DNA of 64,000 nt, from contig NZ_JARUKW010000002.1 in NCBI RefSeq assembly GCF_029688845.1, positions 310,001-374,000 of the forward strand, read 5' to 3'. Below, piece after piece: positions 1 through 64,000 of the stretch (its first letter is position 1; each line of letters begins with the position of its first letter). The notes under the pieces were generated by a model, which made no database searches, had not been told where the DNA came from, and was given only the letters and a program-made list of their open reading frames with translations. This stretch comes from Natronococcus sp. A-GB1 (GTDB lineage: Archaea; Halobacteriota; Halobacteria; Halobacteriales; Natrialbaceae). Both the position numbers and the translations under genes were made by a program.

Positions 1-503
1 CTGAGCGTGAGTCCGAGGTACGTCGCCGTCAGCACGAAGTAGGCCGTGATGACGGTCACGTCCCACACCAGTGGCGACGCGTGGACGGTGATGTGGTAGT
101 GACCGAGCACGCTCGTGACCATACGATCGGGGCGACCCATGTGGACGAGGATAAAAAAGCCCGCCGCGGAGAGCCCCGCGATGGTCAGGAGTTCGGCCAG
201 TCGAGCGACCGGCATGTACCGGTCCATCCCCAGTAGTCGGACGGCCGCCGAGAGGATGATCCCGCCGTGGGCGATCCCGACCCACCAGATGAACGCCCCG
301 ATGTAGACGCCCCAAGTAACCCCACCCCCAGTCCCCCAGTCCGAGAGGCCGGTAACGATCAGCCCCTCGGCGAGCTGGTAGGCCCAGCCGATCAGAAAGA
401 TCAGGAGCGCCAAACCGGCGACGCCGAACAGGAGGAAGTACGTCGTCGTGGTGTTCTTGATCGGGCGGAGAATGTCCGCTTCGGTGGGCGCTTTCGTGCT
501 CAT
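1..503 (-). CDS. nrfD: NrfD/PsrC-family membrane subunit of a molybdopterin oxidoreductase (partial, C-terminus outside window)
   Basis: The reverse strand encodes about 167 codons from an ATG at 503 and runs off the left edge, so the C-terminal part is missing. The N-terminus is a short soluble stretch (MSTKAPTEADILRPIK) followed by hydrophobic helices, with a WGVYIGAFIWWVGIAHGG segment and a later HMGRPDR loop that I associate with the NrfD/PsrC membrane anchors of DMSO-reductase-type complexes. Family role: integral membrane quinol oxidoreductase subunit that passes electrons to an iron-sulfur partner. The partner genes would lie outside the window. The call rests on sequence resemblance by eye; the number of membrane segments cannot be completed. 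Confidence 0.75.
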   Translation of the reverse strand, partial: MSTKAPTEADILRPIKNTTTTYFLLFGVAGLALLIFLIGWAYQLAEGLIVTGLSDWGTGGGVTWGVYIGAFIWWVGIAHGGIILSAAVRLLGMDRYMPVARLAELLTIAGLSAAGFFILVHMGRPDRMVTSVLGHYHITVHASPLVWDVTVITAYFVLTATYLGLTL

Positions 504-590
504 TGTGCTAACTCTTCACACCCTCATGCCGACCGGTTACTTCGATCCGACCGGTGAGCATGCAAGCATCCCTTTAACAGAACGACATCG

Positions 591-1073
591 CTACAGCTCG
601 AGCGTGTACACCACCTCCCGACGCATCTCGTCGCCGATCTCGACCTCGCCCTCGCCGGTTCGCTCGAAGCCCAGTTCCTCGTAGAACGCCCGACCGCCCT
701 CATTCGAGGCGAGGTCGATCGCCCGCATCCGGCTCATGTTGAAGTCCTCGAGATCCTCGCGGAGTCGATCGTGGAGCGCCGTGCCGACTCCCTCGCGCTG
801 GTGGTCGGGGTGGACGTACATCCGTAGGACGTCGCCCTCCTCGCCCTGTACGACGCCGTGAGTGAAGCCGGCGATCTCGCCGTCGCTTTCGGCGACGAGC
901 ACCGCCGTTCCGGGCTCCGAGAGCGCTCGCTCGAGTTCCTCGTCGCCGTACCAGTCGTCGATCGTCTCATCGACGACCTCGCTCGAGAGCTCGTCGTAGG
1001 TGTCGTGCCAGGTCTCGCGGGCGAGTTCGCGAAGGGATTCGCGGTCGTCGGCCGTCGCCGGTCTGATCTCCAT
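591..1073 (-). CDS. GNAT-family N-acetyltransferase
   Basis: 160-residue single-domain GNAT protein. It begins MEIRPATADDRESLREL, the usual GNAT beta1-alpha1 start, and carries the acetyl-CoA pyrophosphate loop in HPDHQREGVGTALHDRL (Q/R-x-x-G-x-G/A), then an FYEELGFERTGEGE motif near the C-terminus. An in-frame upstream ATG at 1100 adds nine residues, but the domain begins exactly at the ATG at 1073, so I chose that one; a weak TATA-like CTTTGG lies about 27 bases before it. The substrate is unknown. The gene stands alone, convergent with nothing and followed by a short gap to the NrfD gene. Confidence 0.85.
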   Translation of the reverse strand: MEIRPATADDRESLRELARETWHDTYDELSSEVVDETIDDWYGDEELERALSEPGTAVLVAESDGEIAGFTHGVVQGEEGDVLRMYVHPDHQREGVGTALHDRLREDLEDFNMSRMRAIDLASNEGGRAFYEELGFERTGEGEVEIGDEMRREVVYTLEL

Positions 1074-1140
1074 GCCGCGCGCTACGGTAGCGAGGACCAA
1101 AGCTGTACTCGCAACTCGAGTTGTACCGATCCAATCGCAG

Positions 1141-1560
1141 TTACGTTTCGACGTTGAACCCGCGCTCGCGAAGCAGCTCCGGCACGCGGTCGCGGTGGTC
1201 GCCCTGGAGCTCGATCCGCCCCCCGTCGACGGTACCGCCGGTTCCCACCGAGGATTTGAGATCGGAGGCGACCGACTTGAGCTCCGACTTCGGTAGGTCG
1301 AACCCCTCGACGATCGTCACCGGTTTGCCGTACCGCCGCTTCTCCATGCGGATCGACAGCAACTGCTCTGCCGCCTCGAGGTCGCCGTGGCTGTCGAGTT
1401 CGTCCAGCAGGTCGTCGATCGAGTCGTCGTTAGACACGTAGTACCAATCGGGGTCGGAGCGCAAAACGCTGTCCCCCGATCGGACCGACCACCGCTCGTC
1501 GGGATCGACACCCTCGCCGGTCCGCCGCTCGAGGCCCGATGGTTCATACGGACGGAACAC
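1141..1560 (-). CDS. SUI1/eIF1-like domain protein
   Basis: 139 residues. The C-terminal 75 or so residues (from RRYGKPVTIVEGF to LLRERGFNVET) have the SUI1/eIF1 pattern: a KPVTIVEGFD strand, a lysine/serine-rich helix, the GTGGTVDGGRIELQGDHRDRV core and a C-terminal LLxxxGF. SUI1 proteins bind the small ribosomal subunit and influence start-codon selection. The N-terminal half (acidic, with IDDLLDELDSHGDLEAAEQLL) is an extra segment not found in minimal archaeal eIF1, so this is probably a paralogue and not the main factor. The start is a GTG at 1560; no in-frame ATG lies upstream of the domain. It overlaps the divergent membrane protein gene by 22 bases. Confidence 0.75.
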   Translation of the reverse strand: MFRPYEPSGLERRTGEGVDPDERWSVRSGDSVLRSDPDWYYVSNDDSIDDLLDELDSHGDLEAAEQLLSIRMEKRRYGKPVTIVEGFDLPKSELKSVASDLKSSVGTGGTVDGGRIELQGDHRDRVPELLRERGFNVET

Positions 1561-2081
1561 GACTCTCCGCCGTGCTCCGTCGCGCCCGCGAACTCGGACC
1601 GCCGGTGTTGGTACCGCTCGCCTGGACGTTCGTCGTCGCAGCGCACCTCGGCGTCGTCGCCGTCCGGACGCTGTTCATCGCACACGTCGTCATGAGTGCG
1701 CTGTTGGCCGTGTTCGCGGTGAGTGGCCGATCGGATATGCGGCGCGGGACGCTGCTCGTCTGGTGGCGACTCATCGTCGTCGGCCTGTTCGTGACGCTGT
1801 GTGGAACGGTGGGATTCCTGCTCGAGCCGGTCGCCGCCCCCCTCCAAGGGATCGCGCTGTTCGGCTGGATGCTCCTCCCGGCCGTCGGCTTCGTCGACAC
1901 GGGACGGCGCGTCCCGAAGGGAACGTGGATCTATCTCGGCGGAGCCGCGGCTTGCGGCCTCGGTGCGGTCGCGTACGCGGTCGGCGCCGTCGCTGCCACC
2001 GATCCGATCGCGACCGCGGGACTCGTCGCGGTCGGGTTCGGCCAGACCGCCGGGATCCTCGACGCCGCGATCCGCTACTAA
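1539..2081 (+). CDS. Haloarchaeal hypothetical membrane protein
   Basis: 180 residues with about five to six hydrophobic segments separated by short Arg/Asp loops (for example VLVPLAWTFVVAAHLGVV and LIVVGLFVTLCGTVGFLL). No catalytic motif is visible and I do not recognise a family. The first ATG at 1539 overlaps the start of the opposite-strand SUI1 gene; a later start cannot be excluded. The gene ends eight bases before the convergent stop of uvrC. Confidence 0.6.
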   Translation: MVHTDGTRLSAVLRRARELGPPVLVPLAWTFVVAAHLGVVAVRTLFIAHVVMSALLAVFAVSGRSDMRRGTLLVWWRLIVVGLFVTLCGTVGFLLEPVAAPLQGIALFGWMLLPAVGFVDTGRRVPKGTWIYLGGAAACGLGAVAYAVGAVAATDPIATAGLVAVGFGQTAGILDAAIRY

Positions 2082-2089
2082 CGCCGCCG

Positions 2090-3853
2090 CTACAGCCGTG
2101 ATTTGATCGTCTCTGCCGTCTTCTCGCCGACTCCGGAGACGCTCTGGAGGTCCTCCGGACTGGCCTCGCGAACGTTCTCGACGCTGCCGAAGCGGCCGAG
2201 CAGTCGCTTTCTCGTCTCGGGTCCGATCCCGGGGACGTCGTCCAGCACCGTCGAGACGTCGTCGCGGATCGTCTGATGGTACTGGACCGCAAAGCGGTGG
2301 GCCTCGTCCCGAACCCGCTGGAGGAGGTGGAGGTGGGGCGCGTCGTCCGGCCACGACAGACTCCGGTCTGGCGTCACGACGCGCTCCTCGGCCTTCGCGA
2401 GCGCCACGACGGGCAGCTCCCAGCCGACGTCCTCGAGCGCGTCGCGGGCCGCCTCGAGCTGACCCTCGCCGCCGTCGATCAACAATAGGTCTGGATCGGG
2501 TCGGTCGTCCCGACCTTCGACGGCTCGCCGGGCGCGCCACTCGAGCAACGTCCGCATGTTCGCGTAGTCGTCGTTCTCGTCGGTCAGCTTCTTCCGACGG
2601 TAGTCGGCCTTCTCGGCGTTGCCGTCGACGAAGGTGACGTCGCTTCCCACCGCGAACTTCCCCTGGGCGTGGCTCACGTCGAACCCCTCGATCCGCTCGG
2701 CCGACTCGATCTCGAGGGCGTCGGCGAGCATGGCACACTCGTCGCGCCCGCCGACGTTGCGCCGGGCGTTCTTCAGCGCGAGATCGACGAGCTTCGCCTC
2801 GCGGCCCGCACCCGGAACCCGCACGGAGACGCCCTCGGCCTCGAGCCAGGCCGTGACCTCGTCGTCGCCGTGGCGCTCGGGCAACAGAAGGGCGTCGGGG
2901 AGGTCCCGTTCGGCGTAGTACTGGACGAGGAAGGCTGCGAGGACGGCGGGGACGCCTCCCGATTCGATCGCGTCGGTGCCGTCACCCGGCTCCGAGCCGG
3001 GCGCCTCGAGCGTATGTCGATCCCGATCGACGAGCTTCCCGTTTTCGGCGCGCAGGCGGGCGACCGTGGCATCCTCACCCTCGATCGCCACGCCGAGGAC
3101 ATCGACTGCGCGCTCGTCGCCGGTCGACTGGACGGCCTCGCCACCCTCCCCGTGGAACGCCTCGACGGTCTCGAGGCGATCCCGCAGGTTCGCCGCGCGC
3201 TCGAAGTTCCGGTCCTGGGCGGCAGCCTCCATCTCCCGTCGCAGCGGGTCGGCGAGGATCCCGGTCTCGCCCTCGAGGAAGCGCTCGACAGCGGTGACGT
3301 CCTCGTCGTAGCTCTCGAGGTCGATCTCGCGGGTACACGGTGCCGTACAGAGACCCATCTCGTAGTCGAGACAGGGTCGATCCCGTCCGGAGTACTTGTG
3401 ATCGGAACAGCCCCGGACGCCGTAGGTCTCCCGCAGTGCCTTTACGACGATCTCGACCTGTCGCTTGCTCGTGTAGGGGCCGAACACCGTGGCGGACTCG
3501 TCGGGGTCGCGCGTGATCTCGATCCGCGGGGCTTCGTGGTTCGTGAGCTGGACCATCGGGTAGGACTTGTCGTCTTTCAGCCGGACGTTGTACCGGGGCT
3601 GGTGGCGCTTGATGAGGTTCGCCTCGAGCAACAGCGCCTGGGTCTCGGTGTCGGTGACGGCGATCTCGATCTCGTCGGCACGATCGACCATCCGTCGGAT
3701 GCGGGCGCTTCGCGGGTCGGCGTAGGACCGAACCCGACTGCGGAGGTCGACTGCCTTCCCGACGTACAGCGTCGTCCCTCCGGTACGAAACTGGTAGACG
3801 CCCGGCTCCCGCGGCAACGACGGCGCGCGCTCGCGAACCCCCTCGGCGTTCAT
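2090..3853 (-). CDS. uvrC: Excinuclease ABC subunit C
   Basis: 587 residues, the usual size for UvrC. Domains in order: an N-terminal GIY-YIG nuclease with GVY at residues 18-20 and YVG at 30-32, a cysteine-containing segment ([19 protein letters not shown]), a UVR motif in the middle ([16 protein letters not shown]-type, binds UvrB), the RNase H-like 5' nuclease domain ([16 protein letters not shown]), and a C-terminal tandem helix-hairpin-helix ([30 protein letters not shown]). UvrC makes both incisions in nucleotide excision repair. The ATG at 3853 was chosen since homology starts there; the reading frame stays open far upstream but is basic and unlike protein. UvrA and UvrB are not in the window. 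Confidence 0.97.
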
Positions 3854-4003
3854 CAGCGGGCCTAGGGCGGCGGGGGGTTTCAGCCTGACTCCTCGCGGTC
3901 GACGGACGGCGGGCTCGTCGACCGCTCCGACTCGGGATCGGTTCGAGTCGACTGCCGGAGCGGACGCGGTACTTTCTCGGTGCTGGACCCACCAGACCGG
4001 AGT

Positions 4004-4261
4004 ATGAGCGAGGAGATCCGCTGCTGGCTGGTCGAGCGGGAGTACGACGACAAGGGACTGGTGACGCTGACGTACGCGACGCCCGACGGCGAGTCGATCT
4101 ACCGACGGGAGCTGGCTGCGTCGGCCGCGTCGGGGGTGACGGCCGCGAAGGAGCTCTCGGCAGACCAGCTCGAGGCCGTCGCGGACGAGGAGACCCGCGA
4201 CCGGTACGCGACGGAGGCCGATCGAACCGCGTCGAACTACGATCCCGACGAGCCGATCTGA
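4004..4261 (+). CDS. Conserved haloarchaeal hypothetical protein
   Basis: 85-residue acidic protein starting [18 protein letters not shown], with a predicted beta-strand-rich first half ([20 protein letters not shown]) and a helical, acidic tail ending in DPDEPI. No known catalytic motif. An in-frame start at 3980 exists, but the ATG at 4004 gives the acidic haloarchaeal N-terminus. It is divergent from uvrC and upstream of the ABC exporter pair. Function unknown. Confidence 0.65.
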
Positions 4262-4349
4262 TTCAGAATTTTTCCACGAAACCGACCCGGAATAGTACGT
4301 CGAGTGGCAACCCTTATCGGGAAACGGTGTCTTCACTCGGCCACCAACC

Positions 4350-5270
4350 ATGCCCGCTATCACGGTCGACGGGCTGACCAAGACGTACGGTCAGACCCTC
4401 GCGCTCGACGACCTTTCCTTCGAGGTCGAGGAGGGTGAGGTGTTCGGCTTCCTCGGTCCGAACGGGGCCGGCAAGTCGACGACGATCAACGTCCTCCTGG
4501 ATTTCGTCCGTCCGACGGCGGGACGAGTCGAGGTGCTCGGACTCGACGCACAGACTCACAGCCGCGAGATCCGCTCGCGAACCGGGGTTCTCCCCGAGGG
4601 GTATCGGACCTACGAACGACTCACCGCCCGGCAACACCTCGAGTTCGCGATGGACTCGAAGGGCGTCGACGACGACCCCGAGCGACTGCTCGAGCGGGTC
4701 GATCTGGCCGACGCGATCGACAAGAAGGCCGGCGGCTACTCGAAGGGGATGGCCCAGCGGCTCATGCTCGCGATGGCGCTCGTCGGCGAACCCGAACTCC
4801 TCATCCTGGACGAGCCCTCTACGGGACTGGACCCCAACGGCGCCCGCGAGATGCGCGAGATCGTCCGCCAGGAGAGCGAGCGGGGTGCGACGGTCTTCTT
4901 CTCGAGTCACATCATGGAGCAGGTCGAGGCCGTCTGTGACCGCGTCGGCATCCTCCGCGAGGGCGAGATGGTCGCCGTCGACTCCGTCGCGGGCCTGCGG
5001 GAGTCGGTCAGCGACGGGACGGTGTTGCGGGTCACCGTCGATCGACTCGACGACGACGCCATCGAGGCGGTCCGCTCGCTGCCCGACGTCTCCGAAGCCA
5101 CCGTCGAGAGCGAGGCGCCGCCGACGCTCGCGGTCCGGGTCGACGGCTCGAAGACGGACGTGCTCTCGGCGCTCGAGAACCAGGGCCTCGAGGTCCGTGA
5201 CTTCTCGACCTCCGAGGCGTCGCTCGAGGAGGTCTTCCAGTCCTATACGACGGAGGTGGGCGCCCGATGA
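4350..5270 (+). CDS. ABC transporter ATP-binding protein (ABC-2 exporter type)
   Basis: 306 residues. Walker [10 protein letters not shown] at residues 36-44, signature YSKGMAQRL, Walker [14 protein letters not shown], and an H-loop in SSHIMEQV. The C-terminal 80 residues form the extra domain of CcmA/NatA-type exporters, ending LEEVFQSYT. It energises the membrane protein encoded next; the two genes overlap by four bases (ATGA), which implies translational coupling. The substrate cannot be read from the sequence. A similar but separate ATPase/permease pair lies at 26.2-28.0 kb. Confidence 0.93.
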
Positions 5271-6250
5271 GTACCGAGTCCGAGTCGGAGACGGGAACCG
5301 GAACGGCCGACCGCGGGACGACGGCGCCCTCAAGTTCGATCAACCTCGAGAGCGTCCGCGCCGTCGCGAAGAAGGACTTCCAGGACTCGGTTCGCTCGTG
5401 GCTGTTCTGGGGACTGAGCCTCTTTTTCTTCACGCTGCTGGTCGCGACGACGGGCGTCGTCTCCTACTTCGGCGAGGACATCGCCGCACAGGGGGCGACG
5501 ACCGACGTTCTCGTCGGCTTCGTCAGCGAGATCACGCGGCTGATCATTCCGCTGATCGCGCTGATCCTGGGCTGGAAGGCCATCGCCGGCGAGCGCGAAT
5601 CGGGCAGTATCAAGATCCTGCTTTCCCTCCCCCACTCGCGCAAGGACGTGCTGCTCGGGAAGCTCATCGGGCGCTCGGCGGTGCTGTCGCTGTCGCTTAC
5701 CATCGGGTTCGTCCTCGCTGCGGCCGTCGTCGCCGTCCTGCTCGGCGGGTTCGACGTCGCCGACTACGTCGGCTTGCTCCTGGTGTCGATCGTCTACGGG
5801 ATCGCCTACACCAGTATCGCCGTCTCCCTGTCCTCGCTAACCCGGTCGACGACGATCGCCGGCGCGGCGATGTTCGGCGTCTTCATCCTCTTCTACGTCG
5901 TCTGGAACGCGCTGACGTCGGTCGCGTCGCTGCTGGCCGATCGAGGGGTTCCCTTCTTCGAGACGATCAGCTACACGACCGAAATGCAGGGCCAGGAGGT
6001 CGAACTCGAGCGCCTCCCCGACTGGGTGTACTTCGTCGTGAACCTCGATCCCGGGGAGGCCTACGGCCGAACGCTGACGCTCGTCACGGACACTGACATG
6101 ATCGAGCTTCAGGCCCAACTCAACGAGGAGATGTTCGGGGGCGAGCTCCCCTTCTTCCTGCAGGACTGGTTCGCGCTCCTGATCCTGGTGTTCTGGATCG
6201 TTGTCCCGATCGCCGTTGCGCTCTACCGGTTCGACCGAGTCGACCTCTGA
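5267..6250 (+). CDS. ABC-2 type permease
   Basis: 327 residues. A soluble N-terminal tail leads to VRAVAKKDFQDSVRSWLFW, the usual cytosolic entry of ABC-2 permeases (a K/R-D-F motif), then about six membrane helices; GWKAIAGERESGSIKILLSLPHSRKDVLLGK is the conserved first cytosolic loop. A long extracellular loop of about 100 residues lies between helices 5 and 6. It pairs with the ATPase at 4350, with which it overlaps by four bases. The loop motif LSLPHSRKDVLLGK is close to LGLPHSRLDVLLGK in the permease at 26234, so the two systems are paralogous. Confidence 0.9.
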   Translation: MSTESESETGTGTADRGTTAPSSSINLESVRAVAKKDFQDSVRSWLFWGLSLFFFTLLVATTGVVSYFGEDIAAQGATTDVLVGFVSEITRLIIPLIALILGWKAIAGERESGSIKILLSLPHSRKDVLLGKLIGRSAVLSLSLTIGFVLAAAVVAVLLGGFDVADYVGLLLVSIVYGIAYTSIAVSLSSLTRSTTIAGAAMFGVFILFYVVWNALTSVASLLADRGVPFFETISYTTEMQGQEVELERLPDWVYFVVNLDPGEAYGRTLTLVTDTDMIELQAQLNEEMFGGELPFFLQDWFALLILVFWIVVPIAVALYRFDRVDL

Positions 6251-6343
6251 GCGGGAACGATCCCCTCCGAAATATTCGTTCTCGAGACTTTCTCGCTGTC
6301 GTGACGGGATACTTAGGGTCGCGCCGCCAGTACTCAACTCCGA

Positions 6344-7345
6344 ATGACACGTTGTATCTTCTACGGCGGCAAGGGCGGCGTCGGGAAGACGACCTGCGCG
6401 GCCGCGACGGCGACCCAACTGGCCGACGGGGGACAGAAGACGCTCGTCGTCTCGACGGATCCCGCACACTCGCTATCGGACTCCTTCGAGGCCGATCTCG
6501 GTCCCGAACCCCGAAAACTCGAGCGCGGAACCGCCCCCTCCCTCGAGACCGACTCCAAGGGAGCGCCCGAACTTGAGGAGAGTGCCGACCTCTGGGCCGC
6601 CGAAATAGACCCCGAGACGCGCCAGGAGCGCTACGAGGAGCTCGCGCGGGCGCTCGCGGCCGACTTGCGAAGCGCCGGCATCCGGCTCGACGACGACGAG
6701 GTCGAGCGGATCTTCGCCGCCGGGACGCCCGCAGGTGGCGACGAAATCGCTGCGCTCGATCTCCTGGTGGAGTACGTCGACTCGGGCGACTGGGACGTCG
6801 TCGTCTTCGACACCGCACCGACGGGCCACACGCTTCGGCTGTTCGACACGCCCGCGGTCGCGGGCCCGTTCCTCGAGACGCTCGGCTCGCTGCGCGGGCA
6901 GGCCAGACGGATCGGCACCGCGGCCCGCTCGGCGATGCTGGGTCCGATGTCGATGTTCGGGGGGAGCGACGACGGGGCCGACCTCGAGGCGTTCCGGGAC
7001 CGCCTCGAGCGCTCTCGGGAGTTGCTGCTCGACACCGAGCGGACGGAGTTCCGGGTCGTCCTCATTCCCGAGGGGATGGCGATCGCCGAATCCGAACGCC
7101 TCGTCGAGAAGCTCCGGGATGCCGGTGTGCGGGTCGATCGCCTCGTCGTGAACCGCGTCTTCGAGGATCCCGAGGACGACTGTTCGCGCTGTCGGTCGCG
7201 GTACGAGCGACACACCGAGCGCGTGGCCGAGATCCGTGAGACGTTTCCAGACCTCGAGATCGTAACGCTGCCGGAGCGGGAGGGCGAAGTACAGGGGCTC
7301 GAGGCGGTCGAATCGATTTCAAGTCGACTTCCCGAAGAGGGGTAG
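6344..7345 (+). CDS. ArsA/Get3 (TRC40) family ATPase
   Basis: 333 residues, single-copy ArsA fold. Deviant Walker A GGKGGVGKT at residues 8-16, switch I DPAHS at 39-43, a conserved DTAPTGHTLRL motif for Walker B and signalling, and a CSRC (C-x-x-C) near residue 280 that in Get3 coordinates zinc at the dimer interface. In archaea such proteins are thought to handle tail-anchored membrane proteins; arsenite transport would need an ArsB partner, and none is nearby. Expected location is the cytosol. Standalone gene with its own upstream region. Confidence 0.88.
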   Translation: MTRCIFYGGKGGVGKTTCAAATATQLADGGQKTLVVSTDPAHSLSDSFEADLGPEPRKLERGTAPSLETDSKGAPELEESADLWAAEIDPETRQERYEELARALAADLRSAGIRLDDDEVERIFAAGTPAGGDEIAALDLLVEYVDSGDWDVVVFDTAPTGHTLRLFDTPAVAGPFLETLGSLRGQARRIGTAARSAMLGPMSMFGGSDDGADLEAFRDRLERSRELLLDTERTEFRVVLIPEGMAIAESERLVEKLRDAGVRVDRLVVNRVFEDPEDDCSRCRSRYERHTERVAEIRETFPDLEIVTLPEREGEVQGLEAVESISSRLPEEG

Positions 7346-7642
7346 GCGACGGAGCTCGCAAAACACAAATCAGGCGTATCAGGATCGGTACGGCGTTTGG
7401 GACCCGGATGCCGTCGCTCTCGACGATACGTTCGACGACCACGAGGTCCTCCAACACTGTCTCTTTTTATCAACTACTGGATATGTTGGGGGAGGCCGTG
7501 CTGAATCTACAGCGGGGATGTGGTTTCCTCCGAAAGTCGATTGGCACGGGATAGCGGCCGTTCAGCACAGCCCGTCTATTTGTACTGGAGACCGGCTTGT
7601 GCAAGCCCTCCAATTCATACCAATATGCGGTAGTTTCTAACT
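7346..7642 (+). other. 297-base gap with a relic-like open frame
   Basis: No intact gene with a start codon. One forward frame stays open for about 95 codons from near 7340 to a TAA at 7638-7640. It reads protein-like at first (YQDRYGVWDPDAV, then LDDTFDDHEVLQHC) and then less so. It has no start codon of its own and the beginning overlaps the arsA stop in another frame. I read it as a possible decayed gene end or chance. The GTG start of the next gene follows three bases after the TAA. Confidence 0.3.
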
Positions 7643-9610
7643 GTGCCGAGATTCAACCGGCGGAAACTGCTCGTATCGGGAACAGCTCTTGGAGTGACTG
7701 GACTGTTTGGGTCGCTGTCAACGGCCGCGGACGAACACGGCGAGAGCAACGAGGAAAGTGGCGAGGGTGGGGACGGAAGTGCGGACTTCACGCGCCCGGA
7801 CGGGGTCGCTTGGCGGTACGACGGCCCCCACGATATCGAGTCGACGACCGTCGAGGGCGACCGGCTCTACACGGGGAGCGACGGCACCGTGTACGCGATT
7901 GATACGGCGGACGGCTCACTCCTCTGGGAGACCAGTGGCGTCGGAACCGATGGGACGCCCGCGGTCGACGGAGAGACGGTCTACGTCGTCGGTGATCGAA
8001 TTCACGCGCTTGACGTCGAGACCGGGGAGACCCAGTGGGAAAGCGAGGTCGAGAGCGACGGGATGGCAGTCGACCACGGCATGGTTTACACCTCCTCCGA
8101 GGGGACGGTCTACGCGCTCGACACCGAGGACGGTTCAGTCGTCTGGCAGCGCGACGAGCTGACGGTCGAGCGAGAAAATGGAGGAGATCCCGAAGAAGAG
8201 ACGCTCGAGTCGCTGAGCATGGGTGACACCGATGAAAACTGGGTCTACGTGTTCGAGGCCGACTCATGGGGGCGGGAAGCCGTCGGGTTGGATCCGGCGA
8301 CGGGCGAAACGAGAGAGGTCGTTGGTCCCATAGACGGAGTCAGCTCTGTTATCGCGGACTCCGGATATCTTGGCGTCCAACCACCCTACGACTCGACGCT
8401 TCTAGTCTCCGTTTCGAGCGCCGAGAACCTCGGCGGCGTACATCCATCAGTCGACCAGACGTTTAACGGGGGCTGGTACTTTGGCGCCACCCGCCACAAC
8501 ACCATCGCAGCATACGATCTCTCGGCCGGCGGCGAACGGGCGTGGGAGATGGACTACCCCCAGAGCCTGCCACAGGTCGTCGGAAACACGGCCGTCGTGC
8601 TCTACGGACCGAGTCCCGTCCAAGACAGTCCCGAAGAGAGCGAGGACGAAGACAGGGTCGTCGCCTCCGATCTCCAGACTGGCGACGAGCAGTGGCGCTA
8701 CGTCTTCGACGAGCGCGAATGGACTGCCGGCGGCGGCCCGTCGACAGCACTCACAGCCGACGAGAACACCGTCTACGTCAGCCGCCATGGAGAGTTGTTG
8801 GCGCTTCGATCCGAGGACGATGAAGACGAGGAAGATTCCGAAGACGAGGAAGCAGAGCCGCAGGACGTCGAGGTCGAGTATGTGTATGAGATTGCAGAGA
8901 ACGCTTACGGAGACGACGAACATGTCGAAGAACGACTCGAGCTATCGTCGGGTGAGTACTACCTCGACGAGCAGGAAGATGGTTCGAACTACTGTCACAT
9001 CGAGTTTGAAGCTGAAAACGTGACCGATGACGAGGCGATCACGATTTACTTCGAAGGCCGGGTGAATGACAGCAACACTCATGAGAGGCCAGAAGAACTC
9101 GAGCCCGGCGAATCCATCTCTCTGAGTCTAAGAGGGATCGAGGAGTGTCCTGCTGATCCGGATTTGGTTGAGGTCCGTGCATGGGCTCCGGATGTCGGGG
9201 AGCCAGACGAACCTCCTGAGGACGAAGAAGACGAGGAAGAGGCCGACGACGACGAAGAAGACGAAGAGGAAGCTGACGACGAACCCACGGACGAAGCCGA
9301 TCTCGACCTCTCGGTGTCCGCACCTGACTCGATTCCGTACGAAGAGACGGCCGATCCGAGCGAGGACGCCGCCGACTTCTGCATCACGGTGACGAACCAC
9401 GGCGACGAAACGGTCTCGGTCGACGGGCAGTTCGACATCGGCCCCATCGACGAACCGCTCCCACTCGAACTGGAACCCGGCGAGACTGAGACCGCCTATT
9501 ACGGCGTCATGAGCCGAGACCTCGGCCCCGGCGACCACGACTGGACCGTCACCGCGAACGGCGAAACCGAAACCGGCACGCTAACCGTGACCGACGACGA
9601 GGAGTGCTGA
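7643..9610 (+). CDS. Secreted PQQ-type beta-propeller protein with acidic linkers and C-terminal CARDB-like domain
   Basis: 655 residues from a GTG start; no ATG is available before the signal. The N-terminus FNRRKLLVSGTALGVTGLFG is a twin-arginine-type signal (RR at residues 6-7), so it is exported folded. Residues about 45-400 contain repeated blades with the YAIDTADGSLLWE / HALDVETGETQWE / YALDTEDGSVVWQ signature of PQQ-binding-like (BamB/quinoprotein) propellers. An acidic D/E-rich linker follows, then a beta-rich domain (about 420-520), a second very acidic linker, and a final domain with LSVSAPDSIPYEETA and VTNHGDETVSV features of CARDB/DUF11-type extracellular modules. No enzyme partner is adjacent; likely a surface-bound scaffold or redox-related protein. 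Confidence 0.8.
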   Translation: MPRFNRRKLLVSGTALGVTGLFGSLSTAADEHGESNEESGEGGDGSADFTRPDGVAWRYDGPHDIESTTVEGDRLYTGSDGTVYAIDTADGSLLWETSGVGTDGTPAVDGETVYVVGDRIHALDVETGETQWESEVESDGMAVDHGMVYTSSEGTVYALDTEDGSVVWQRDELTVERENGGDPEEETLESLSMGDTDENWVYVFEADSWGREAVGLDPATGETREVVGPIDGVSSVIADSGYLGVQPPYDSTLLVSVSSAENLGGVHPSVDQTFNGGWYFGATRHNTIAAYDLSAGGERAWEMDYPQSLPQVVGNTAVVLYGPSPVQDSPEESEDEDRVVASDLQTGDEQWRYVFDEREWTAGGGPSTALTADENTVYVSRHGELLALRSEDDEDEEDSEDEEAEPQDVEVEYVYEIAENAYGDDEHVEERLELSSGEYYLDEQEDGSNYCHIEFEAENVTDDEAITIYFEGRVNDSNTHERPEELEPGESISLSLRGIEECPADPDLVEVRAWAPDVGEPDEPPEDEEDEEEADDDEEDEEEADDEPTDEADLDLSVSAPDSIPYEETADPSEDAADFCITVTNHGDETVSVDGQFDIGPIDEPLPLELEPGETETAYYGVMSRDLGPGDHDWTVTANGETETGTLTVTDDEEC

Positions 9611-9799
9611 CCGGCTTCAGACGCCGAACAACGAGGACGGTGTGAAACGAACGAAACCGTCGTGCTGAACTCGTCTTCTGTCTTTTGTACTCAGCAGGCT
9701 CCTCTTGGCAGCTATCGGAGGGGTCGATTGCTGCGCTGACACCTACTTACCTTGTACGGAACATCATTTTCACACAAATATTCAAATAAATAATTCACG

Positions 9800-11926
<2,127 letters not shown>

Positions 11927-11972
11927 TTAACGTTACTGACGTCGTTCGCGGAGCGCACTCGAGCGGGCCGAG

Positions 11973-12128
11973 TCCCGCGCAAGTTCCGCAGGCCCCGGTT
12001 CGACAGCCAAAGGGAACCGCCCGATCGGTTCGCTCGCTCGCCTCGAGGACCGTCTCACCGGTCTCGACCTCGATCGTCCTGTCGGAACCGTCGGCCCGCT
12101 CGAGGGTGACGGCGTACGTCTCGGTCAC
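11973..12128 (-). pseudogene. Truncated 2Fe-2S ferredoxin gene
   Basis: The GTG at 12128 starts a plant-type ferredoxin (MTETYAVTLERADG, then ETVLEASERTDRAVPFG) that keeps the first three cluster cysteines in CRTGACGTC (residues 42, 47, 50). Homology stops right after CAG; the frame then runs into the antisense strand of ligA with no fourth cysteine and no C-terminal half. The start overlaps the TGA of the SBP56 remnant (GTGA), so the two genes were once translationally coupled. A deletion apparently removed the C-terminal half. Product, if made, could not bind a complete 2Fe-2S cluster. Confidence 0.8.
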
Positions 12129-12641
12129 TGCCAGACGTCGCTGGTGCAGTCGCCGTCGGGCCAGCGGATCTCGTGGGCGCGGGCCGGTCCCTATGGGGAG
12201 CTGAGAGGTCGTACTCGAAGATCTCCTCGGGCTCGATCACCTCAACCAGTTCGGGGTTGCGCCGATCCTTCGTGTCGACGACGTGGATCCGCGAGGAGCG
12301 CTGGCCAGGGACGATCAGGTGTCGGCGCTCGAGTCCCTCGACGTGACACGACGACGAGCAGGCGTTCCACCCGAAGTGGTGGAGCTCGTCGCCCCGCTCG
12401 GGCATCTCGAGGCGGTCGACGATCTCGCAGTAGGTTTCGGAATCCGGATCCGGGCCGACGACAGCGATAAAGTTGGGTTCGTCGATGCCGGTTCCGGTGT
12501 AGAGGCTATCACGTAGGCGAGCTCCTCGCGCTCGCCCTCCTCGAGGGCTGCCTGCGGGGTCGCATAGCCCGGCCCCTCGTGACCGTGGTGCTCGTGGTTG
12601 TGGCCCGGTTCGGCGTCAGTTGGAGTGTCAGCATCACTCAT
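12126..12641 (-). pseudogene. Decayed selenium-binding protein SBP56 (methanethiol oxidase family) gene
   Basis: Three pieces of an SBP56 gene survive in order. The ATG at 12641 gives MSDADTPTDAEPGHNHEHHG then GPGYATPQAALEEGEREELA. Near 12510 a one-base shift moves the reading to a second frame: SLYTGTGIDEPNF, CEIVDRLEMPERGDELHHFG, WNACSS-CH and the IEPEEIF segment. After LSAPH at about 12190 roughly 300 codons are missing, and a third frame gives only the family's C-terminal end, AHEIRWPDGDCTSDVWQ and a TGA. Intact proteins are about 460 residues and oxidise methanethiol or bind selenium. With one frameshift and one internal deletion this copy cannot work. Confidence 0.85.
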
Positions 12642-12690
12642 GACTGGACGTCCACGAACGCTGGAATAAAGCTGCCCGCGACCGGAGAGC

Positions 12691-13056
12691 TTACCCCCAG
12701 GGACTGTCGCCGAGCTGGCTGCGGACCATCGGACCGACCTCGATGCGACAGTCGGCTCGAGGGTGGGCGATACACAGGAGTGCATACCCGTCGGCCCGAT
12801 CGGACTCCTCGAGCGCCCGCGGCGGTCGTCGGTAGTCGACGGCGCTCGCTGCGTCGGGCGAGTCGTCGCCCCCGTCTCGGCTCCCCTCGACGGCGAGTAC
12901 CCGCCCCACGCAGGCCGTACAGGTCCCCTTCCGGCAGTCGTAGGGAAGCCGAATCCCCTCGCGCAGGGCCGCCTCGAGGACCGTCTCCTGTGGCCCCACC
13001 GACACCGTTTCGCTCCGGCCGTCGGGCCACTCGAGCGTGACGTCGTGTCCGCTCAT
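12691..13056 (-). CDS. 2Fe-2S ferredoxin
   Basis: 121 residues, plant-type ferredoxin fold: MSGHDVTLEWPDGRSE, a helix ETVLEAALREGIRLPYD, cluster cysteines in CRKGTCTAC and the fourth cysteine in LLCIAHPRADCRIEV. An insertion of about 25 acidic residues (EGSRDGGDDSPDAASAVDYR) sits between the third and fourth cysteines. It is cytosolic and passes electrons; the partner is not defined. Same strand as, and about 50 bases upstream of, the SBP56 remnant, so it probably was the first gene of that operon and is the only intact survivor. Confidence 0.88.
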   Translation of the reverse strand: MSGHDVTLEWPDGRSETVSVGPQETVLEAALREGIRLPYDCRKGTCTACVGRVLAVEGSRDGGDDSPDAASAVDYRRPPRALEESDRADGYALLCIAHPRADCRIEVGPMVRSQLGDSPWG

Positions 13057-13243
13057 CGCTTGCCCCTCGCTCGCCGACGTTCAACTGGTCGGTCCATGGA
13101 GGATGGTATGCCTCGCGAGCGGAAAAACGTAGAGCCGTCCCGACCGGGCGTTCGTCGCGGTCGGCCCGAGGAAGGGATCGAGTTTCACCGACGGTCCGCC
13201 GATACCCAGTCTTTACCCGCACCGACTCCGTAGACGCCGACAG

Positions 13244-14113
13244 ATGGAACAGGGATCGGAGTACGGGCTGGTCGACCTCGAGGAGGTCGACACGCCAGGG
13301 GACGAGTGGGAGGAGATCGACGTCTCGGACACCGAGGCCGATCGGATCGCCCGCAAGCGAGATCGGGAGTTCGAGCAGTTCGAGGAGCGGATCAAGGACG
13401 CCGACCAGTTCAAGGTCGAGCAGTCGGTGTTCGACGACGCGACGCTGGCGGCGCTGTACAAGCTGGTCCAGGACGGCTACGTCGAAGCGTTCGGGGGACC
13501 GCTATCGACGGGCAAAGAAGCGAACGTCTACCACGCGCTGGGCGACGACCGCGAGGTCGCCGTCAAGGTCTACCGCATCAACGCCTCGAACTTCCGCCAG
13601 ATGCGGGACTACCTCGAGGGCGACCCGCGCTTCGAGGGACTGGGCGGCAAGAAGAAGGACGTCGTGCTCGCCTGGACGAAAAAGGAGCTGGCGAACCTCC
13701 GGCGGGCGAAAAAGGCCGGCGTCAGGGTTCCGGAGCCGATCGCGACCGAACGCAACGTCCTCGTGATGGAGTACATCGGCAACGATGACGGCCGCGCGAA
13801 ACGCCTCGGCGAGGTCCACATCGAGAACCCCGAAACGGCTTACGGCGTTATGCGTGAGTACATGCGCCGGCTCTACTCCGCCGGAATCGTCCACGGCGAT
13901 CTGAGCGAGTACAACGTCGTCTTCCACGAGGGCCAGCTCGTCGTCATCGACCTCGGGCAGGCCGTCACCGTCCACCATCCCAACAGTCGAGACTTCCTCG
14001 AGCGCGACTGCGAGAACGTCGCGAACTTCTTCTCCCGGCAGGGCGTCGAGACCGACCCCGACGAGCTGCTCGAGTTCGTCACGAACCCGGAGCCGGATCC
14101 GTCTCGAGACTAA
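13244..14113 (+). CDS. rio1: RIO1-type serine protein kinase
   Basis: 289 residues. After an acidic 45-residue N-terminus comes the RIO domain: nucleotide loop STGKEANVY at residues 88-96, VAVKVYRI, the hinge NVLVMEYIGND, catalytic loop HGDLSEYN at 217-224 (D219), and metal-binding D236 in VVIDLGQAV. RIO1 acts in late 40S/30S subunit maturation. In many archaea rio1 lies next to eIF1A and the Dim2-like KH gene; here the KH gene is 3.5 kb further on, with other genes inserted between. Start ATG at 13244. Confidence 0.95.
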   Translation: MEQGSEYGLVDLEEVDTPGDEWEEIDVSDTEADRIARKRDREFEQFEERIKDADQFKVEQSVFDDATLAALYKLVQDGYVEAFGGPLSTGKEANVYHALGDDREVAVKVYRINASNFRQMRDYLEGDPRFEGLGGKKKDVVLAWTKKELANLRRAKKAGVRVPEPIATERNVLVMEYIGNDDGRAKRLGEVHIENPETAYGVMREYMRRLYSAGIVHGDLSEYNVVFHEGQLVVIDLGQAVTVHHPNSRDFLERDCENVANFFSRQGVETDPDELLEFVTNPEPDPSRD

Positions 14114-14131
14114 CGGACGGGTCGAAACCTT

Positions 14132-14140
14132 CTTTATTAT
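14132..14140 (+). promoter_or_regulatory. TATA box of the trpS leader transcript
   Basis: CTTTATTAT lies with its centre about 26 bases before the ATG at 14161. In haloarchaea this spacing puts the transcription start at or within a base or two of that ATG, so the leader ORF would be translated from a leaderless mRNA. Confidence 0.6.
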
Positions 14141-14160
14141 CTGATTACGTTACTCGACTG

Positions 14161-14238
14161 ATGACGGCCGCTCTCGTCTGGCGCTGGCACGCCCGCTCGA
14201 GAGCGAACAGTGTCGTCGCTGCGGACGACGTGGTCTAA
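14161..14238 (+). CDS. Putative Trp-codon leader peptide of trpS
   Basis: A 25-codon ORF starting MTAALVWRWH and ending in a TAA at 14236-14238. Two Trp codons (TGG) stand at codons 7 and 9; Trp is the rarest amino acid, and the gene 84 bases downstream is a tryptophanyl-tRNA synthetase. The ORF begins at the position expected for the transcription start. Its last third can fold into a hairpin (14212-14229). This resembles the bacterial trp-type leader peptides, where a ribosome stalling on Trp codons controls the downstream gene. I infer the function from layout only. A competing reading in another frame (see the rejected list) contains two C-x-x-C pairs but has no start codon. Confidence 0.5.
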   Translation: MTAALVWRWHARSRANSVVAADDVV

Positions 14239-14309
14239 CCCGCGGTCGCGGCGACGGTGGCTCCCTTTGCTCGTTCTGCTTCACGTCTCGCTCTCCAGCC
14301 ATCGCCGTC
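14212..14309 (+). promoter_or_regulatory. Alternative RNA hairpins between trp leader and trpS
   Basis: Hairpin A: GTCGTC (14212-14217) with GACGAC (14224-14229), six pairs, overlapping the end of the leader ORF. Competing pairing: CGTCGC (14214-14219) with GCGACG (14251-14256). Downstream hairpin: GGCGA (14250-14254) with TCGCC (14302-14306) and TGGCT (14258-14262) with AGCCA (14297-14301), a ten-pair stem with a three-base bulge ending about 16 bases before the trpS ATG. A and the competing pair exclude each other, as in attenuators. No energy calculation was possible. Confidence 0.4.
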
Positions 14310-14322
14310 AACTCCATACAGG

Positions 14323-15555
14323 ATGCCGAACACGACCAATTCGACCGACCGCACCGACCATACGACTACCGACACCGCCGACACGACCGCCGACGCCGAC
14401 GATTTCACCGTTACGCCCTACGCCGTCTCCGGCAACGTCGACTACGAAAAGCTACTCGAGCGCTTCGGTGCCGATCCCCTCACCGACGCACACATCGAGC
14501 GCCTCCCTGACCATCCCGCGATCCGCAGACGAACGTTCTATGCGGGCCGCGACGTCGACCGCTACCTCGAGGCTGCCGAGGCGGACGATCCGCACGTCTT
14601 GGTCACGGGCCGTGGCCCCTCTGGTCCGATGCACCTCGGGCACGTCCTGCCGCTGTATCTTGCGAAGCGGTTCCAAGAGAAGACAGGGGCGACGGTCTAC
14701 GTTCCGCTCTCGGACGACGAAAAGTACCTCGCGAAGAAGCAGTCGTTCGCCTCGATCGGCGAGCACACCCGCGAGAACCTGCGGGACGTTCTCGCCGTCG
14801 GCTTCGACCCCGCGAAGACCCGAATCGTCGTCGATACCGCCGACGCGGACGTGATCTACCCGATCGCCGTGCGACTCGCGAAACACCTCACGCCAGCGAC
14901 CGTCGAGGCTGTCTACGGCGAACAAAACACTGTCGGGCTGCAGTTCTATCCGGCCGTCCAGGCGACCCACCTCCTCTTGCCCCAGCTGGTCGCGGGCCGC
15001 CAGCCCACGCTGGTTCCGATCGCCGTCGATCAGGATCCCCACGTCCGCGTCTGTCGGAACGTCGCGGCGAGAGAGGCCCTACCGGTCGAGAAGCCAGGTG
15101 CCCTGCTCGGGCGTTTCCTGCCGAGCCTCGAGGGTCCGGGCGAGATGAGTTCCTCCAGCGAGGCGGCGTCGATCGAACTCACCGACGATCCGGGGACCGT
15201 CGCCGAGACGATTCACACTCACGCCTATACGGGTGGTCGGACGACGCTCGAGGAACACCGCGAGCAGGGCGGCGACCCGTCCGTCGACGTCCCGTTCCAG
15301 TACCTTCGGTTCTTCTTCGAGGACGATGACGCCGAACTCGAGCGCATTGCCCGGGAGTACCGGTCGGGGAACCTGCTCAGCGGAGAGCTGAAGGAGATCG
15401 CGATCGATCGGATCACCGATTTTCTGATCGAACACCAGCGTCGGCGGGATTCGCTTGACTCGCTCGCAGCCGCACTCGAGCCCTACCGGCTGTCGGAACC
15501 CGAGCGACGGCAGGCACTCGAGTCGGCCGGCGTTCCGACGTCGCTCCGGCCGTAG
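14323..15555 (+). CDS. trpS: Tryptophanyl-tRNA synthetase (second copy)
   Basis: 410 residues. Class I synthetase: the HIGH motif is HLGH at residues 104-107 in GPSGPMHLGHVLP, and the KMSKS region reads GEMSSSSEAASI. Motifs such as SDDEKYLAKK, FYPAVQATHLLLPQL and VAVDQDPHVR-type tRNA/Trp-binding loops follow the archaeal/eukaryal TrpRS pattern. The ATG at 14323 begins the Thr/Asp-rich haloarchaeal N-terminus; an in-frame ATG 66 bases upstream lies in the leader region and gives a basic extension. A second TrpRS gene is at 37560-39140, and the two proteins are clearly divergent, so this one may be an inducible or inhibitor-resistant paralogue. It follows a Trp-codon leader ORF. Confidence 0.9.
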   Translation: MPNTTNSTDRTDHTTTDTADTTADADDFTVTPYAVSGNVDYEKLLERFGADPLTDAHIERLPDHPAIRRRTFYAGRDVDRYLEAAEADDPHVLVTGRGPSGPMHLGHVLPLYLAKRFQEKTGATVYVPLSDDEKYLAKKQSFASIGEHTRENLRDVLAVGFDPAKTRIVVDTADADVIYPIAVRLAKHLTPATVEAVYGEQNTVGLQFYPAVQATHLLLPQLVAGRQPTLVPIAVDQDPHVRVCRNVAAREALPVEKPGALLGRFLPSLEGPGEMSSSSEAASIELTDDPGTVAETIHTHAYTGGRTTLEEHREQGGDPSVDVPFQYLRFFFEDDDAELERIAREYRSGNLLSGELKEIAIDRITDFLIEHQRRRDSLDSLAAALEPYRLSEPERRQALESAGVPTSLRP

Positions 15556-15607
15556 CGGAAAGAGGTCCGTCCGAACGTCTTAGTGGCTCGCCCGCACGCA
15601 ATTGTGT

Positions 15608-16126
15608 ATGAACATCGGGATCGTCTCCGACACCCACGACAACGTCGCCGCGGCCGAGCGCGCAGCCGACGTTTTCGAGGCGGAGAACGTCGAGGTCGTC
15701 GTCCACTGCGGCGACTTCGTCGCGCCGCCCCTGCTCTCGGCGTTCGAGGGGTTCGAACTCCACGGCGTGCTCGGGAACAACGACGGCGAAATCTCGGGCC
15801 TCGAGGCGACGTTCGACGCCCTGGGCGAGGGAAGCGAGCTTCACGGCCGGTTCGCCGACCTCGAGTTCGCCGGGCTCTCCTTTGCGGTGCTTCACGGGGA
15901 GTCGAAGGCGGAGGTCGAAGCGCTCGCCGCGGCCGAGACGTACGACCTCGTCTGCTACGGCCACCACCACCGACGCGAACACACCGAAGTCGGCGACACG
16001 ACGCTGCTCAACCCCGGCGCGCAGTTCCCGACGGTTCCAGACGAACACCGAACGGTCGCCGTCGTCGACACGGACTCGGCGTCGGTTCGATTCTGTTCCG
16101 TCACCGAATCGGCCGAGAGCCGGTAA
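15608..16126 (+). CDS. YfcE/MJ0936-type metallophosphoesterase
   Basis: 172 residues. Calcineurin-like dimetal motifs in order: D-x-H in MNIGIVSDTHDN (D8, H10), GDF in VVHCGDFVAPP, GN-N-D in VLGNNDGE, a LHGES histidine, and GHHHRREH near the C-terminus, then NPGAQFPT. Family members hydrolyse phosphodiesters such as bis-p-nitrophenyl phosphate or 2',3'-cAMP; the physiological substrate is not evident. The ATG at 15608 starts the fold directly; a TTG six bases earlier is less likely. It lies about 50 bases after trpS and could share its transcript. Confidence 0.9.
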   Translation: MNIGIVSDTHDNVAAAERAADVFEAENVEVVVHCGDFVAPPLLSAFEGFELHGVLGNNDGEISGLEATFDALGEGSELHGRFADLEFAGLSFAVLHGESKAEVEALAAAETYDLVCYGHHHRREHTEVGDTTLLNPGAQFPTVPDEHRTVAVVDTDSASVRFCSVTESAESR

Positions 16127-16274
16127 CCTGCGGGGAGTCATCGGCTATTTATCGGTGGTGGCCGTTGTCACCGGTATGAGCAGAGACCGGCGCGATCGGA
16201 CACCCGGCCGGCGGACCCGTCCTGCCCACACGCGAAAGCGTCAGTCGTGGTACGGGTACGGCACGATAGCCACC

Positions 16275-16703
16275 ATGGAGAAGAGCCGGTTCGGCTGTTT
16301 CCTTCACGACTTGACGTCGATCTTCGGCGAGGTGTCGATCCTCGGGCTTCCGGTACTGCTGCTCGTCGGGATGACCAGTTCGACGGCGAGCTACGGGGTA
16401 ACGGCGGCCGCAATCGTCGCCTGGCTGACAATGGTGTTGGTCGGCACCCTCGTTCGTGGCGGATGGGTTCGGCCGCTTGGAACGGAGACGCTCGGCTGGC
16501 TCACGCTTTCGCCGGCGCTGATCGCCCTTCGGTTCGTCCACTACAACACCGCCCTCGCCGTCGCGGCCTACGGCGGTGTCGGGGTCGCGGTCGTCGTCGG
16601 CGTCCCGCCGCTGTCGATCCTCGTAGCGATCGTCGTCGGGGTGGGTTCGATGCTCGTGCTTCCGGCGATCGGGGAGTCGATCGCTCGTTCCCGACGTCCG
16701 TAG
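16275..16703 (+). CDS. Hypothetical membrane protein
   Basis: 142 residues with four or five membrane segments (GEVSILGLPVLLLVGM, VTAAAIVAWLTMVLVGTLV, ALAVAAYGGVGVAVVVGV, SILVAIVVGVGSMLVL). No recognised family. The start is uncertain: the ATG at 16276-16277 region (16275) gives MEKSRFGCFLHDL, whereas an in-frame ATG at 16176 would add 33 very basic residues (MSRDRRDRTPGRRTR). A TATA-like CTATTTAT at 16144-16151 would fit leaderless transcription from about 16174, which supports the longer form; amino-acid composition supports the shorter one. Confidence 0.55.
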   Translation: MEKSRFGCFLHDLTSIFGEVSILGLPVLLLVGMTSSTASYGVTAAAIVAWLTMVLVGTLVRGGWVRPLGTETLGWLTLSPALIALRFVHYNTALAVAAYGGVGVAVVVGVPPLSILVAIVVGVGSMLVLPAIGESIARSRRP

Positions 16704-16725
16704 CACGTCGTCGGCTCGAGAACCG

Positions 16726-17487
16726 TTACATGAACATTCGGTCCATCGGCAACTGGCGTTCCTCCGAGCTGCCTCCCTCCGACTCGAGTGTCTCGATGCG
16801 ATCCGCGAGCTCCCCGTAGTAGCGACTTATCGACTCCGAGCGCTCCCGGAGCTGTCGATCGTCGACCTCGAGACCGTACCCCTCGCGGAGAAAGTCCAGG
16901 AACCGACCGGCGGCGTCGAAGTCGGGTCCCGGCGGGTGGATCGGCGTGACGATCGTCCCGAGGGGTGGCAGCCCGCCGTCCAGGCTCCGGTTCGTAAACT
17001 CGCCCGGAACGCCGTCGAGGACGCCGCCACGAAGCGGTTCGAACTCGGATTCCTCGAGCCGGCGCTCCCGGTACTCGGGCGTCGCGACGAAGAAGACCGC
17101 GTGCTCGTCGGGACCGTGGGGGAACGGAACCCCATGAAGGAGGACGATCTCCTCAAGCCCGCTCGAGGCGACGAGGTTCTCCACGGCGTCCGCGAACGCG
17201 GCGGCGGCCCACACCGGAACGACGATCTCGCTGACGAGCACGCAGATGTCGTGATCGGCCGCCGCGTAGAGACGCATCGGCCGTCTGGGCGTCCCGTCCT
17301 CGAAGGGGGTGACCGTCGGCAGGTTTCGGGAGCGGACGTGGCCAACCTGCTCGAACTCGAGTTGGGTGAGCAGGTGATCCGTCGCGGTGAGTCCCGCGAG
17401 CCCGAAGTTCGAGAGGCCGACGAGGAGCGTTCCCTCGAGCGCGCGATCGTCTGATACCGACACTTCGTACCGCGGTTCGTTCGCCAT
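16726..17487 (-). CDS. PAC2-family protein (proteasome assembly chaperone-like)
   Basis: 253 residues. The start MANEPRYEVSVSDDRALEG leads to the PAC2 core: LLVGLSNFGLAGLTATDHLL (a G-x-x-N/D-x-G signature), then SEIVVPVWAAAAFADAV, LLHGVPFPHGPDEH and a C-terminal helical region with LESEGGSSEERQ. PAC2 proteins form trimers related to 20S proteasome assembly chaperones; in archaea their exact role is unsettled. ATG at 17487 was preferred over longer open reading because upstream sequence overlaps the divergent KH gene's promoter. The two genes start back to back, 88 bases apart. Confidence 0.85.
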   Translation of the reverse strand: MANEPRYEVSVSDDRALEGTLLVGLSNFGLAGLTATDHLLTQLEFEQVGHVRSRNLPTVTPFEDGTPRRPMRLYAAADHDICVLVSEIVVPVWAAAAFADAVENLVASSGLEEIVLLHGVPFPHGPDEHAVFFVATPEYRERRLEESEFEPLRGGVLDGVPGEFTNRSLDGGLPPLGTIVTPIHPPGPDFDAAGRFLDFLREGYGLEVDDRQLRERSESISRYYGELADRIETLESEGGSSEERQLPMDRMFM

Positions 17488-17575
17488 GTCGAGGGAGAGG
17501 TCAAAACGGAGTATAACCGTTGCACTATCGACAGCGGACCAAGGCCTTAAACTCGCTGAGCGAATATTGGAGGGC

Positions 17576-18133
17576 ATGAAACACGTGAAGATTCCGCAGG
17601 ACCGCATCGGTGTCCTCATCGGCGAGGGCGGCGAGACGATGCGCGAGATCGAAGCGGCGGCGGAGGTCCGTCTGGACATCGACTCGGAGAACGGCTCCGT
17701 CGCCGTCGAGACCGTCGGCGACCCCGTTCGAGGCCTCAAGGGACCCGAAATCGTTCGCGCGATCGGTCGCGGCTTTCCGCCCGAGGAGGCGCTCCAGCTG
17801 CTCGAGGACGACATGATGCAACTCGACATCGTCGACATCGATGCCGCCGCACGCAACAAAAACGACATGAAGCGAAAGAAGGGCCGGCTCATCGGCGAGG
17901 ACGGTCGCACTCGCGAGCTCATGGAGGAGCTGTCGGGGGCCGACGTCGTCATCTACGGCTCGACGCTCGGCGCGATCGGCACTCCCCCGGAGGTCGACGC
18001 CGTCCGTACCGCTGCCGAGATGCTGCTCGACGGCGCTCCCCACGGAACGGTGTACTCGTTCCTCGAGGAGCGCCACAACGAGATGAAACACCAGGGGATG
18101 CAGTACCACCGCTACCCCGGTAGCGAATCCTGA
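17576..18133 (+). CDS. KH-domain RNA-binding protein, Dim2/Pno1-like
   Basis: 185 residues, two KH domains. The first contains IPQDRIGVLIGEGGETMREIE (a GxxG loop GEGG); the second is degenerate, with RLIGEDGRTRELMEELSGADVVIYG (GEDG loop), and the C-terminus is PHGTVYSFLEERHNEMK. This is the archaeal Dim2-like protein that binds the 3' end of 16S rRNA and works with aIF2alpha and RIO1 in small-subunit maturation. Start ATG 17576; the codon MKH follows a CTTAAACT TATA-like element about 30 bases upstream. In this window it is separated from rio1 by four other genes. Confidence 0.93.
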   Translation: MKHVKIPQDRIGVLIGEGGETMREIEAAAEVRLDIDSENGSVAVETVGDPVRGLKGPEIVRAIGRGFPPEEALQLLEDDMMQLDIVDIDAAARNKNDMKRKKGRLIGEDGRTRELMEELSGADVVIYGSTLGAIGTPPEVDAVRTAAEMLLDGAPHGTVYSFLEERHNEMKHQGMQYHRYPGSES

Positions 18134-18138
18134 CCGCT

Positions 18139-18158
18139 CGCGTTTCGGCCGAAACGCG
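18139..18158. terminator. 20-base perfect palindrome after the KH gene
   Basis: The half-site CGCGTTTCGG is followed at once by its exact reverse complement, giving a ten-pair stem with no loop as DNA and a strong hairpin in RNA. It is followed by TTTT at 18159-18162. It lies five bases after the KH gene's TGA and upstream of the thermosome promoter. It may be a transcription terminator or a binding site for a dimeric regulator. Confidence 0.5.
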
Positions 18159-18175
18159 TTTTCGTTGCGCTCGCT

Positions 18176-18187
18176 GCATATAAATAG
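18176..18187 (+). promoter_or_regulatory. Upstream TATA-like element before the thermosome gene
   Basis: GCATATAAATAG is a strong TATA match about 115 bases upstream of the thermosome start. It could serve an alternative long-leader transcript, or drive nothing. The proximal TATA box at 18261 is the better placed of the two. Confidence 0.35.
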
Positions 18188-18253
18188 TGGAACGAGCGGT
18201 AGTACCGAATCCCCGTACTGAACCGTTGTGTGAGGGGTTGTGTCATCCTATAG

Positions 18254-18268
18254 CGAAGCTTTTATATA
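18254..18268 (+). promoter_or_regulatory. BRE/TATA promoter of the thermosome gene
   Basis: CGAAGC followed by TTTTATATA, centred about 31 bases before the ATG at 18296. The purine-rich stretch just before the TATA box fits a BRE. Predicted transcript leader is only a few bases. Thermosome genes of haloarchaea are heat-induced, but I see no named heat-shock element here. Confidence 0.65.
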
Positions 18269-18295
18269 GAATAGCAATCAATCCATCAGGTGACT

Positions 18296-19969
18296 ATGGC
18301 ACAACAGCAGATGGGCAACCAGCCCCTTATCGTACTCTCGGAGGACAGCCAGCGAACGTCCGGCAAGGACGCCCAGTCGATGAACGTCCAGGCCGGCAAG
18401 GCCGTCGCCGAGTCGGTACGGACCACACTCGGTCCGAAAGGGATGGACAAGATGCTCGTCGACTCCTCGGGCAACGTCATCGTCACGAACGACGGCGTGA
18501 CGCTGCTCTCGGAGATGGAGATCGACCACCCGGCGGCCGACATGATCGTCGAAGTCGCCGAGACCCAGGAGGACGAGGTCGGCGACGGAACGACGAGCGC
18601 CGTCGTCGTCGCCGGCGAACTCCTGAGCCAGGCCGAGGACCTCCTCGACCAGGACATCCACGCCACCACCCTCGCCCAGGGGTACCGCCAGGCCGCCGAG
18701 GAGGCCACCGAAGCCCTCGAGGAGATCGCCATCGACGTCGACGAGGACGACGAGGAGATCCTCCACCAGATCGCCGCGACGGCGATGACGGGCAAGGGCG
18801 CAGAGAGCGCCCGCGACCTGCTCGCCGAGCTCGTCGTCAACGCCGTCCAGTCCGTCGCGGACGACGACGAGGTCGACACGGACAACATCAAAGTCGAGAA
18901 GGTCGTCGGCGGCTCGATCGAGAACTCCGAGCTAGTCGAGGGCGTCATCGTCGACAAGGAGCGCGTCTCCGAGAACATGCCGTACTTCGCCGAGGACGCC
19001 AACGTCGCGATCGTCGACGGCGACCTCGAGATCAAGGAGACCGAGATCGACGCCGAGGTCAACGTCACCGACCCCGACCAGCTCGAGCAGTTCCTCGAGC
19101 AGGAAGAGGCCCAGCTCCAGGAGATGGCCCAGAAGGTCGCCGACGCCGGCGCCGACGTCGTCTTCGTCGACGGCGGCATCGACGACATGGCCCAGCACTA
19201 CCTGGCCCAGGAGGGCATCATCGCCGTCCGTCGCGTCAAATCCAGCGACCAGAACCAGCTGGCCCGCGCGACCGGCGCCACGCCCGTCACCAGCGTCGAC
19301 GACCTGACCGAGGACGACCTCGGCTTCGCCGGTAGCGTCGCCCAGAAGGAGATCGCGGGCGACCAGCGGATCTTCGTCGAGGACGTCGACGACGCCAAGG
19401 CCGTCACCCTCATTCTGCGCGGCGGCACCGAACACGTCATCGACGAGGTCGACCGCGCCATCGAGGACTCGCTGGGCGTCGTGCGCACGACCCTCGAGGA
19501 CGGCAAGGTCGTGGCCGGCGGCGGTGCGCCCGAGATCGAGCTCTCGCTCGCCCTGCGGGACCACGCTGACTCCGTCGGCGGCCGCGAGCAGCTGGCCGTC
19601 GAGGCGTTCGCGGACGCGCTCGAGGTCATCCCGCGCACCCTCGCCGAGAACGCCGGACTCGACCCCATCGACTCGCTGGTCGAGCTTCGTGCGGCCCACG
19701 ACGGCGGCAACGAGGCTGCCGGACTGGACGCCTTCACGGGCGACACGATCGACATGGGCGAGGAAGGCGTCTACGAGCCGCTTCGCGTAAAGACCCAGGC
19801 GATCGAGTCGGCCACCGAGGCTGCCGTCATGCTGCTGCGCATCGACGACGTCATCGCCGCCGGTGACCTCGCCGTCGCCGACGACGACGATGACGAGGAG
19901 ATGCCGCCGGGCGGCGGTGGCATGGGCGGCATGGGCGGTATGGGTGGCGGCATGGGCGGCATGATGTAA
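18296..19969 (+). CDS. ths: Thermosome subunit (group II chaperonin)
   Basis: 557 residues, full-length CCT/thermosome. Visible signatures: [25 protein letters not shown], the ATP-site [15 protein letters not shown], an apical domain with [14 protein letters not shown], and [14 protein letters not shown]. The C-terminus after the EEMPPG region is a Gly-Met tail with repeated GGM, which lines the cavity. It folds proteins in an ATP-driven two-ring complex in the cytosol. The first ATG of the conserved start [17 protein letters not shown] is at 18296; a GTG two codons upstream is less likely. Other subunit genes are probably elsewhere. Confidence 0.97.
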
Positions 19970-20171
19970 GCGAGTTTCTCACTCGTAAAAGCGAGCGGGG
20001 AGGGCACGACCCGCGAGAGCCAGCCCGGCCCGCTCGGCCACCCACCGGCCGCTCACGTACCGTTTTCGATCGATTCGTCGGCCCTCGTTCGATTTCTTTC
20101 GCCAGTTCGCTCGAGTAGACGCCGTCCGTCAGTTAGCACCACTTAAGTACCAGCCCGCAATATTCGCCGAT

Positions 20172-21164
20172 ATGCAGACGCTTCTCCTGGACAGCGACGA
20201 CGTCGACGAGCACGCGCGGATGGGCGATGTCATCGATGCGGTCGAGGACGCCTTCGATGCCTACGAGCGCGGCGACGCCCAGATGCCGGCCAAATCCTAC
20301 ATCGACCTGCCCCAGTACAACGGCGACTTCCGGTCGATGCCCGCCTACCTCGACGCGGGCGAGTGGGACGCAGCGGGGGTCAAGTGGGTCAACGTCCACC
20401 CCGACAATCCCACCGACCACGACCTGCCGACCGTACTGGGGACGATGATCTACTCCGATCCCGAGACCGCTTCCCCGCTGGCGATCATGGACGGAACCGC
20501 GCTGACAATGAAACGAACGGGTGCGGCGGCGGCTGTCGCGACCGACTACCTCGCCGTTCCCGACGCCACGTCGATGGGGGTCGTCGGCGCGGGCGTCCAG
20601 TCGTACACCCAGCTCGAGGCGATCAGCGAGATCCGCCCGATCGAGGAGGTCGTCGTCAGCGACCTCGACGACGACCGCGTCCAGCGGTTCATCGACGCCT
20701 ACGGCGACGAGTTCGACGTCCGTGCGGGCTCGATCTCCGAGGCGGGCCACTGTGACGTCCTCTCGACGGTGACGCCGGTACGGGATCCCGTCGTCGGCCT
20801 CGAGGACGTCGGCAATCACACCCACATCAATGCGATCGGCGCCGACGCCGAGGGGAAACACGAACTGAGCGACGAACTGCTGCTCGAGTCGACGGTCGTC
20901 ATCGACGACCACAAGCAGTGTACCCACTCCGGCGAGGTCAACGTCCCGTACAACGAGGGGACGCTTACGGACGACGATATCTACGGCGAGATCGGCGAAC
21001 TCGTTACCGGCAAGAAGCCGGCTCGCGAGGACGACACCGGCGTCACGGTCTTCGACTCGACCGGGCTCGCGATCCAGGACGTCGCGGCGGCCCGCGTCGT
21101 CTACGAGGACGCACGGGAGCACGGGGCCGGCTTCGACTACGGACTGATCCACACCGATCGGTAG
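20172..21164 (+). CDS. Ornithine cyclodeaminase / alanine dehydrogenase family protein
   Basis: 330 residues, mu-crystallin/Ocd fold. The N-terminal dimerisation domain has MGDVIDAVEDAFDAYERGD and YIDLPQYNGDFRSMPAYLD; the substrate region KWVNVHPDNP and MDGTALTMKRTGAAAAVATDYLA; then the NAD(P)-binding Rossmann motif MGVVGAGVQSYTQLEAI. Archaeal relatives include alanine dehydrogenase of Archaeoglobus; others act on ornithine or proline-type imines, so the exact reaction is open. It stands alone with a TATA-like CTTAAGTA about 27 bases upstream of its ATG. Confidence 0.88.
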   Translation: MQTLLLDSDDVDEHARMGDVIDAVEDAFDAYERGDAQMPAKSYIDLPQYNGDFRSMPAYLDAGEWDAAGVKWVNVHPDNPTDHDLPTVLGTMIYSDPETASPLAIMDGTALTMKRTGAAAAVATDYLAVPDATSMGVVGAGVQSYTQLEAISEIRPIEEVVVSDLDDDRVQRFIDAYGDEFDVRAGSISEAGHCDVLSTVTPVRDPVVGLEDVGNHTHINAIGADAEGKHELSDELLLESTVVIDDHKQCTHSGEVNVPYNEGTLTDDDIYGEIGELVTGKKPAREDDTGVTVFDSTGLAIQDVAAARVVYEDAREHGAGFDYGLIHTDR

Positions 21165-21305
21165 CCGCCGCAGTTCGTCCGGTCCGGCGAGGGTGTTCTC
21201 GCACAGGTCGGCCTCGATCTTCTCGAGCGTCCGTCCTCGGCTCGGCACGAACTACCAATCAAGGTAGTGGCGACGCTCCCGCCAATATCGACGGTACGCG
21301 TGCCT

Positions 21306-22076
21306 CTATTCTCGGTCCGGGAGTCGACGCGGGATCGACCCCCGAATCGGAAGCCGGTCGCAGTAGTGAACGACCGGATCGCCGGTCGGCGACGGAAGTC
21401 CGTTAGCCGCGAACATCGTGTTCTCGCGGATCGTCGCCTCGGCCGGCTGGAGCGGCCACGGATCGTGAGCGATCTCTCCACCCATCACGCCCTCGCCCGA
21501 GGGGGCGTAGAACCGTCGTCGCTCGGTGAGCCAGTAGGCGAGCGAATCGGTTTCGGGAACGAAGACGTTGCCGTCCGGGCGGTACGACGCCACGAACCGG
21601 GCCGGATCACCCGTCTTCGACCGGCGTCGCTCGCTCGAGAATTCGATTCGGTCGCCGCGATCCTCGAGGGACATCCGGGCGGTGTAGACCGGGAGTCGGG
21701 TCGCGCGGCCGATCGGTTCGCCAATCATCGGTCTGTCGACGTCGACGCTGAAGAAGTAGAGCGCGGGGTCGCCGCGGTGTTTGACGTACGTTCGGACGTT
21801 GAGCTCGGTGATGTCGACCCTCGCGACGGAGGGGGTTCCCCGCAGTCCCGCGTCCGCGAGGACGAACGGCAACACGCTGAGCCAGGCCTGCCCGTCCCGG
21901 GTCTCGAGCTCGAGCTGGTCGGGAAGGTGGGGCCGAAGCGCCTCGGGCTCGATCGGCCAGTGGGCGAACAGCCCCGTCCGCCAGGTCATCGCGGCGACGT
22001 ACGGCGCCCTCGGGCTCGAGACGCCGGCAACGGGCCACCGGGCGGGGTCCGTCTGCGCTCTGCCGTCGTTCGTCAT
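21306..22076 (-). CDS. DUF2071 (YqjF-like) family protein
   Basis: 256 residues beginning MTNDGRAQTDPARWPVAG, with the family pattern MTWRTGLFAHWPIEPEALRPHLP near the start, LSVLPFVLADAGLRG, ELNVRTYVKHRGDPALYFFSVDVD, and YWLTERRRFYA towards the C-terminus. The family has a beta-barrel fold related to acetoacetate decarboxylase; its function is unknown. The ATG at 22076 gives an acidic start, and the longer frame upstream overlaps the antisense strand of leuS. Confidence 0.85.
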   Translation of the reverse strand: MTNDGRAQTDPARWPVAGVSSPRAPYVAAMTWRTGLFAHWPIEPEALRPHLPDQLELETRDGQAWLSVLPFVLADAGLRGTPSVARVDITELNVRTYVKHRGDPALYFFSVDVDRPMIGEPIGRATRLPVYTARMSLEDRGDRIEFSSERRRSKTGDPARFVASYRPDGNVFVPETDSLAYWLTERRRFYAPSGEGVMGGEIAHDPWPLQPAEATIRENTMFAANGLPSPTGDPVVHYCDRLPIRGSIPRRLPDRE

Positions 22077-22150
22077 TCGAGCCGTACTACACACGGACGC
22101 GGAAATAAAAGAACAGCCTGCCCGTTCCACGCTCGTCGGCTCAGCCGCCG

Positions 22151-24817
22151 TCAGTTCTCGGCGCCGTCCTCGATCTCGATCGCCGGCCGTCCGGGCTCGG
22201 CGTTTTTCAGGACGCTCTCGTCGACCGCCTCGGCGCGGCGAACGCTGACCGGGGCCTCGAACTCGCGCTCGAGCAGCCACGCCGCCGACTCGAGGGCCTC
22301 GCGTTCCGCGTCGGGCTCGAGGGTCGTCGACAGCGCCTCGCGCTCGGCCTGCAGGTCCTGGCCGTAGTCGGCCGCGGCGTCACCCTGTTCACGGATGTGG
22401 GGCTCCTGCATGAGTTCGCCGATCAGATTGTCGGCGTCGCTCTCGACGGCGATCTCTAAGGCGTCGTACTTCCAGTCGGGCGCGACGACGACGTCGATCG
22501 CCTGGGGGTCCTCGATGCCGGCGACGTCGACGATGTCGCGGACGTCCTCGCGGGTGTTTTCGACCAGCTGGCGGCGCTTCCGGACGTGGTCGCGGTCGAC
22601 CTCGGCGGTCGGCCACTCGGCCTCGGCGGCGAACCCGTCGTAGCCGAGCTCGTCGTACAGCTCCTCGGCGATGTGGGGCGCGACGGGCGCCAACAGCCGG
22701 ACGACCGCCGACAGTCCTCGCTCGTAGGTGTCGGCGTGGGGCTCGGCGTACTCCGAATACTGTCTGAGCGTCCGCACCAGGTCCTGGACCTCCCGCAGCG
22801 CCCGGTTGAACGTCAGCTCGTCGTACTTCTCGGTCGCGATGGCGACCGTCGCGTCGATTTCGCCGTCGACGTAGCTCGCGACGGCGTCGTCGTCGCCGTC
22901 GGGATCGTCGTACTCCTCGACCATCTCCTGCAGGCGCGTCAGGAAGGCGTACGTCGAGCGGACGCCCTCCTCGCTCCAGTCGAAGTCCCGCTCGGGCTGG
23001 GCGGCCTGCATCATGAACAGGCGGGCGGTGTCGGCGCCGTACTCCTCGACGATCCGCTGGGGTGAGACGACGTTGCCCTTCGATTTCGACATCTTCTCGC
23101 CCTCGAGCTGGACCATCCCCTGGGCGAGCAGGTTCGTGAAGGGCTCGCGGTGCTCTAAGCCCTCGTGGTCGGCCAGCACCTTCGTGAAGAATCTTGAATA
23201 GAGCAGGTGCATCACGGCGTGTTCGATCCCGCCGACGTACTGATCGACGGGCATCCAGTCGTTGGCCTGTTCTAAATCGAAGGGCGCCGCCTCGAGATCC
23301 GGCGAGACGTACCGCAGGAAGTACCACGAGGAGTCGACGAAGGTGTCCATCGTGTCCGTCTCGCGGGTAGCGGCCCCGCCACACTCCGGACAGGTCGTCT
23401 CCTTCCACTCCTCGGCCTCGTCCAGCGGGTTGCCGGTGGTGTTGATGAACGCCGGCAGCTCGACGGGCAGCTCCTCCTCGGGGAGGACGACCGATCCACA
23501 GCTGTCGTGGCAGTGGACGACCGGGATCGGCGTCCCCCAGTAGCGCTGCCGGGAGATCCCCCAGTCCCGGAGCTGGTACTGGGTGGTCCAGTCGGCGGTG
23601 TCGATCGCCTCGGTCAACCGTTCGCGGGCGGTATCGCTCTCGAGGCCGGTGTACCCCCCGGAGTTGACGAGCACCCCGTCCTCGGTGAACGCCTCCTCGC
23701 TGACGTCAGGCGCCTCGGGGACGGTCTCGCCGTCCCAGTCGTCAGGTTCGGGGGCGACGACGGGAACGATCTCCTCGCCCATCTTCGTCGCGAAGGCGTG
23801 GTCGCGCTCGTCGTGGCCCGGCACCGCCATCAGCGCGCCCGTCCCGACGTCCGAGAGGACGAAGTCGGCGACGTAGACGGGGATCTCTTCGCCCGTAACG
23901 GGGTTCGTGGCGGTCAGGTCGGTTTCGACGCCGTTGGGCTCGTCGCCTTCGGGGTCGGCCTCCTCGTCGATGAAATGCCGTACGTCGTCGTCCTCCTCAG
24001 CCACCTGCTCGCTGATCGGGTGGTCCGGCGCGAGCGCGAAAAACGTCGCGCCGTGGATGGTATCGACGCGGGTCGTGAAGGCCTCGACGCTGCCGTGCCC
24101 GTCTATGGAGAACTCGAGTTCGGTCCCCTCCTGGCGGCCGATCCAGTTGCGCTGCATCTGGCGCACCGAGTTGGGCCACCCCTCGAGGTCGTCGATGTCC
24201 TCGAGCAGTTCGTCCGCGTACTCGGTGATCTTCAGGAACCACTGCTCGAGTTCGCGCTCCTCGACCGGCGTATCGCAGCGCCAGCAGAGTTCGGCCTCGC
24301 CCTCGACCTGCTCGTCGGCGAGGACGGTCTCGCACTCGGGACACCAGTTGACCTCGGCGTCCCGTCGATCGACCAGCCCCTCCTCGTGGAACCGGGCGAA
24401 GAGCCACTGGTTCCACCGGTAGTACTCCGGCGTGCAAGTGGCGATCTCGCGCTCCCAGTCGTAGCCAAAGCCCATCGACTCCATCTGGCCGCGCATCGTC
24501 TCGATGCAGTCGAACGTCCAGTCTCGCGGGTTGGTGTCGCGCTCCTTGGCCGCGTTCTCGGCGGGGAGGCCGAATGCGTCCCACCCCATCGGGTGGAGCA
24601 CGTCGTCGCCCTGCAGCCGCCGGAACCGGGCATAGGCGTCCGTGATGGTGTAGTTTCGGACGTGGCCCATGTGGAGTTTGCCCGACGGGTACGGATACAT
24701 CCCGAGGACGTACGTCGGATCATCGACGTCGTCGGGCGTCCGGTAGACGTCCGCCTCGTCCCACGCCTCCTGCCAGCGTCGTTCGACCGCCGCGTGGTCG
24801 TATCCCGCGTCGCTCAT
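22151..24817 (-). CDS. leuS: Leucyl-tRNA synthetase
   Basis: 888 residues. Class I synthetase of bacterial type: HIGH motif HMGH in YPSGKLHMGHVRNYT, zinc-knuckle CPECE/CWRC and CPECG pairs, the CP1 editing domain with TTRVDTIHGATFFALAPDHP, the WDAFGLPAENAA signature and KMSKS as KMSKSKGN, then the anticodon-binding helical domain and a C-terminal ubiquitin-like domain ending in EIEDGAEN. The ATG at 24817 starts MSDAGYDHAAVERRWQ, the conserved beginning; an in-frame ATG at 24847 adds ten residues and lies one base after a ten-codon micro-ORF, so it remains possible. TATA-like TGTATAG lies at about 24860-24866. Confidence 0.96.
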   Translation of the reverse strand: MSDAGYDHAAVERRWQEAWDEADVYRTPDDVDDPTYVLGMYPYPSGKLHMGHVRNYTITDAYARFRRLQGDDVLHPMGWDAFGLPAENAAKERDTNPRDWTFDCIETMRGQMESMGFGYDWEREIATCTPEYYRWNQWLFARFHEEGLVDRRDAEVNWCPECETVLADEQVEGEAELCWRCDTPVEERELEQWFLKITEYADELLEDIDDLEGWPNSVRQMQRNWIGRQEGTELEFSIDGHGSVEAFTTRVDTIHGATFFALAPDHPISEQVAEEDDDVRHFIDEEADPEGDEPNGVETDLTATNPVTGEEIPVYVADFVLSDVGTGALMAVPGHDERDHAFATKMGEEIVPVVAPEPDDWDGETVPEAPDVSEEAFTEDGVLVNSGGYTGLESDTARERLTEAIDTADWTTQYQLRDWGISRQRYWGTPIPVVHCHDSCGSVVLPEEELPVELPAFINTTGNPLDEAEEWKETTCPECGGAATRETDTMDTFVDSSWYFLRYVSPDLEAAPFDLEQANDWMPVDQYVGGIEHAVMHLLYSRFFTKVLADHEGLEHREPFTNLLAQGMVQLEGEKMSKSKGNVVSPQRIVEEYGADTARLFMMQAAQPERDFDWSEEGVRSTYAFLTRLQEMVEEYDDPDGDDDAVASYVDGEIDATVAIATEKYDELTFNRALREVQDLVRTLRQYSEYAEPHADTYERGLSAVVRLLAPVAPHIAEELYDELGYDGFAAEAEWPTAEVDRDHVRKRRQLVENTREDVRDIVDVAGIEDPQAIDVVVAPDWKYDALEIAVESDADNLIGELMQEPHIREQGDAAADYGQDLQAEREALSTTLEPDAEREALESAAWLLEREFEAPVSVRRAEAVDESVLKNAEPGRPAIEIEDGAEN

Positions 24818-24974
24818 CTGTTTATATACGTGTGGTAGCGTCGCCATCCTATACCTTTCTATACAGTGGGCGGACCCTCATCCGGACTGGCGTGTCGAAA
24901 AGAACGGCGTCCGCGTTTGGTTCGACTCGATTGCTCGGGTCGTCGAGAACGTGGCGTTTCGATCTCGAGGACGA

Positions 24975-25394
24975 CTACTCGATGTCGATCGCTCTCGAGT
25001 CGTCGCCGCCCTCGACCTTCGGCAGGCGGACCGTCAGAACGCCGTTCTCGAAGCTCGCCGACACCGACCCCTCCTCGACTGGGTCCGGAAGCCGAATCCG
25101 ACGGTTGACCGACGTCCGAGTCCGCTCGCGCCGGATGTACCGCTCGGAAGCGTGCTCGAGTTCGTCGGCCCGCTCGGCCTCGAGGCGAAGGGTCCCCTCG
25201 GCGAGGGTAAGCTCGATGTCGTCGGTGTCGTAGCCGGGGAGATCGGCCGTGACGACGTACTCCTCGGCCCTGTCGGCGACGTCGACCGGTACCGATCCCG
25301 GCACCTGAAGCCCGCCGCCGCCCATCCCGCCTTCGACCTGCTTGCTGACACGGTCGAGCATCTCCTCGATCTCATCGAACGGGTTTCGTCGCAT
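24975..25394 (-). CDS. hsp20: Hsp20/alpha-crystallin small heat-shock protein
   Basis: 139 residues: a short N-terminal arm (MRRNPFDEIEEMLDRVS, Gly-rich GGMGGGG), the alpha-crystallin domain from PVDVADRAEEYVVTADLPG to the end of ENGVLTVRLPK, and a short C-terminal extension with the I-x-I-like IDIE end. The A-x-x-x-n-G-v-L core is present as ASFENGVL. It is an ATP-independent holdase in the cytosol. The ATG at 25394 lies about 28 bases after a TATA box (25421-25427), consistent with a leaderless mRNA. Confidence 0.93.
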   Translation of the reverse strand: MRRNPFDEIEEMLDRVSKQVEGGMGGGGLQVPGSVPVDVADRAEEYVVTADLPGYDTDDIELTLAEGTLRLEAERADELEHASERYIRRERTRTSVNRRIRLPDPVEEGSVSASFENGVLTVRLPKVEGGDDSRAIDIE

Positions 25395-25730
25395 ACTTCA
25401 GCGTAGGTACTCGAAGGGGATAAATTCTGCTCGGAACGGAGTTCGAAAAGGACCACGCGAACAGGTGGCTCGGCTCCTCTGTTTTCCCTGATCTCGAGGA
25501 GGCGTGGTCCGTATCGTCGTGCTCGGCTCTCGACACGCGATACGCCGTCTGATTGATCACCGGACTTGCTATCGTCCCGCGACGTCAGCGCATTCTACGC
25601 CAGGGAACATAAAATCTATGCTTGTCACACTCACGCATTCGCGCTCGTCGTTCGACAACTCCGGTGTGTCCCTCGAAACAACCACAGTGGCCGCTCTCGA
25701 GGCCACAGCGAAACGGGACGGGAGAAACGA
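25395..25730. promoter_or_regulatory. 336-base gap: hsp20 promoter and otherwise empty
   Basis: The minus-strand TATA box GAATTTA at 25421-25427 serves hsp20. The rest, up to the peroxiredoxin stop at 25731, has lower GC than its surroundings (for example CATAAAATCTATGC at 25609-25622). I see no gene of convincing composition, no tRNA and no repeat. Confidence 0.5.
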
Positions 25731-26186
25731 CTACTCGGGGAGCGTCACGCGTCCGTCCTCGAGCGCGTCGAGCAACACCTGCCGTGCGTGACCGTCCGGG
25801 TCGACATCCTCGTAGGCGGCCTTGACCTCGCCGTCGCCGATGAAGAACGTCGTCCGCGCGGTCGCGCCGTTTCGAACCTCGACGTCAAACGCCTCGGCGA
25901 GCTCGGCGTCGGGATCTGCCAGCAGGTCGAACTCGAGCCCCTCAGACTCGCAAAACGACTGGTGGGAGTCGACGTCGTCCGTCGAGACGCCGTAGACGTC
26001 AACGCCGGCCTCGTGGTAGGTCTCGAGTTCGTGCTGGAACTGGGTCGCCTCGGTCGTACAGCCCGGGGTCTCGTCTCGCGGGTAGAAGTACAGCACCGTG
26101 GGATGTTCGAACTCGAGGACGACCTCCTCGCCGTCCTGGTTGCGCGCGGTGACGGTCGGTGCGTCGTCGCCTGCGGTGAGTGCCAT
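25731..26186 (-). CDS. bcp: Bcp-type peroxiredoxin
   Basis: 151 residues, thioredoxin fold. The peroxidatic cysteine is C43 in FYPRDETPGCTTEATQF. The position five residues on, where many Bcp proteins hold the resolving cysteine, is threonine; another cysteine (C79 in SFCESEG) could serve instead. Further signatures: VSTDDVDSHQSF and TTFFIGDGEV. It reduces hydroperoxides in the cytosol using thiol donors. Start MALTAGDDAP, ATG at 26186. Separate from the ABC operon that ends 48 bases away. Confidence 0.92.
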   Translation of the reverse strand: MALTAGDDAPTVTARNQDGEEVVLEFEHPTVLYFYPRDETPGCTTEATQFQHELETYHEAGVDVYGVSTDDVDSHQSFCESEGLEFDLLADPDAELAEAFDVEVRNGATARTTFFIGDGEVKAAYEDVDPDGHARQVLLDALEDGRVTLPE

Positions 26187-26233
26187 ACCCGTAGTACGGT
26201 GGGAGGGTGAAAAACGATTTGGACAGCGCCCCG

Positions 26234-27103
26234 CTACGAGAGGTCGGCGTCGCGAAAGCGGAGGTAGCCGACCGCGAGCGGGAGGGTGATCCAGAACAGC
26301 AGTACCGCGGTCAGGAACAGCGGTTCGTGAACGAGCGCCTCGGTCGTACCGGATGGTGTCTGTTCGGTCTGTGTCGCACTAACTCCCTCCTCCGTCGCGG
26401 TGATAGCGATCTGGCTCGCCTCGGGAAGGAGTACGTCCGCACTCGTACTCATCGCGGTAAGGGGGTTGAGGTGGTCGACGACGGCGATCCACGTCGGCGG
26501 ATCGGCGCCAGGAAGATTTCGGTTGACCGCGTAGTAGAGCCCGTCGACGACGTACGACCAGAGGACGGTCGCGAGAAGGTACCCGCCGATGGCGACGCTG
26601 ATCGCTCTGGTTCTGGTCTCGGCGACGGCCGAAATTCCGACCGCGATCGAGACGATTGCCGCCGTCGAGAGGACGACGAACAGCACGTACGCCGCGATCG
26701 GGATGAGCGGCGGGAGTCCGACCGTCACCGCGATCATTGCGATCGCCGCCAGAAACCCGCCCAGAACAGCGGCCGCGAGAACGGCCGTCCGGCCGACGAA
26801 CTTGCCGAGCAACACGTCCAGCCGGGAGTGAGGAAGCCCGAGCAGGAATTTCATATTGCCCGTTTCGCGCTCACCGACGATCGCTTGATACCCGACGAGG
26901 AGGCCGAGTATCGGCAGCACGACCTCCGTCGCCGGCCCCTCGAGAAACCGTGCTGCGAGTTCGGGATCCGGGTCCTCGACGACCGCCAGGACGATTCCCT
27001 GTGTGAGAACGATAAATCCGAGAAAGATCGCGGTGGCGACCCACAGCGCTCTCGAGCGAATTGCGTCGGCGACGTCCTTGCGCGCGATATCGACGACTGT
27101 CAT
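26234..27103 (-). CDS. ABC-2 type permease
   Basis: 289 residues. N-terminal MTVVDIARKDVADAIRSRAL precedes six membrane segments, with the first cytosolic loop VGYQAIVGERETGNMKFLLG and LPHSRLDVLLGKFVGR. The last extracellular loop is about 80 residues. It overlaps the ATPase gene upstream by four bases (ATGA) and is the last gene of a three-gene minus-strand operon CPBP protease-ATPase-permease. Related to the permease at 5267 by the shared loop motif. Confidence 0.9.
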   Translation of the reverse strand: MTVVDIARKDVADAIRSRALWVATAIFLGFIVLTQGIVLAVVEDPDPELAARFLEGPATEVVLPILGLLVGYQAIVGERETGNMKFLLGLPHSRLDVLLGKFVGRTAVLAAAVLGGFLAAIAMIAVTVGLPPLIPIAAYVLFVVLSTAAIVSIAVGISAVAETRTRAISVAIGGYLLATVLWSYVVDGLYYAVNRNLPGADPPTWIAVVDHLNPLTAMSTSADVLLPEASQIAITATEEGVSATQTEQTPSGTTEALVHEPLFLTAVLLFWITLPLAVGYLRFRDADLS

Positions 27104-28029
27104 GGGCTCGCCTCCGCGACGCCTTCCTCGAACACCGACTCGAGCGACCGCTCTTCGGCGCTGAAATCCTCGATTTTCGAGTGCGATTCGATCGTTCGAA
27201 GGACCTCCGCTTTCGCGTCATTACTCGAGAGTGAGATGGTGAGAGAAGGTGCTTCGGGGCTGCTATCGGTAACCGCACATTCCGTAACCGAGTCGACCGA
27301 TTTGACGGCAGTCAGAACCTCTCGAGAAACGGCGTCGGTCTCGACTTCGAGTTCGACCGCGGCGCCGGTTCCGGATTTGAGTTCCTCGAGATCCCCGCTC
27401 ATTCGGAGTTCACCGTCGACGAGGATTCCGATGCGATCGCTGACTTCCTCTACCTGCTCGAGAACGTGGCTTGAGAAGAAGACGGCCGCACCACGATCCC
27501 GTTCCTCGAGTACGATTTCCCTGAGAAGTCGAATTCCGGCCGGATCGAGTCCGCTCGAGGGTTCGTCGAGCACAAGCAGATCGGGCTTACCGACCAGTGC
27601 TAACGCTATTCGCAGCCGCTGTTTCATCCCCGTCGAGTACTCGCCTACCGGACGCCGTACTGCGGTCGCCTCGAGCCCGACGCGATCGGCCAATGCGTCC
27701 GGATCGCCGTCCGCTCCCATCGAGTCGATAGCGAACCGGAGATGCTTCCGTCCCGAGAGCCGATCGTACAGCTGATATCGCTCCGGTAACACGCCAATTC
27801 GGTGTTTGATTTCGGCAGATCCCTCGCAGACGTCTCTGCCGAGGACTCGAGCAGTCCCGTCGGTCGGGTGTACGTACGACAGTAACATCGCGATCGTCGT
27901 CGACTTGCCGGCGCCGTTCGGGCCGAGAAATCCGTACACTTCGCCGGCCTCTACCTCGAGATCGATTTTCGAGACGACGGTCTGAGATCCATACTGCTTC
28001 GTCAGGTCGTTCGTCCGTATTGCGCTCAT
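27100..28029 (-). CDS. ABC transporter ATP-binding protein
   Basis: 309 residues from ATG 28029 (MSAIRTNDLTKQYGSQT). Walker [10 protein letters not shown], signature YSTGMKQRL, Walker B LLVLDEPSSGLDP and H-loop SSHVLEQV. A C-terminal accessory domain follows, ending SLESVFEEGVAE. It drives the permease at 26234. The longer open frame upstream was not used because homology begins at 28029 and the CPBP gene ends at 28088. The substrate is not evident. Confidence 0.93.
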   Translation of the reverse strand: MSAIRTNDLTKQYGSQTVVSKIDLEVEAGEVYGFLGPNGAGKSTTIAMLLSYVHPTDGTARVLGRDVCEGSAEIKHRIGVLPERYQLYDRLSGRKHLRFAIDSMGADGDPDALADRVGLEATAVRRPVGEYSTGMKQRLRIALALVGKPDLLVLDEPSSGLDPAGIRLLREIVLEERDRGAAVFFSSHVLEQVEEVSDRIGILVDGELRMSGDLEELKSGTGAAVELEVETDAVSREVLTAVKSVDSVTECAVTDSSPEAPSLTISLSSNDAKAEVLRTIESHSKIEDFSAEERSLESVFEEGVAEASP

Positions 28030-28087
28030 CGGCTTCTCACTGGCTGCCCTATAGTACTTATTTGTGAAAGTTATTACTATCGGATTA

Positions 28088-29047
28088 TCATCCAGTGGAA
28101 TTTGCTTGGTAGACGAGTAGTACGGTGGCCGAGGCAACTACTAGTACGAGCAACACGAACGGAGAGACGGTAGCGGTCGCCCAGTTTCCGCCGAACAGGA
28201 AACCGGCTTCGGCGTACTCGTAGCTAACTATCGCTCGTTCCGGTTGCGTTTCGGCGGGCTCGATCGAGATTACCTGAGTGTGAAACACGGTATTCCAGAC
28301 GGCGTGAAGTATGACCGCGTTCCAGACACTTCCCGTGTAGTAGGTGACGAGCGCGTACAGCAGCCCCGCTGAGGTTGCGACCAGCACGTAGAGTTCCGAC
28401 GCGCCGGGGCCCGCGACCTTGCCATTGTGCAGCAGTCCAAACAGTATCGACGTCAACACGATGGCCGCCGGCCATCCCCAGTTGTGGCCGATAAACGAGA
28501 GCAGATACCCGCGAAATACGAGCTCCTCCGTTATTGCGGCCAGCAGTCCTAACAACACTGCACTGAGTAGTACCCTCGAGAGAAACCGTCCATCGCTGGC
28601 GTGTATCTCGAGCGTCCCCGACAGACCCGCGATGCTACCGACGGTGACGACTCCAACGAGGACGACTGCAACCCCCGCCCACCGAAGGATCGACCGACTG
28701 GGTACCGTAATAAACACCGACTTGCGTGGGATTTTGACGAGCCTCGGGACGAAAAGGTAGACGGCCAGTGCGACCGGGATGCCGATCAGTGCCCCCTCCG
28801 CTTCCGGGAGGAGCCATGGAATCGAAAGAAGGCTGTTTGCGAGTATGTGGGAGCCGATCAGTACTGTGAACATAACTGCAAGCAGAATCAATGACAGGGT
28901 TGCGACTCTCCACTCTTCGACGGCTCCGAGACGACTGTTGGGATCCAGGCTCATGAGTTCAGTATTTTGCGGTCGATCTCTGAGGAGTCGACGGATCTTT
29001 CGACTCGGTTCAGCAGCATCTCGTCGCGACCAAAACGAGGTGGTCAT
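28088..29047 (-). CDS. CPBP-family intramembrane metalloprotease (CAAX/bacteriocin-processing type)
   Basis: 319 residues with about eight membrane segments. The Abi/CPBP motifs are present: EELVFRG (E-E-x-x-x-R) after a hydrophobic stretch, FGLLH with a histidine, and VWNAVILHAVWN with a second histidine. Family members cleave within the membrane; some mature CAAX or peptide substrates, others give immunity to peptide toxins. The ATG at 29047 has a GGAGG sequence about ten bases upstream, which decides for it over the internal ATG at 28954. First gene of an operon with an ABC exporter, which hints at peptide export or self-protection. Confidence 0.88.
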   Translation of the reverse strand: MTTSFWSRRDAAEPSRKIRRLLRDRPQNTELMSLDPNSRLGAVEEWRVATLSLILLAVMFTVLIGSHILANSLLSIPWLLPEAEGALIGIPVALAVYLFVPRLVKIPRKSVFITVPSRSILRWAGVAVVLVGVVTVGSIAGLSGTLEIHASDGRFLSRVLLSAVLLGLLAAITEELVFRGYLLSFIGHNWGWPAAIVLTSILFGLLHNGKVAGPGASELYVLVATSAGLLYALVTYYTGSVWNAVILHAVWNTVFHTQVISIEPAETQPERAIVSYEYAEAGFLFGGNWATATVSPFVLLVLVVASATVLLVYQANSTG

Positions 29048-29186
29048 AGGGCTGTTCCTCCGAACGTCGCGCCTAGAAGGATCCGATCTCGACGCTGAGA
29101 TTACCGCTCAGCGTATCGCCATCGTATCCAGCTTCGATGTATTGTAGCATGGGTATGTCACCCGAGTCCGAATGGCCTCGCTTTCG

Positions 29187-29256
29187 GTTATAAACTTGAA
29201 AGACGACGTGGTGCCGGAAGCACCTCGCTCGCCGCGGATTGGTGCAAGATTATTTG
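29187..29256. promoter_or_regulatory. Divergent promoter region between two ABC export operons
   Basis: TTATAAAC near 29188-29195 fits a TATA box readable on both strands. On the minus strand it would give the CPBP-ABC operon a leader of about 110 bases. A second element, GATTATTTG at 29248-29256, lies about 32 bases before the ATG at 29284 and fits the rightward operon. The close spacing suggests both operons are controlled together. Confidence 0.45.
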
Positions 29257-29283
29257 TACGATCACGAGGCCCCGATTCGCTGT

Positions 29284-30297
29284 ATGACTGAGAATGATGA
29301 TCCAACCACAGACCCAATCATTTCTGTCGAGAATCTGGTCGTGGCGTACGATCGAGCAGAAGAAACAGTTCGTGCAGTCGACGGTATCGATCTGCAGATC
29401 GAACCGGGAACGATCGTCGGACTGATCGGACCGAACGGGGCCGGAAAGACGACACTTCTCAAGACGTTCCTCGGGCTGGTCTCTCCGACGGGAGGACGTG
29501 TTCGAGTCGATGGAACCGACGTCGCGGAGCATCCACATCGCGCTCACGCGACGATGGCCGCGGTGCTCGAGGGCGCTCGAAGCACGTACTGGCGGCTAAC
29601 GGTCCGGGAGAACCTCGAGTTTTTTAGCCGGATGAACGCCGCGGGACGCGGTGACGAGCGCGACCGGATCCGCGAGGTCATCGATCGATTGGACCTCGCC
29701 GACCTCTCAACGGCGGTGGTGAACGATCTCTCTCGAGGGCAAAAACAGCGAGTCTCGCTGGCAGCGGCGCTCGTACAGGACCCCGAGATACTGTTCTTGG
29801 ACGAACCGACGATCGGACTCGACACCGAGGGGTCGCTTGAGCTCCAATCGTCGCTCGTCGACCTCGCGGAGCAGCACGGAACGACTATCGTGCTCTCGAG
29901 TCACGATCTGCACGCGATCGAGTCGATCTGTGATCGGGGTATCGTCCTCGACGACGGCCACGTTGTGGCGGACGACTCCGTCGAAAACCTGGTCGATATT
30001 TTCCGAACGGAGGTGTACGAGCTGGTCGTCGAGGGGACACTCTCGTCGTCCGCACGAGGCGAAATCGAACGAGCGTACGAGATCGTCTCCTGTACCGAGC
30101 TTCGAGACCGGACGGCGCTGGAGGTTGCCGTTCCGGACGGCAACCGTATTCACGAGCTAACCGGTGCGATGGTCGCACACGGCTCGCAGATCGAGTCGGT
30201 TCGGACTCTCGAGGGAAGCCTCGAGGCCGTCCTCGACTCGCTTTCGTTCGAGCGGTCCCGACCGCTCGAACGGCGTCCACTGCGGGGCGCGCCATGA
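29284..30297 (+). CDS. ABC transporter ATP-binding protein
   Basis: 337 residues starting MTENDDPTTDPIISVENLV. Walker A GPNGAGKTT, signature LSRGQKQRV, Walker B ILFLDEPTIGLDTEG and H-loop SSHDLHAIE. The first domain loop carries TYWRLTVRENLEFFSRMN, seen in daunorubicin/NodI-like exporters. About 90 further residues form a C-terminal domain. It overlaps the permease gene that follows by four bases. It lies divergent from the CPBP-ABC operon. Confidence 0.93.
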   Translation: MTENDDPTTDPIISVENLVVAYDRAEETVRAVDGIDLQIEPGTIVGLIGPNGAGKTTLLKTFLGLVSPTGGRVRVDGTDVAEHPHRAHATMAAVLEGARSTYWRLTVRENLEFFSRMNAAGRGDERDRIREVIDRLDLADLSTAVVNDLSRGQKQRVSLAAALVQDPEILFLDEPTIGLDTEGSLELQSSLVDLAEQHGTTIVLSSHDLHAIESICDRGIVLDDGHVVADDSVENLVDIFRTEVYELVVEGTLSSSARGEIERAYEIVSCTELRDRTALEVAVPDGNRIHELTGAMVAHGSQIESVRTLEGSLEAVLDSLSFERSRPLERRPLRGAP

Positions 30298-31097
30298 GCG
30301 GGCGCTACTCGAGGTCGCCGACCGCACTCACATCGGCACTGTCCGCGCTGGTACGGCGGGATCTGCTCATCATGCGACGGTACCCACTGAACACCGCTGG
30401 TGCGGTACTGGGTCTGTACGCGCTGTTCCTTCTGGTCTACGTCGGCGGGCGCTCGCTCGTCGGCCCGAGTTTCGGCGAGACGCTCGGTGCACTGATCGTC
30501 GGTTTCTTTCTGTTCGTCATGGCGAACGCCTCCTACCAGTCGCTCGCGGGGCTGTTCGCGACCGAGGCGAAGTGGGGAACCCTGGAACAGCTGTACCTCT
30601 CACCGATCGGTTTCGGCCCTATCGCGGTGTTGTTGTCGCTCAGTTCGCTGCTGGTAACGTTCTCGGTCGGGTTCGCGATGCTCGCGCTGATGCTCCTGAC
30701 GACGGGAGAATCGATCTCGCTCGACCTCCTCAGTATCGTTCCGATCGTCGTCCTCACGCTTCTGTCGACGATCGGACTCGGGCTGCTGTTCGGCGGCGCG
30801 ACGGTCCGTTACAAGAACGTCAGCGCGGTCTTCGGCCTCGTCAAGTTCGCGCTCGTCGCCTGTATCGCTCTCGGGCCCGCCTCGACGGAGTTCGTCGTGT
30901 TGAAGCTGCTCCCGCTTACGCAGGGGAGTTACCTGCTGCAGCGGGTAATGAACGAGGGCGTCCGACTCTGGGAACTCGAGCCTACAGAGCTCTCGGTGCT
31001 CGCGGTCGTGGGGATCACGTACTTCGTTCTCGGCTACGCGCTCTTCCGATACTGTACCGACCGCGCTCGAGCAGCCGGGGTGATGGGACACTACTGA
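30294..31097 (+). CDS. ABC-2 type permease
   Basis: 267 residues, six membrane segments. The N-terminus is basic with ALVRRDLLIMRRYPLNT, a typical cytosolic lead-in; FATEAKWGTLEQLYLSPIGF is the conserved ABC-2 loop; FGGATVRYKNVSAVFGLVKF follows in the second half. No large extracellular loop, so this is a different permease type from the one at 26234. Translationally coupled to the ATPase at 29284. Substrate unknown. Confidence 0.9.
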   Translation: MSGRYSRSPTALTSALSALVRRDLLIMRRYPLNTAGAVLGLYALFLLVYVGGRSLVGPSFGETLGALIVGFFLFVMANASYQSLAGLFATEAKWGTLEQLYLSPIGFGPIAVLLSLSSLLVTFSVGFAMLALMLLTTGESISLDLLSIVPIVVLTLLSTIGLGLLFGGATVRYKNVSAVFGLVKFALVACIALGPASTEFVVLKLLPLTQGSYLLQRVMNEGVRLWELEPTELSVLAVVGITYFVLGYALFRYCTDRARAAGVMGHY

Positions 31098-31169
31098 TCG
31101 CCGCCGACCGCCCTCGAGGAGGGCGAAGAAACCGTCGATCCGCGACCGAGACGCTCGAGCACCCCTCAC

Positions 31170-31988
31170 TCACTCGACGACGTGTTCGGTATCGTACGAC
31201 CCGAGCCGTCGCACCCACCCCTTCTCGGCTAGCTCCTCGATGTCCTCGAGCGCCTCGATCGTCCGGGACTCGTACAGCCCCGCCTCGACGTCGATGTGGA
31301 AGACGTAGTCGCCGAGTCGCTGGCCGCTGGGTCGGGACTCGACGCGCGAGAGGTTGATGTCCCGCTCGGCGAAGGGCTCGAGCAGCTCGAGCAACAGCCC
31401 GGGGTAGTTCGCGTTCGGATAGACGACGAACGTCGACTTCCCGCCGCCCGTCGAGCGCTCGTCGGCGGACGCGAGCGCGAAAAACCGCGTCGCGTTCGAG
31501 TCCTGGTCCTGGATGTCCTCAGCGAGCACCTCGAGCCCGTTCTCGATGTCGGCGTTCGCGGGGTGGCCGATCCCCGCGATCGAGGCGTCGTCGCGGGCGA
31601 ACTCGACGCCCTGAGCGGTGCTGGCGACGGCCTCGAGGGTCGCGTCGGGATACTCGCGCTCGAGGTAGGAACGACACTGCGCGAGCGCCTGGGAGTGGCT
31701 GGCGATCGTGTCGAACTCCGGCCCCTGGGCGAGCAGCGCGTGGCGGATCGGGGTGACGATTTCGCGGACGATCGCGACGTCGTACTCGGCGACGGCATCC
31801 AGGCTCTCGGTGACGCTGCCTTCGATGCTGTTCTCGATAGGAACGATCCCGCGGTCGTACTCGCCGGTCGCGACGGCCTCGACGATCGAGGTCACCGACT
31901 GTCGGAACCCGATCTCGTCGTCCTCGGCGATCGCGCTCGCTGCCCGGTGCGAGTAGGTCCCTTCGGGACCGAGCGTGACTGTACGCAT
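31170..31988 (-). CDS. pheA: Prephenate dehydratase
   Basis: 272 residues, monofunctional. Catalytic domain: MRTVTLGPEGTYSHRAA, GIVPIENSIEGSV, and the T-R-F triad in NATRFFALA; the C-terminal ACT domain shows PGLLLELLEPFAERDINLSRVESRP, where the ESRP element binds phenylalanine for feedback inhibition. It converts prephenate to phenylpyruvate in Phe biosynthesis. The ATG at 31988 sits about 27 bases after a TTTTGA TATA-like box, so the mRNA is probably leaderless; I found no leader peptide. It is 2 kb from pheST but on a separate transcript. Confidence 0.95.
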   Translation of the reverse strand: MRTVTLGPEGTYSHRAASAIAEDDEIGFRQSVTSIVEAVATGEYDRGIVPIENSIEGSVTESLDAVAEYDVAIVREIVTPIRHALLAQGPEFDTIASHSQALAQCRSYLEREYPDATLEAVASTAQGVEFARDDASIAGIGHPANADIENGLEVLAEDIQDQDSNATRFFALASADERSTGGGKSTFVVYPNANYPGLLLELLEPFAERDINLSRVESRPSGQRLGDYVFHIDVEAGLYESRTIEALEDIEELAEKGWVRRLGSYDTEHVVE

Positions 31989-32156
31989 TGGCTCAGTCTT
32001 TGCCGGACCGCGTCAAAAGCGCGTCGGAGCGGACGCGTTCGGCCCGGCCGATCGCTCGACTCGCCTCGAGGACGGACCCGGAACCCGAGTTACGACCGAG
32101 CGTTCGGCTCGCGGTTCGGAACGGCATCCTCCGCAAAACAATCGGTTCTCGGACGG

Positions 32157-32480
32157 CTACTCCTCGAGGTGGTCGATTCCCTTCTTGGCGACGTTCGCTT
32201 CCGTGATCTCGCTGGGCATCCAGTCGGGCTTGTCGTCGGGGGCGGTCTCCTCCCAGGCCCAGCCGTCGTAGATGTGGACCTTGTCGGTACCTTTCTCCCG
32301 GAGCCGGAGCTCGATTCGATCCGCCGCGTCCTCGCTCGAGCCCGGCTCGAGTCGGCGGGCCGCCTTGAGTGCGGCCTGTCGCGGCGTGTTTCCCGAGAAG
32401 ACGCTCGTCTCGTCGCCGCCCGATTCTCGCAGTGCGAAGTTTCGCTTTCCGTCCTCACGTACCATAGTTTTAGCCTCCAT
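32157..32480 (-). CDS. Non-histone chromosomal protein MC1
   Basis: 107 residues: KRNFALRESGGDETSVFSG, TPRQAALKAARRL, KGTDKVHIYDGWAWEE and WMPSEITEANVAKKGIDHLE match the MC1 pattern, a small DNA-bending protein abundant in haloarchaea and Methanosarcina. The haloarchaeal version is unusually acidic. Start: the ATG at 32480 (MEAKTMVRED) lies 26 bases from a TATA box at 32501-32509, so leaderless transcription favours it over the internal ATG at 32465. Confidence 0.93.
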   Translation of the reverse strand: MEAKTMVREDGKRNFALRESGGDETSVFSGNTPRQAALKAARRLEPGSSEDAADRIELRLREKGTDKVHIYDGWAWEETAPDDKPDWMPSEITEANVAKKGIDHLEE

Positions 32481-32500
32481 GTCAGTTCTGCACACGATCA

Positions 32501-32509
32501 GACATAAAG
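32501..32509 (-). promoter_or_regulatory. TATA box of the MC1 gene
   Basis: On the minus strand TCTTTATGT is centred 26 bases before the ATG at 32480. It decides the start of the MC1 gene and predicts a leaderless mRNA. Confidence 0.6.
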
Positions 32510-32701
32510 ATATCCCCCAAAATCGACGGACTGCGCTACTATGTTTAAATGATCCTGTTGGATCGACCCGGTCAGTGATCCACCCAAATCAGTGCTACGG
32601 CACGGGCGCGCGGTAGGTTCGGATCCGAAACGAGATCATTCGCTGTGTCGTAGAAAACACTTAAGTATATCCTACGGCGAAATGCGACCTAGAATCCCGC
32701 G

Positions 32702-32899
32702 ATGGTCCGGAAAAAGAAGTTGAGTCCAAGCGGTGCGAAAGACGAAGACGGCAACTACCACAACGTCCATCTGAACCTCCACGAGGACGAACTCGCAGTC
32801 GCGGGTATGGATATCGGCGACGAAGTTTTCGTTCGCGTCCGGGACGGGAAGATCATCATCCAGAAAGCTAACGAAGAAGAGGTAGAACACGAGTTTTGA
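32702..32899 (+). CDS. Small AbrB/SpoVT-like swapped-hairpin protein
   Basis: 65 residues. After a basic start (MVRKKKLSPSG) it has HLNLHEDELAVAGMDIGDEV and RVRDGKIIIQKANEEE, the two strands and loop of an AbrB/MazE-type barrel (L-P-x-x-L...G-x-x-x-G-D...V-x-x-x-x-G-x-I-x-I). Such domains bind DNA as dimers. It stands alone, with a CTTAAGTATATC TATA region at 32660-32671, about 35 bases before the ATG. No toxin gene is adjacent, so an antitoxin role is not supported. Confidence 0.7.
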   Translation: MVRKKKLSPSGAKDEDGNYHNVHLNLHEDELAVAGMDIGDEVFVRVRDGKIIIQKANEEEVEHEF

Positions 32900-33095
32900 C
32901 GTTTGCTCCGCCGAGTTCCGTTCCGTTTTCGTATAGCCGCAGCTTCGAACCGGCGTTCGCGGTCGTCGATGAACTGAGATCGACGTTTCCCGACTATCCG
33001 GGTAGCCACACCGTTTCTGGCCGTTCGCTGGTCGCTTCTCTTCCGAACTGACGGTCGAGAGAGTAACGTCGACTCGATCGCAGATTCGATCGGCT

Positions 33096-34916
33096 CTACC
33101 GTAGCGCCTCGATATCGAATTCGAACGCCGCGACGGGCACCTCGAGGTCGTGCTCGACGAGCACTTTCGGGTGGATCTCGCCGACGACACCGACGACCTC
33201 GCCGTCGATGACGACGTCGGCCGCTCGACCCGGGATGAAGGTCGGATGCTCCGTGGCGGGCGTCTCGAGTTCGACGTCGAAATCACGGGCGAGCGCTTGA
33301 AGCCGCGCCTTGGCGTCCTCGTAGCCCGAACCGTGGCTCGCGAGGACGGCCCCAACGTGGCGTCCCTCGCCGACCCCCGTGTTCTCGGTTTCGTCGAGTT
33401 CGGCGGCGAAGCCGACCTCCGAGAGGTGTTGTGGGTACGCGCGGTGGGTGTTGTTCTCGAGCACCTGTAGCAGCGAGGGCAGACACCAGGTTCGGAGCAT
33501 CGTGTAGTCCTCGCTGTAGGGCTCCTTGATCGTCGCAGGCTCGCCCGCACCGTAGGCGTCAGTCCCCGGTTCCACGCCGAGGCGCTCGTAGTTCTGTCCC
33601 TCGTCGATCATGTGGAAGTTGAGCATGTCCTCGAAGCCGAGCCCGACGAGCTGCGTTCGAGCCGCGCGCTCGAGCCGGGACCGCTCGTGGCGGCCGCCGA
33701 CGGTGCCGACCTCGGGGTAGCGGGGCTCGAGGTCGTTGAACCCGTAGGCCCGTCCGAGGTCATCGATGACGTCGAGCGGGTGAAGCACGTCGACGCGGTA
33801 GGGTGGGATCGCCACCTCGTAGACGAGATCGTCCGTCGACACGCCCTCGGCTTTCGACTCGTCCGAACCCGTCGGGCTGTCCCGTTCCTCGAGTCCGTCT
33901 CGGTCCTCCAGGGGTGTAATGGAACTCCCGTCGTCGCCCGTCGCTTCGTTCTCGCTTCTCGTGGCGGCGAGCCCCGAGCGCTCGGCCAGATCGATCACCT
34001 CGTCGGGATCGAGATCGATTCCGAGGAGGGTCTCGATACGGTCGTGGGCGACCCGTTTCGTCTTCGTCGAGAGGTCGGGGCGCACCAACTCGCTGTCGGG
34101 GTACTCGACCCGGACATCCTCGAGCGTCGCACCCCGCGCTGCGAGCGCGTAGCAGACGATGTTCAGCATCTTGTCGATCGTCCACTGATCGGTGCCGGTC
34201 ATCTCGACGAATAGATCGCGCGAATCGGTCGAGACCTCGGTCCGACGACCGTTGATCACCGGCGGGAACGAGAACAGTCCGACGTCGTCGTAGATTGCCG
34301 GGTAGCGCTCGTACTCGCTGACGAGGCCGGCGTACTCGCGACCCGTCTGGTGTTCCTCGAGGACCTCTGCCGGCGTCAGCTCGGCGTCGGAATCGAGCGG
34401 GACGAACCGGTCCCCGTCGGGTTCGACGCCGACGTACCGAATCGTGGGGTTGCCCTCGGTGGCCGGACTTCCCTTGAGCATCGTCAGATCGTGAATCCCG
34501 ATCGCGCCCTTCGCGCGCTTGCGGCCCATCGTCGCGTGGAGCTTCTCCTGGAGCTGGATGAGCGAGTCCAGCCCGTCCTCGTCGAGATCGACGTCGCGGA
34601 TCACCGCGCCCGTGACGTAGGGTCGCTCGTCGGGGACCGACTCGTCGACCTCGATCGTCCACTCGGCGGAGTTAGTGGAGGGAACGTGCACGCCGCGGGC
34701 GTCGCCGTACTGGTAGCGCATCGAGCGAGCGACGCCCTCGACCGAGAGCCGATCGAGGCGGTCGGGCGCGAACTCGAGTTCGAACTCGTCGTCTTCGGTC
34801 CAGCCCTCGAACTCGAGGCCGAGGCCGAACAGCTCCTCCTGCAGTTCCTCGTCGCTTTTTTCCTCGTGGCCAGTCAGCTCGCGCAGCTCGTCGGGGTCGA
34901 TGTCGACGGTTGGCAT
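33096..34916 (-). CDS. pheT: Phenylalanyl-tRNA synthetase beta subunit
   Basis: 606 residues, archaeal/eukaryal type without the bacterial OB-fold start. MPTVDIDPDELRELTGHEEK begins the B1 region; the B3/B4 editing domain includes GRKRAKGAIGIHDLTMLKG; B5 domain with DPDEVIDLAERSGLAA; the catalytic-like module has EVGFAAELDETENTGVGEG; and a C-terminal VVGVVGEIHPKVLVEHDLEVPVAAFE. It edits Tyr-tRNAPhe and binds tRNA in the (alpha-beta)2 enzyme. Its ATG shares one base with the pheS stop (TGATG), so the two are translationally coupled. Confidence 0.96.
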   Translation of the reverse strand: MPTVDIDPDELRELTGHEEKSDEELQEELFGLGLEFEGWTEDDEFELEFAPDRLDRLSVEGVARSMRYQYGDARGVHVPSTNSAEWTIEVDESVPDERPYVTGAVIRDVDLDEDGLDSLIQLQEKLHATMGRKRAKGAIGIHDLTMLKGSPATEGNPTIRYVGVEPDGDRFVPLDSDAELTPAEVLEEHQTGREYAGLVSEYERYPAIYDDVGLFSFPPVINGRRTEVSTDSRDLFVEMTGTDQWTIDKMLNIVCYALAARGATLEDVRVEYPDSELVRPDLSTKTKRVAHDRIETLLGIDLDPDEVIDLAERSGLAATRSENEATGDDGSSITPLEDRDGLEERDSPTGSDESKAEGVSTDDLVYEVAIPPYRVDVLHPLDVIDDLGRAYGFNDLEPRYPEVGTVGGRHERSRLERAARTQLVGLGFEDMLNFHMIDEGQNYERLGVEPGTDAYGAGEPATIKEPYSEDYTMLRTWCLPSLLQVLENNTHRAYPQHLSEVGFAAELDETENTGVGEGRHVGAVLASHGSGYEDAKARLQALARDFDVELETPATEHPTFIPGRAADVVIDGEVVGVVGEIHPKVLVEHDLEVPVAAFEFDIEALR

Positions 34917-36424
34917 CAGTAGGTCACCTCCGCGTTCCGCAGGAACTCGAGGTCGGCAAGCGTCCCGTGGAGGTCACGGATATCCTCCGCGCCGGTCGCG
35001 AGCATCGCGAGCCGTTCGAGCGCGAGCCCCCAGGCCATGACGTCGCAGTCGACGCCGAGGGGCTCGAGCATCTCTTCGCGGAAGATCCCCGAGTTACCGA
35101 TCTCGATCAGTTCGCCCGTCGTCGGATGGGTGCCGAAGAGCTCGAAGCTCGGTTCGGTGTAGGGGTTGTAGTGCGGTTTGAACTGGATATCCTCGATGCC
35201 GAACTGGGCGTAGAACTCCTCGAACGTTCCCATCAGGTCTCGCACCGAGAGATCCTCGGCCATCACCCAGCCCTCGATCTGGTAGAACTCGAGCAGGTGG
35301 GTCGCGTCCAGCGTATCGTTGCGGTAGGCCTTCTCGACGCTGAAGTAGCGGGCGGGCGGTTCGATTTCGCCGATTTCCTCGCCCGAAAGGTACCGCGTGG
35401 AGAGCGAGGTCGTGTGCCCCCGCAGGGCGAGTGCCCGCGCGAAGTCCTCATCCCAGGGCGAGTGGTACCCCTCGCCGTCCTCGCCGACTCCCTCCCGGTG
35501 GGCGCGCTCGACGCGTTCGACGAGATCCTCTGGAAGCTCGTCGATGTGCGTCGGCTGCTCGAGGGCGAAGCGGTCCCAGTGCGTTCTGGCGGGGTGGTCC
35601 TGGGGCATGAACAGGCAGTCGTTGATCCAGAAGTCCGCGTCGGCGTGGGGGCCGTCCATCTCCTCGAAGCCCATCCCGACGAGGACGTCCTTGACGCGTT
35701 CGGACATCTCCCGGAGGACGTGGACGCGCCCGCCCTCGACGGTCTCGGCGTCGGCCTCGACGTTGTACTCGGCGAACTCGACGTCCTGCCAGTCGCCGCT
35801 GGTGAGCAGCTCGGGGGTCACCTGGCCGACGGTCTCGGCAGTTTCGACGCCGGCCATCAGCTCCGTCACGCCCTGCTCGGTGAGTTCCACCTCGCGGATC
35901 GTCGATTCGGCGACCTCGGCGAGTCCGCGGCGCTCGAGCTGATCGAGGACGTCGCCCGCCTCGAGCGTCCCCCCGTCGGCGAGCGACTCGAGGGCGTTGG
36001 CCTCCGGATCCGCGGCGGGGTCGGCGTCGGGATCGGCCATGATTTCGCCGCTGTCGATCGAGCCGTAACCCTTCCGGGCGTAGTTCGAGAGCGCGATGTC
36101 GACCTCTGCGCCCTCGAGTCCCGAACTTCCGATAACCTGCCCCATCGGGACGGGGTCGGCGTCGGCGCCGGCCTCGAGAGCGGCCTCGTAAAGCCGGACC
36201 TCGGGCAGGCCGTCCTCGACGTACGTCCGTCCCTCGTCGGTGAGCGAGATCGTTTCGTCGACACGTTCCGTGACGGCGACCAGTCCCTGCTCCTCGAGCT
36301 CGAAGGCCGCCCCGGTGACGGTTTCGGGCGGCAGGTCGGTCGCCGCGGCGAGGGCGTCGACGGGCGTCGCCTCGTCGGCGTTCGCGGCCTCGAGGACCGC
36401 GACCTGTGATTCTGGTAGTTGCAT
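34916..36424 (-). CDS. pheS: Phenylalanyl-tRNA synthetase alpha subunit
   Basis: 502 residues. About 200 N-terminal residues form winged-helix tRNA-binding domains (MQLPESQVAVLEAANADEAT, ELEEQGLVAVTERVDETI). The class II catalytic core follows: MGFEEMDGPHADADFWINDCLFMPQDHPAR, RYLSGEE, KAYRNDTLDATHLLEFYQIEGW (motif 2) and LGVDCDVMAWGLALERLAML (motif 3). It charges tRNAPhe. The gene is preceded, 166 bases upstream, by a leader ORF rich in Phe codons (36591-36671). Confidence 0.96.
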   Translation of the reverse strand: MQLPESQVAVLEAANADEATPVDALAAATDLPPETVTGAAFELEEQGLVAVTERVDETISLTDEGRTYVEDGLPEVRLYEAALEAGADADPVPMGQVIGSSGLEGAEVDIALSNYARKGYGSIDSGEIMADPDADPAADPEANALESLADGGTLEAGDVLDQLERRGLAEVAESTIREVELTEQGVTELMAGVETAETVGQVTPELLTSGDWQDVEFAEYNVEADAETVEGGRVHVLREMSERVKDVLVGMGFEEMDGPHADADFWINDCLFMPQDHPARTHWDRFALEQPTHIDELPEDLVERVERAHREGVGEDGEGYHSPWDEDFARALALRGHTTSLSTRYLSGEEIGEIEPPARYFSVEKAYRNDTLDATHLLEFYQIEGWVMAEDLSVRDLMGTFEEFYAQFGIEDIQFKPHYNPYTEPSFELFGTHPTTGELIEIGNSGIFREEMLEPLGVDCDVMAWGLALERLAMLATGAEDIRDLHGTLADLEFLRNAEVTY

Positions 36425-36499
36425 TCGCTTGTCTGAATGGCTGTCGGTCGGTCAGTTAGCGGTTCCGACTCCGTTCGGCGTGCGCTCCTCGATCGGACT

Positions 36500-36599
36500 G
36501 CCCGACTCGGGCGCCGCTCGAGGGCGCGACAGTCGCGGACGGTTTCGCCGAGGACGATCGGTGTGATCGCCCTCGAGTCCACCGGCCCGGTTACCGGGC
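36500..36599 (-). promoter_or_regulatory. Alternative RNA hairpins between Phe leader and pheS
   Basis: Read on the minus strand. H1: GCCCGG (36599-36594), loop TAA, CCGGGC (36590-36585); the loop is the leader's stop codon. H2: GAGGGCGATC (36574-36565) with GATCGTCCTC (36559-36550), ten pairs including one G-U. Competing pairing: CTCGAGGGCG (36577-36568) with CGCCCTCGAG (36526-36517), ten perfect pairs that would break H2. H3: GCCCGA (36512-36507) with TCGGGC (36505-36500). H2 and the competing pair exclude each other, the hallmark of a switch. No folding energies were computed. Confidence 0.55.
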
Positions 36600-36671
36600 G
36601 AAAAAGAAGCCGAACCCCTGAGCCGTAGCTGACTGGCGGACGACGCGCCGATCGCAGGGTTCGGATGCCAT
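36591..36671 (-). CDS. Putative Phe-codon leader peptide of pheST
   Basis: A 26-codon ORF from ATG 36671 to TAA 36593-36591. It starts MASEPCDRRVVRQ and ends QGFGFFFAR, so four of five consecutive codons near the end (36614-36600) are Phe, immediately before the stop. The downstream genes encode the two subunits of phenylalanyl-tRNA synthetase. In Escherichia coli the pheM leader (with a run of Phe codons) controls pheST by attenuation; this ORF has the same layout. A TATA-like CTTTTGC about 27 bases before the ATG suggests a leaderless transcript. Function is inferred from layout; translation is untested. Confidence 0.6.
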   Translation of the reverse strand: MASEPCDRRVVRQSATAQGFGFFFAR

Positions 36672-36693
36672 GTGAGAACGATTGCAACGGTGG

Positions 36694-36733
36694 TGCAAAA
36701 GCGTTACGCGACGTTCGCTATTCGGAATTTATC
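36694..36733 (-). promoter_or_regulatory. Candidate promoters of the pheST transcript
   Basis: Two minus-strand elements: ACGCTTTTGC at 36703-36694, about 27 bases before the leader ATG, which would make the leader ORF leaderless; and GGATAAATTCC near 36733-36723, a better TATA match that would give a leader of about 30 bases. Either places the Phe leader ORF at the very 5' end of the mRNA and gives pheS an untranslated region of 250 bases or more. Confidence 0.45.
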
Positions 36734-36759
36734 CTTCGGCCGGTAGTGTTCCACGCGAC

Positions 36760-36935
36760 AGCACTACTCCGAAAGCCCTGATTCAGTTCGAGGAAGGCAG
36801 GCGACCGTAGGACCGCAGCCGTCAGGCGAGGACCGCACGGAGCCTCCCGACTCGAACGGAGTCGCCCCTTTCAGTCCCACCCATCGGCGGCTGACGAGGG
36901 GGCCGTCACGGAGAACCAATACGGGTAGCTGGAGG
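36760..36935 (+). mobile_element. Possible remnant of an insertion element (3' end)
   Basis: A forward open frame of about 44 codons runs from after a TGA near 36780 to a TAG at about 36927-36929. It has no start, is rich in Arg, Ser and Gly (AGDRRTAAVRRGPHGASRLE, then SHPSAADEGAVTENQYG) and is unlike the acidic host proteins. It contains small inverted repeats (ACTC...GAGT). The composition and wording remind me of the downstream ends of haloarchaeal IS200/IS605-type elements, but I cannot prove it. The DNA immediately to the right is AT-rich. Confidence 0.3.
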
Positions 36936-37025
36936 AGAGCGTGTCATAGAATTATTCTCGTGGAGCTGCTTTCATCCCTATTCCAGTGAACCAACCGCTA
37001 CGTAGGATATTTACTGAGCGAAAAG

Positions 37026-37034
37026 GTATATATG
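37026..37034 (+). promoter_or_regulatory. TATA box of the DUF4870 gene
   Basis: GGTATATAT, about 27 bases before the ATG at 37058; predicts a leaderless mRNA. Confidence 0.55.
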
Positions 37035-37057
37035 ATGATAAAAGTTAACAGGATGTA

Positions 37058-37459
37058 ATGGCCATCTCAGCGACACCATCTGGCTCCGATCAATCTAAAA
37101 ATCGTTCTCTGGGCGGCATTCTCGTCCACGTACTGGCGCTTTTCACCAGTTTTGTCGGCCCTGCCATCGTGTATGCCGCCTCGAATCATGAATTTACGCG
37201 AGAGAACGCCCGAAACGCGATTAATTGGCACATCATTGTTCAGGTTCTGTGGGCCGTTTCGTTCGTGCTTTCGCTCACAATGTCGTTGCCCTCTCCCTTC
37301 GATACGGCCTTCGGCTTAATTGGTCTCCCCGTGCTACTCGCATTTGCGGTCTTGGGTTCCGCTACATTTGTGTTTGCTATTGTGGCTACGTGGAAAGCGG
37401 CGTCCGGGTCAGCGTGGTCGTATCCCGGCACGATTAATATTATTGACCGACTCCGATAG
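37058..37459 (+). CDS. DUF4870-family membrane protein
   Basis: 133 residues. LGGILVHVLALFTSFVGPAIVYAAS, then the signature ENARNAINWHII, then three more hydrophobic segments and SAWSYPGTINII at the end: this is the DUF4870/Tic20-like small membrane protein pattern, about four helices. Function unknown. The gene is clearly more AT-rich than its neighbours and sits beside an element-like remnant, both of which suggest a later arrival. Confidence 0.8.
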   Translation: MAISATPSGSDQSKNRSLGGILVHVLALFTSFVGPAIVYAASNHEFTRENARNAINWHIIVQVLWAVSFVLSLTMSLPSPFDTAFGLIGLPVLLAFAVLGSATFVFAIVATWKAASGSAWSYPGTINIIDRLR

Positions 37460-37559
37460 TCGGTATATTGAGTGGTAACTGCTTGGTCTGTACGTACCGT
37501 CTGTCTGGTAGTTGAAGAGAGGTATACGAACCGTTCTATGACACCCTCGGAGGAGTTAA

Positions 37560-39140
37560 TCAGGCCTTCCGCGGCGACTCGAGCTCGATATCGGCTGCCT
37601 CGAGCAGTTCCTCGACCTCTTCGCGCTTCTCCTGGTGTTCCTCGAGGAACTCCTTCATGAGCTGGGCGGCCTGTTCCTTGCAGTCGCCACAGAGCCGTTC
37701 GCCGCCGACACACTCGTCGTACACCCGTTTGGCGAACTCGTCGTCGTCGCCGGCCAGCAGGTAGGCGTACAGTTCGTAGACCGGGCACTCGTCGGCCTTT
37801 CCGCCCTTCTCGCGTTGCTCTTCGGCCGTTTCGCGGCCCCCGGTCGTCGCGGATTTGACTTTGTCGTACCCCGTCTCAGGGTCGTCGAGCAGCGAGATGT
37901 GGCTCGCCGGAACGGACGAGGACATCTTCCCGCCCGTCAACCCGGTCATGAAGCGGTGGTAGATCGACGACGGCGGGCGGAAGCCGTAGCCGCCGTTGTC
38001 GACCTCGACCTTGCGGGCCAGCTCCTCGGCCTCCGCTCGGTCGAGTTCGAAGGCGTCGACGTGATTCTCGTAGACGCGCTTCTCGCCGTCGATTGCCTCG
38101 ATCAGGGTGTCGAACGCCTCGTCGGTCGCCCGCCGATCGAAGAAGCGGGTTCGCGGGCGGACGGGTTCCATGCCGGCCTCCTCGAGTTTCGTCAGCACCG
38201 TACTCAGGGTGTCGGCCGCGACGCCGAGCTCCTCGAGGGGGGTCTCCTCGATCGCCTCCGCAACGTGGACACACCGGAGCTGGTCGTCGTCGAACTCGGC
38301 CGGATCGAGCTTCTCGTGGAAGTCGGCGACGAGGTCGCGCTCCTCCTCCTCGAGCTCGAAACTCGCGTACGCCTCCGAGACTTTGAAAAAGCGGGTGCGC
38401 TCGGCCAGGTCGCGGGCCAGGCGGACGTGGGGGTCCTGGTCGGGACCGACCGGGATGACGGTCGGCTTGGGCTCTTCGAGCTGGGGGTAGAGGATGTCGG
38501 CCATCTGGGTGACGACCGACTGCATGTGCGAGACGTCGGTCTCGCCGTCGAAGCCGTAGATCGCCTGGAACTCCGAGAAGTTGGCGTCGGCGCCGATATC
38601 GAAGGCCAGATCCTGGACCTCCCGGTTCGTCGACTGGCGGTAGAGTGTCCCCTCGTCGGGATCGAATCCGAGCGCGAGCAGCGAGAGGAGGTAGTCCCGG
38701 GCGTGCTCGTCGATCTCATCCCAGCTCATCCCGCGGGCCGAGTTCGCCTCGAGATCGGCGATCAGCCCGTAGGCGTCGGCGCCCTGCTGCTGGTGCCAGA
38801 TGATCTCGTCGAAGACGAGCTTGTGGCCGATGTGGGGGTCGCCGGTAGGCATGAAGCCCGAGAGGACCGCGGCGTCCTCGCCCTTCCGTAGCGCCTCGGC
38901 GACCGCTCGGTAGTCCCGGTGGCCGAAGATGACCCCGCGGCGCATCAGGTAGTGGGGGTTGGGCACCTCCTCGAGCACCTCGTCGAACTCCTCGATGCCG
39001 AACTCCTCGAATAGCTTCCGGTAGTCGGAGACGGCCGAGGAGCCCCACGGATCCAGCGCGACGTCGTCGGCTCCGGCTGCCCCGCCGTCCGCGATCGGTT
39101 CTCCTGACTCGGACTCCTCGGCTGGCTCGTCTCCGGTCAT
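37560..39140 (-). CDS. trpS: Tryptophanyl-tRNA synthetase (main archaeal copy)
   Basis: 526 residues from ATG 39140 (MTGDEPAEESESGEP). Class I features: HIGH motif HIGH as PTGDPHIGHKLVFDE, KMSKS as GGKMSSSVPASH, plus VIPVGPDQDPHVRLARDLAE and the C-terminal anticodon region with CPVYELYAYLLAG and CVGGERLCGDCK. The N-terminal 45 residues are an acidic extension. A TTTTGCG TATA-like box lies about 28 bases upstream, so no leader peptide can be fitted. In other haloarchaea this gene neighbours endA (from memory); here MGMT and a DUF35/thiolase pair lie between them. The second TrpRS is at 14323. Confidence 0.95.
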   Translation of the reverse strand: MTGDEPAEESESGEPIADGGAAGADDVALDPWGSSAVSDYRKLFEEFGIEEFDEVLEEVPNPHYLMRRGVIFGHRDYRAVAEALRKGEDAAVLSGFMPTGDPHIGHKLVFDEIIWHQQQGADAYGLIADLEANSARGMSWDEIDEHARDYLLSLLALGFDPDEGTLYRQSTNREVQDLAFDIGADANFSEFQAIYGFDGETDVSHMQSVVTQMADILYPQLEEPKPTVIPVGPDQDPHVRLARDLAERTRFFKVSEAYASFELEEEERDLVADFHEKLDPAEFDDDQLRCVHVAEAIEETPLEELGVAADTLSTVLTKLEEAGMEPVRPRTRFFDRRATDEAFDTLIEAIDGEKRVYENHVDAFELDRAEAEELARKVEVDNGGYGFRPPSSIYHRFMTGLTGGKMSSSVPASHISLLDDPETGYDKVKSATTGGRETAEEQREKGGKADECPVYELYAYLLAGDDDEFAKRVYDECVGGERLCGDCKEQAAQLMKEFLEEHQEKREEVEELLEAADIELESPRKA

Positions 39141-39230
39141 TAGCTGCGTTTTGGCGCGCCAGCGCGCAAAAGGCTTCGGCTTCGGATTTGCGACCCCGAT
39201 AGCGAAGTGGTCCGCGGCCGATCGTCGGGT

Positions 39231-39626
39231 ATGAACGTCCGACTCTTCGACGGCGAACTCGAGCTCGAGGATAGGCGAATCGACGCGGACCCGACGCTCG
39301 TTCGTGAACAGCTGCGGGAGTACGAAACCGGCACGAGAGAGTGCTTCACCCTCGAGGTCGATTCCCCTGACACCTTCACTGGGAAGGTGATGCGCGCGAT
39401 GGAGCGAATTCCGTACGGCGAGACGCGCACTTACGGCGACCTCGCCGCGGAACTCGAGACCGCCCCGATCGCCGTCGGGCAGGCCTGCGGTCGGAATCCG
39501 GTTCCCGTGATCGTCCCCTGCCATCGCGTCGTGAGCAGCGACTCGCTCACCGGCTACGCCGGCGGACTCGATATGAAACGGCGCCTGCTCGAGCACGAGG
39601 GCGCCGAGATTCCTGGAGCCGAGTAG
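39231..39626 (+). CDS. ogt: Methylated-DNA-protein cysteine methyltransferase
   Basis: 131 residues. The active-site motif PCHRVV is present in VIVPCHRVVSSDSLTGYAGG, preceded by the helix-turn-helix region with RIPYGETRTYGDLAAELE and GQACGRNP (the Asn hinge and Arg finger). It repairs O6-alkylguanine by irreversible transfer to the cysteine. The N-terminal domain is short. The ATG at 39231 was chosen because it starts MNVRLFDGELELEDRR; the GTG upstream at 39207 gives a poor extension. Divergent from trpS. Confidence 0.92.
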   Translation: MNVRLFDGELELEDRRIDADPTLVREQLREYETGTRECFTLEVDSPDTFTGKVMRAMERIPYGETRTYGDLAAELETAPIAVGQACGRNPVPVIVPCHRVVSSDSLTGYAGGLDMKRRLLEHEGAEIPGAE

Positions 39627-39705
39627 CAGGAGTTTGGGTTTGGATCTGAACAGACCGAGTCATTTGATTGGCCACCGACATTCGGCGTGGGTCCGGGCCT
39701 GACCC

Positions 39706-40137
39706 TCACCGTGGCTCGAAGATGTGGACCGGCCAGTCGGTCTCGTAGTCGAGCGCGACCTCCCGTTCTGCGGCCGTCGGTTCGTGCACCGTGAGTTCGA
39801 CCGAGGCACCGATGGCGACGTCGGCGTAGTCGGCGGCCACGCGCCCAAGAAGGCGGCCACCGTCTGCGAGTTCTACGACGGCGACCGTGTAGGGTGCGTC
39901 CGCTTCGAACGCCGGCGGCGGCGTGTGGACTTCCGTATACGAAAAGACCTGGCCCTCGCGCGACCGTGGTTCGACGTCGACGGCACGACTGCCGCAGCCG
40001 TAGCAGGCCGGCCGCGGCGGTAACAGCACCTGTCCACAGTCCGCACAGACTCCGCCCAGGAGTTCGCCGTCCGCAAGGGCGTCGAAAAAGCCCGGAAGTG
40101 TCCGCGGGTCGGCTGCATCGAGGTCACCGTCAGTCAT
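39706..40137 (-). CDS. DUF35 OB-fold/zinc-ribbon protein (thiolase partner)
   Basis: 143 residues. An N-terminal helix (LPGFFDALADGELLG) leads to a rubredoxin-like zinc ribbon CADCGQVLLPPRPACYGCG, followed by an OB fold with GQVFSYTEVHTPPPAFEADAPYTVAVVELADGGRLLGRV. These proteins bind acyl-CoA and hold archaeal thiolase and HMG-CoA synthase together for acetoacetyl-CoA/HMG-CoA formation. The start overlaps the thiolase stop by four bases, so the pair is co-translated. Confidence 0.9.
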   Translation of the reverse strand: MTDGDLDAADPRTLPGFFDALADGELLGGVCADCGQVLLPPRPACYGCGSRAVDVEPRSREGQVFSYTEVHTPPPAFEADAPYTVAVVELADGGRLLGRVAADYADVAIGASVELTVHEPTAAEREVALDYETDWPVHIFEPR

Positions 40138-41303
40138 GGTGCCTCTGCCGTCGTGAGCACATGACCAACGGTGACGGCGTCTGCGACGCCCCCTTCGTTG
40201 AGCAACAAGGCCGTCTCGGCCCCCTCGACCGCGCGGTCGCCCGCAGCTCCCGTGAGCTGTTCGTAGGCTTCGAGCGCCTGCAAGAGCCCGGTCGCGCCGA
40301 TGGGGTGGCCGCGGGCCTTCAGTCCGCCGCTCGGACTCAACTGCACGTCCGTCCAGCCGTCTGCCCGCTCCGCTGGCGACTGGTAGCTCTGATAGCCCGT
40401 TCCGGCGGGAGCGAAGCCGGCGGCCTCCGCGAGCAGCGCCTCACAGACAGTGAAGGCGTCGTGGACTTCCGCGAAATCGACGTCTGTGGCGTCGATGCCC
40501 GCTTCCTCGTAGGCCGTTTCGGCGGCGATGCGAGCGCCCGCGATGTCGGTCATGTCTCGCTCGGCGACCGCGATGTTGTTTGCGGACGCCCCGCTGCCCG
40601 CGACGCGTACCTGCGGGCGGTCGAGATCGTCCGCCAGCTCGGCGGTCGTCACGAGGATGGCGGCGGCGCCGTCCCCAACTGGCGCACAGTCGTAGAGTTT
40701 CAACGGCGGGGCGATGGGATCAGATTCCAGCACCGTCGCCACGTCGATCTCCTTCGGAAACTGTGCCCGTGGATTGCGAGCGGCGTTAGCGTGGTTTTTG
40801 ACCGCGATTTCGGCGAGGTCGTGTTCCGTGGCGTTCGTCTCATGCAGGTAGCGCTTGGCGAGCAGCGCGTACTGGCTGGGCGCGGTGATACCGGAGCGTT
40901 GCTCGATAGCTCGGTCGAACGCCGCCGACAGCGCGTCCGTCGCGCCGCTGGTGCCCGCAGCCGTCATCTTCTCGACGCCGCACGCGAGTACGGCCTCGTG
41001 TTCGCCGTTGCGGACGTCTTTGACCGCGTGGCGCAACGCGAGTGCGCCTGCGGCGGCGCATCCCTCGACCCGTTCGGCGGGGACGTGACGGAGGCCGGCC
41101 CACTCGGCCAAAAGCGTTCCGTACATGATCTGGTGTTCGTAGCTCTCCGACTGGTTGCCGACGTACACCGCCTCGACGAGGTCGGCAGGGTCGGGCAGTT
41201 CGTCGAACGCCTCCGCGAGGGCGACCGAGAACAGGTCGCGACCCGGGAGGTCCGTGCGGCCGAGCGCCGAGGCGCCGACCGACGCGATGACTGGCTTTGG
41301 CAT
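40134..41303 (-). CDS. Thiolase-family acetyl-CoA acetyltransferase
   Basis: 389 residues. SCP-x/archaeal thiolase pattern: nucleophilic cysteine in VEGCAAAGALALRHAV, then the HDAF and GHPIGATGLLQALEAYEQLTG motifs that hold the other catalytic residues. The conserved second cysteine of bacterial thiolases is not obvious near the C-terminus (LLLNEGGVADAV), as in archaeal enzymes that work with DUF35 partners. Likely condenses two acetyl-CoA molecules or cleaves 3-ketoacyl-CoA. Operon with the DUF35 gene at 39706. This pair is an insertion between trpS and endA. Confidence 0.9.
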   Translation of the reverse strand: MPKPVIASVGASALGRTDLPGRDLFSVALAEAFDELPDPADLVEAVYVGNQSESYEHQIMYGTLLAEWAGLRHVPAERVEGCAAAGALALRHAVKDVRNGEHEAVLACGVEKMTAAGTSGATDALSAAFDRAIEQRSGITAPSQYALLAKRYLHETNATEHDLAEIAVKNHANAARNPRAQFPKEIDVATVLESDPIAPPLKLYDCAPVGDGAAAILVTTAELADDLDRPQVRVAGSGASANNIAVAERDMTDIAGARIAAETAYEEAGIDATDVDFAEVHDAFTVCEALLAEAAGFAPAGTGYQSYQSPAERADGWTDVQLSPSGGLKARGHPIGATGLLQALEAYEQLTGAAGDRAVEGAETALLLNEGGVADAVTVGHVLTTAEAP

Positions 41304-41417
41304 GTGTACCTATCACGGTCTTGATGGGCGTTGTTAACTGTTCGCATTCGACCGCTGGCTGAACTATCGAATCATAGAGTGCTCAAATGGCATCGAGGGA
41401 ACTACTGAAATCCACAC

Positions 41418-41483
41418 TTGTACGGAACGGTCTACAGGCGGAGCAGGCCGAGTGCCTCGGGACTTGACCCCGAGGCGGTTCAC
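41418..41483 (+). mobile_element. IS200/IS605-type right-end-like hairpin (remnant)
   Basis: GCCTCGG (41455-41461), an eight-base loop, CCGAGGC (41470-41476), then GG and TTCAC at 41479-41483. A subterminal hairpin followed by TTCAC is the typical right end of IS200/IS605-family elements in haloarchaea. No transposase gene is present, so this is a remnant or a non-autonomous miniature element. The 12-mer CTTGTACGGAAC at about 41418 also occurs near 9751, in another gap. Confidence 0.4.
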
Positions 41484-41489
41484 AATTCG

Positions 41490-42527
41490 TCAGGGGGTCA
41501 GCCGCTCGAGTGACCACCACTCGATCCCGTCATCGCCGACCAGGGCGAACACCATCGTCTTGCGGACCCCGTGGGCCAGCCGGACGTCGAGGGCGATGTC
41601 GCGGGGTTCGAAAACGTGGTCGGCGGGGTGGACCCGCACCAGCAGCTCGGAGTGACCCAGGTCGTCGACCGAATCGACGTCGGCGTAGGTCCGGAAGTCC
41701 GCGCCGAACTTGTAGCCCGTCTTGGGGACGAGCCCGCGCTCGCGGAGCTCGCCGTAGACCCGTAGCCGGCGGTCGAACCGCTCGCCTTCGACCTCGCGGC
41801 CCCGTTCCCGGACGGTCGCGGGGTCGAGGTCGAGTGCGCCCCCCTCGGCGAGATAGGTCGCCTCGAGCAGCGAACACTGCAGGGTCGGCTCGTCGTACTC
41901 CCGACCCTCGAGGGGCTGGCCGTAGAACGTCTCTTCGTACAGCTCGAGGGGCGGTTCCCAGACGACGACCCGGTCGGCGAGCAGGTTCGCCTCGCAGCTC
42001 TCGGGGAGTCCGGACGCCGAGGATCCCGTGGGATCCCGGCGGTTCACCTCGAAGTACGTAATTTCGCTTTCCTCGTCGACGACCGCGAGGACGCCCGCCT
42101 CGAGGTCCCGACCGGCGACATCGGTCCGCTCGCCCAGCACCCGCAGGGCGTAGGCGATCTCCCCGTCCTCAGGTCCCTTTCCACGGGGGAAAACGGCGAA
42201 CTCCGTCTCCGGAGGATCCTCGAGCCACGGCTCCGCTGCGGGCGAGAGGTAAAATCCTCGCTCGCGGAGGTCGGCGTAGACCAGAAATCGGACGCCGAAG
42301 TCGGGACCGGGTTCGCGAGCCAGCAGCGATCGGAAGTCGAGTCGTTCGTCGCCGTCGACGACGGCCGCGAGGTCGCCCCGGTAGAGCAGGTGGGCCGCCT
42401 CGACCGGCGCGAGGGCGATCTCGTTGCCCTCGAGCGGATAGCCGTAGCCCCGCGAGTCGTGATAGCGCTGGCGGGCGTCGCCGCCGACGCGGACGACGCC
42501 GTCCTCGAACCGCCCCTCGAGTGACAT
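41490..42527 (-). CDS. endA: tRNA-splicing endonuclease
   Basis: 345 residues, the duplicated-domain (alpha2) form. Each half holds an endonuclease-like fold: the first ends in VNRRDPTGSSASG, the second carries the catalytic residues, with tyrosine in TGYKFGADFRTY, histidine in LGHSELLVRVHPAD and lysine in VRLAHGVRKTMVFAL. It excises introns at bulge-helix-bulge sites in pre-tRNA, including haloarchaeal tRNATrp. Start ATG 42527, MSLEGRFEDGVVRVGG. It is followed on the same strand by the IS-like hairpin and then the thiolase gene. Confidence 0.94.
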   Translation of the reverse strand: MSLEGRFEDGVVRVGGDARQRYHDSRGYGYPLEGNEIALAPVEAAHLLYRGDLAAVVDGDERLDFRSLLAREPGPDFGVRFLVYADLRERGFYLSPAAEPWLEDPPETEFAVFPRGKGPEDGEIAYALRVLGERTDVAGRDLEAGVLAVVDEESEITYFEVNRRDPTGSSASGLPESCEANLLADRVVVWEPPLELYEETFYGQPLEGREYDEPTLQCSLLEATYLAEGGALDLDPATVRERGREVEGERFDRRLRVYGELRERGLVPKTGYKFGADFRTYADVDSVDDLGHSELLVRVHPADHVFEPRDIALDVRLAHGVRKTMVFALVGDDGIEWWSLERLTP

Positions 42528-42591
42528 ACCCGGCTCTTTGCCGGGGATCACTAAGTGGCTGTGGATCCCGTCGGAGCCCGCTCCGGCCAGT

Positions 42592-43356
42592 TCAGTCGTC
42601 GACGCCGGCCTCGACCCGGTACTCGCCGACCCGTCGACAGGTCGCGTCGAGACAGCGCGCGCCGGTGCCGGTCTCGAACGTCGGCAGCCCACAGCCGCAG
42701 TCGCCGTCGACGACGCCGGCGGGCACCGCGAAACCGGTGTCACAGTCTGGATAGTGCTCGCAGCCGGCGATCAGTCCGCCCCGCCGGAGGATCTGCAGGT
42801 CGCCGTCACAGTTCGGTTCCGGACAGTTCCACTCGCGGTCGAACGCCTCGCGGACGGCCTCGTCCAGCGACTCACAGCCTCGGTCGAGACAGACGTCGAA
42901 CGCGAGCCCGCGCTCAACGCGCATTCGTGGGAGGCCACAGGCACAGCGCTCCTCGCGGATCGTCGCGTCCGAGGGAATCCCGTAGCGGTCGCCGCAGTCG
43001 ACGCAGTGGACCCCCGAGGAGCGAACGAGGGCGCCGTCACAGTTCGGACAGGTCCCAACTGGCGTTCCCGCCGCCGAGGCCGGGTAGTGGGCGAACCCCT
43101 CCTGTTCGTGAGCGGCGATCCGCAACGTCTGGGTGTCCTTCTTTGCGACGAGCGTGAAGTCGCCCGCCCGGTCGCTCGAGACGCTGTCGGCGCGGGTGAG
43201 CCAGGCGACGGGCTGGTAGCCGTCGATATCGTGGACGAGCACGGTGTTGTCGGGCTTGACGATCGTCGTTACTCGACCGCGGTACTCCGATCGGTCGGCA
43301 TCCTCCGCGATGACGGTGCAGTCGCCCGCGAGCACGCGGATGGCGTCGTCGATCAT
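42592..43356 (-). CDS. NucS-N-like domain with topoisomerase-type zinc fingers
   Basis: 254 residues. The N-terminal part (CTVIAEDADRSEYRGRVTT, IVKPDNTVLVHDIDGYQPVAW) resembles the DNA-binding domain of NucS/EndoMS (which reads ...VLVHRPTG.KPVNW). The nuclease domain of NucS is absent; instead, several cysteine clusters follow (CPNCDGALVRSSGVHCVDCG, CACGLPRMRV, NCPEPNCDG, CEHYPDCDTGF, CGCGLPTFET), as in the C4 zinc fingers of type IA topoisomerases. It likely binds single-stranded or structured DNA. The ATG at 43356 lies 27 bases after a TTTAAGTA TATA box. Neighbour of endA on the same strand. Confidence 0.75.
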   Translation of the reverse strand: MIDDAIRVLAGDCTVIAEDADRSEYRGRVTTIVKPDNTVLVHDIDGYQPVAWLTRADSVSSDRAGDFTLVAKKDTQTLRIAAHEQEGFAHYPASAAGTPVGTCPNCDGALVRSSGVHCVDCGDRYGIPSDATIREERCACGLPRMRVERGLAFDVCLDRGCESLDEAVREAFDREWNCPEPNCDGDLQILRRGGLIAGCEHYPDCDTGFAVPAGVVDGDCGCGLPTFETGTGARCLDATCRRVGEYRVEAGVDD

Positions 43357-43449
43357 GGGGTCGTTGGCCGCGCTCCGGTACTTAAACTCGAGGGCGGTGT
43401 CGGACTCGCAACGCCACATCTTTCTCTCCGCGCTCGGATCCACGACGGT

Positions 43450-44154
43450 ATGGCCGATCCGAACGTGGAGCCCGCCAAGTTGGGGGATCCGTCCCGGTTC
43501 GAGGACGACGTCACAGCTCTGGCGCGAGCGCTTCGAACGGCTGAGGAAGCGGACGACGAACTTCGGCGGCGAGTGGAGTCGGTCGTGGGAGAGCTACAGG
43601 ACCTCCTTGCGGAAGCCAACGGCGGACACGCCCCGATCGACACTCGGACGGGCGGAACGATCACGCCCCTGGCTCCCGAACCCGAGCGAATCGAGCTGGC
43701 CGACATCGCCCACGCGCTGTCGAATCTCAGTCGGTTCGCGGGACAGGGGAAGCACTTTCATAGCGTCGCCCGCCATTCGGTCCACGTCAGCCGCGAGGTC
43801 GAGGCCCGGGACGGGAGTCGGGCGGCGCAGCGATGGGGACTGCTTCACGACGCCAGCGAGGCCTACCTCTCGGACGTTCCCGCCCCGGTCAAGCGGAGTC
43901 TTCCGGGGTACACAGCCGCCGAGCGTCGGCTTCAGGCGGCCGTCCGGGATGCGGTGGAACTCGAGCTGACGACCGAGGACGAACGGCTGGTCGACGCCGC
44001 GGACGGAGCGATCGGGCGGTACGAGCTCGCGGTTCACTTCCCGAGCGAACGCCGAGAGAAACCCCAGCTCGAGGTCGCTCCCGCGGAGATCGATCCCGAC
44101 GCCGACCCGAAGGCGCTGTTTCTCGAGCGGGCACGTGAACTAAATCTCGAGTGA
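43450..44154 (+). CDS. HD-domain phosphohydrolase (YfbR-like)
   Basis: 234 residues. The HD pattern runs: FHSVARHSVHVSREVE (first His), WGLLHDASEAYLSDVPAPVK (HD and the D further on), and later RYELAVHF. It is of the 5'-deoxynucleotidase/COG1896 type, which hydrolyses nucleoside monophosphates or diphosphates; the exact substrate is unknown. N-terminal 60 residues contain a coiled-coil-like acidic region (ALRTAEEADDELRRRVESV). ATG at 43450 (MADPNVEPAKLGDPSRF). Divergent from the zinc-finger gene. Confidence 0.85.
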   Translation: MADPNVEPAKLGDPSRFEDDVTALARALRTAEEADDELRRRVESVVGELQDLLAEANGGHAPIDTRTGGTITPLAPEPERIELADIAHALSNLSRFAGQGKHFHSVARHSVHVSREVEARDGSRAAQRWGLLHDASEAYLSDVPAPVKRSLPGYTAAERRLQAAVRDAVELELTTEDERLVDAADGAIGRYELAVHFPSERREKPQLEVAPAEIDPDADPKALFLERARELNLE

Positions 44155-44197
44155 GCCGAAAAACGGATCGAGTGAGTCGAAAACTGGAGCTGACGGG

Positions 44198-45091
44198 TTA
44201 CTTGACGGCCGATTCGGCCATCCGCTGTGGAAAGCCGACGATGAGCGCGATCAGCCCGTCGGCCTCCTCGTCGTCGCGGAGGTAGGACCGAATGCGCTGA
44301 CTGACCATCTCGACGGCGACGATCAGCACGAAGACGACCAGGATCCCGGCCATCATGTTGTCGTAGGCGCGCATTCCCTGCTGAACCTCGATGACGACGC
44401 CGATGCCACCGCCGCCGAGCAGGCCGAGCGTGACGGCCTGGCGGACGTTCACCTCGAAGATGTACAGCGTCCAGGCGATGAAGGAGGTTTTGACCTGGCT
44501 CAGCATCCCGAAGCTAACCGTCTGGGACTTCGAGGCGCCGGTTGTCTCCATCGCCTCGATCGGTCCTTCCTTGATCTCCTCGAGTTCGTCGGTAAAGAGA
44601 CGGCCGAGGTTACCGATCGTGCTGACGAAGATCGCGATCGTCGAGGTGATCGCCCCGAGTCCGCTCAGCGGGATGAAGATAAAGAACCAGACCAGCGCGG
44701 GGATCGCGCGGGAGACGGCCATGATCGACCGGAAGATGAAATTAAACGGGAAGGGGGTTACCCGGCCGCTCCCGAGGACGCCCAGTGCGAGCGCGAAGGG
44801 GATCCCGAAGACGGTTCCGACGAACCCCATCGCGAGCGTGATTCCAGCCTCGAGCGGCAGGTTCTCCTCGATGAGGAACTCGAGGTCCGGGACGTAGTTG
44901 ACGATCTGGTCGGTGAAGTACGGCCACTGCTGGTAGAGGTAGCTAAAGGAGAAATCCATCAGCCGTATCGAGCCGTAGAGCGCAACGACGAACAGCACCG
45001 AGAGGAGTCCGTACATGATCCACCGGACCCGACGGGTCAGCCGGATCTCCTCTAACCGCTGTTCGATGGCGGTGTCCGCATCGGTACTCAT
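44198..45091 (-). CDS. phnE: Phosphonate/phosphite-type ABC transporter permease
   Basis: 297 residues, about six membrane segments. The EAA-type loop IKEGPIEAMETTGASKSQTV (E-A-x-x-x-x-G) contacts the ATPase PhnC; the C-terminal LLGGGGIGVVIEVQQGMRAYD is the PhnE signature. Family transports phosphonates, phosphite or related oxyanions. Translationally coupled to phnC by a four-base overlap. Last gene of the minus-strand operon phnD-phnC-phnE. No C-P lyase genes are in the window. Confidence 0.93.
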   Translation of the reverse strand: MSTDADTAIEQRLEEIRLTRRVRWIMYGLLSVLFVVALYGSIRLMDFSFSYLYQQWPYFTDQIVNYVPDLEFLIEENLPLEAGITLAMGFVGTVFGIPFALALGVLGSGRVTPFPFNFIFRSIMAVSRAIPALVWFFIFIPLSGLGAITSTIAIFVSTIGNLGRLFTDELEEIKEGPIEAMETTGASKSQTVSFGMLSQVKTSFIAWTLYIFEVNVRQAVTLGLLGGGGIGVVIEVQQGMRAYDNMMAGILVVFVLIVAVEMVSQRIRSYLRDDEEADGLIALIVGFPQRMAESAVK

Positions 45092-45855
45092 TGGGTCGCC
45101 TCCCGCTTGTCGTCGCCGGTCGACAGGAACTCTTCCATGTCGATCCCGCCGTACAGCTCGTCGATCACGTCGAGGGTCAGTTCGTCACCGTAGCCGTCGA
45201 AGACCAGCTTTCCGTCCGCAAGCCCGATGAACCGCTGTCCGAACTGTCGAGCGAGGTTGACCTGGTGGAGACTGATCATTGCGGTCAGGCCGCGCTGTTC
45301 GGCCGCGGAACGGAGATACCCCATGACCGTCTGTGCACTGCCGGGATCGAGACTCGCGACCGGTTCGTCGGCGAGCAGGATATCCGACTCCTGAACGAGT
45401 GCCCTGGCGATGCCGACCCGCTGTTGTTGGCCACCGCTCATGCGACCGGCTCGCTGCTCGGCCTCGTCGAGCAGTCCGACCGTCTCGAGCGCCTCGAGTG
45501 CTTTGATCTTGTCCTCGCGGTCGTTAAATCGGAGCACGCTCTCCAGGTAATCGGCCCGGCTCAGCGCGCCGGTGAGCGCGTTCGAGTATGCACTCATTCC
45601 CTCGATGACGTTGTGCTGCTGGAAGACCATCGAGACGTCGTTTCTGTGGGACGTGACCGGTTCGTCCTGGACGTACACTGCGCCTTCGGTCGGCGCGGCG
45701 AGTCCGTTGATACACCTGAGAAGCGTCGACTTTCCCGACCCCGAGATGCCGAGGACGACGACGAACTCCCCCTCTTCGATCTCGAACGAGACGTCGTCGA
45801 GAGCGACCGTCTCCCCGTACCGTTTTGTGAGGTTTTCTACTCGAATAGCGGACAT
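45088..45855 (-). CDS. phnC: Phosphonate-type ABC transporter ATP-binding protein
   Basis: 255 residues. Walker A GISGSGKST (reads VVLGISGSGKSTLLRC), signature MSGGQQQRV, Walker B ILLADEPVASLDP, and H-loop SLHQVNLARQF. The specific PhnC insertion NALTGALSRADYLESVLRFND is present. It powers uptake through PhnE. Middle gene of the phnDCE operon, 37 bases from phnD. Confidence 0.94.
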   Translation of the reverse strand: MSAIRVENLTKRYGETVALDDVSFEIEEGEFVVVLGISGSGKSTLLRCINGLAAPTEGAVYVQDEPVTSHRNDVSMVFQQHNVIEGMSAYSNALTGALSRADYLESVLRFNDREDKIKALEALETVGLLDEAEQRAGRMSGGQQQRVGIARALVQESDILLADEPVASLDPGSAQTVMGYLRSAAEQRGLTAMISLHQVNLARQFGQRFIGLADGKLVFDGYGDELTLDVIDELYGGIDMEEFLSTGDDKREATQ

Positions 45856-45892
45856 GATTAAATTTGGGTGCGGTACCTATCGTGTCTGGCCG

Positions 45893-46906
45893 CTACTCTT
45901 CCTCAAAGTCTTCGAATTCGAGTCCGAGTTCGTCGAGGACCTCGTTGACCGGTTCGTAGTCGTCCATGCTGGCTTCCTCGATGCCGGTAAACCAGAGTTC
46001 GTAGTCCTCGCCGACGTCCTCGGGGATGAGGTCCTCCTCCTCGGCCGAAAGCAGCGCCTCCTCGATGTCCTCACGGACCGGATCGTCCCACTCGCTGCGG
46101 GCCATGATCGGCGCTCGAGGCAGCGGATCCGAGACGTCGAGCAGCTGCAGTTCCTCTTCCCCGTCTTCGAGTGCCGAGCCGGCGCCGTCGTACTCCGCGG
46201 AGTGCTCGACGAACTCCTCGTACTCGTCGAACTGCTCCTGGGGTATCTGGGGCGCGGACGCGAACGCACCCGTCGCCGCAGCCGCGACCGTATCGTCGTT
46301 GACCATCTGTTCGCGGGCCGTGTCGTGGTCGCCCGCGGTCTGGATCTCGAGGTCCTCCGCATCCCCCTGCGGGAAATCACCGATATCCAGTCCCGTGTCG
46401 CTCAGCATCGTCGCCGGTGCCAGCGTTCCGCTGAACGACATCAGCGCGCCAACGGCGATCGACTCACCTTCGAGATCCTCGACGCTCTCGATGTCGCTGT
46501 CCGGCGTGGTGATGATCGTCGAAAAGTACAGCGGGCCGCCGAAGGCCGTCCGCATCCCGAGGACGTCGGCGAACCCCTCGCCGCCCGGCACCGCCGTCGG
46601 CGACGTGTCGGCCATTTCCGCCTGGTTGGCGTCGAGCGCCTCGAGGGTCTCGACGTAGCTGCCGGCACGGATGAGTTCGATCTCGGCGCCGGTCTCCTCC
46701 TCGAGGTACTCCTTCATCGGCGTGTACTCCTCGATGATGTCGGTCTGTTCCTCCGCCGGGTTCAGAATGAACCGAACGGCGTCGCCGTCGCCGTCGTCGT
46801 CGCCGTTCCCCCCGAGACAACCAGCCAGCCCCGCCAGTCCGACCCCTCCGGAGGTCGCTAGAAACGTTCGTCGTGTGCTATCGCCACAGCGTGGTGTCCG
46901 GACCAT
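45893..46906 (-). CDS. phnD: Phosphonate-type ABC transporter substrate-binding lipoprotein
   Basis: 337 residues. Twin-arginine signal with lipobox: STRRTFLATSGGVGLAGLAG followed by C, the lipidated cysteine, then an Asp/Gly-rich linker. The PhnD/TauA-type periplasmic fold follows (RFILNPAEEQTDIIEEYTPM, EAVDANQ-like EALDANQAEMADTSP, DSDIESVEDLEGESIAVG). It presents the ligand to PhnE. First gene of the operon; a TATA box (CTTTATCC, minus strand) at 46929-46936 lies 27 bases before the ATG, so the mRNA is leaderless. Confidence 0.93.
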   Translation of the reverse strand: MVRTPRCGDSTRRTFLATSGGVGLAGLAGCLGGNGDDDGDGDAVRFILNPAEEQTDIIEEYTPMKEYLEEETGAEIELIRAGSYVETLEALDANQAEMADTSPTAVPGGEGFADVLGMRTAFGGPLYFSTIITTPDSDIESVEDLEGESIAVGALMSFSGTLAPATMLSDTGLDIGDFPQGDAEDLEIQTAGDHDTAREQMVNDDTVAAAATGAFASAPQIPQEQFDEYEEFVEHSAEYDGAGSALEDGEEELQLLDVSDPLPRAPIMARSEWDDPVREDIEEALLSAEEEDLIPEDVGEDYELWFTGIEEASMDDYEPVNEVLDELGLEFEDFEEE

Positions 46907-46928
46907 ACATAGTACCGTAAGCGAATCG

Positions 46929-46936
46929 GGATAAAG
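46929..46936 (-). promoter_or_regulatory. TATA box of the phnDCE operon
   Basis: On the minus strand CTTTATCC, centred about 27 bases before the phnD ATG at 46906. The surrounding 100 bases up to 47040 are AT-rich and also carry a GATTTAATA element facing the rightward gene at 47072. Confidence 0.55.
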
Positions 46937-47071
46937 TCAATGATAGTTTCGCAGTATGGGCGGCTTCTTTTCATATTTATTGCTACAAGATCGATAAAAT
47001 CTGACGAGCGATCATCGAGCGTCCGATCGGATTTCGGTCGGATTTAATACGTGTACGGCTGACCACCAGCC

Positions 47072-47590
47072 GTGGCCCGTCCAACCCTGATCGTCTACTG
47101 TGGCTTGCCGGGCGTGGGCAAATCCGTCGCTTCGGCGTACACGGCCGACCGGCTCGAGGCCGAGCGCTACCGAAGCGATCGGGTTCGGAAGCGACTCTTT
47201 CCGGATCCCGACTACACCTCGGCCGAAACCGACGCAACCTACGCCGAGTTGCTCTCGCTCGCGCGGTCGGCTCTCGAATCCGGAACCGACGTCGTCCTCG
47301 ATGCGACGTTCCAGTCGAAACCGTACCGCGATCGAGCCGCCGAGATCGCCGGCGCGGTCGGTGCCGATTGCACGTTCGTCTACGTCGACTGCGACGTCGA
47401 CGTCGTCGAGGAGCGCATCGAGAGCCGAACCGACTGCGTCAGCGACGCCCACTTCGAACAGCACCTGCAGTTGCGAGAGACGTTCGACTCCCTCGAGTAT
47501 GAGCATGTGATGATCGACAACTCCGGGTCGCTCGAGCAGACTCACGAGCAGATCGACCGTGCGCTGCTCGCGCCGGTCGCAACGCGATAG
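47072..47590 (+). CDS. P-loop kinase-like protein (AAA_33 type)
   Basis: 172 residues with a GTG start (MARPTLIVYCGLPGVGKSV). Walker A GLPGVGKS near residue 11, then YRSDRVRKRLFPDP (adenylate-kinase-type R-x-D), VVLDATFQSKPYRDRA (D-A-T-F, a base for phosphate transfer) and FVYVDCDVDVVEERIESR. Fold is like zeta toxin, gluconate kinase or polynucleotide kinase; the substrate is unknown. TATA-like TTTAATA is about 28 bases upstream of the GTG. Precedes an HD phosphohydrolase by 70 bases. Confidence 0.85.
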   Translation: MARPTLIVYCGLPGVGKSVASAYTADRLEAERYRSDRVRKRLFPDPDYTSAETDATYAELLSLARSALESGTDVVLDATFQSKPYRDRAAEIAGAVGADCTFVYVDCDVDVVEERIESRTDCVSDAHFEQHLQLRETFDSLEYEHVMIDNSGSLEQTHEQIDRALLAPVATR

Positions 47591-47659
47591 CTCTGTGATC
47601 GGCTCGCAGCCGACGTCGAGACCACCGCGGCTAAGAGCCCGGTCCGCCGAGTGTCGGCT

Positions 47660-48835
47660 ATGACGACGATCAAGGACAGCGTCCACGACTACATCGAACT
47701 CCGCCCGGTAGCGGAGGCGTTGCTCGACACCGAGCCGATGCAGCGACTCCGCTACGTCCGGCAGCTGAGCACCGTCCAGCTCGTCTACCCCGCCGCGAAC
47801 CACACTCGCTTCGAGCACAGCCTCGGCGTCTACCACCTTGCCTCGCGGGCCGTCGACCAGCTCGAGCTCGAGGACGCCCTCGCCGATCGGCTGCGGGCCG
47901 CCGCGCTGGTCCACGACGTCGGCCACGGCCCCTTCGGCCACCAGACCGAGGCCGCTATCGAGCGCCACCTCGGGCGCCACCACGACGAGATCGGGTGGCT
48001 GCTCGCCGAGACGGAGCTCGGGACCGTCCTCGAGGAGGGAGGGATCGACCCCGACGCCGTCGCGGCGACCGTCGACGGCCGCGGCCCGCTGGGCGAACTC
48101 GTCTCCGGCGCGCTCGACGTCGATCGGATGGACTACCTCGTTCGCGACGCCCACCACACGGGCGTCCCCTACGGAACGATCGACCACGCGCGGCTGATCC
48201 GGGCGTTCCGACGCGTCGACGGCGAGCTGGCCATCGCCGACGGCAACGTCGCCAGCGCCGAGAGCGCGCTGATCGCCCGGACGCTGATGAACGCGACCGT
48301 CTACCGCCACCACGTCTCACGGATCGCCGGCGCGATGCTCGACCGGGCCAGCGAGCGCGTCCTCGCTGACGGCGTCCTCGAGCCCGAACGGTTCGCGCGA
48401 CTGACCGACGAGGAGCTGCTGGCGGCGCTCGCCGACCACGAGCCGACAGCCGACGCCGCGAGCCGCCTGCGCAACCGTCGCCTCTACAAGCGCGCGGCCT
48501 GGGTCCGGCGGGATGCCGTTCCCGAGCGCTTCGTCGGCCTCGAGTACGACCGTACCCAGGAGCTCGAGCCCGAGATCGCGAGCGTCGCCGACGTCGCTCC
48601 GTCGGCTGTCATCCTCGACAGCCCCGGGATGCCCTCGTCACCGGAGTCCAGAGCGAAGATCCTCGTCGACGGGGAACCCCTCCCGCTCGGCGATCGGTCG
48701 CCGCTGGTCGCCGGCCTCGACGCCTGTGCGCGCGAGATCTGGCGCCTCGGAGTCTACGCTCCGCCGGATCGCCTCGATGCGGTTCGCGAGGCGGCCGCCG
48801 ACGTCCTCGAACTCGAGGGCGACCCGGAACCGTAG
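47660..48835 (+). CDS. HD-domain phosphohydrolase (SAMHD1/COG1078 type)
   Basis: 391 residues. The N-terminal MTTIKDSVHDYIELRPVAEA and LLDTEPMQRLRYVRQLSTVQ start the family; metal site residues are in NHTRFEHSLGVYHLA (H), ALVHDVGHGPFGHQTE (HD, H) and DRMDYLVRDAHHTGVPYG (D). Members include dNTP triphosphohydrolases and related enzymes; specificity cannot be read here. ATG 47660 chosen; GTG nine bases earlier is less likely. It and the kinase upstream probably share a transcript. Confidence 0.88.
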   Translation: MTTIKDSVHDYIELRPVAEALLDTEPMQRLRYVRQLSTVQLVYPAANHTRFEHSLGVYHLASRAVDQLELEDALADRLRAAALVHDVGHGPFGHQTEAAIERHLGRHHDEIGWLLAETELGTVLEEGGIDPDAVAATVDGRGPLGELVSGALDVDRMDYLVRDAHHTGVPYGTIDHARLIRAFRRVDGELAIADGNVASAESALIARTLMNATVYRHHVSRIAGAMLDRASERVLADGVLEPERFARLTDEELLAALADHEPTADAASRLRNRRLYKRAAWVRRDAVPERFVGLEYDRTQELEPEIASVADVAPSAVILDSPGMPSSPESRAKILVDGEPLPLGDRSPLVAGLDACAREIWRLGVYAPPDRLDAVREAAADVLELEGDPEP

Positions 48836-48850
48836 CCATCGTTCGTCCTC

Positions 48851-49252
48851 TCAGTCGCCTGAGCCCGCCGATCCGTCCTCCTCGAGCCGCCGTTCGTACT
48901 TCTCGAACGCTTCTTCGAGTGCCTCGTCGGCGTCGATTCCGACCCCGTCGGCTAGCGCCAGCAGCGCAAATAGCGCGTCTCCGAGTTCGTCGCCGTTGAT
49001 ATCGAGCTTGTCCGGCTCGGCGCCGTAAGCGGTCGACTCGTTGGCGTCCTTGGCGAGCTCGCCGATCTCCGAGACGAGGTCGAGCAGCCTGAACTCCGGC
49101 GGTGTCTCGAGGTCGTGGTCGTCGACGAACGCCGCGACCCGTTGCTGTGAATCGTTCACACCGTATCGGACGAGCGCCGGACCGGAAAGGCGTGCCGTTT
49201 CGAACCGCTGGTGCCAGTGGCCTACGTAGCGCTCCGGAGGTTGATTGTACAC
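48851..49252 (-). CDS. MazG-like nucleotide pyrophosphohydrolase
   Basis: 133 residues. The all-alpha NTP-PPase pattern E-x-x-E...E-x-x-D is seen in LLDLVSEIGELAKDANES and DELGDALFALLALADGVG, followed by a helix EALEEAFEKYERRL. The N-terminus (MYNQPPERYVGHWHQRFET) starts at a GTG at 49252; no ATG is in frame. Members remove pyrophosphate from nucleoside triphosphates, often damaged ones. Convergent with the HD phosphohydrolase gene. Confidence 0.8.
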   Translation of the reverse strand: MYNQPPERYVGHWHQRFETARLSGPALVRYGVNDSQQRVAAFVDDHDLETPPEFRLLDLVSEIGELAKDANESTAYGAEPDKLDINGDELGDALFALLALADGVGIDADEALEEAFEKYERRLEEDGSAGSGD

Positions 49253-49342
49253 TCCTAGCAGCGTTCATGAGGGACTCGCTCCATCTACCGACCCGCTGTG
49301 CGTGCGGGAGCTGCAGCTACCGGCCGTTCGGATGATCTGCGC

Positions 49343-49465
49343 ATGAGCCTTTCAATCGCGCTCCTCGTTACTCTCTCCTGGATGGCCGTTCTGGTCCTCT
49401 ACTTCACCTTATTTTTTGGAACGGCGAAAAACAGGCTCGAACCGGAGAGCTCCTTCGATAGATAG
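49343..49465 (+). CDS. Small single-span membrane protein (40 residues)
   Basis: An ATG at 49343 starts MSLSIALLVTLSWMAVLVLYFT, one hydrophobic span of about 22 residues with a Trp, followed by a basic/polar tail (GTAKNRLEPESSFDR) and a TAG at 49463-49465. It lies in an otherwise empty 384-base gap. The hydrophobic span, intact reading frame and positive-inside tail make it credible as a gene. I cannot assign a function. Confidence 0.4.
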   Translation: MSLSIALLVTLSWMAVLVLYFTLFFGTAKNRLEPESSFDR

Positions 49466-49636
49466 AATCCGTTCGAGAGAGTGGATTGCTGACGGACCCA
49501 AATCACCAGACCGTTACTTCCGGAGCTCGAGGCGCTCGTCGACGTCCCTCGAAGCGTCCTGGATCGAAACTGATCTCCGGTCACGGTTCGTTCTCGATTA
49601 CGACGATCCGGCACTCGGATCGACTGTCCACCACGT

Positions 49637-50668
49637 ATGATGGAACTCGATATCGAGGTTGACGTCGCGCGCGTCGCGGCGGCGTTTGCGATCGCCGTCG
49701 CGTTGCTCGCCGTTCTGGCCAGCGCGTTCGGCCACGAGGACGTGCTGGTCGCGGCCTCTCGAGCGGAGCTCCCGATCTACGCGCTCGGATTTGCGGCGAT
49801 GGTCGGTTGCCTGTCGCTGCGTGGCGTGGTGTGGGACCGCGTGCTCGGCTCGGCCGGCTACGATGGTCCCTTCCCACCGATCCTGGGACTCTACCTTGCA
49901 ACGCGGTTCGCGAAGTACGTCACGCCGTACGGACAAGTCGTGGCGCCACCGGGCGTCGCCTACGCCCTCGCGCGTCGTTCGGGCGTCGAGTACGAGGAGG
50001 GACTCGCCGCGATCGTTGGCGGGATCTTCGTCAACTACCTGCCGTACTACACGTTCGGCGGCTTCGGGCTCGCGTATCTGCTCGTCGGCTGGCGGCTCAC
50101 CGGTTCCGTTCGGACGTACGCGGTGGCGTTTCTGGGAACGATCGGAGCCGTCGTGGCGGTCGCGATCGTACTCTGGCTGCGCCGAGACGGCGTCGAACGG
50201 ACGCTCCTCGCCGTCGCGGCTCCGATCCGGCGCCTCCTCGAGTCGGTCCGCCCGTCGCTCGCCCGGCCGCTCCGACCCGAGAACCTGCGGGACCGACTCG
50301 CGGGGTTCTACCGGACTCTCGACGCGATCTCCGCCGATCGCGCCACGCTGTTCGCCGCGCTCGCGCTCGGCCATCTCGCGTGGTTCCTATTTGCCCTCCC
50401 GCTGTACCTGACGGCGATGGCGGTGAGCGAGCCGATCCCGCTCGCAGTGGCGATCCTCGCGGTCGCGCTCTCGAAGGTCGGATTTCTCACCCCGACGCCG
50501 GGCGGTCTCGGCGGCGTCGAACTCACTATTGCGGGTGTACTCGCGCTCCTCGCCCCCGTCAGCGCCGCGGCCGCGTTCGCGATCGGCCTCCTCTATCGCG
50601 TCATCACCTACTGGCTGTCGGTCATCGTCGGAGCCGTCGCGGCGATCGCGCTGTCGCTGTGGTGGTAG
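49637..50668 (+). CDS. Lysylphosphatidylglycerol synthase-type membrane protein (UPF0104)
   Basis: 343 residues with seven or eight membrane segments. The family hallmarks are ALGFAAMVGCLSLRGVVWDRVL and GLYLATRFAKYVTPYGQV near the N-terminal half, and ALSKVGFLTPTPGGLGGVELTIAGV (the conserved P-G-G-L-G-x-x-E motif) near the C-terminal end. Related proteins are flippase-like membrane parts of lipid-lysyl transferases; archaeal members are probably lipid or glycan flippases. Two ATGs are adjacent (49637, 49640). Confidence 0.85.
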   Translation: MMELDIEVDVARVAAAFAIAVALLAVLASAFGHEDVLVAASRAELPIYALGFAAMVGCLSLRGVVWDRVLGSAGYDGPFPPILGLYLATRFAKYVTPYGQVVAPPGVAYALARRSGVEYEEGLAAIVGGIFVNYLPYYTFGGFGLAYLLVGWRLTGSVRTYAVAFLGTIGAVVAVAIVLWLRRDGVERTLLAVAAPIRRLLESVRPSLARPLRPENLRDRLAGFYRTLDAISADRATLFAALALGHLAWFLFALPLYLTAMAVSEPIPLAVAILAVALSKVGFLTPTPGGLGGVELTIAGVLALLAPVSAAAAFAIGLLYRVITYWLSVIVGAVAAIALSLWW

Positions 50669-50713
50669 GCGCTCCGTCGAAATACGTTTCCGCGACGGCA
50701 CGAACCTCTTCCC

Positions 50714-51319
50714 ATGAACGACGTTACCGCGGAGATCCTGCTGTTCGACGGGTTCGACGAACTCGATGCGATCGGACCCTACGAGGTCCTCGCAAACGGC
50801 GCCGAGGCCGGCGCCTCGCTCGAGACGCGGCTGGTCACGCTCGAGGGGGACACCGATGACGACGGACTCGTTACGGCGAGTCACGGTCTGCGCGTCGAAC
50901 CGGAGGATGTCCTGGGGGAGCCGGACCTGCTCGTCGTTCCCGGCGGCGGTTGGACCACCGAGGGCGGCGTCCGGGCCGTCGTTACCGACGGAGTGATCCC
51001 CGGCGCTGTCGACGAGCGGTTTGGAGCGGGTTCGACCGTCGCTTCGGTCTGTACCGGCGCGATGATCCTCGCCGAGGCGGGGCTGCTCGAGGGTCGTCCC
51101 GCGACGACTCACCAGGTGGCGATCGACGACCTCGGCGATTCGGCCGCGAACGTGGTCGAGGAACGGGTCGTCGACGACGGCGACGTGCTCACGGCGGGGG
51201 GCGTCACGGCCGGGATCGACCTGGCGCTGTGGCTGCTCGAGCGCGAGTTCGGCGCCGAAATCGCCGAGGCGGTCGAGACGGAGATGGAACACGAACGTCG
51301 GGGCGAGGTCTTCGGTTGA
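50714..51319 (+). CDS. DJ-1/PfpI-family protein
   Basis: 201 residues, flavodoxin-like fold. The nucleophile C113 sits in the elbow TVASVCTGAMILAEAG, with GGGWTTEGGVR before it and the conserved Glu (E24 in GPYEVLANG) near the start; TTHQVAID supplies a histidine. Families of this type include cysteine peptidases, glyoxalases/deglycases and transcription-regulator domains; no DNA-binding domain is present here. Start ATG 50714. Confidence 0.88.
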   Translation: MNDVTAEILLFDGFDELDAIGPYEVLANGAEAGASLETRLVTLEGDTDDDGLVTASHGLRVEPEDVLGEPDLLVVPGGGWTTEGGVRAVVTDGVIPGAVDERFGAGSTVASVCTGAMILAEAGLLEGRPATTHQVAIDDLGDSAANVVEERVVDDGDVLTAGGVTAGIDLALWLLEREFGAEIAEAVETEMEHERRGEVFG

Positions 51320-51388
51320 CAGTAGTTGGAAATCCGCTTATACAGCCTACCGGATTGGACGGTGCGGCGAGGGCAATCAGATGACAGT

Positions 51389-51700
51389 TCACTTCGATAG
51401 CCAGTTGTAGATCCTCCCGAACAGGTATCCAAGGACGAACGCATCGATAAATCCCAGAATCGTTCCCCAGACGAGATCGCCCGGTTCGTGACTGTATCCA
51501 GGGTAGAGATCCGCCAGCAACAGCCGCCAGCGCTCTCCGTATCTCGTCCCAGCTGCCAGTTCCAGGAAGGCAACCGCTGCCCCCCAGATGATTCCGGCCG
51601 AGAGACCGAGCGCACGGGGATCCACCGTCCCAGTGGTCTCCGTGGCTTCGGCTGTGGGAGAACGGCTCTGCTCTTGGGTTGAGGGCTGTGAATCGCTCAT
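51389..51700 (-). CDS. Small haloarchaeal membrane protein (holin-like)
   Basis: 103 residues. A Ser/Thr-rich soluble N-terminus of 30 residues (MSDSQPSTQEQSRSPTAEAT) precedes two membrane segments (LGLSAGIIWGAAVAFLELAAG and LVWGTILGFIDAFVLGYLFGR) and a short tail IYNWLSK. This two-span layout is annotated as bacteriophage holin in haloarchaea, but nothing phage-like surrounds it, so the name should not be taken literally. Confidence 0.6.
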   Translation of the reverse strand: MSDSQPSTQEQSRSPTAEATETTGTVDPRALGLSAGIIWGAAVAFLELAAGTRYGERWRLLLADLYPGYSHEPGDLVWGTILGFIDAFVLGYLFGRIYNWLSK

Positions 51701-52015
51701 TCCACCGGGAAATCGTCCCGCCCGACCAAAATACGGGAGGGGAGTTCCAGTCTTGTGAGAATTGATACACGGAGAGCTGGCCTACGACCGCTGTAACACT
51801 CGATACCGATCTCCCCACGGTCCTGTCAGTACTACCTTGGTATCGGTGACCTCACCCATGCCTGACGAACGGGCGAAGGTACGGACTTGATCTGCTATAC
51901 ACACGAGTTTCACTTGCCGAGTGGTAGTTTTCGTCGGCTGTCCGTGCCTCGACGGGCGACGGCGCCCGTGTGACGGCCAAACGGCTATACGTCCGTCCCC
52001 GGTAGCCCGACGTAC
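51701..52015. promoter_or_regulatory. 315-base gap with weak candidates
   Basis: GGCTATACG at about 51984-51992 is the likely TATA box of the HAD gene at 52016. On the minus strand a 25-codon ORF at 51782-51859 (ATG 51859, reads MGEVTDTKVVLTGPWGDRYR) is the only credible small ORF. The bases GATACC (51808 region) and GGTATC (51840 region) could pair as a hairpin across it. Nothing else is supported. Confidence 0.35.
51782..51859 (-). CDS. Possible 25-residue small protein
   Basis: ATG 51859 to TAG 51784-51782, MGEVTDTKVVLTGPWGDRYR and five more residues (VLQRS). It has a protein-like mix of residues and no upstream shadow, but no strong promoter: a TATA-like TGTATAG is about 36 bases upstream. 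Chance occurrence cannot be excluded. Confidence 0.2.
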   Translation of the reverse strand: MGEVTDTKVVLTGPWGDRYRVLQRS

Positions 52016-52672
52016 ATGAGTGCAGTCTTATTCGATATGGACGGCGTGCTCGTCGATTCGGAGGACTACTGGGTCGAGTTCCAGCGCGAGGAGGTCCTCC
52101 CCGTGGCCGTCCCCGACGAGGACGTCGACGTCGCCGAGGTCAGCGGGATGAACTACGCCGAGATCTACGACTACCTCGAGGGGGAGTACGGCACCTCGAT
52201 CTCCCGCGAGGAGTACCTCCAGAAGTTCAGAGAAGCGGCCGAGGAGCTGTACACCGAGCGCGTCGAACTGCTCGAGGGAACCCACGACCTGCTCGCCGAA
52301 CTCGACGAGCGGGGTGTGCCGACGGCAGTCGTCTCCTCCTCGCCACACGACTGGATCGGGATGGTCCTCGAGCGCTTCGACCTCGAGGGGGAGTTCGACG
52401 AAGTGATCAGTGCCGAGGAGATCGACGGCGACAGCAAGCCCGAACCGGACGTCTTCGAGTACGCCGCAGAGGAGGTCGGCGTCCCCGCCGACGAGTGCGT
52501 CGTCGTCGAGGACTCCGAGAACGGTATCGAGGCGGCCGACCGCGCGGGCGCGATCGTCGTCGCCTACCGGATCGGCGCCCACGGCGACATCGACTACTCG
52601 CCGGCCGATCGGACCGTCGACACGCCGGCCGAGGTTCGAGAGGCGGTCCTCGAGCTCGTCGCGGAGGCGTAG
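52016..52672 (+). CDS. HAD-superfamily hydrolase (beta-phosphoglucomutase-like)
   Basis: 218 residues. HAD motif I DMDGVLVDSE at residues 7-16 (nucleophile D7, D9), motif II in VVSSSPHDWIG, motif III K in DSKPEPDVF and motif IV EDSENGIEAADRAG. A helical cap lies between motifs I and II, as in phosphoglycolate phosphatase and beta-phosphoglucomutase. Cytosolic; substrate unknown. ATG 52016 follows a TATACG element by about 27 bases. Confidence 0.9.
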   Translation: MSAVLFDMDGVLVDSEDYWVEFQREEVLPVAVPDEDVDVAEVSGMNYAEIYDYLEGEYGTSISREEYLQKFREAAEELYTERVELLEGTHDLLAELDERGVPTAVVSSSPHDWIGMVLERFDLEGEFDEVISAEEIDGDSKPEPDVFEYAAEEVGVPADECVVVEDSENGIEAADRAGAIVVAYRIGAHGDIDYSPADRTVDTPAEVREAVLELVAEA

Positions 52673-52769
52673 CTGTCGCCTTCGGCGGGGTGCCGATCGC
52701 GTTTGCAGAAATTGGATGATCGATGATTATTCTGCCTGATTTTATAGGCGCTCGCTCGAAAGGTGCGGT

Positions 52770-53003
52770 ATGGACGATATCGACCTCGACGAACTCGCCG
52801 CATCGTTGACCCTTCGCGAGGAGAACCAGGCGATCAAGAGCTACCAGAACACGGTCGCGGTTTCCTGTCCGGCCTGTGACCTCCAGTTCGACGACCTCGT
52901 CGTCTGCAAGGAGAACCCGACGAGTCTCAATCTCTCACAGCAGCTCGACCTCTGTGTCGGCTCGGCCGACGGTCAGGCGGTCATCTTCACCCACAAAAAG
53001 TAA
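52770..53003 (+). CDS. Small conserved haloarchaeal protein with CPAC motif
   Basis: 77 residues starting MDDIDLDELAASLTLREENQ. It has CPACDLQFDDLVVC (three cysteines, one C-x-x-C) then SLNLSQQLDLCVGSADGQAV. The cysteine set could hold one zinc ion. I recall related haloarchaeal proteins named flagella cluster proteins, but no archaellum genes are here. It ends two bases from the convergent helicase gene. Confidence 0.65.
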   Translation: MDDIDLDELAASLTLREENQAIKSYQNTVAVSCPACDLQFDDLVVCKENPTSLNLSQQLDLCVGSADGQAVIFTHKK

Positions 53004-53004
53004 C

Positions 53005-55365
53005 TCAGCGGACCTCGACCGTTCGGCGCTCCTCGAGCGGGACGAGGGGCTCCTCGGGGAAGGCGACGCTGACGCTGAACTCGAGGGTATCGGCGTCGGC
53101 GCCGAAGACGCCGACCGGGACCGTCTCCGTATCGCGTAGGTAGGTGCTCGTACTCGTCATCTCGACGCCATTTACCGTGACCCGAATTCCGGCCCGCGCG
53201 GGCTCGCCCACGTTCCGGACGGTGACTTCGCAGACGTCGTTTTCCCCGGCTCCGATCGTTTCCGGAAACGCGCCCCACTCGAGTTCGACTGCGGGCAGCG
53301 ACTGGGCGCCCTCGTAGACGCCCTCGGCGACGCCCTCCGAGAGCCCGGCCTCAACGAGTCCCGCGATCCCGGCGCCGACGACGTCGCCCGGTGTCGACAG
53401 CCCCTCTTTCGAGAGCTTGCTCGCCCGTCCGGGGCCGACGCTGTCGATCGCGGTGAGCCCGACGGCGTCCTCGGCGACGCCGTTCTCGACCCGTGCCTCG
53501 ACTCGCCTCGCGAGGTTCGCCGCGTGTGGGTCCGCCAGCCGGTCGAGGAAGGCGCCAAGCGCCGAGAGTAGCCGAGTCGCGTTCTGTCTGATGACCCAGG
53601 CGTCGCTTCTGAGCTCCGGAGGGACCGAGCCGCTTGCGGCCCCGCGTAAGATTGCGAGCACCTTCCGCTGGCCCGCCTCGAGGTCGCCGGTCTCCTGACC
53701 GACGAGCACGGCGCTGATCGCGTCGCGTTCGTCCTGGCGGGCCGACACCGAATCGAACTCCGCGGCGCTCGCAACGGCCTCGAGCAGGTCGTCGGGTCCG
53801 AGGGCATCGCCCTCGTTCGCCCGATCGCAGAGCGCCGCGAAGGCGGCCGCAGTCTCGAGGCGAAGGTAGTACTTCGAGGCGAGCACCCCGCGAGGGGTCG
53901 CCTCGATCGAGAGGTCGCCGGACTCGCCCATCGCAACGAATCCCCGGTCGACGAGCCCCTCGAGGCAGTCCCGGACGCGCTGGCGGAGGTTCGGGAAGTC
54001 GTACGCCTCGGGTTTGGACTGGCCGCGGACGTAGTAAAACGTCGTCTCCAGCCAGTCCATCACGTCCTCGAGGTCGGTGATCGTTCCCATCGCAATCTCG
54101 GCGTTGAGGTGGGTCTCGAGGGTCTCGGCGAGGCGGGACTCGATCTCCTTGCCGTCCCGGAGCAGTCGGCGGTACTTGTCGGCCTCCGCCGTATCGCAGA
54201 CGACCCAGCCGTAGCCGACGTCGTCGTAGCCCGGCCGGCCCGCCCGCCCGAGCATCTGGAGAACGTCGAGCGGGCTCATGTCGACCTCGCCCTCGAGGGG
54301 GTCGTGCAGTTTCGTGTCCCTGATCACGACACAACGTGCGGGGAGGTTGACACCCCAGGCGAGCGTCGAGGTCGAGAACAGCAGCTCGACGTGGCCCGCC
54401 TTGAACCACTCCTCGACGAGGTCGCGGTCGTTCTTCGAGAGTCCGGCGTGGTGGAAGGCGACGCCGTCGAGCACGGAGTTGTGCAGGGTGTCGTTCTCGA
54501 GCTCCTGGGCCTCGGTGTGGAAGTCGTAATCTCCCCGAACGCCCATCGGGATATCGCGTTCGGCGATCTCGTCTCTGGCCTTCTCGGCCGCCCGGACGGT
54601 GTCCTGCCGGGAGGAGACGAACACGAGCGACTGGCCGTCTTCCCGGAGGTGGGGCTCGGCGAGATCCAGCGCCCGGTAGAGCCGGCGGTACTTGTCGGCG
54701 AAGGCGTTGTCGCCGTGAGTGTAGGTCCTGACGCCGGCGTTGAGTTCGACGGGGCGGTACTCCGCGCCGAACTCGAAGGTCGCTTCTTCGGGCGCATCGA
54801 GCCAGGCTGCGACGTCGTCGACGTTGGGCATCGTCGCCGAGAGGGCGACGATCCGTGGGTCGCAGAGCCGCCGCAGGCGCGAGATCGTTACCTCGAGCAC
54901 CGACCCTCGGCGGTCGGCGTCGAGCAGGTGGACTTCGTCGATGACGCAGACGTCGATGTCAGTGACGAAATCGTAGCGCCGGGAGTCGTGTTTTCGGGTC
55001 GCCGAGTCGAGCTTCTCGGGGGTCATCACGAGGATGTCCGCGTGGCGCGCCCGCCGCGGGTTCAGGTCGCGCTCGCCGGTGACGACGTACACCGAGTAGT
55101 CGAGGGACTCGAAGCGGTCCCAGTCGTCTTCCTTCTCGTTGGTTAGGGCCCGCATCGGCGCGATAAACAGCGCGGTGCCGCCCTCGGCCAGCGTCTTGCA
55201 GATCGCCAGTTCGGCGAGCGCGGTCTTGCCGGAGGCCGTCGGCGCGCTCGCGACCACGTTTGCCTCGGACTCGAGCAGCGCGGGCAGGGCCTCGCGTTGC
55301 ATCCGGTTGAACTCCTCGAAGGCGAAGGCGTCGGCGAACTCGGGTAGAACCTCGGCGACCTCCAT
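53005..55365 (-). CDS. Hel308-like superfamily 2 DNA helicase
   Basis: 786 residues. Helicase motifs: Q-motif region FEEFNRMQREALPALLE, motif I ASAPTASGKTALAELA, Ia APMRALTNEKEDDW, II IDEVHLL, III ALSATMPN, IV FVSSRQDT, V STSTLAWGVNLPARCVVI and VI MLGRAGRPGYDD. Then the winged-helix and ratchet domains and an HhH-like ending (GLTAIDSVGPGRASKLSKEG). The last 110 residues (VELEWGAFPETIGAGENDV to the end) add a beta-sandwich resembling a CARDB-like module, not part of canonical Hel308. Roles: fork repair and branch processing. Start ATG 55365 (MEVAEVLPEFADAF). Confidence 0.88.
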   Translation of the reverse strand: MEVAEVLPEFADAFAFEEFNRMQREALPALLESEANVVASAPTASGKTALAELAICKTLAEGGTALFIAPMRALTNEKEDDWDRFESLDYSVYVVTGERDLNPRRARHADILVMTPEKLDSATRKHDSRRYDFVTDIDVCVIDEVHLLDADRRGSVLEVTISRLRRLCDPRIVALSATMPNVDDVAAWLDAPEEATFEFGAEYRPVELNAGVRTYTHGDNAFADKYRRLYRALDLAEPHLREDGQSLVFVSSRQDTVRAAEKARDEIAERDIPMGVRGDYDFHTEAQELENDTLHNSVLDGVAFHHAGLSKNDRDLVEEWFKAGHVELLFSTSTLAWGVNLPARCVVIRDTKLHDPLEGEVDMSPLDVLQMLGRAGRPGYDDVGYGWVVCDTAEADKYRRLLRDGKEIESRLAETLETHLNAEIAMGTITDLEDVMDWLETTFYYVRGQSKPEAYDFPNLRQRVRDCLEGLVDRGFVAMGESGDLSIEATPRGVLASKYYLRLETAAAFAALCDRANEGDALGPDDLLEAVASAAEFDSVSARQDERDAISAVLVGQETGDLEAGQRKVLAILRGAASGSVPPELRSDAWVIRQNATRLLSALGAFLDRLADPHAANLARRVEARVENGVAEDAVGLTAIDSVGPGRASKLSKEGLSTPGDVVGAGIAGLVEAGLSEGVAEGVYEGAQSLPAVELEWGAFPETIGAGENDVCEVTVRNVGEPARAGIRVTVNGVEMTSTSTYLRDTETVPVGVFGADADTLEFSVSVAFPEEPLVPLEERRTVEVR

Positions 55366-55582
55366 CAGACGGAGACGGGGAGCGACGGGCAAAAGGCGTT
55401 TCCTTCGGCAGCTCTCGAGTTCGGCGGTGATCGGCGACTATGGCGTTCGCGATCGGCTGCCGGCGGCGGCCTCGTCGGCACGATCCGAAAGCGTGTCGTG
55501 GTACGCTCGATCGTGGCATCCGTTCGAATATGTGACGAACGACGGACGGATCCCGAGTGCGTCGCCAAAACAGCAGTCCGTC

Positions 55583-56992
55583 TCAGTCCGCCGCCTCGGA
55601 GCTCGCGGTTTCGACGGCGCGGACGTTCATACCCGTCTCGGTCTCGTACCAGTAGTAGACGCCAAGTCCGAGCGCGGCGACGATGTTCGAGATCGTGACG
55701 CCCCAGAAGATGCCCACGACGCCCAGCCCGAGCAGGTAGGCGCCGGCGAGCGCGACGGGCAGCCGGACGATCCAGTACTGAAACAGCGTCGCGACCAGAC
55801 TCGTTCGCGTTCGCCGGGCGCCGTTGAACCCGGCCTGGAGGAGGTAGGTGGCGCCGATCGCCCAGTAGCCGTACGCCAGGATCCGCAGGTACTCCGCGGC
55901 GAGTTCGACCTCCGCCGGGCTCGCGTCTGGAACGAACAGCACCGACAGCGTCTCCGGGATCGCCCACTGAGCGGCGCCGACCGCGGTGAGCCCGACGCTC
56001 GCGATGACGACCCCGACCCACGTCGTCCGCCGGGCTCGCTCGGGGCGTTCGGCGCCGAGGTTCTGCCCGACCATGCTCTGTGCGGCCTGTTGCAGTCCGA
56101 TCGCGGGAACGAACGCGATCGCCGCGACCCGGGCGCCGATCGTGTACGCCGCCAGCCCTGCCGCGCCGCCGACGATCGCGACGAGCCAGATCATCCCGAC
56201 GCGAGCCGACTGGCTCGAGAGGTACTGGCCCGCGGTCGGCCACCCGATGTCGACGATCTCGCGACAGTCCTCGAGCGTGAGATCGGCGTCTGCCCGTGAG
56301 AGGGTAAACTCGTCGCGACCGCGGATCGCCATGCCGAGTCCGAACGTGAAGCCGACGCCGTACCCGATCACCGTCGCCAGCGCGGCGCCCGGAACGCCGA
56401 GTTCGGGGAACAGCCACCAGCCGAAGATCAGGAACGGGTCGAGGACGAGGTTCGTCGCGACCGCCACGACGTTGATGTACAGGGCCGCACGGGTGTCGCC
56501 CCAGCCGACGAAACTCGCCTCGACGGTGTCACTCGCGCTCATCAGGGGAATCGCGAACGCGAACGTCGCGAGGTAGGCAGCGGCGTACTGGGTGACGACG
56601 GCTTCGGCGCCGAAGAGACCGACGATCCGTCCTGCGAGGAACCAAACCGCGATACCGACGATCAGCCCGGCGATGAATCCGACGACGGTTCCGTTGACCG
56701 CGGCGCGTCGTCCTTCTCCGAGTTCGTCCGCGCCGACGCGCTGTGAGACGAGAACCTGGGTGCCGACGCTGGTGCCGACCGCGACCGCGGCCAGCAGGCC
56801 GATGATCGGAAACGTCAAGCCGACGGCGGCGACCGCCTCGAGGCTGTGGCGGCCCAGCCAGAGGGTGTCGACGACCTGCTGGAGGACCTGGACGAGGTTC
56901 TGGACGAGCAAGGGTGCGGCGAGGACCGCGAGCACCCGCGGTATCGAGCCCGTCGTAATCTCCTCGCGGTCGAGGTCGAACATCCTGACCAT
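55583..56992 (-). CDS. MATE-family multidrug efflux transporter
   Basis: 469 residues, about 12 membrane segments in two halves. Start MVRMFDLDREEITTGSIPRV, then the family's LAAPLLVQNLVQVLQQVVDTLWLG. The second half contains LSSQSARVGMIWLVAIVGGA and IGLQQAAQSMVGQNLGAERP, the conserved MATE motif. Typical substrates are cationic drugs exchanged for Na+ or H+. The ATG at 56992 lies about 24 bases after an AT-rich TATA region (AAATATTTATC, minus strand). A second in-frame ATG is nine bases downstream. Confidence 0.93.
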   Translation of the reverse strand: MVRMFDLDREEITTGSIPRVLAVLAAPLLVQNLVQVLQQVVDTLWLGRHSLEAVAAVGLTFPIIGLLAAVAVGTSVGTQVLVSQRVGADELGEGRRAAVNGTVVGFIAGLIVGIAVWFLAGRIVGLFGAEAVVTQYAAAYLATFAFAIPLMSASDTVEASFVGWGDTRAALYINVVAVATNLVLDPFLIFGWWLFPELGVPGAALATVIGYGVGFTFGLGMAIRGRDEFTLSRADADLTLEDCREIVDIGWPTAGQYLSSQSARVGMIWLVAIVGGAAGLAAYTIGARVAAIAFVPAIGLQQAAQSMVGQNLGAERPERARRTTWVGVVIASVGLTAVGAAQWAIPETLSVLFVPDASPAEVELAAEYLRILAYGYWAIGATYLLQAGFNGARRTRTSLVATLFQYWIVRLPVALAGAYLLGLGVVGIFWGVTISNIVAALGLGVYYWYETETGMNVRAVETASSEAAD

Positions 56993-57091
56993 ATAGATGC
57001 CGACATGCAAGATAAATATTTTTATTGAAACCAGGGTGAGATAAGGTCGGTGACCACAACCGTTTTTCACGCTGGCCCGCCAGGTCGAGGT

Positions 57092-58057
57092 ATGAGCAGC
57101 GTCCGCAAGCCCAACTGGCTCAAGATGCGTCCACCATCTGGCCAGGAGTTTACCGACATTCGCAAGCGCCTCCGCGAGCGGAACCTCCACACCGTCTGTG
57201 AGGAGGCCAACTGTCCGAACCTCGGCGAGTGCTGGTCCGGTGGCGCCGGTACCGGCGACGGTGCGGGCGGGACGGCCACGTTCATGCTGATGGGCGATCG
57301 CTGCTCTCGAGCCTGCAACTTCTGTGACGTCCAGACTGGGGGGATGGAGCCGCTCGATCCCGAGGAGCCAGCGAACGTCGCCGAGGCTATCGCCGAGATC
57401 GGCCTCGATTACGTCGTGCTCACGAGCGTCGATCGGGACGACCTCCCCGATCAGGGCGCCGGCCACTTCGCCGAGACGATCCGCGAGATCAAGGCCCGCC
57501 ATCCCGGTATCCTCGTCGAGGTCCTGATTCCGGACTTCCAGGGCGAGGACCACCTCGTGCGGAAGATCATCGACGCCGAACCCGACGTCATCGCCCACAA
57601 CGTCGAGACCGTCGAGCGACTCCAGTTTCCCGTCCGGGACCGCCGAGCGGGGTACGAACAGAGTCTGAGCGTGCTCGAGCAGGTCGAGCGTGAATCCGAC
57701 GTCTACACGAAGACGTCGATCATGCTCGGCCACGGCGAGTACGACCACGAGGTGTACCGGACCCTGGCGGACCTCCGCGAACGGGGCGTCGACATCGTCA
57801 CCCTCGGCCAGTACCTCCGACCCTCGCATGACCACCTCGAGGTCCGCCGGTACGACCACCCGGACAAGTACGAGACCTGGCGGCGAGTCGCCGAGGAGGA
57901 ACTCGACTTCCTCTACTGCGCTAGCGGTCCGATGGTCCGCTCGTCGTACAAGGCCGGCGAGCTGTTCGTCGACGCAGTCCTCCGCGAGGGGAAGACCGTC
58001 GTCGAGGCTCGCCAGGACGCCCGCGAGGAGTCGGGATCCGCGACGACCGCCGAGTAG
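57092..58057 (+). CDS. lipA: Lipoyl synthase
   Basis: 321 residues, radical-SAM enzyme. The N-terminal auxiliary cluster cysteines are in VCEEANCPNLGEC, the SAM cluster in RCSRACNFCDVQTG (C-x-x-x-C-x-x-C), then VVLTSVDRDDLPDQGAGHF, VEVLIPDFQG and the conserved C-terminal CASGPMVRSSYKAGE (RSSY). It inserts two sulfur atoms into octanoylated lipoyl domains. ATG 57092, 29 bases after a TTTTTC TATA-like box, is chosen over an upstream GTG. It lies just ahead of the E1-E2-E3 operon whose E2 carries the lipoyl domain. Confidence 0.96.
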   Translation: MSSVRKPNWLKMRPPSGQEFTDIRKRLRERNLHTVCEEANCPNLGECWSGGAGTGDGAGGTATFMLMGDRCSRACNFCDVQTGGMEPLDPEEPANVAEAIAEIGLDYVVLTSVDRDDLPDQGAGHFAETIREIKARHPGILVEVLIPDFQGEDHLVRKIIDAEPDVIAHNVETVERLQFPVRDRRAGYEQSLSVLEQVERESDVYTKTSIMLGHGEYDHEVYRTLADLRERGVDIVTLGQYLRPSHDHLEVRRYDHPDKYETWRRVAEEELDFLYCASGPMVRSSYKAGELFVDAVLREGKTVVEARQDAREESGSATTAE

Positions 58058-58241
58058 TTCGTTCGCAACTCGTCCTCGTCCCTGGAGACCGACCGATCGT
58101 CCACCTTTCGGATTGTTTTTCGAGATACGTCCCACAACCCCCTCCTCTCGGCGCACTGACGCGGACGATCGGTCGATTCGAGTCGACTTCCCCGACCACT
58201 CTCGGCGTGCCGAGCAAGAATCTCATCGATAGTAAACTATT

Positions 58242-58259
58242 TACGAAAATCCTTTAACG
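58242..58259 (+). promoter_or_regulatory. BRE/TATA promoter of the dehydrogenase operon
   Basis: CGAAAAT (BRE-like) followed by CCTTTAACG, with TATA centre at about 58255. The expected transcription start is about 58281, which is exactly the ATG of a seven-codon ORF (58281-58304). The E1alpha GTG at 58301 lies 20 bases further. Confidence 0.6.
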
Positions 58260-58280
58260 CGAGCGATAATTCGTTAGGGT

Positions 58281-58304
58281 ATGCACAGGTGGGTACACCC
58301 GTGA
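58281..58304 (+). CDS. Leaderless seven-codon micro-ORF upstream of pdhA
   Basis: ATG at 58281 encodes MHRWVHP then TGA at 58302-58304. The TGA overlaps the GTG start of the E1alpha gene (GTGA). The ORF begins at the transcription start predicted from the TATA box. This layout would let ribosomes that load on the leaderless ATG finish and restart at the overlapping GTG. It could set the translation rate of the whole operon. Inference from layout only. Confidence 0.4.
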
Positions 58305-59431
58305 GTACGATACAGCGAGATCCGCAGGACCGCGTACAGGTGCTCGACGACGCCGGACGCGTTCTCGAGGGCGCCGAGGTGCCCGATCTCCCCGAAGAGG
58401 AGTTCGTCCAGATCTACGAGCAGATGCGCCTCGTCCGGCACTTCGACGAGCGGGCCGTGAGCCTACAGCGCCAGGGTCGAATGGGAACGTATCCACCCCT
58501 GTCCGGCCAGGAGGGGTCCCAGATCGGCAGCGCCCACGCACTGGCCGACGAGGACTGGATGTTCCCGAGTTACCGCGAGCACGGCTCGGCGCTCGTGCGA
58601 GGCATGTCGCTCAAGCGGACCCTGCTGTACTGGATGGGCCACGAACTGGGCAACCAGATCCCCGACGATGCCAACATCTTCACCGTGGCCGTCCCGATCG
58701 CCACGCAGATTCCCCACGCGACGGGTGCAGCGTGGGCCTCGAAGCTCAAGGACGAGGAGAAGGCGTTCCTCTGTTACTTCGGCGACGGCGCGACGAGCGA
58801 GGGCGACTTCCATGAGGGGCTGAACTTCGCCGGCGTCTTCGACACGCCGAACGTCTTCTTCTGTAACAACAACCAGTGGGCGATCTCCGTCCCTCGAGAG
58901 CGCCAGACCGCGAGCGAAACGCTGGCTCAGAAAGCCACCGCCTACGGTTTCGAGGGCGTCCAGGTCGACGGGATGGACCCGCTGGCGGTGTACAAGGTGA
59001 CCCGCGACGCCGTCGAGAAGGCCAAGAATCCCGACGCCGTCGAGGACGAGTCGCCCGGTAGCGCGACTCGACCGACGCTCATCGAGGCGGTCCAGTACCG
59101 CTTCGGCGCCCACACGACCGCGGACGATCCGTCGGTCTACCGCGATGACGACGAGGTCGAGCGCTGGAAACAGAAGGATCCCATCCCGCGCATGGAGACG
59201 TTCCTGCGGAACAACGGCATGCTCGACGACGAGCGCGTCGACGCTATCGAGTCCCGGGTCACCGAGGACGTCGCCGAGGCGATCGATGCTGCCGAGGCCG
59301 TCGAGCGACCCGACCCCGAGGAGATCTTCGCCCACGTCTACGAGGGAATGCCAAAGCGGCTGCAGGAACAGCTCGAGTGGTTCGAATCGATCCGAGAGCG
59401 ACACGGCGACGACGCGCTGCTGGAGGGCTAA
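58301..59431 (+). CDS. pdhA: 2-oxoacid dehydrogenase E1 component alpha subunit
   Basis: 376 residues, GTG start ([17 protein letters not shown]). Thiamine diphosphate motif [20 protein letters not shown]...NNNQWAIS is complete; [21 protein letters not shown] and the [16 protein letters not shown]-terminal region are typical. It pairs with E1beta to decarboxylate pyruvate or branched-chain 2-oxoacids. Another GTG twelve bases upstream (58289) is in frame; the downstream GTG is favoured by the overlap with the micro-ORF stop. First gene of a four-gene operon. The true 2-oxoacid substrate is uncertain in haloarchaea, where pyruvate is usually oxidised by a ferredoxin oxidoreductase. Confidence 0.9.
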
Positions 59432-59432
59432 T

Positions 59433-60419
59433 ATGGCTGCAGAATCTGAAAACCTCACGCTGGTACAGGCGGTACGCGACGGGTTGCAAAGCGAGATGGA
59501 ACGCGACGACGACGTGATCGTCATGGGCGAGGACGTCGGCAAGAACGGCGGCGTCTTCCGCGCCACGGAGGGGCTGTACGACGAGTTCGGCGAGAACCGC
59601 GTCATCGACACGCCGCTTGCGGAGTCGGGAATCGTCGGCACGGCGGTCGGCATGGCCGCCTACGGGATGCGTCCCGTCTCCGAGATGCAGTTCCTCGGCT
59701 TCATCTACCCGGCGTTCGACCAGATCGTCTCTCACGCCGCGCGCCTGCGGACGCGCTCCCGCGGGCGGTACACCTGCCCGATGGTCATCCGCGCCCCCTA
59801 CGGCGGCGGGATCCGGGCGCCCGAACACCACTCCGAGTCCTCGGAGGCGATGTTCGTCCACCAGCCCGGTCTGAAGGTCGTCATCCCCTCGACGCCCTAC
59901 GACACGAAGGGGCTGCTGGCGAGTGCGATCCGCTCGCCCGATCCGGTGCTCTTCCTCGAGCCGAAACTCATCTACCGGGCGTTCCGCGAGGAGGTTCCGA
60001 ACGAGTCCTACGAGGTGCCGATCGGCGAGGCGGCCGTCCGCCGCGAGGGGTCCGACATCTCCGTGTTCACGTGGGGTGCGATGAGCCGACCGACCCTCGA
60101 GGCCGCGGAGAACCTCGCGGGCGAGATCGACGTCGAGGTCGTCGACCTGCGGACGCTGTCGCCGCTGGACGAGGAGACGATCGTCGAGTCGTTCAAGAAG
60201 ACCGGCCGCGCGGCGGTCGTCCACGAGGCGCCCAAGACGGGCGGTCTAGGCGCGGAGATCGCCGCCACGATTCAGGAGGAGGCGCTGCTCTACCAGGAGG
60301 CGCCCGTCGGGCGTATCACCGGGTTCGACACGCCGTTCCCACTGTACGCGCTCGAGGACTACTACCTGCCCGAGCCGGCACGCATCGAGGATGGCATTCG
60401 GGAGACGATGGGGTTCTAA
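59433..60419 (+). CDS. pdhB: 2-oxoacid dehydrogenase E1 component beta subunit
   Basis: 328 residues. MAAESENLTLVQAVRDGLQ, GEDVGKNGGVFRATEGL, TPLAESGIVGTAVGMAAYG, SHAARLRTRSRG, YGGGIRAPEHHSESSEAMF and ALYQEAP-like LLYQEAPVGRITGFD place it in the E1beta (transketolase pyrimidine and C-terminal) family. It completes the TPP site with E1alpha, from whose TAA it is separated by one base. Cytosolic complex partner. Confidence 0.94.
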   Translation: MAAESENLTLVQAVRDGLQSEMERDDDVIVMGEDVGKNGGVFRATEGLYDEFGENRVIDTPLAESGIVGTAVGMAAYGMRPVSEMQFLGFIYPAFDQIVSHAARLRTRSRGRYTCPMVIRAPYGGGIRAPEHHSESSEAMFVHQPGLKVVIPSTPYDTKGLLASAIRSPDPVLFLEPKLIYRAFREEVPNESYEVPIGEAAVRREGSDISVFTWGAMSRPTLEAAENLAGEIDVEVVDLRTLSPLDEETIVESFKKTGRAAVVHEAPKTGGLGAEIAATIQEEALLYQEAPVGRITGFDTPFPLYALEDYYLPEPARIEDGIRETMGF

Positions 60420-60420
60420 C

Positions 60421-62070
60421 ATGGTACGCGAGTTCAAACTTCCCGACGTCGGCGAGGGAGTCGCCGAGGGCGAACTGGTCAGCTGGCTGGTCGAGGAAGG
60501 TGACACCGTCAACGAGGATCAGCCGGTCGCGGAGGTCGAGACCGACAAGGCCCTCGTCGAGGTCCCCTCGCCGGTCAACGGTACCGTCAGAGAACTCCAC
60601 TGGGAGGAAGGCGAGATGGTCCCCGTCGGCGATCTGTTCGTCACGTACGACGTCGAGGGCGAGGAAAGTGAGGCGCCGAGTACGGAAGAGCCGACCGCGT
60701 CGGAAGACGAACGGGCGGGCGAACCGCCGGGCGTCGACTCGCCCGAGGAGGCCCAGGCGAGCGCGGACGACGAACCGACCGGCGACGCCGGCGCGACGGG
60801 TGCCGAAACCGGTGAGGTCGAACCTCCCGAAGATCGGGTCTTCGCGCCGCCACGCGTGCGACGGCTGGCCCGCGAGGAGGGGCTCGACCTCTCGACGCTC
60901 GAGGGCAGCGGCCCCGGCGGTCGGATCACCGCAGCCGACGTGGAGGCCGCCGCGGGCGGCTCGGCCGCGCCGTCGCAGGCGACGGCGGCCGAGGCGACGC
61001 CCGAGGAATCCGCGTCCGACGCGGGGGCGGACTCGAGCCCCGAGACGACTGGTACCGCCGCGGCCGACGCCGGGACGGCCGGAGCACAGACGACGCAGAC
61101 GACCACACCGACACAGGTCGAGTCGGCCGATCGCGACCGAACGCTGGCCGCGCCCGCCACCCGTAAGCTCGCCGAGGAGGAGGGTGTCGACATCGACGCC
61201 GTCCCGACCGACGAGGAACGCGACGGCGAGCCGTACGTCACCCCTGAGGCCATCCGGGAGTACGCCGAGGCCCAGCAACGGGCCCAGGAGGCAGACGCCG
61301 AGGCCGTTTCTGCGGGTGAGCCGGTCGGCGCGAAGGGAACCGAATTCGCCGACGGTGAACGCGAACGTCGGGAGCCGTTCAAGGGCGTCCGAAAGACCAT
61401 CGCCGACGCGATGGTCGAGTCGAAATACTCGGCACCCCACGTCACCCACCACGACGAGGTCGACGTCACCGAACTGGTCGGGGCTCGAGAACGCCTCAAA
61501 CCCCGCGCCGAGGAACAGGGGATCAGCCTCACGTACATGCCGTTCATCATGAAGGCTGTGACGGCAGCCCTCAAGGAGTTCCCCGAGATGAACGCGGTGA
61601 TCGACGAGGACAACGAGGAGATCGTCTATCGGGACTACTACAACGTCGGGGTCGCCACGGCGACCGACGTCGGCCTGATGGTCCCCGTCCTCGAGGACGC
61701 AGATCGGAAGGGACTCCTGCAGCTCTCCTCGGAGATGAACGAACTCGTCACGAAGGCCCGCGAGCGCTCGATCAGCCCCGACGAGCTCCGGGGCTCGACG
61801 TTTACGATCACGAACGTCGGCGGCATCGGCGGGGAGTACGCGACGCCGATTCTGAACTACCCCGAGTCGGGGATCCTCGCCGTCGGCGAGATCAAGCGCA
61901 AGCCCCGCGTCGTCACCGACGAAAACGGCTCGGAGTCGATCGAGCCACGCTCGGTGATGACGCTGTCGCTGTCGTTCGACCACCGACTGATCGACGGCGC
62001 CGTCGGCGCACAGTTTACGAACGAACTGATGGAATACCTCGAGAATCCAGAACTGCTACTGCTCGAATGA
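60421..62070 (+). CDS. pdhC: Dihydrolipoyl acyltransferase E2 component
   Basis: 549 residues. One lipoyl domain (residues 1-78) with lipoylated K43 in VETDKALVEVPSP; an acidic Ala/Glu linker; a peripheral-subunit-binding domain at about 141-178 (VRRLAREEGLDLSTLEG, GPGGRITAADVEAA); a second, similar segment at about 240-290 (LAAPATRKLAEEEGVDIDA); and a CAT domain from 320 with the catalytic H-x-x-x-D-G as DHRLIDG near residue 519. The two binding segments are separated by a disordered Ala/Thr-rich linker. One base after the E1beta stop. Confidence 0.93.
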   Translation: MVREFKLPDVGEGVAEGELVSWLVEEGDTVNEDQPVAEVETDKALVEVPSPVNGTVRELHWEEGEMVPVGDLFVTYDVEGEESEAPSTEEPTASEDERAGEPPGVDSPEEAQASADDEPTGDAGATGAETGEVEPPEDRVFAPPRVRRLAREEGLDLSTLEGSGPGGRITAADVEAAAGGSAAPSQATAAEATPEESASDAGADSSPETTGTAAADAGTAGAQTTQTTTPTQVESADRDRTLAAPATRKLAEEEGVDIDAVPTDEERDGEPYVTPEAIREYAEAQQRAQEADAEAVSAGEPVGAKGTEFADGERERREPFKGVRKTIADAMVESKYSAPHVTHHDEVDVTELVGARERLKPRAEEQGISLTYMPFIMKAVTAALKEFPEMNAVIDEDNEEIVYRDYYNVGVATATDVGLMVPVLEDADRKGLLQLSSEMNELVTKARERSISPDELRGSTFTITNVGGIGGEYATPILNYPESGILAVGEIKRKPRVVTDENGSESIEPRSVMTLSLSFDHRLIDGAVGAQFTNELMEYLENPELLLLE

Positions 62071-62107
62071 TGAACCTTACTACACTGCCACGAGAGGGGT
62101 CCAAGTA

Positions 62108-63571
62108 ATGGTCGTCGGAGATGTCACCACCGGAACGGACGTACTGGTAATCGGCGCCGGACCTGCGGGCTACGTGGCCGCGATCCGGGCCGGGCAGCTC
62201 GATCTGGACGTAACGCTCGTCGAAAAGGACGCGTACGGGGGCACCTGTCTGAACGACGGCTGCATCCCCTCGAAGGCGCTGATCACCGCAACCGACGTCG
62301 CCCACGAGGCGGGTAACGCCGAGGAGATGGGGATCCACGCCGACCCCGCGGTCGACCTCGCGGGAATGATGAGCTGGAAGGACGACGTCGTCGATCAGCT
62401 CACCAGCGGCGTCGAGAAGCTCTGCAAGGCAAACGGTGTCAACCTACTGGAGGGGACCGCCACCCTCTCGGACGAGAACACCGTCCGGGTCTCCCACAGC
62501 GGTGAGGGACAGGGCTCCGAGACCCTCGAGTTCGAACACGCCATCGTCGCCACGGGCTCGCGCCCGATCGAGATCCCCGGCTTCGAGTACGACGACGAGC
62601 CGGTAATCGACTCGACGCAGGCGCTCGCGCTCGAGTCGGTGCCGGACTCGATGGTGATCGTCGGCGCCGGCTACATCGGGATGGAGCTCGCGGGCGTCTA
62701 CGCGAAGCTCGGCACCGACGTCACGGTCATCGAGATGCTCGATTCGATCCTGCCGGGCTACGACGACGATCTCAAACGCCCCGTCAAGCAGCGGGCGAAC
62801 GATCTCGGGATCGAGTTTCACTTCGGCTACGCGGCCTCGGAGTGGGAACAGCAGGGCGATGGAATCCGCGTCGTGGCCGAGGCACCTGACGAGGCGGCCG
62901 CCGACGGTGGTCAGACTGAGGCCGTCGAGGACGACTCCCTCGAGCTCGACGCCGAGAAGGTCCTCGTCGCCGTCGGCCGCGAGCCGGTGTCGGACACGCT
63001 CGAACTCGAGAACGCCGGCGTCGAGACCGACGACCGCGGTTTCATCCAGACCGACTCGCGAGCGCGCTCGAACGTCGAGCACATCTTCGCCGTCGGCGAC
63101 GTCGCCGGCGAGCCGATGCTCGCTCACAAGGGCAGCATGGAGGGCCAGGTCGCCGCCGAGGTGATCGCCGGCGAGCCGTCGGCGATCGATTACCAGGCCA
63201 TGCCCGCGGCGGTGTTCACTGAACCCGAGATCGGTACCGTCGGAATGTCCGAGTCCGAGGCCGAGGAGGCCGGCTTCGAGACCGTCGTCGGGAAGTTCCC
63301 GTTCCGCGCCAGCGGCCGAGCACTGACGACCGGCGAGTCCGACGGGTTCGTCAAAATCGTCGCCGACGACGATCAGGGGTACGTGCTGGGCGCCCAGATC
63401 GTCGGTCCCGAAGCATCCGAGCTGATTGCGGAACTCGGGCTCGCGATCGAACTCGGCGCGACGCTCGAGGACGTCGCTTCCACGGTTCACACGCATCCGA
63501 CGCTCTCCGAGGCAGTGATGGAAGCGGCCGAGAACGCGCTCGGTCACGCGATTCACACACTGAATCGGTAA
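62108..63571 (+). CDS. lpdA: Dihydrolipoyl dehydrogenase E3 component
   Basis: 487 residues. FAD motif VLVIGAGPAGYVAA, redox-active disulfide GGTCLNDGCIPSK (C-x-x-x-x-C), NAD motif VIVGAGYIGMELAGVYAKLG, FAD-binding AVGDVAGEPMLAHKG and the C-terminal dimer motif with catalytic His-Glu in VHTHPTLSEAVMEAAENALGH. An acidic insertion (EAPDEAAADGGQTEAVEDDS) lies in the NAD domain. It reoxidises the E2 lipoyl group with NAD+. Last gene of the operon, 37 bases after E2. Confidence 0.96.
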   Translation: MVVGDVTTGTDVLVIGAGPAGYVAAIRAGQLDLDVTLVEKDAYGGTCLNDGCIPSKALITATDVAHEAGNAEEMGIHADPAVDLAGMMSWKDDVVDQLTSGVEKLCKANGVNLLEGTATLSDENTVRVSHSGEGQGSETLEFEHAIVATGSRPIEIPGFEYDDEPVIDSTQALALESVPDSMVIVGAGYIGMELAGVYAKLGTDVTVIEMLDSILPGYDDDLKRPVKQRANDLGIEFHFGYAASEWEQQGDGIRVVAEAPDEAAADGGQTEAVEDDSLELDAEKVLVAVGREPVSDTLELENAGVETDDRGFIQTDSRARSNVEHIFAVGDVAGEPMLAHKGSMEGQVAAEVIAGEPSAIDYQAMPAAVFTEPEIGTVGMSESEAEEAGFETVVGKFPFRASGRALTTGESDGFVKIVADDDQGYVLGAQIVGPEASELIAELGLAIELGATLEDVASTVHTHPTLSEAVMEAAENALGHAIHTLNR

Positions 63572-63706
63572 CCGAACCGCCGACTATTTTCGGAGTTCGA
63601 ACTCGAGCGGCTTGACCCACAGCAGCGCTCGACGTTCGTCGGTCGAGAGTGCAGTACACCGCATCAGCGGAGCGTGCTGATCGGGCGAGAACGGCCGATC
63701 CCACCA

Positions 63707-63988
63707 CTACTGAACGTACAGTGAATAGGCGATTACCGAAAAGCCTGCCAGAACGAGCAGGCTCTCGAGAAGCACCCCGGTCACGAGCGAGACGCCGAGT
63801 AGTTCGTGGAGTACGCCCGCCAGAACGAAACCGAGGGTGACAATACCGAACCCTCCCGCGAGATAGCCAAGCGCCGGCTGGCGGGTTCGGCGGTAGGCCT
63901 TGAACGCGAAGTACGTGATCACGCCGCCGACGATGAGAACGAATGTCTTGACGATTGCCAATACGAGCGCAGTTTCTATTCCAGTCAT
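63707..63988 (-). CDS. Small haloarchaeal membrane protein
   Basis: 93 residues, three membrane segments: ALVLAIVKTFVLIVGGVITYFA, LGYLAGGFGIVTLGFVLAGVL, and SLVTGVLLESLLVLAGFSVIA. The basic loop KAYRRTRQPAL lies on the cytosolic side. I associate this layout with haloarchaeal small membrane proteins placed near winged-helix regulators, but none is visible before the window ends. Function unknown. Confidence 0.7.
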   Translation of the reverse strand: MTGIETALVLAIVKTFVLIVGGVITYFAFKAYRRTRQPALGYLAGGFGIVTLGFVLAGVLHELLGVSLVTGVLLESLLVLAGFSVIAYSLYVQ

Positions 63989-64000
63989 GTCTCCTTTCGT

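Follow-up and report, generated by a model that had tools for sequence, protein, structure and literature searches.

A short ORF ending in a run of phenylalanine codons precedes the phenylalanyl-tRNA synthetase genes pheS and pheT of Natronococcus sp. A-GB1, and it is probably a cis-acting, ribosome-mediated leader-peptide regulator of pheST which senses charged tRNA-Phe. The anatomy of this putative sensor is well supported by the comparison of related sequences and comprises the ORF and its reading frame, the Phe codons, the leaderless spacing to the promoter, two RNA helices referred to as P1 and P2, and the specificity for pheS.

The leader ORF and its conservation

The window, i.e. the whole stretch of 64,000 nucleotides that was analysed, contains the following features of the pheST locus:

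36591-36671, minus strand: leader ORF of 26 codons, MASEPCDRRVVRQSATAQGFGFFFAR, whose start is the predicted first nucleotide of the transcript
36697-36708, minus strand: putative core promoter of the leader with a BRE-like TAACG(C) and a TATA-like TTTT, assigned by the spacing of the T-run to the ATG
36451-36466, minus strand: proximal element GGAACCGCTAACTGAC, about 40 nt 5' of pheS, found also in several genomes without a leader
34916-36424, minus strand: pheS, alpha subunit of phenylalanyl-tRNA synthetase (Pfam PF01409, 3e-79)
33096-34916, minus strand: pheT, beta subunit (Pfam PF17759, 3.5e-40)

The leader ORF extends on the minus strand from the ATG at 36671-36669 to the TAA at 36593-36591 and ends in GFGFFFAR, with Phe at four of its last seven codons (codons 20-24), in agreement with the sequence and positions given in the original prediction. 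It is separated by 166 nt from pheS, which is followed by pheT. The TATA-like box that had been predicted before the ATG is present as a T-run beginning 29 nt upstream, which is the spacing expected for a haloarchaeal promoter with a transcript beginning at the ATG. Within the window, the pheS leader is the only short ORF that combines at least three Phe among the last 12 codons with a promoter-like box, and a search for the nucleotide pattern of the paired arms gives one match, with 0.00 expected. The proximal element GGAACCGCTAACTGAC is probably a second, basal and leader-independent promoter of pheS.

For the comparison with relatives, 238 haloarchaeal pheS upstream regions from 158 whole genomes and 80 named loci, with some overlap of species, were used, and an ATG-initiated ORF 14-50 codons long was counted as a leader when three or more of its last ten codons were Phe. 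On these counts, an ORF of the Phe-leader type before pheS is not due to chance, because 187 of the 238 regions contain one on the sense strand and none of the 238 does so on the antisense strand, nor does any of 30 upstream regions of trpS2, the gene of a second tryptophanyl-tRNA synthetase. The leader occurs in 13 of the 17 families of the order and in 128 of the 158 genomes, two of which (L140 and L151) are doubtful, so that the expected retention of a short Phe-codon ORF in relatives holds widely. Among 20 archaea of the same phylum from beyond the order, no leader was found; one AT-rich genome contains unrelated F-rich frames.

Removal of near-identical copies left 153 leaders for the codon and helix statistics. 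Phe accounts for 555 of 1530 codons (36%) within the last ten positions and for 7 of 2615 (0.3%) in the remainder of the ORF, although these shares are conditional, as the ORFs were chosen by their Phe content, and the independent control is the antisense count. The leaders range from 23 to 48 codons with the frame retained, and their middle 10-15 codons are unconserved and variable in number, which is the predicted pattern of Phe enrichment among drifting codons. When the C-terminal nucleotide motif was searched without demanding an ORF, 146 of 148 instances were in the leader frame, the two exceptions (L089 and L232) being one frameshifted sequence from a single MAG. This frameshift is situated after the leader start but ahead of the Phe codons and could be an assembly error or the mark of a dying leader. 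The Phe block itself varies synonymously, with TTC/TTT counts of 97/42, 77/43 and 98/24 at positions 2-4, whereas for the first Phe 141 of the 153 leaders use TTC. Frame retention and synonymous Phe drift argue that the leader is translated. The spacing to the promoter is conserved as well: of the 153 leaders, 143 have a T-run that starts 28-32 nt upstream of the ATG, and in 132 the distance is 29-30 nt.

Haloferax volcanii provides transcript data for both leaders. Its transcript starts, determined by dRNA-seq, place a 26-aa uORF with a pI of 5.9 before pheS (HVO_2948) and a 23-aa uORF before trpS (HVO_A0127), given as Nos. 12 and 13 in Table 2 of Babski et al. (2016; PMC4983044). Neither gene has another TSS in this tabulation, and for pheS only the uORF start is listed, with none separate at an element of the GGAACCGCTAACTGAC type (PMC4983044). 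The Haloferax leaders in our sample, with 26 and 23 aa, agree with the published uORF lengths; some of the pheS leaders also match the tabulated pI (MASEPKRGARASEPTTDGFGFFFLTA, pI 5.9), and a trpS leader from the sample is MVSTSHANCWRWHAFREVDSIAV (23 aa). As compared by length and pI with the table, the Hfx. volcanii uORFs are evidently the same two elements, and in this species the tabulated pheS transcript starts at the 26-aa uORF, as predicted for the leader (PMC4983044). Babski et al. present them as small proteins/uORFs; cognate codons, helices, conservation and regulation are not mentioned in the accessible part of the paper, where structured leaders are judged atypical for haloarchaea (PMC4983044).

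Covarying helices around the Phe codons

Two helices were recognised in the leader RNA:

36656-36664, minus strand: 5' arm of P1, codons 3-6, CCGAACCCT, with the partner 36610-36618, supported by covariation in 153 leaders
36610-36618, minus strand: 3' arm of P1, GGGGTTCGG, Gly-Phe-Gly codons including the first Phe codon (36612-36614), supported by covariation in 153 leaders
36533-36589, minus strand: P2 hairpin 3' of the leader stop with the internal loop 5'-YGGAN / CGAAA-3' (covariance model E 6.8e-9)

P1 joins ORF nucleotides 8-16 to nine complementary bases of the Gly-Phe-Gly codons, and 93.5% of its cells are paired in the 153 leaders. Changes on both sides of a pair number 104 as opposed to 35 (sd 10, largest 51) in 500 shuffles, and the covariation score is 0.255 versus 0.128. 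Registers slid by 1-3 positions are paired in just 17-62%, and no enrichment of pairs was found immediately flanking the nine. Typical swaps are C-G to U-A at ORF nt 13 (73 and 51 leaders) and C-G to G-C at ORF nt 16 (93 and 26 leaders). The P1 3' arm could also pair with the P2 strand CGAAACC (6 of 7 bases), but this alternative was given no weight as support, as a purine-A mismatch is retained throughout.

The N-terminus MA(S/P)E(S/P) is conserved because codons 3-6 pair in P1, where Glu GAA pairs with Phe TTC and where, in Halorubrum, MALER goes with AFE. Judged by these substitutions, the leader N-terminus is an RNA constraint and the Phe run a codon constraint. The conservation of the ORF and its transcription in Hfx. 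volcanii, as tabulated (PMC4983044), would also be expected of a small functional protein, but the middle 10-15 codons are neither conserved nor constant in number, and the N-terminal conservation is base pairing, as the coupling of MALER with AFE illustrates. On the latter ground a functional micropeptide was ruled out, and we consider a role of the ORF as a small functional protein scarcely credible.

Several Halorubrum-type pheS loci (L105, L158, L218, L238 and L251) have an altered P1, in which MALER is combined with codons for AFE or AFG, and contain a smaller number of Phe codons. The Phe switch may be decaying in these loci, since the leader has disappeared from other loci of this genus.

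P2 follows the leader stop and consists of an outer and an inner covarying helix separated by a 5-by-5 internal loop; it was recognised in 130 of the 153 leaders. The loop YGGA/CGAAA is invariant, with YGGA mostly 6-11 nt past the leader stop, and the distance between P2 and pheS is widely variable. For 45 diverse sequences, 89% of the P2 cells are paired, with a covariation of 0.450 versus 0.150 in shuffled data and at most 51% pairing in slid registers. Searched with a covariance model over 40 genomes, P2 gave confident matches (E below 0.02) only before pheS; a function as genome-wide terminator was therefore rejected, and P2 is to be regarded as a pheS element. An Rfam scan gave no match for the P1-type and P2 motifs (E up to 1).

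P2, being specific to pheS and invariant in its loop, and the N-terminal residues, conserved on account of P1 pairing, would also suit a purely RNA-based element, in which P1, the U-rich Phe run and P2 form a terminator or a protein-binding site (e.g. for PheRS autoregulation) and the ORF is incidental. This reading appears improbable to us, since the frame, the Phe codons and the position of the start codon at the 5' end of the transcript are all retained while other codons drift. The synonymous TTC/TTT changes and the Trp leader described below, which has a different RNA yet cognate codons, also argue against it.

Proposed mechanism and the U-rich Phe run

According to the regulator model, transcription would begin at the leader ATG and ribosomes would therefore load at the 5' end. 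With plentiful Phe-tRNA, the ribosome would reach the stop codon, P1 would close behind it and the U-rich run would be exposed; P1 together with the exposed run would be an 'off' signal lowering pheST expression. With Phe-tRNA in short supply, the ribosome would presumably stall on the Phe codons and cover the P1 3' arm and the U-run, so that P1 is blocked and pheST expression rises. P1 with the exposed U-run is taken as 'off' because the loss of P1 with the U-run covered is the state special to Phe shortage, and the direction of the response would follow the logic of a synthetase gene. Folding with ribosome-blocked segments is consistent with this scheme, as the median probability of P1 is 0.96 in free RNA and falls to 0 when a ribosome occupies the Phe codons. 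In the folding model, such a ribosome removes P1 and leaves P2 free, and a ribosome on the stop codon allows P1 and covers P2; modelled in this way, the P1 structure depends on the position of the ribosome at the Phe codons. The 'off' signal may act at the U-run, where transcription would terminate or the RNA would be cleaved (by aCPSF1/FttA or in a hairpin-type manner), or else through RNA decay or pheS translation.

The U-rich run coincides with the remaining Phe codons:

36600-36608, minus strand: Phe codons 2-4 (TTC TTT TTC), U-rich run immediately 3' of P1, with synonymous variation and TTT enriched

Excluding the first Phe codon, TTT makes up about 24-29% of the leader Phe codons in two sample sets as opposed to 4% in pheS, whereas other well-sampled T-ending codons are barely raised in the leader compared with pheS (His 11% versus 6%, Asp 12% versus 9%). 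The excess of TTT at Phe therefore indicates that U-richness, or the rarer Phe codon, is favoured. The original prediction had regarded the T-rich Phe run as a terminator-like sequence, and the preference for TTT accords with this; a run of four or more T is present in 93 of 153 leaders, but in the other 60 the run is three or shorter, and in 38 of the 153 no T-run exceeds two. As a universal terminator, the Phe T-run was rejected on the count of these 60 leaders. None of the 153 leaders has a U-tract exceeding 3 in the interval from its stop codon to pheS, which makes the Phe block the sole U-rich run and means that a classical post-leader terminator is absent. A terminator scan of the window region likewise gave no terminator-like site, and no mutually exclusive terminator and antiterminator were found downstream of the leader, either in the 153 leaders or in the window scan.

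Termination at the very codons that are sensed raises a timing problem, which the original prediction overlooked, because RNA polymerase passes the Phe run before a ribosome can stall there. The problem would be avoided by aCPSF1/FttA acting on RNA that has already emerged, by a polymerase pause near P2, by RNA decay or by translational control. In Methanococcus, aCPSF1 binds U-tracts of RNA (PMC8716108), and transcription can be terminated in Hfx. volcanii by T-stretches as well as by a hairpin from a coding region (PMC7237163).

Both reports fit a transcriptional readout as one version of the regulator model, in which the U-rich Phe run and P1 would be a signal for termination or for aCPSF1/FttA cleavage that is hidden by the stalled ribosome. 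The TTT enrichment restricted to Phe codons (29% versus 4% in pheS), the frequency of runs of four or more T and the lack of any other U-tract before pheS point in the same direction. The 38 leaders without a T-run longer than two do not fit, and the control codons of the Trp leader before trpS2 contain no U-run, so that such a signal is not a general principle. We assign this readout a chance somewhat short of even. In another version of the model, the position of the leader ribosome may determine how a full-length leader-pheS mRNA folds or how stable it is, and hence the translation of pheS. Here, P2 adjoins the stop codon, so that its 5' arm would be hidden under a ribosome that terminates there, no terminator site lies downstream, and the Hfx. 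volcanii uORF transcript is tabulated as the pheS 5'-UTR with no separate TSS (PMC4983044). Conserved pairing with the pheS start was not seen, however, and the variable distance from P2 to pheS speaks against such post-transcriptional control, which we consider possible but would not favour.

Evidence against the regulator model as a whole comprises, besides the timing problem and the 60 leaders with a short T-run, what seems to be a proximal second promoter, the leader being missing from 30 of 158 haloarchaeal genomes, and the lack of a U-tract terminator downstream.

The Trp leader before trpS2 and comparison with known systems

A leader of the same plan lies on the opposite strand of the window:

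14323-15480, plus strand: trpS2, second tryptophanyl-tRNA synthetase, 31% identical to the trpS adjacent to pheS
14161-14238, plus strand: trpS2 leader ORF, MTAALVWRWHARSRANSVVAADDVV, with Trp codons at 14179-14181 and 14185-14187; W-rich uORF also in relatives
14169-14176, plus strand: 5' arm of the trpS2 leader hairpin, CGCTCTCG, which together with its partner at 14198-14205 encloses the Trp codons

The matching trpS leader that had been predicted for the window thus exists before trpS2, but not at trpS1, the trpS adjoining pheS, and no cognate leader was seen at pheA, hisG or trpE of this genome either. A W-rich uORF before trpS2 is retained in 29 of 30 haloarchaeal genomes, usually with the sequence W-R-W. 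The best stem of the hairpin, between whose arms the Trp codons sit, has a mean of 9.8 pairs; shuffling an arm lowers this to 6.0, and the use of arms taken from other genomes to 7.9. Phe codons are found before pheS and Trp codons before trpS2, and not the reverse. That two synthetase genes are each preceded by their cognate codons, in unlike RNA but on the same plan, is the strongest argument that the translation of those codons is sensed.

The trpS2 loci L264-L292 also share a conserved pyrimidine-rich motif, GCTC(A/C)CTYCGCTTTCTC, past the Trp leader stop. This motif opens with a repeat of the hairpin's 5' arm, which could be a competitor for the 3' arm. In several genera, trpS2 is plasmid-borne.

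Both leaders could belong to a haloarchaeal class of ribosome-mediated attenuators, for at least Phe and Trp, that arose independently of the bacterial ones; in the Phe leader, the UUY codons would be at once the sensor and a U-tract signal for termination or cleavage hidden by the stalled ribosome. We put this forward as a tentative proposal and rate it as rather unlikely in this full form.

The closest known system is the pheST attenuator of Escherichia coli, whose pheM leader contains a series of Phe codons and responds to charged tRNA-Phe. Both are short ORFs with a Phe-codon run in front of pheS, but the leader described here is archaeal, has a leaderless start, lacks a U-tract terminator hairpin past the leader and shows no sequence relation to pheM. 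In addition, the first codons of its ORF take part in a hairpin whose 3' arm and immediate downstream flank contain the control codons, and there is the extra pheS-specific hairpin P2. With the bacterial trp, his and pheA attenuators it shares clustered cognate codons and a leader hairpin that a stalled ribosome would break, whereas RNA polymerase and termination factors are different and the terminator/antiterminator pair was not found. T-box leaders also stand before synthetase genes and sense tRNA charging, but they need no translated ORF, and an Rfam covariance match is absent here (E up to 1).

In the part of the literature that could be searched, no archaeal leader-peptide attenuator is described. 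Judged by its sequence features, the leader would work like a bacterial leader-peptide attenuator, but one defining feature of that class, the terminator/antiterminator pair downstream of the leader, was looked for and is lacking. If the regulator model is true, sensing of tRNA charging by a stalled ribosome operates in Archaea, on a leaderless mRNA and with a eukaryote-like RNA polymerase, and Hfx. volcanii would be a convenient system for studying the interplay of archaeal termination and the ribosome. With this leader, which most haloarchaea carry, the bacterial leader-peptide switch seems to have its first counterpart in Archaea.
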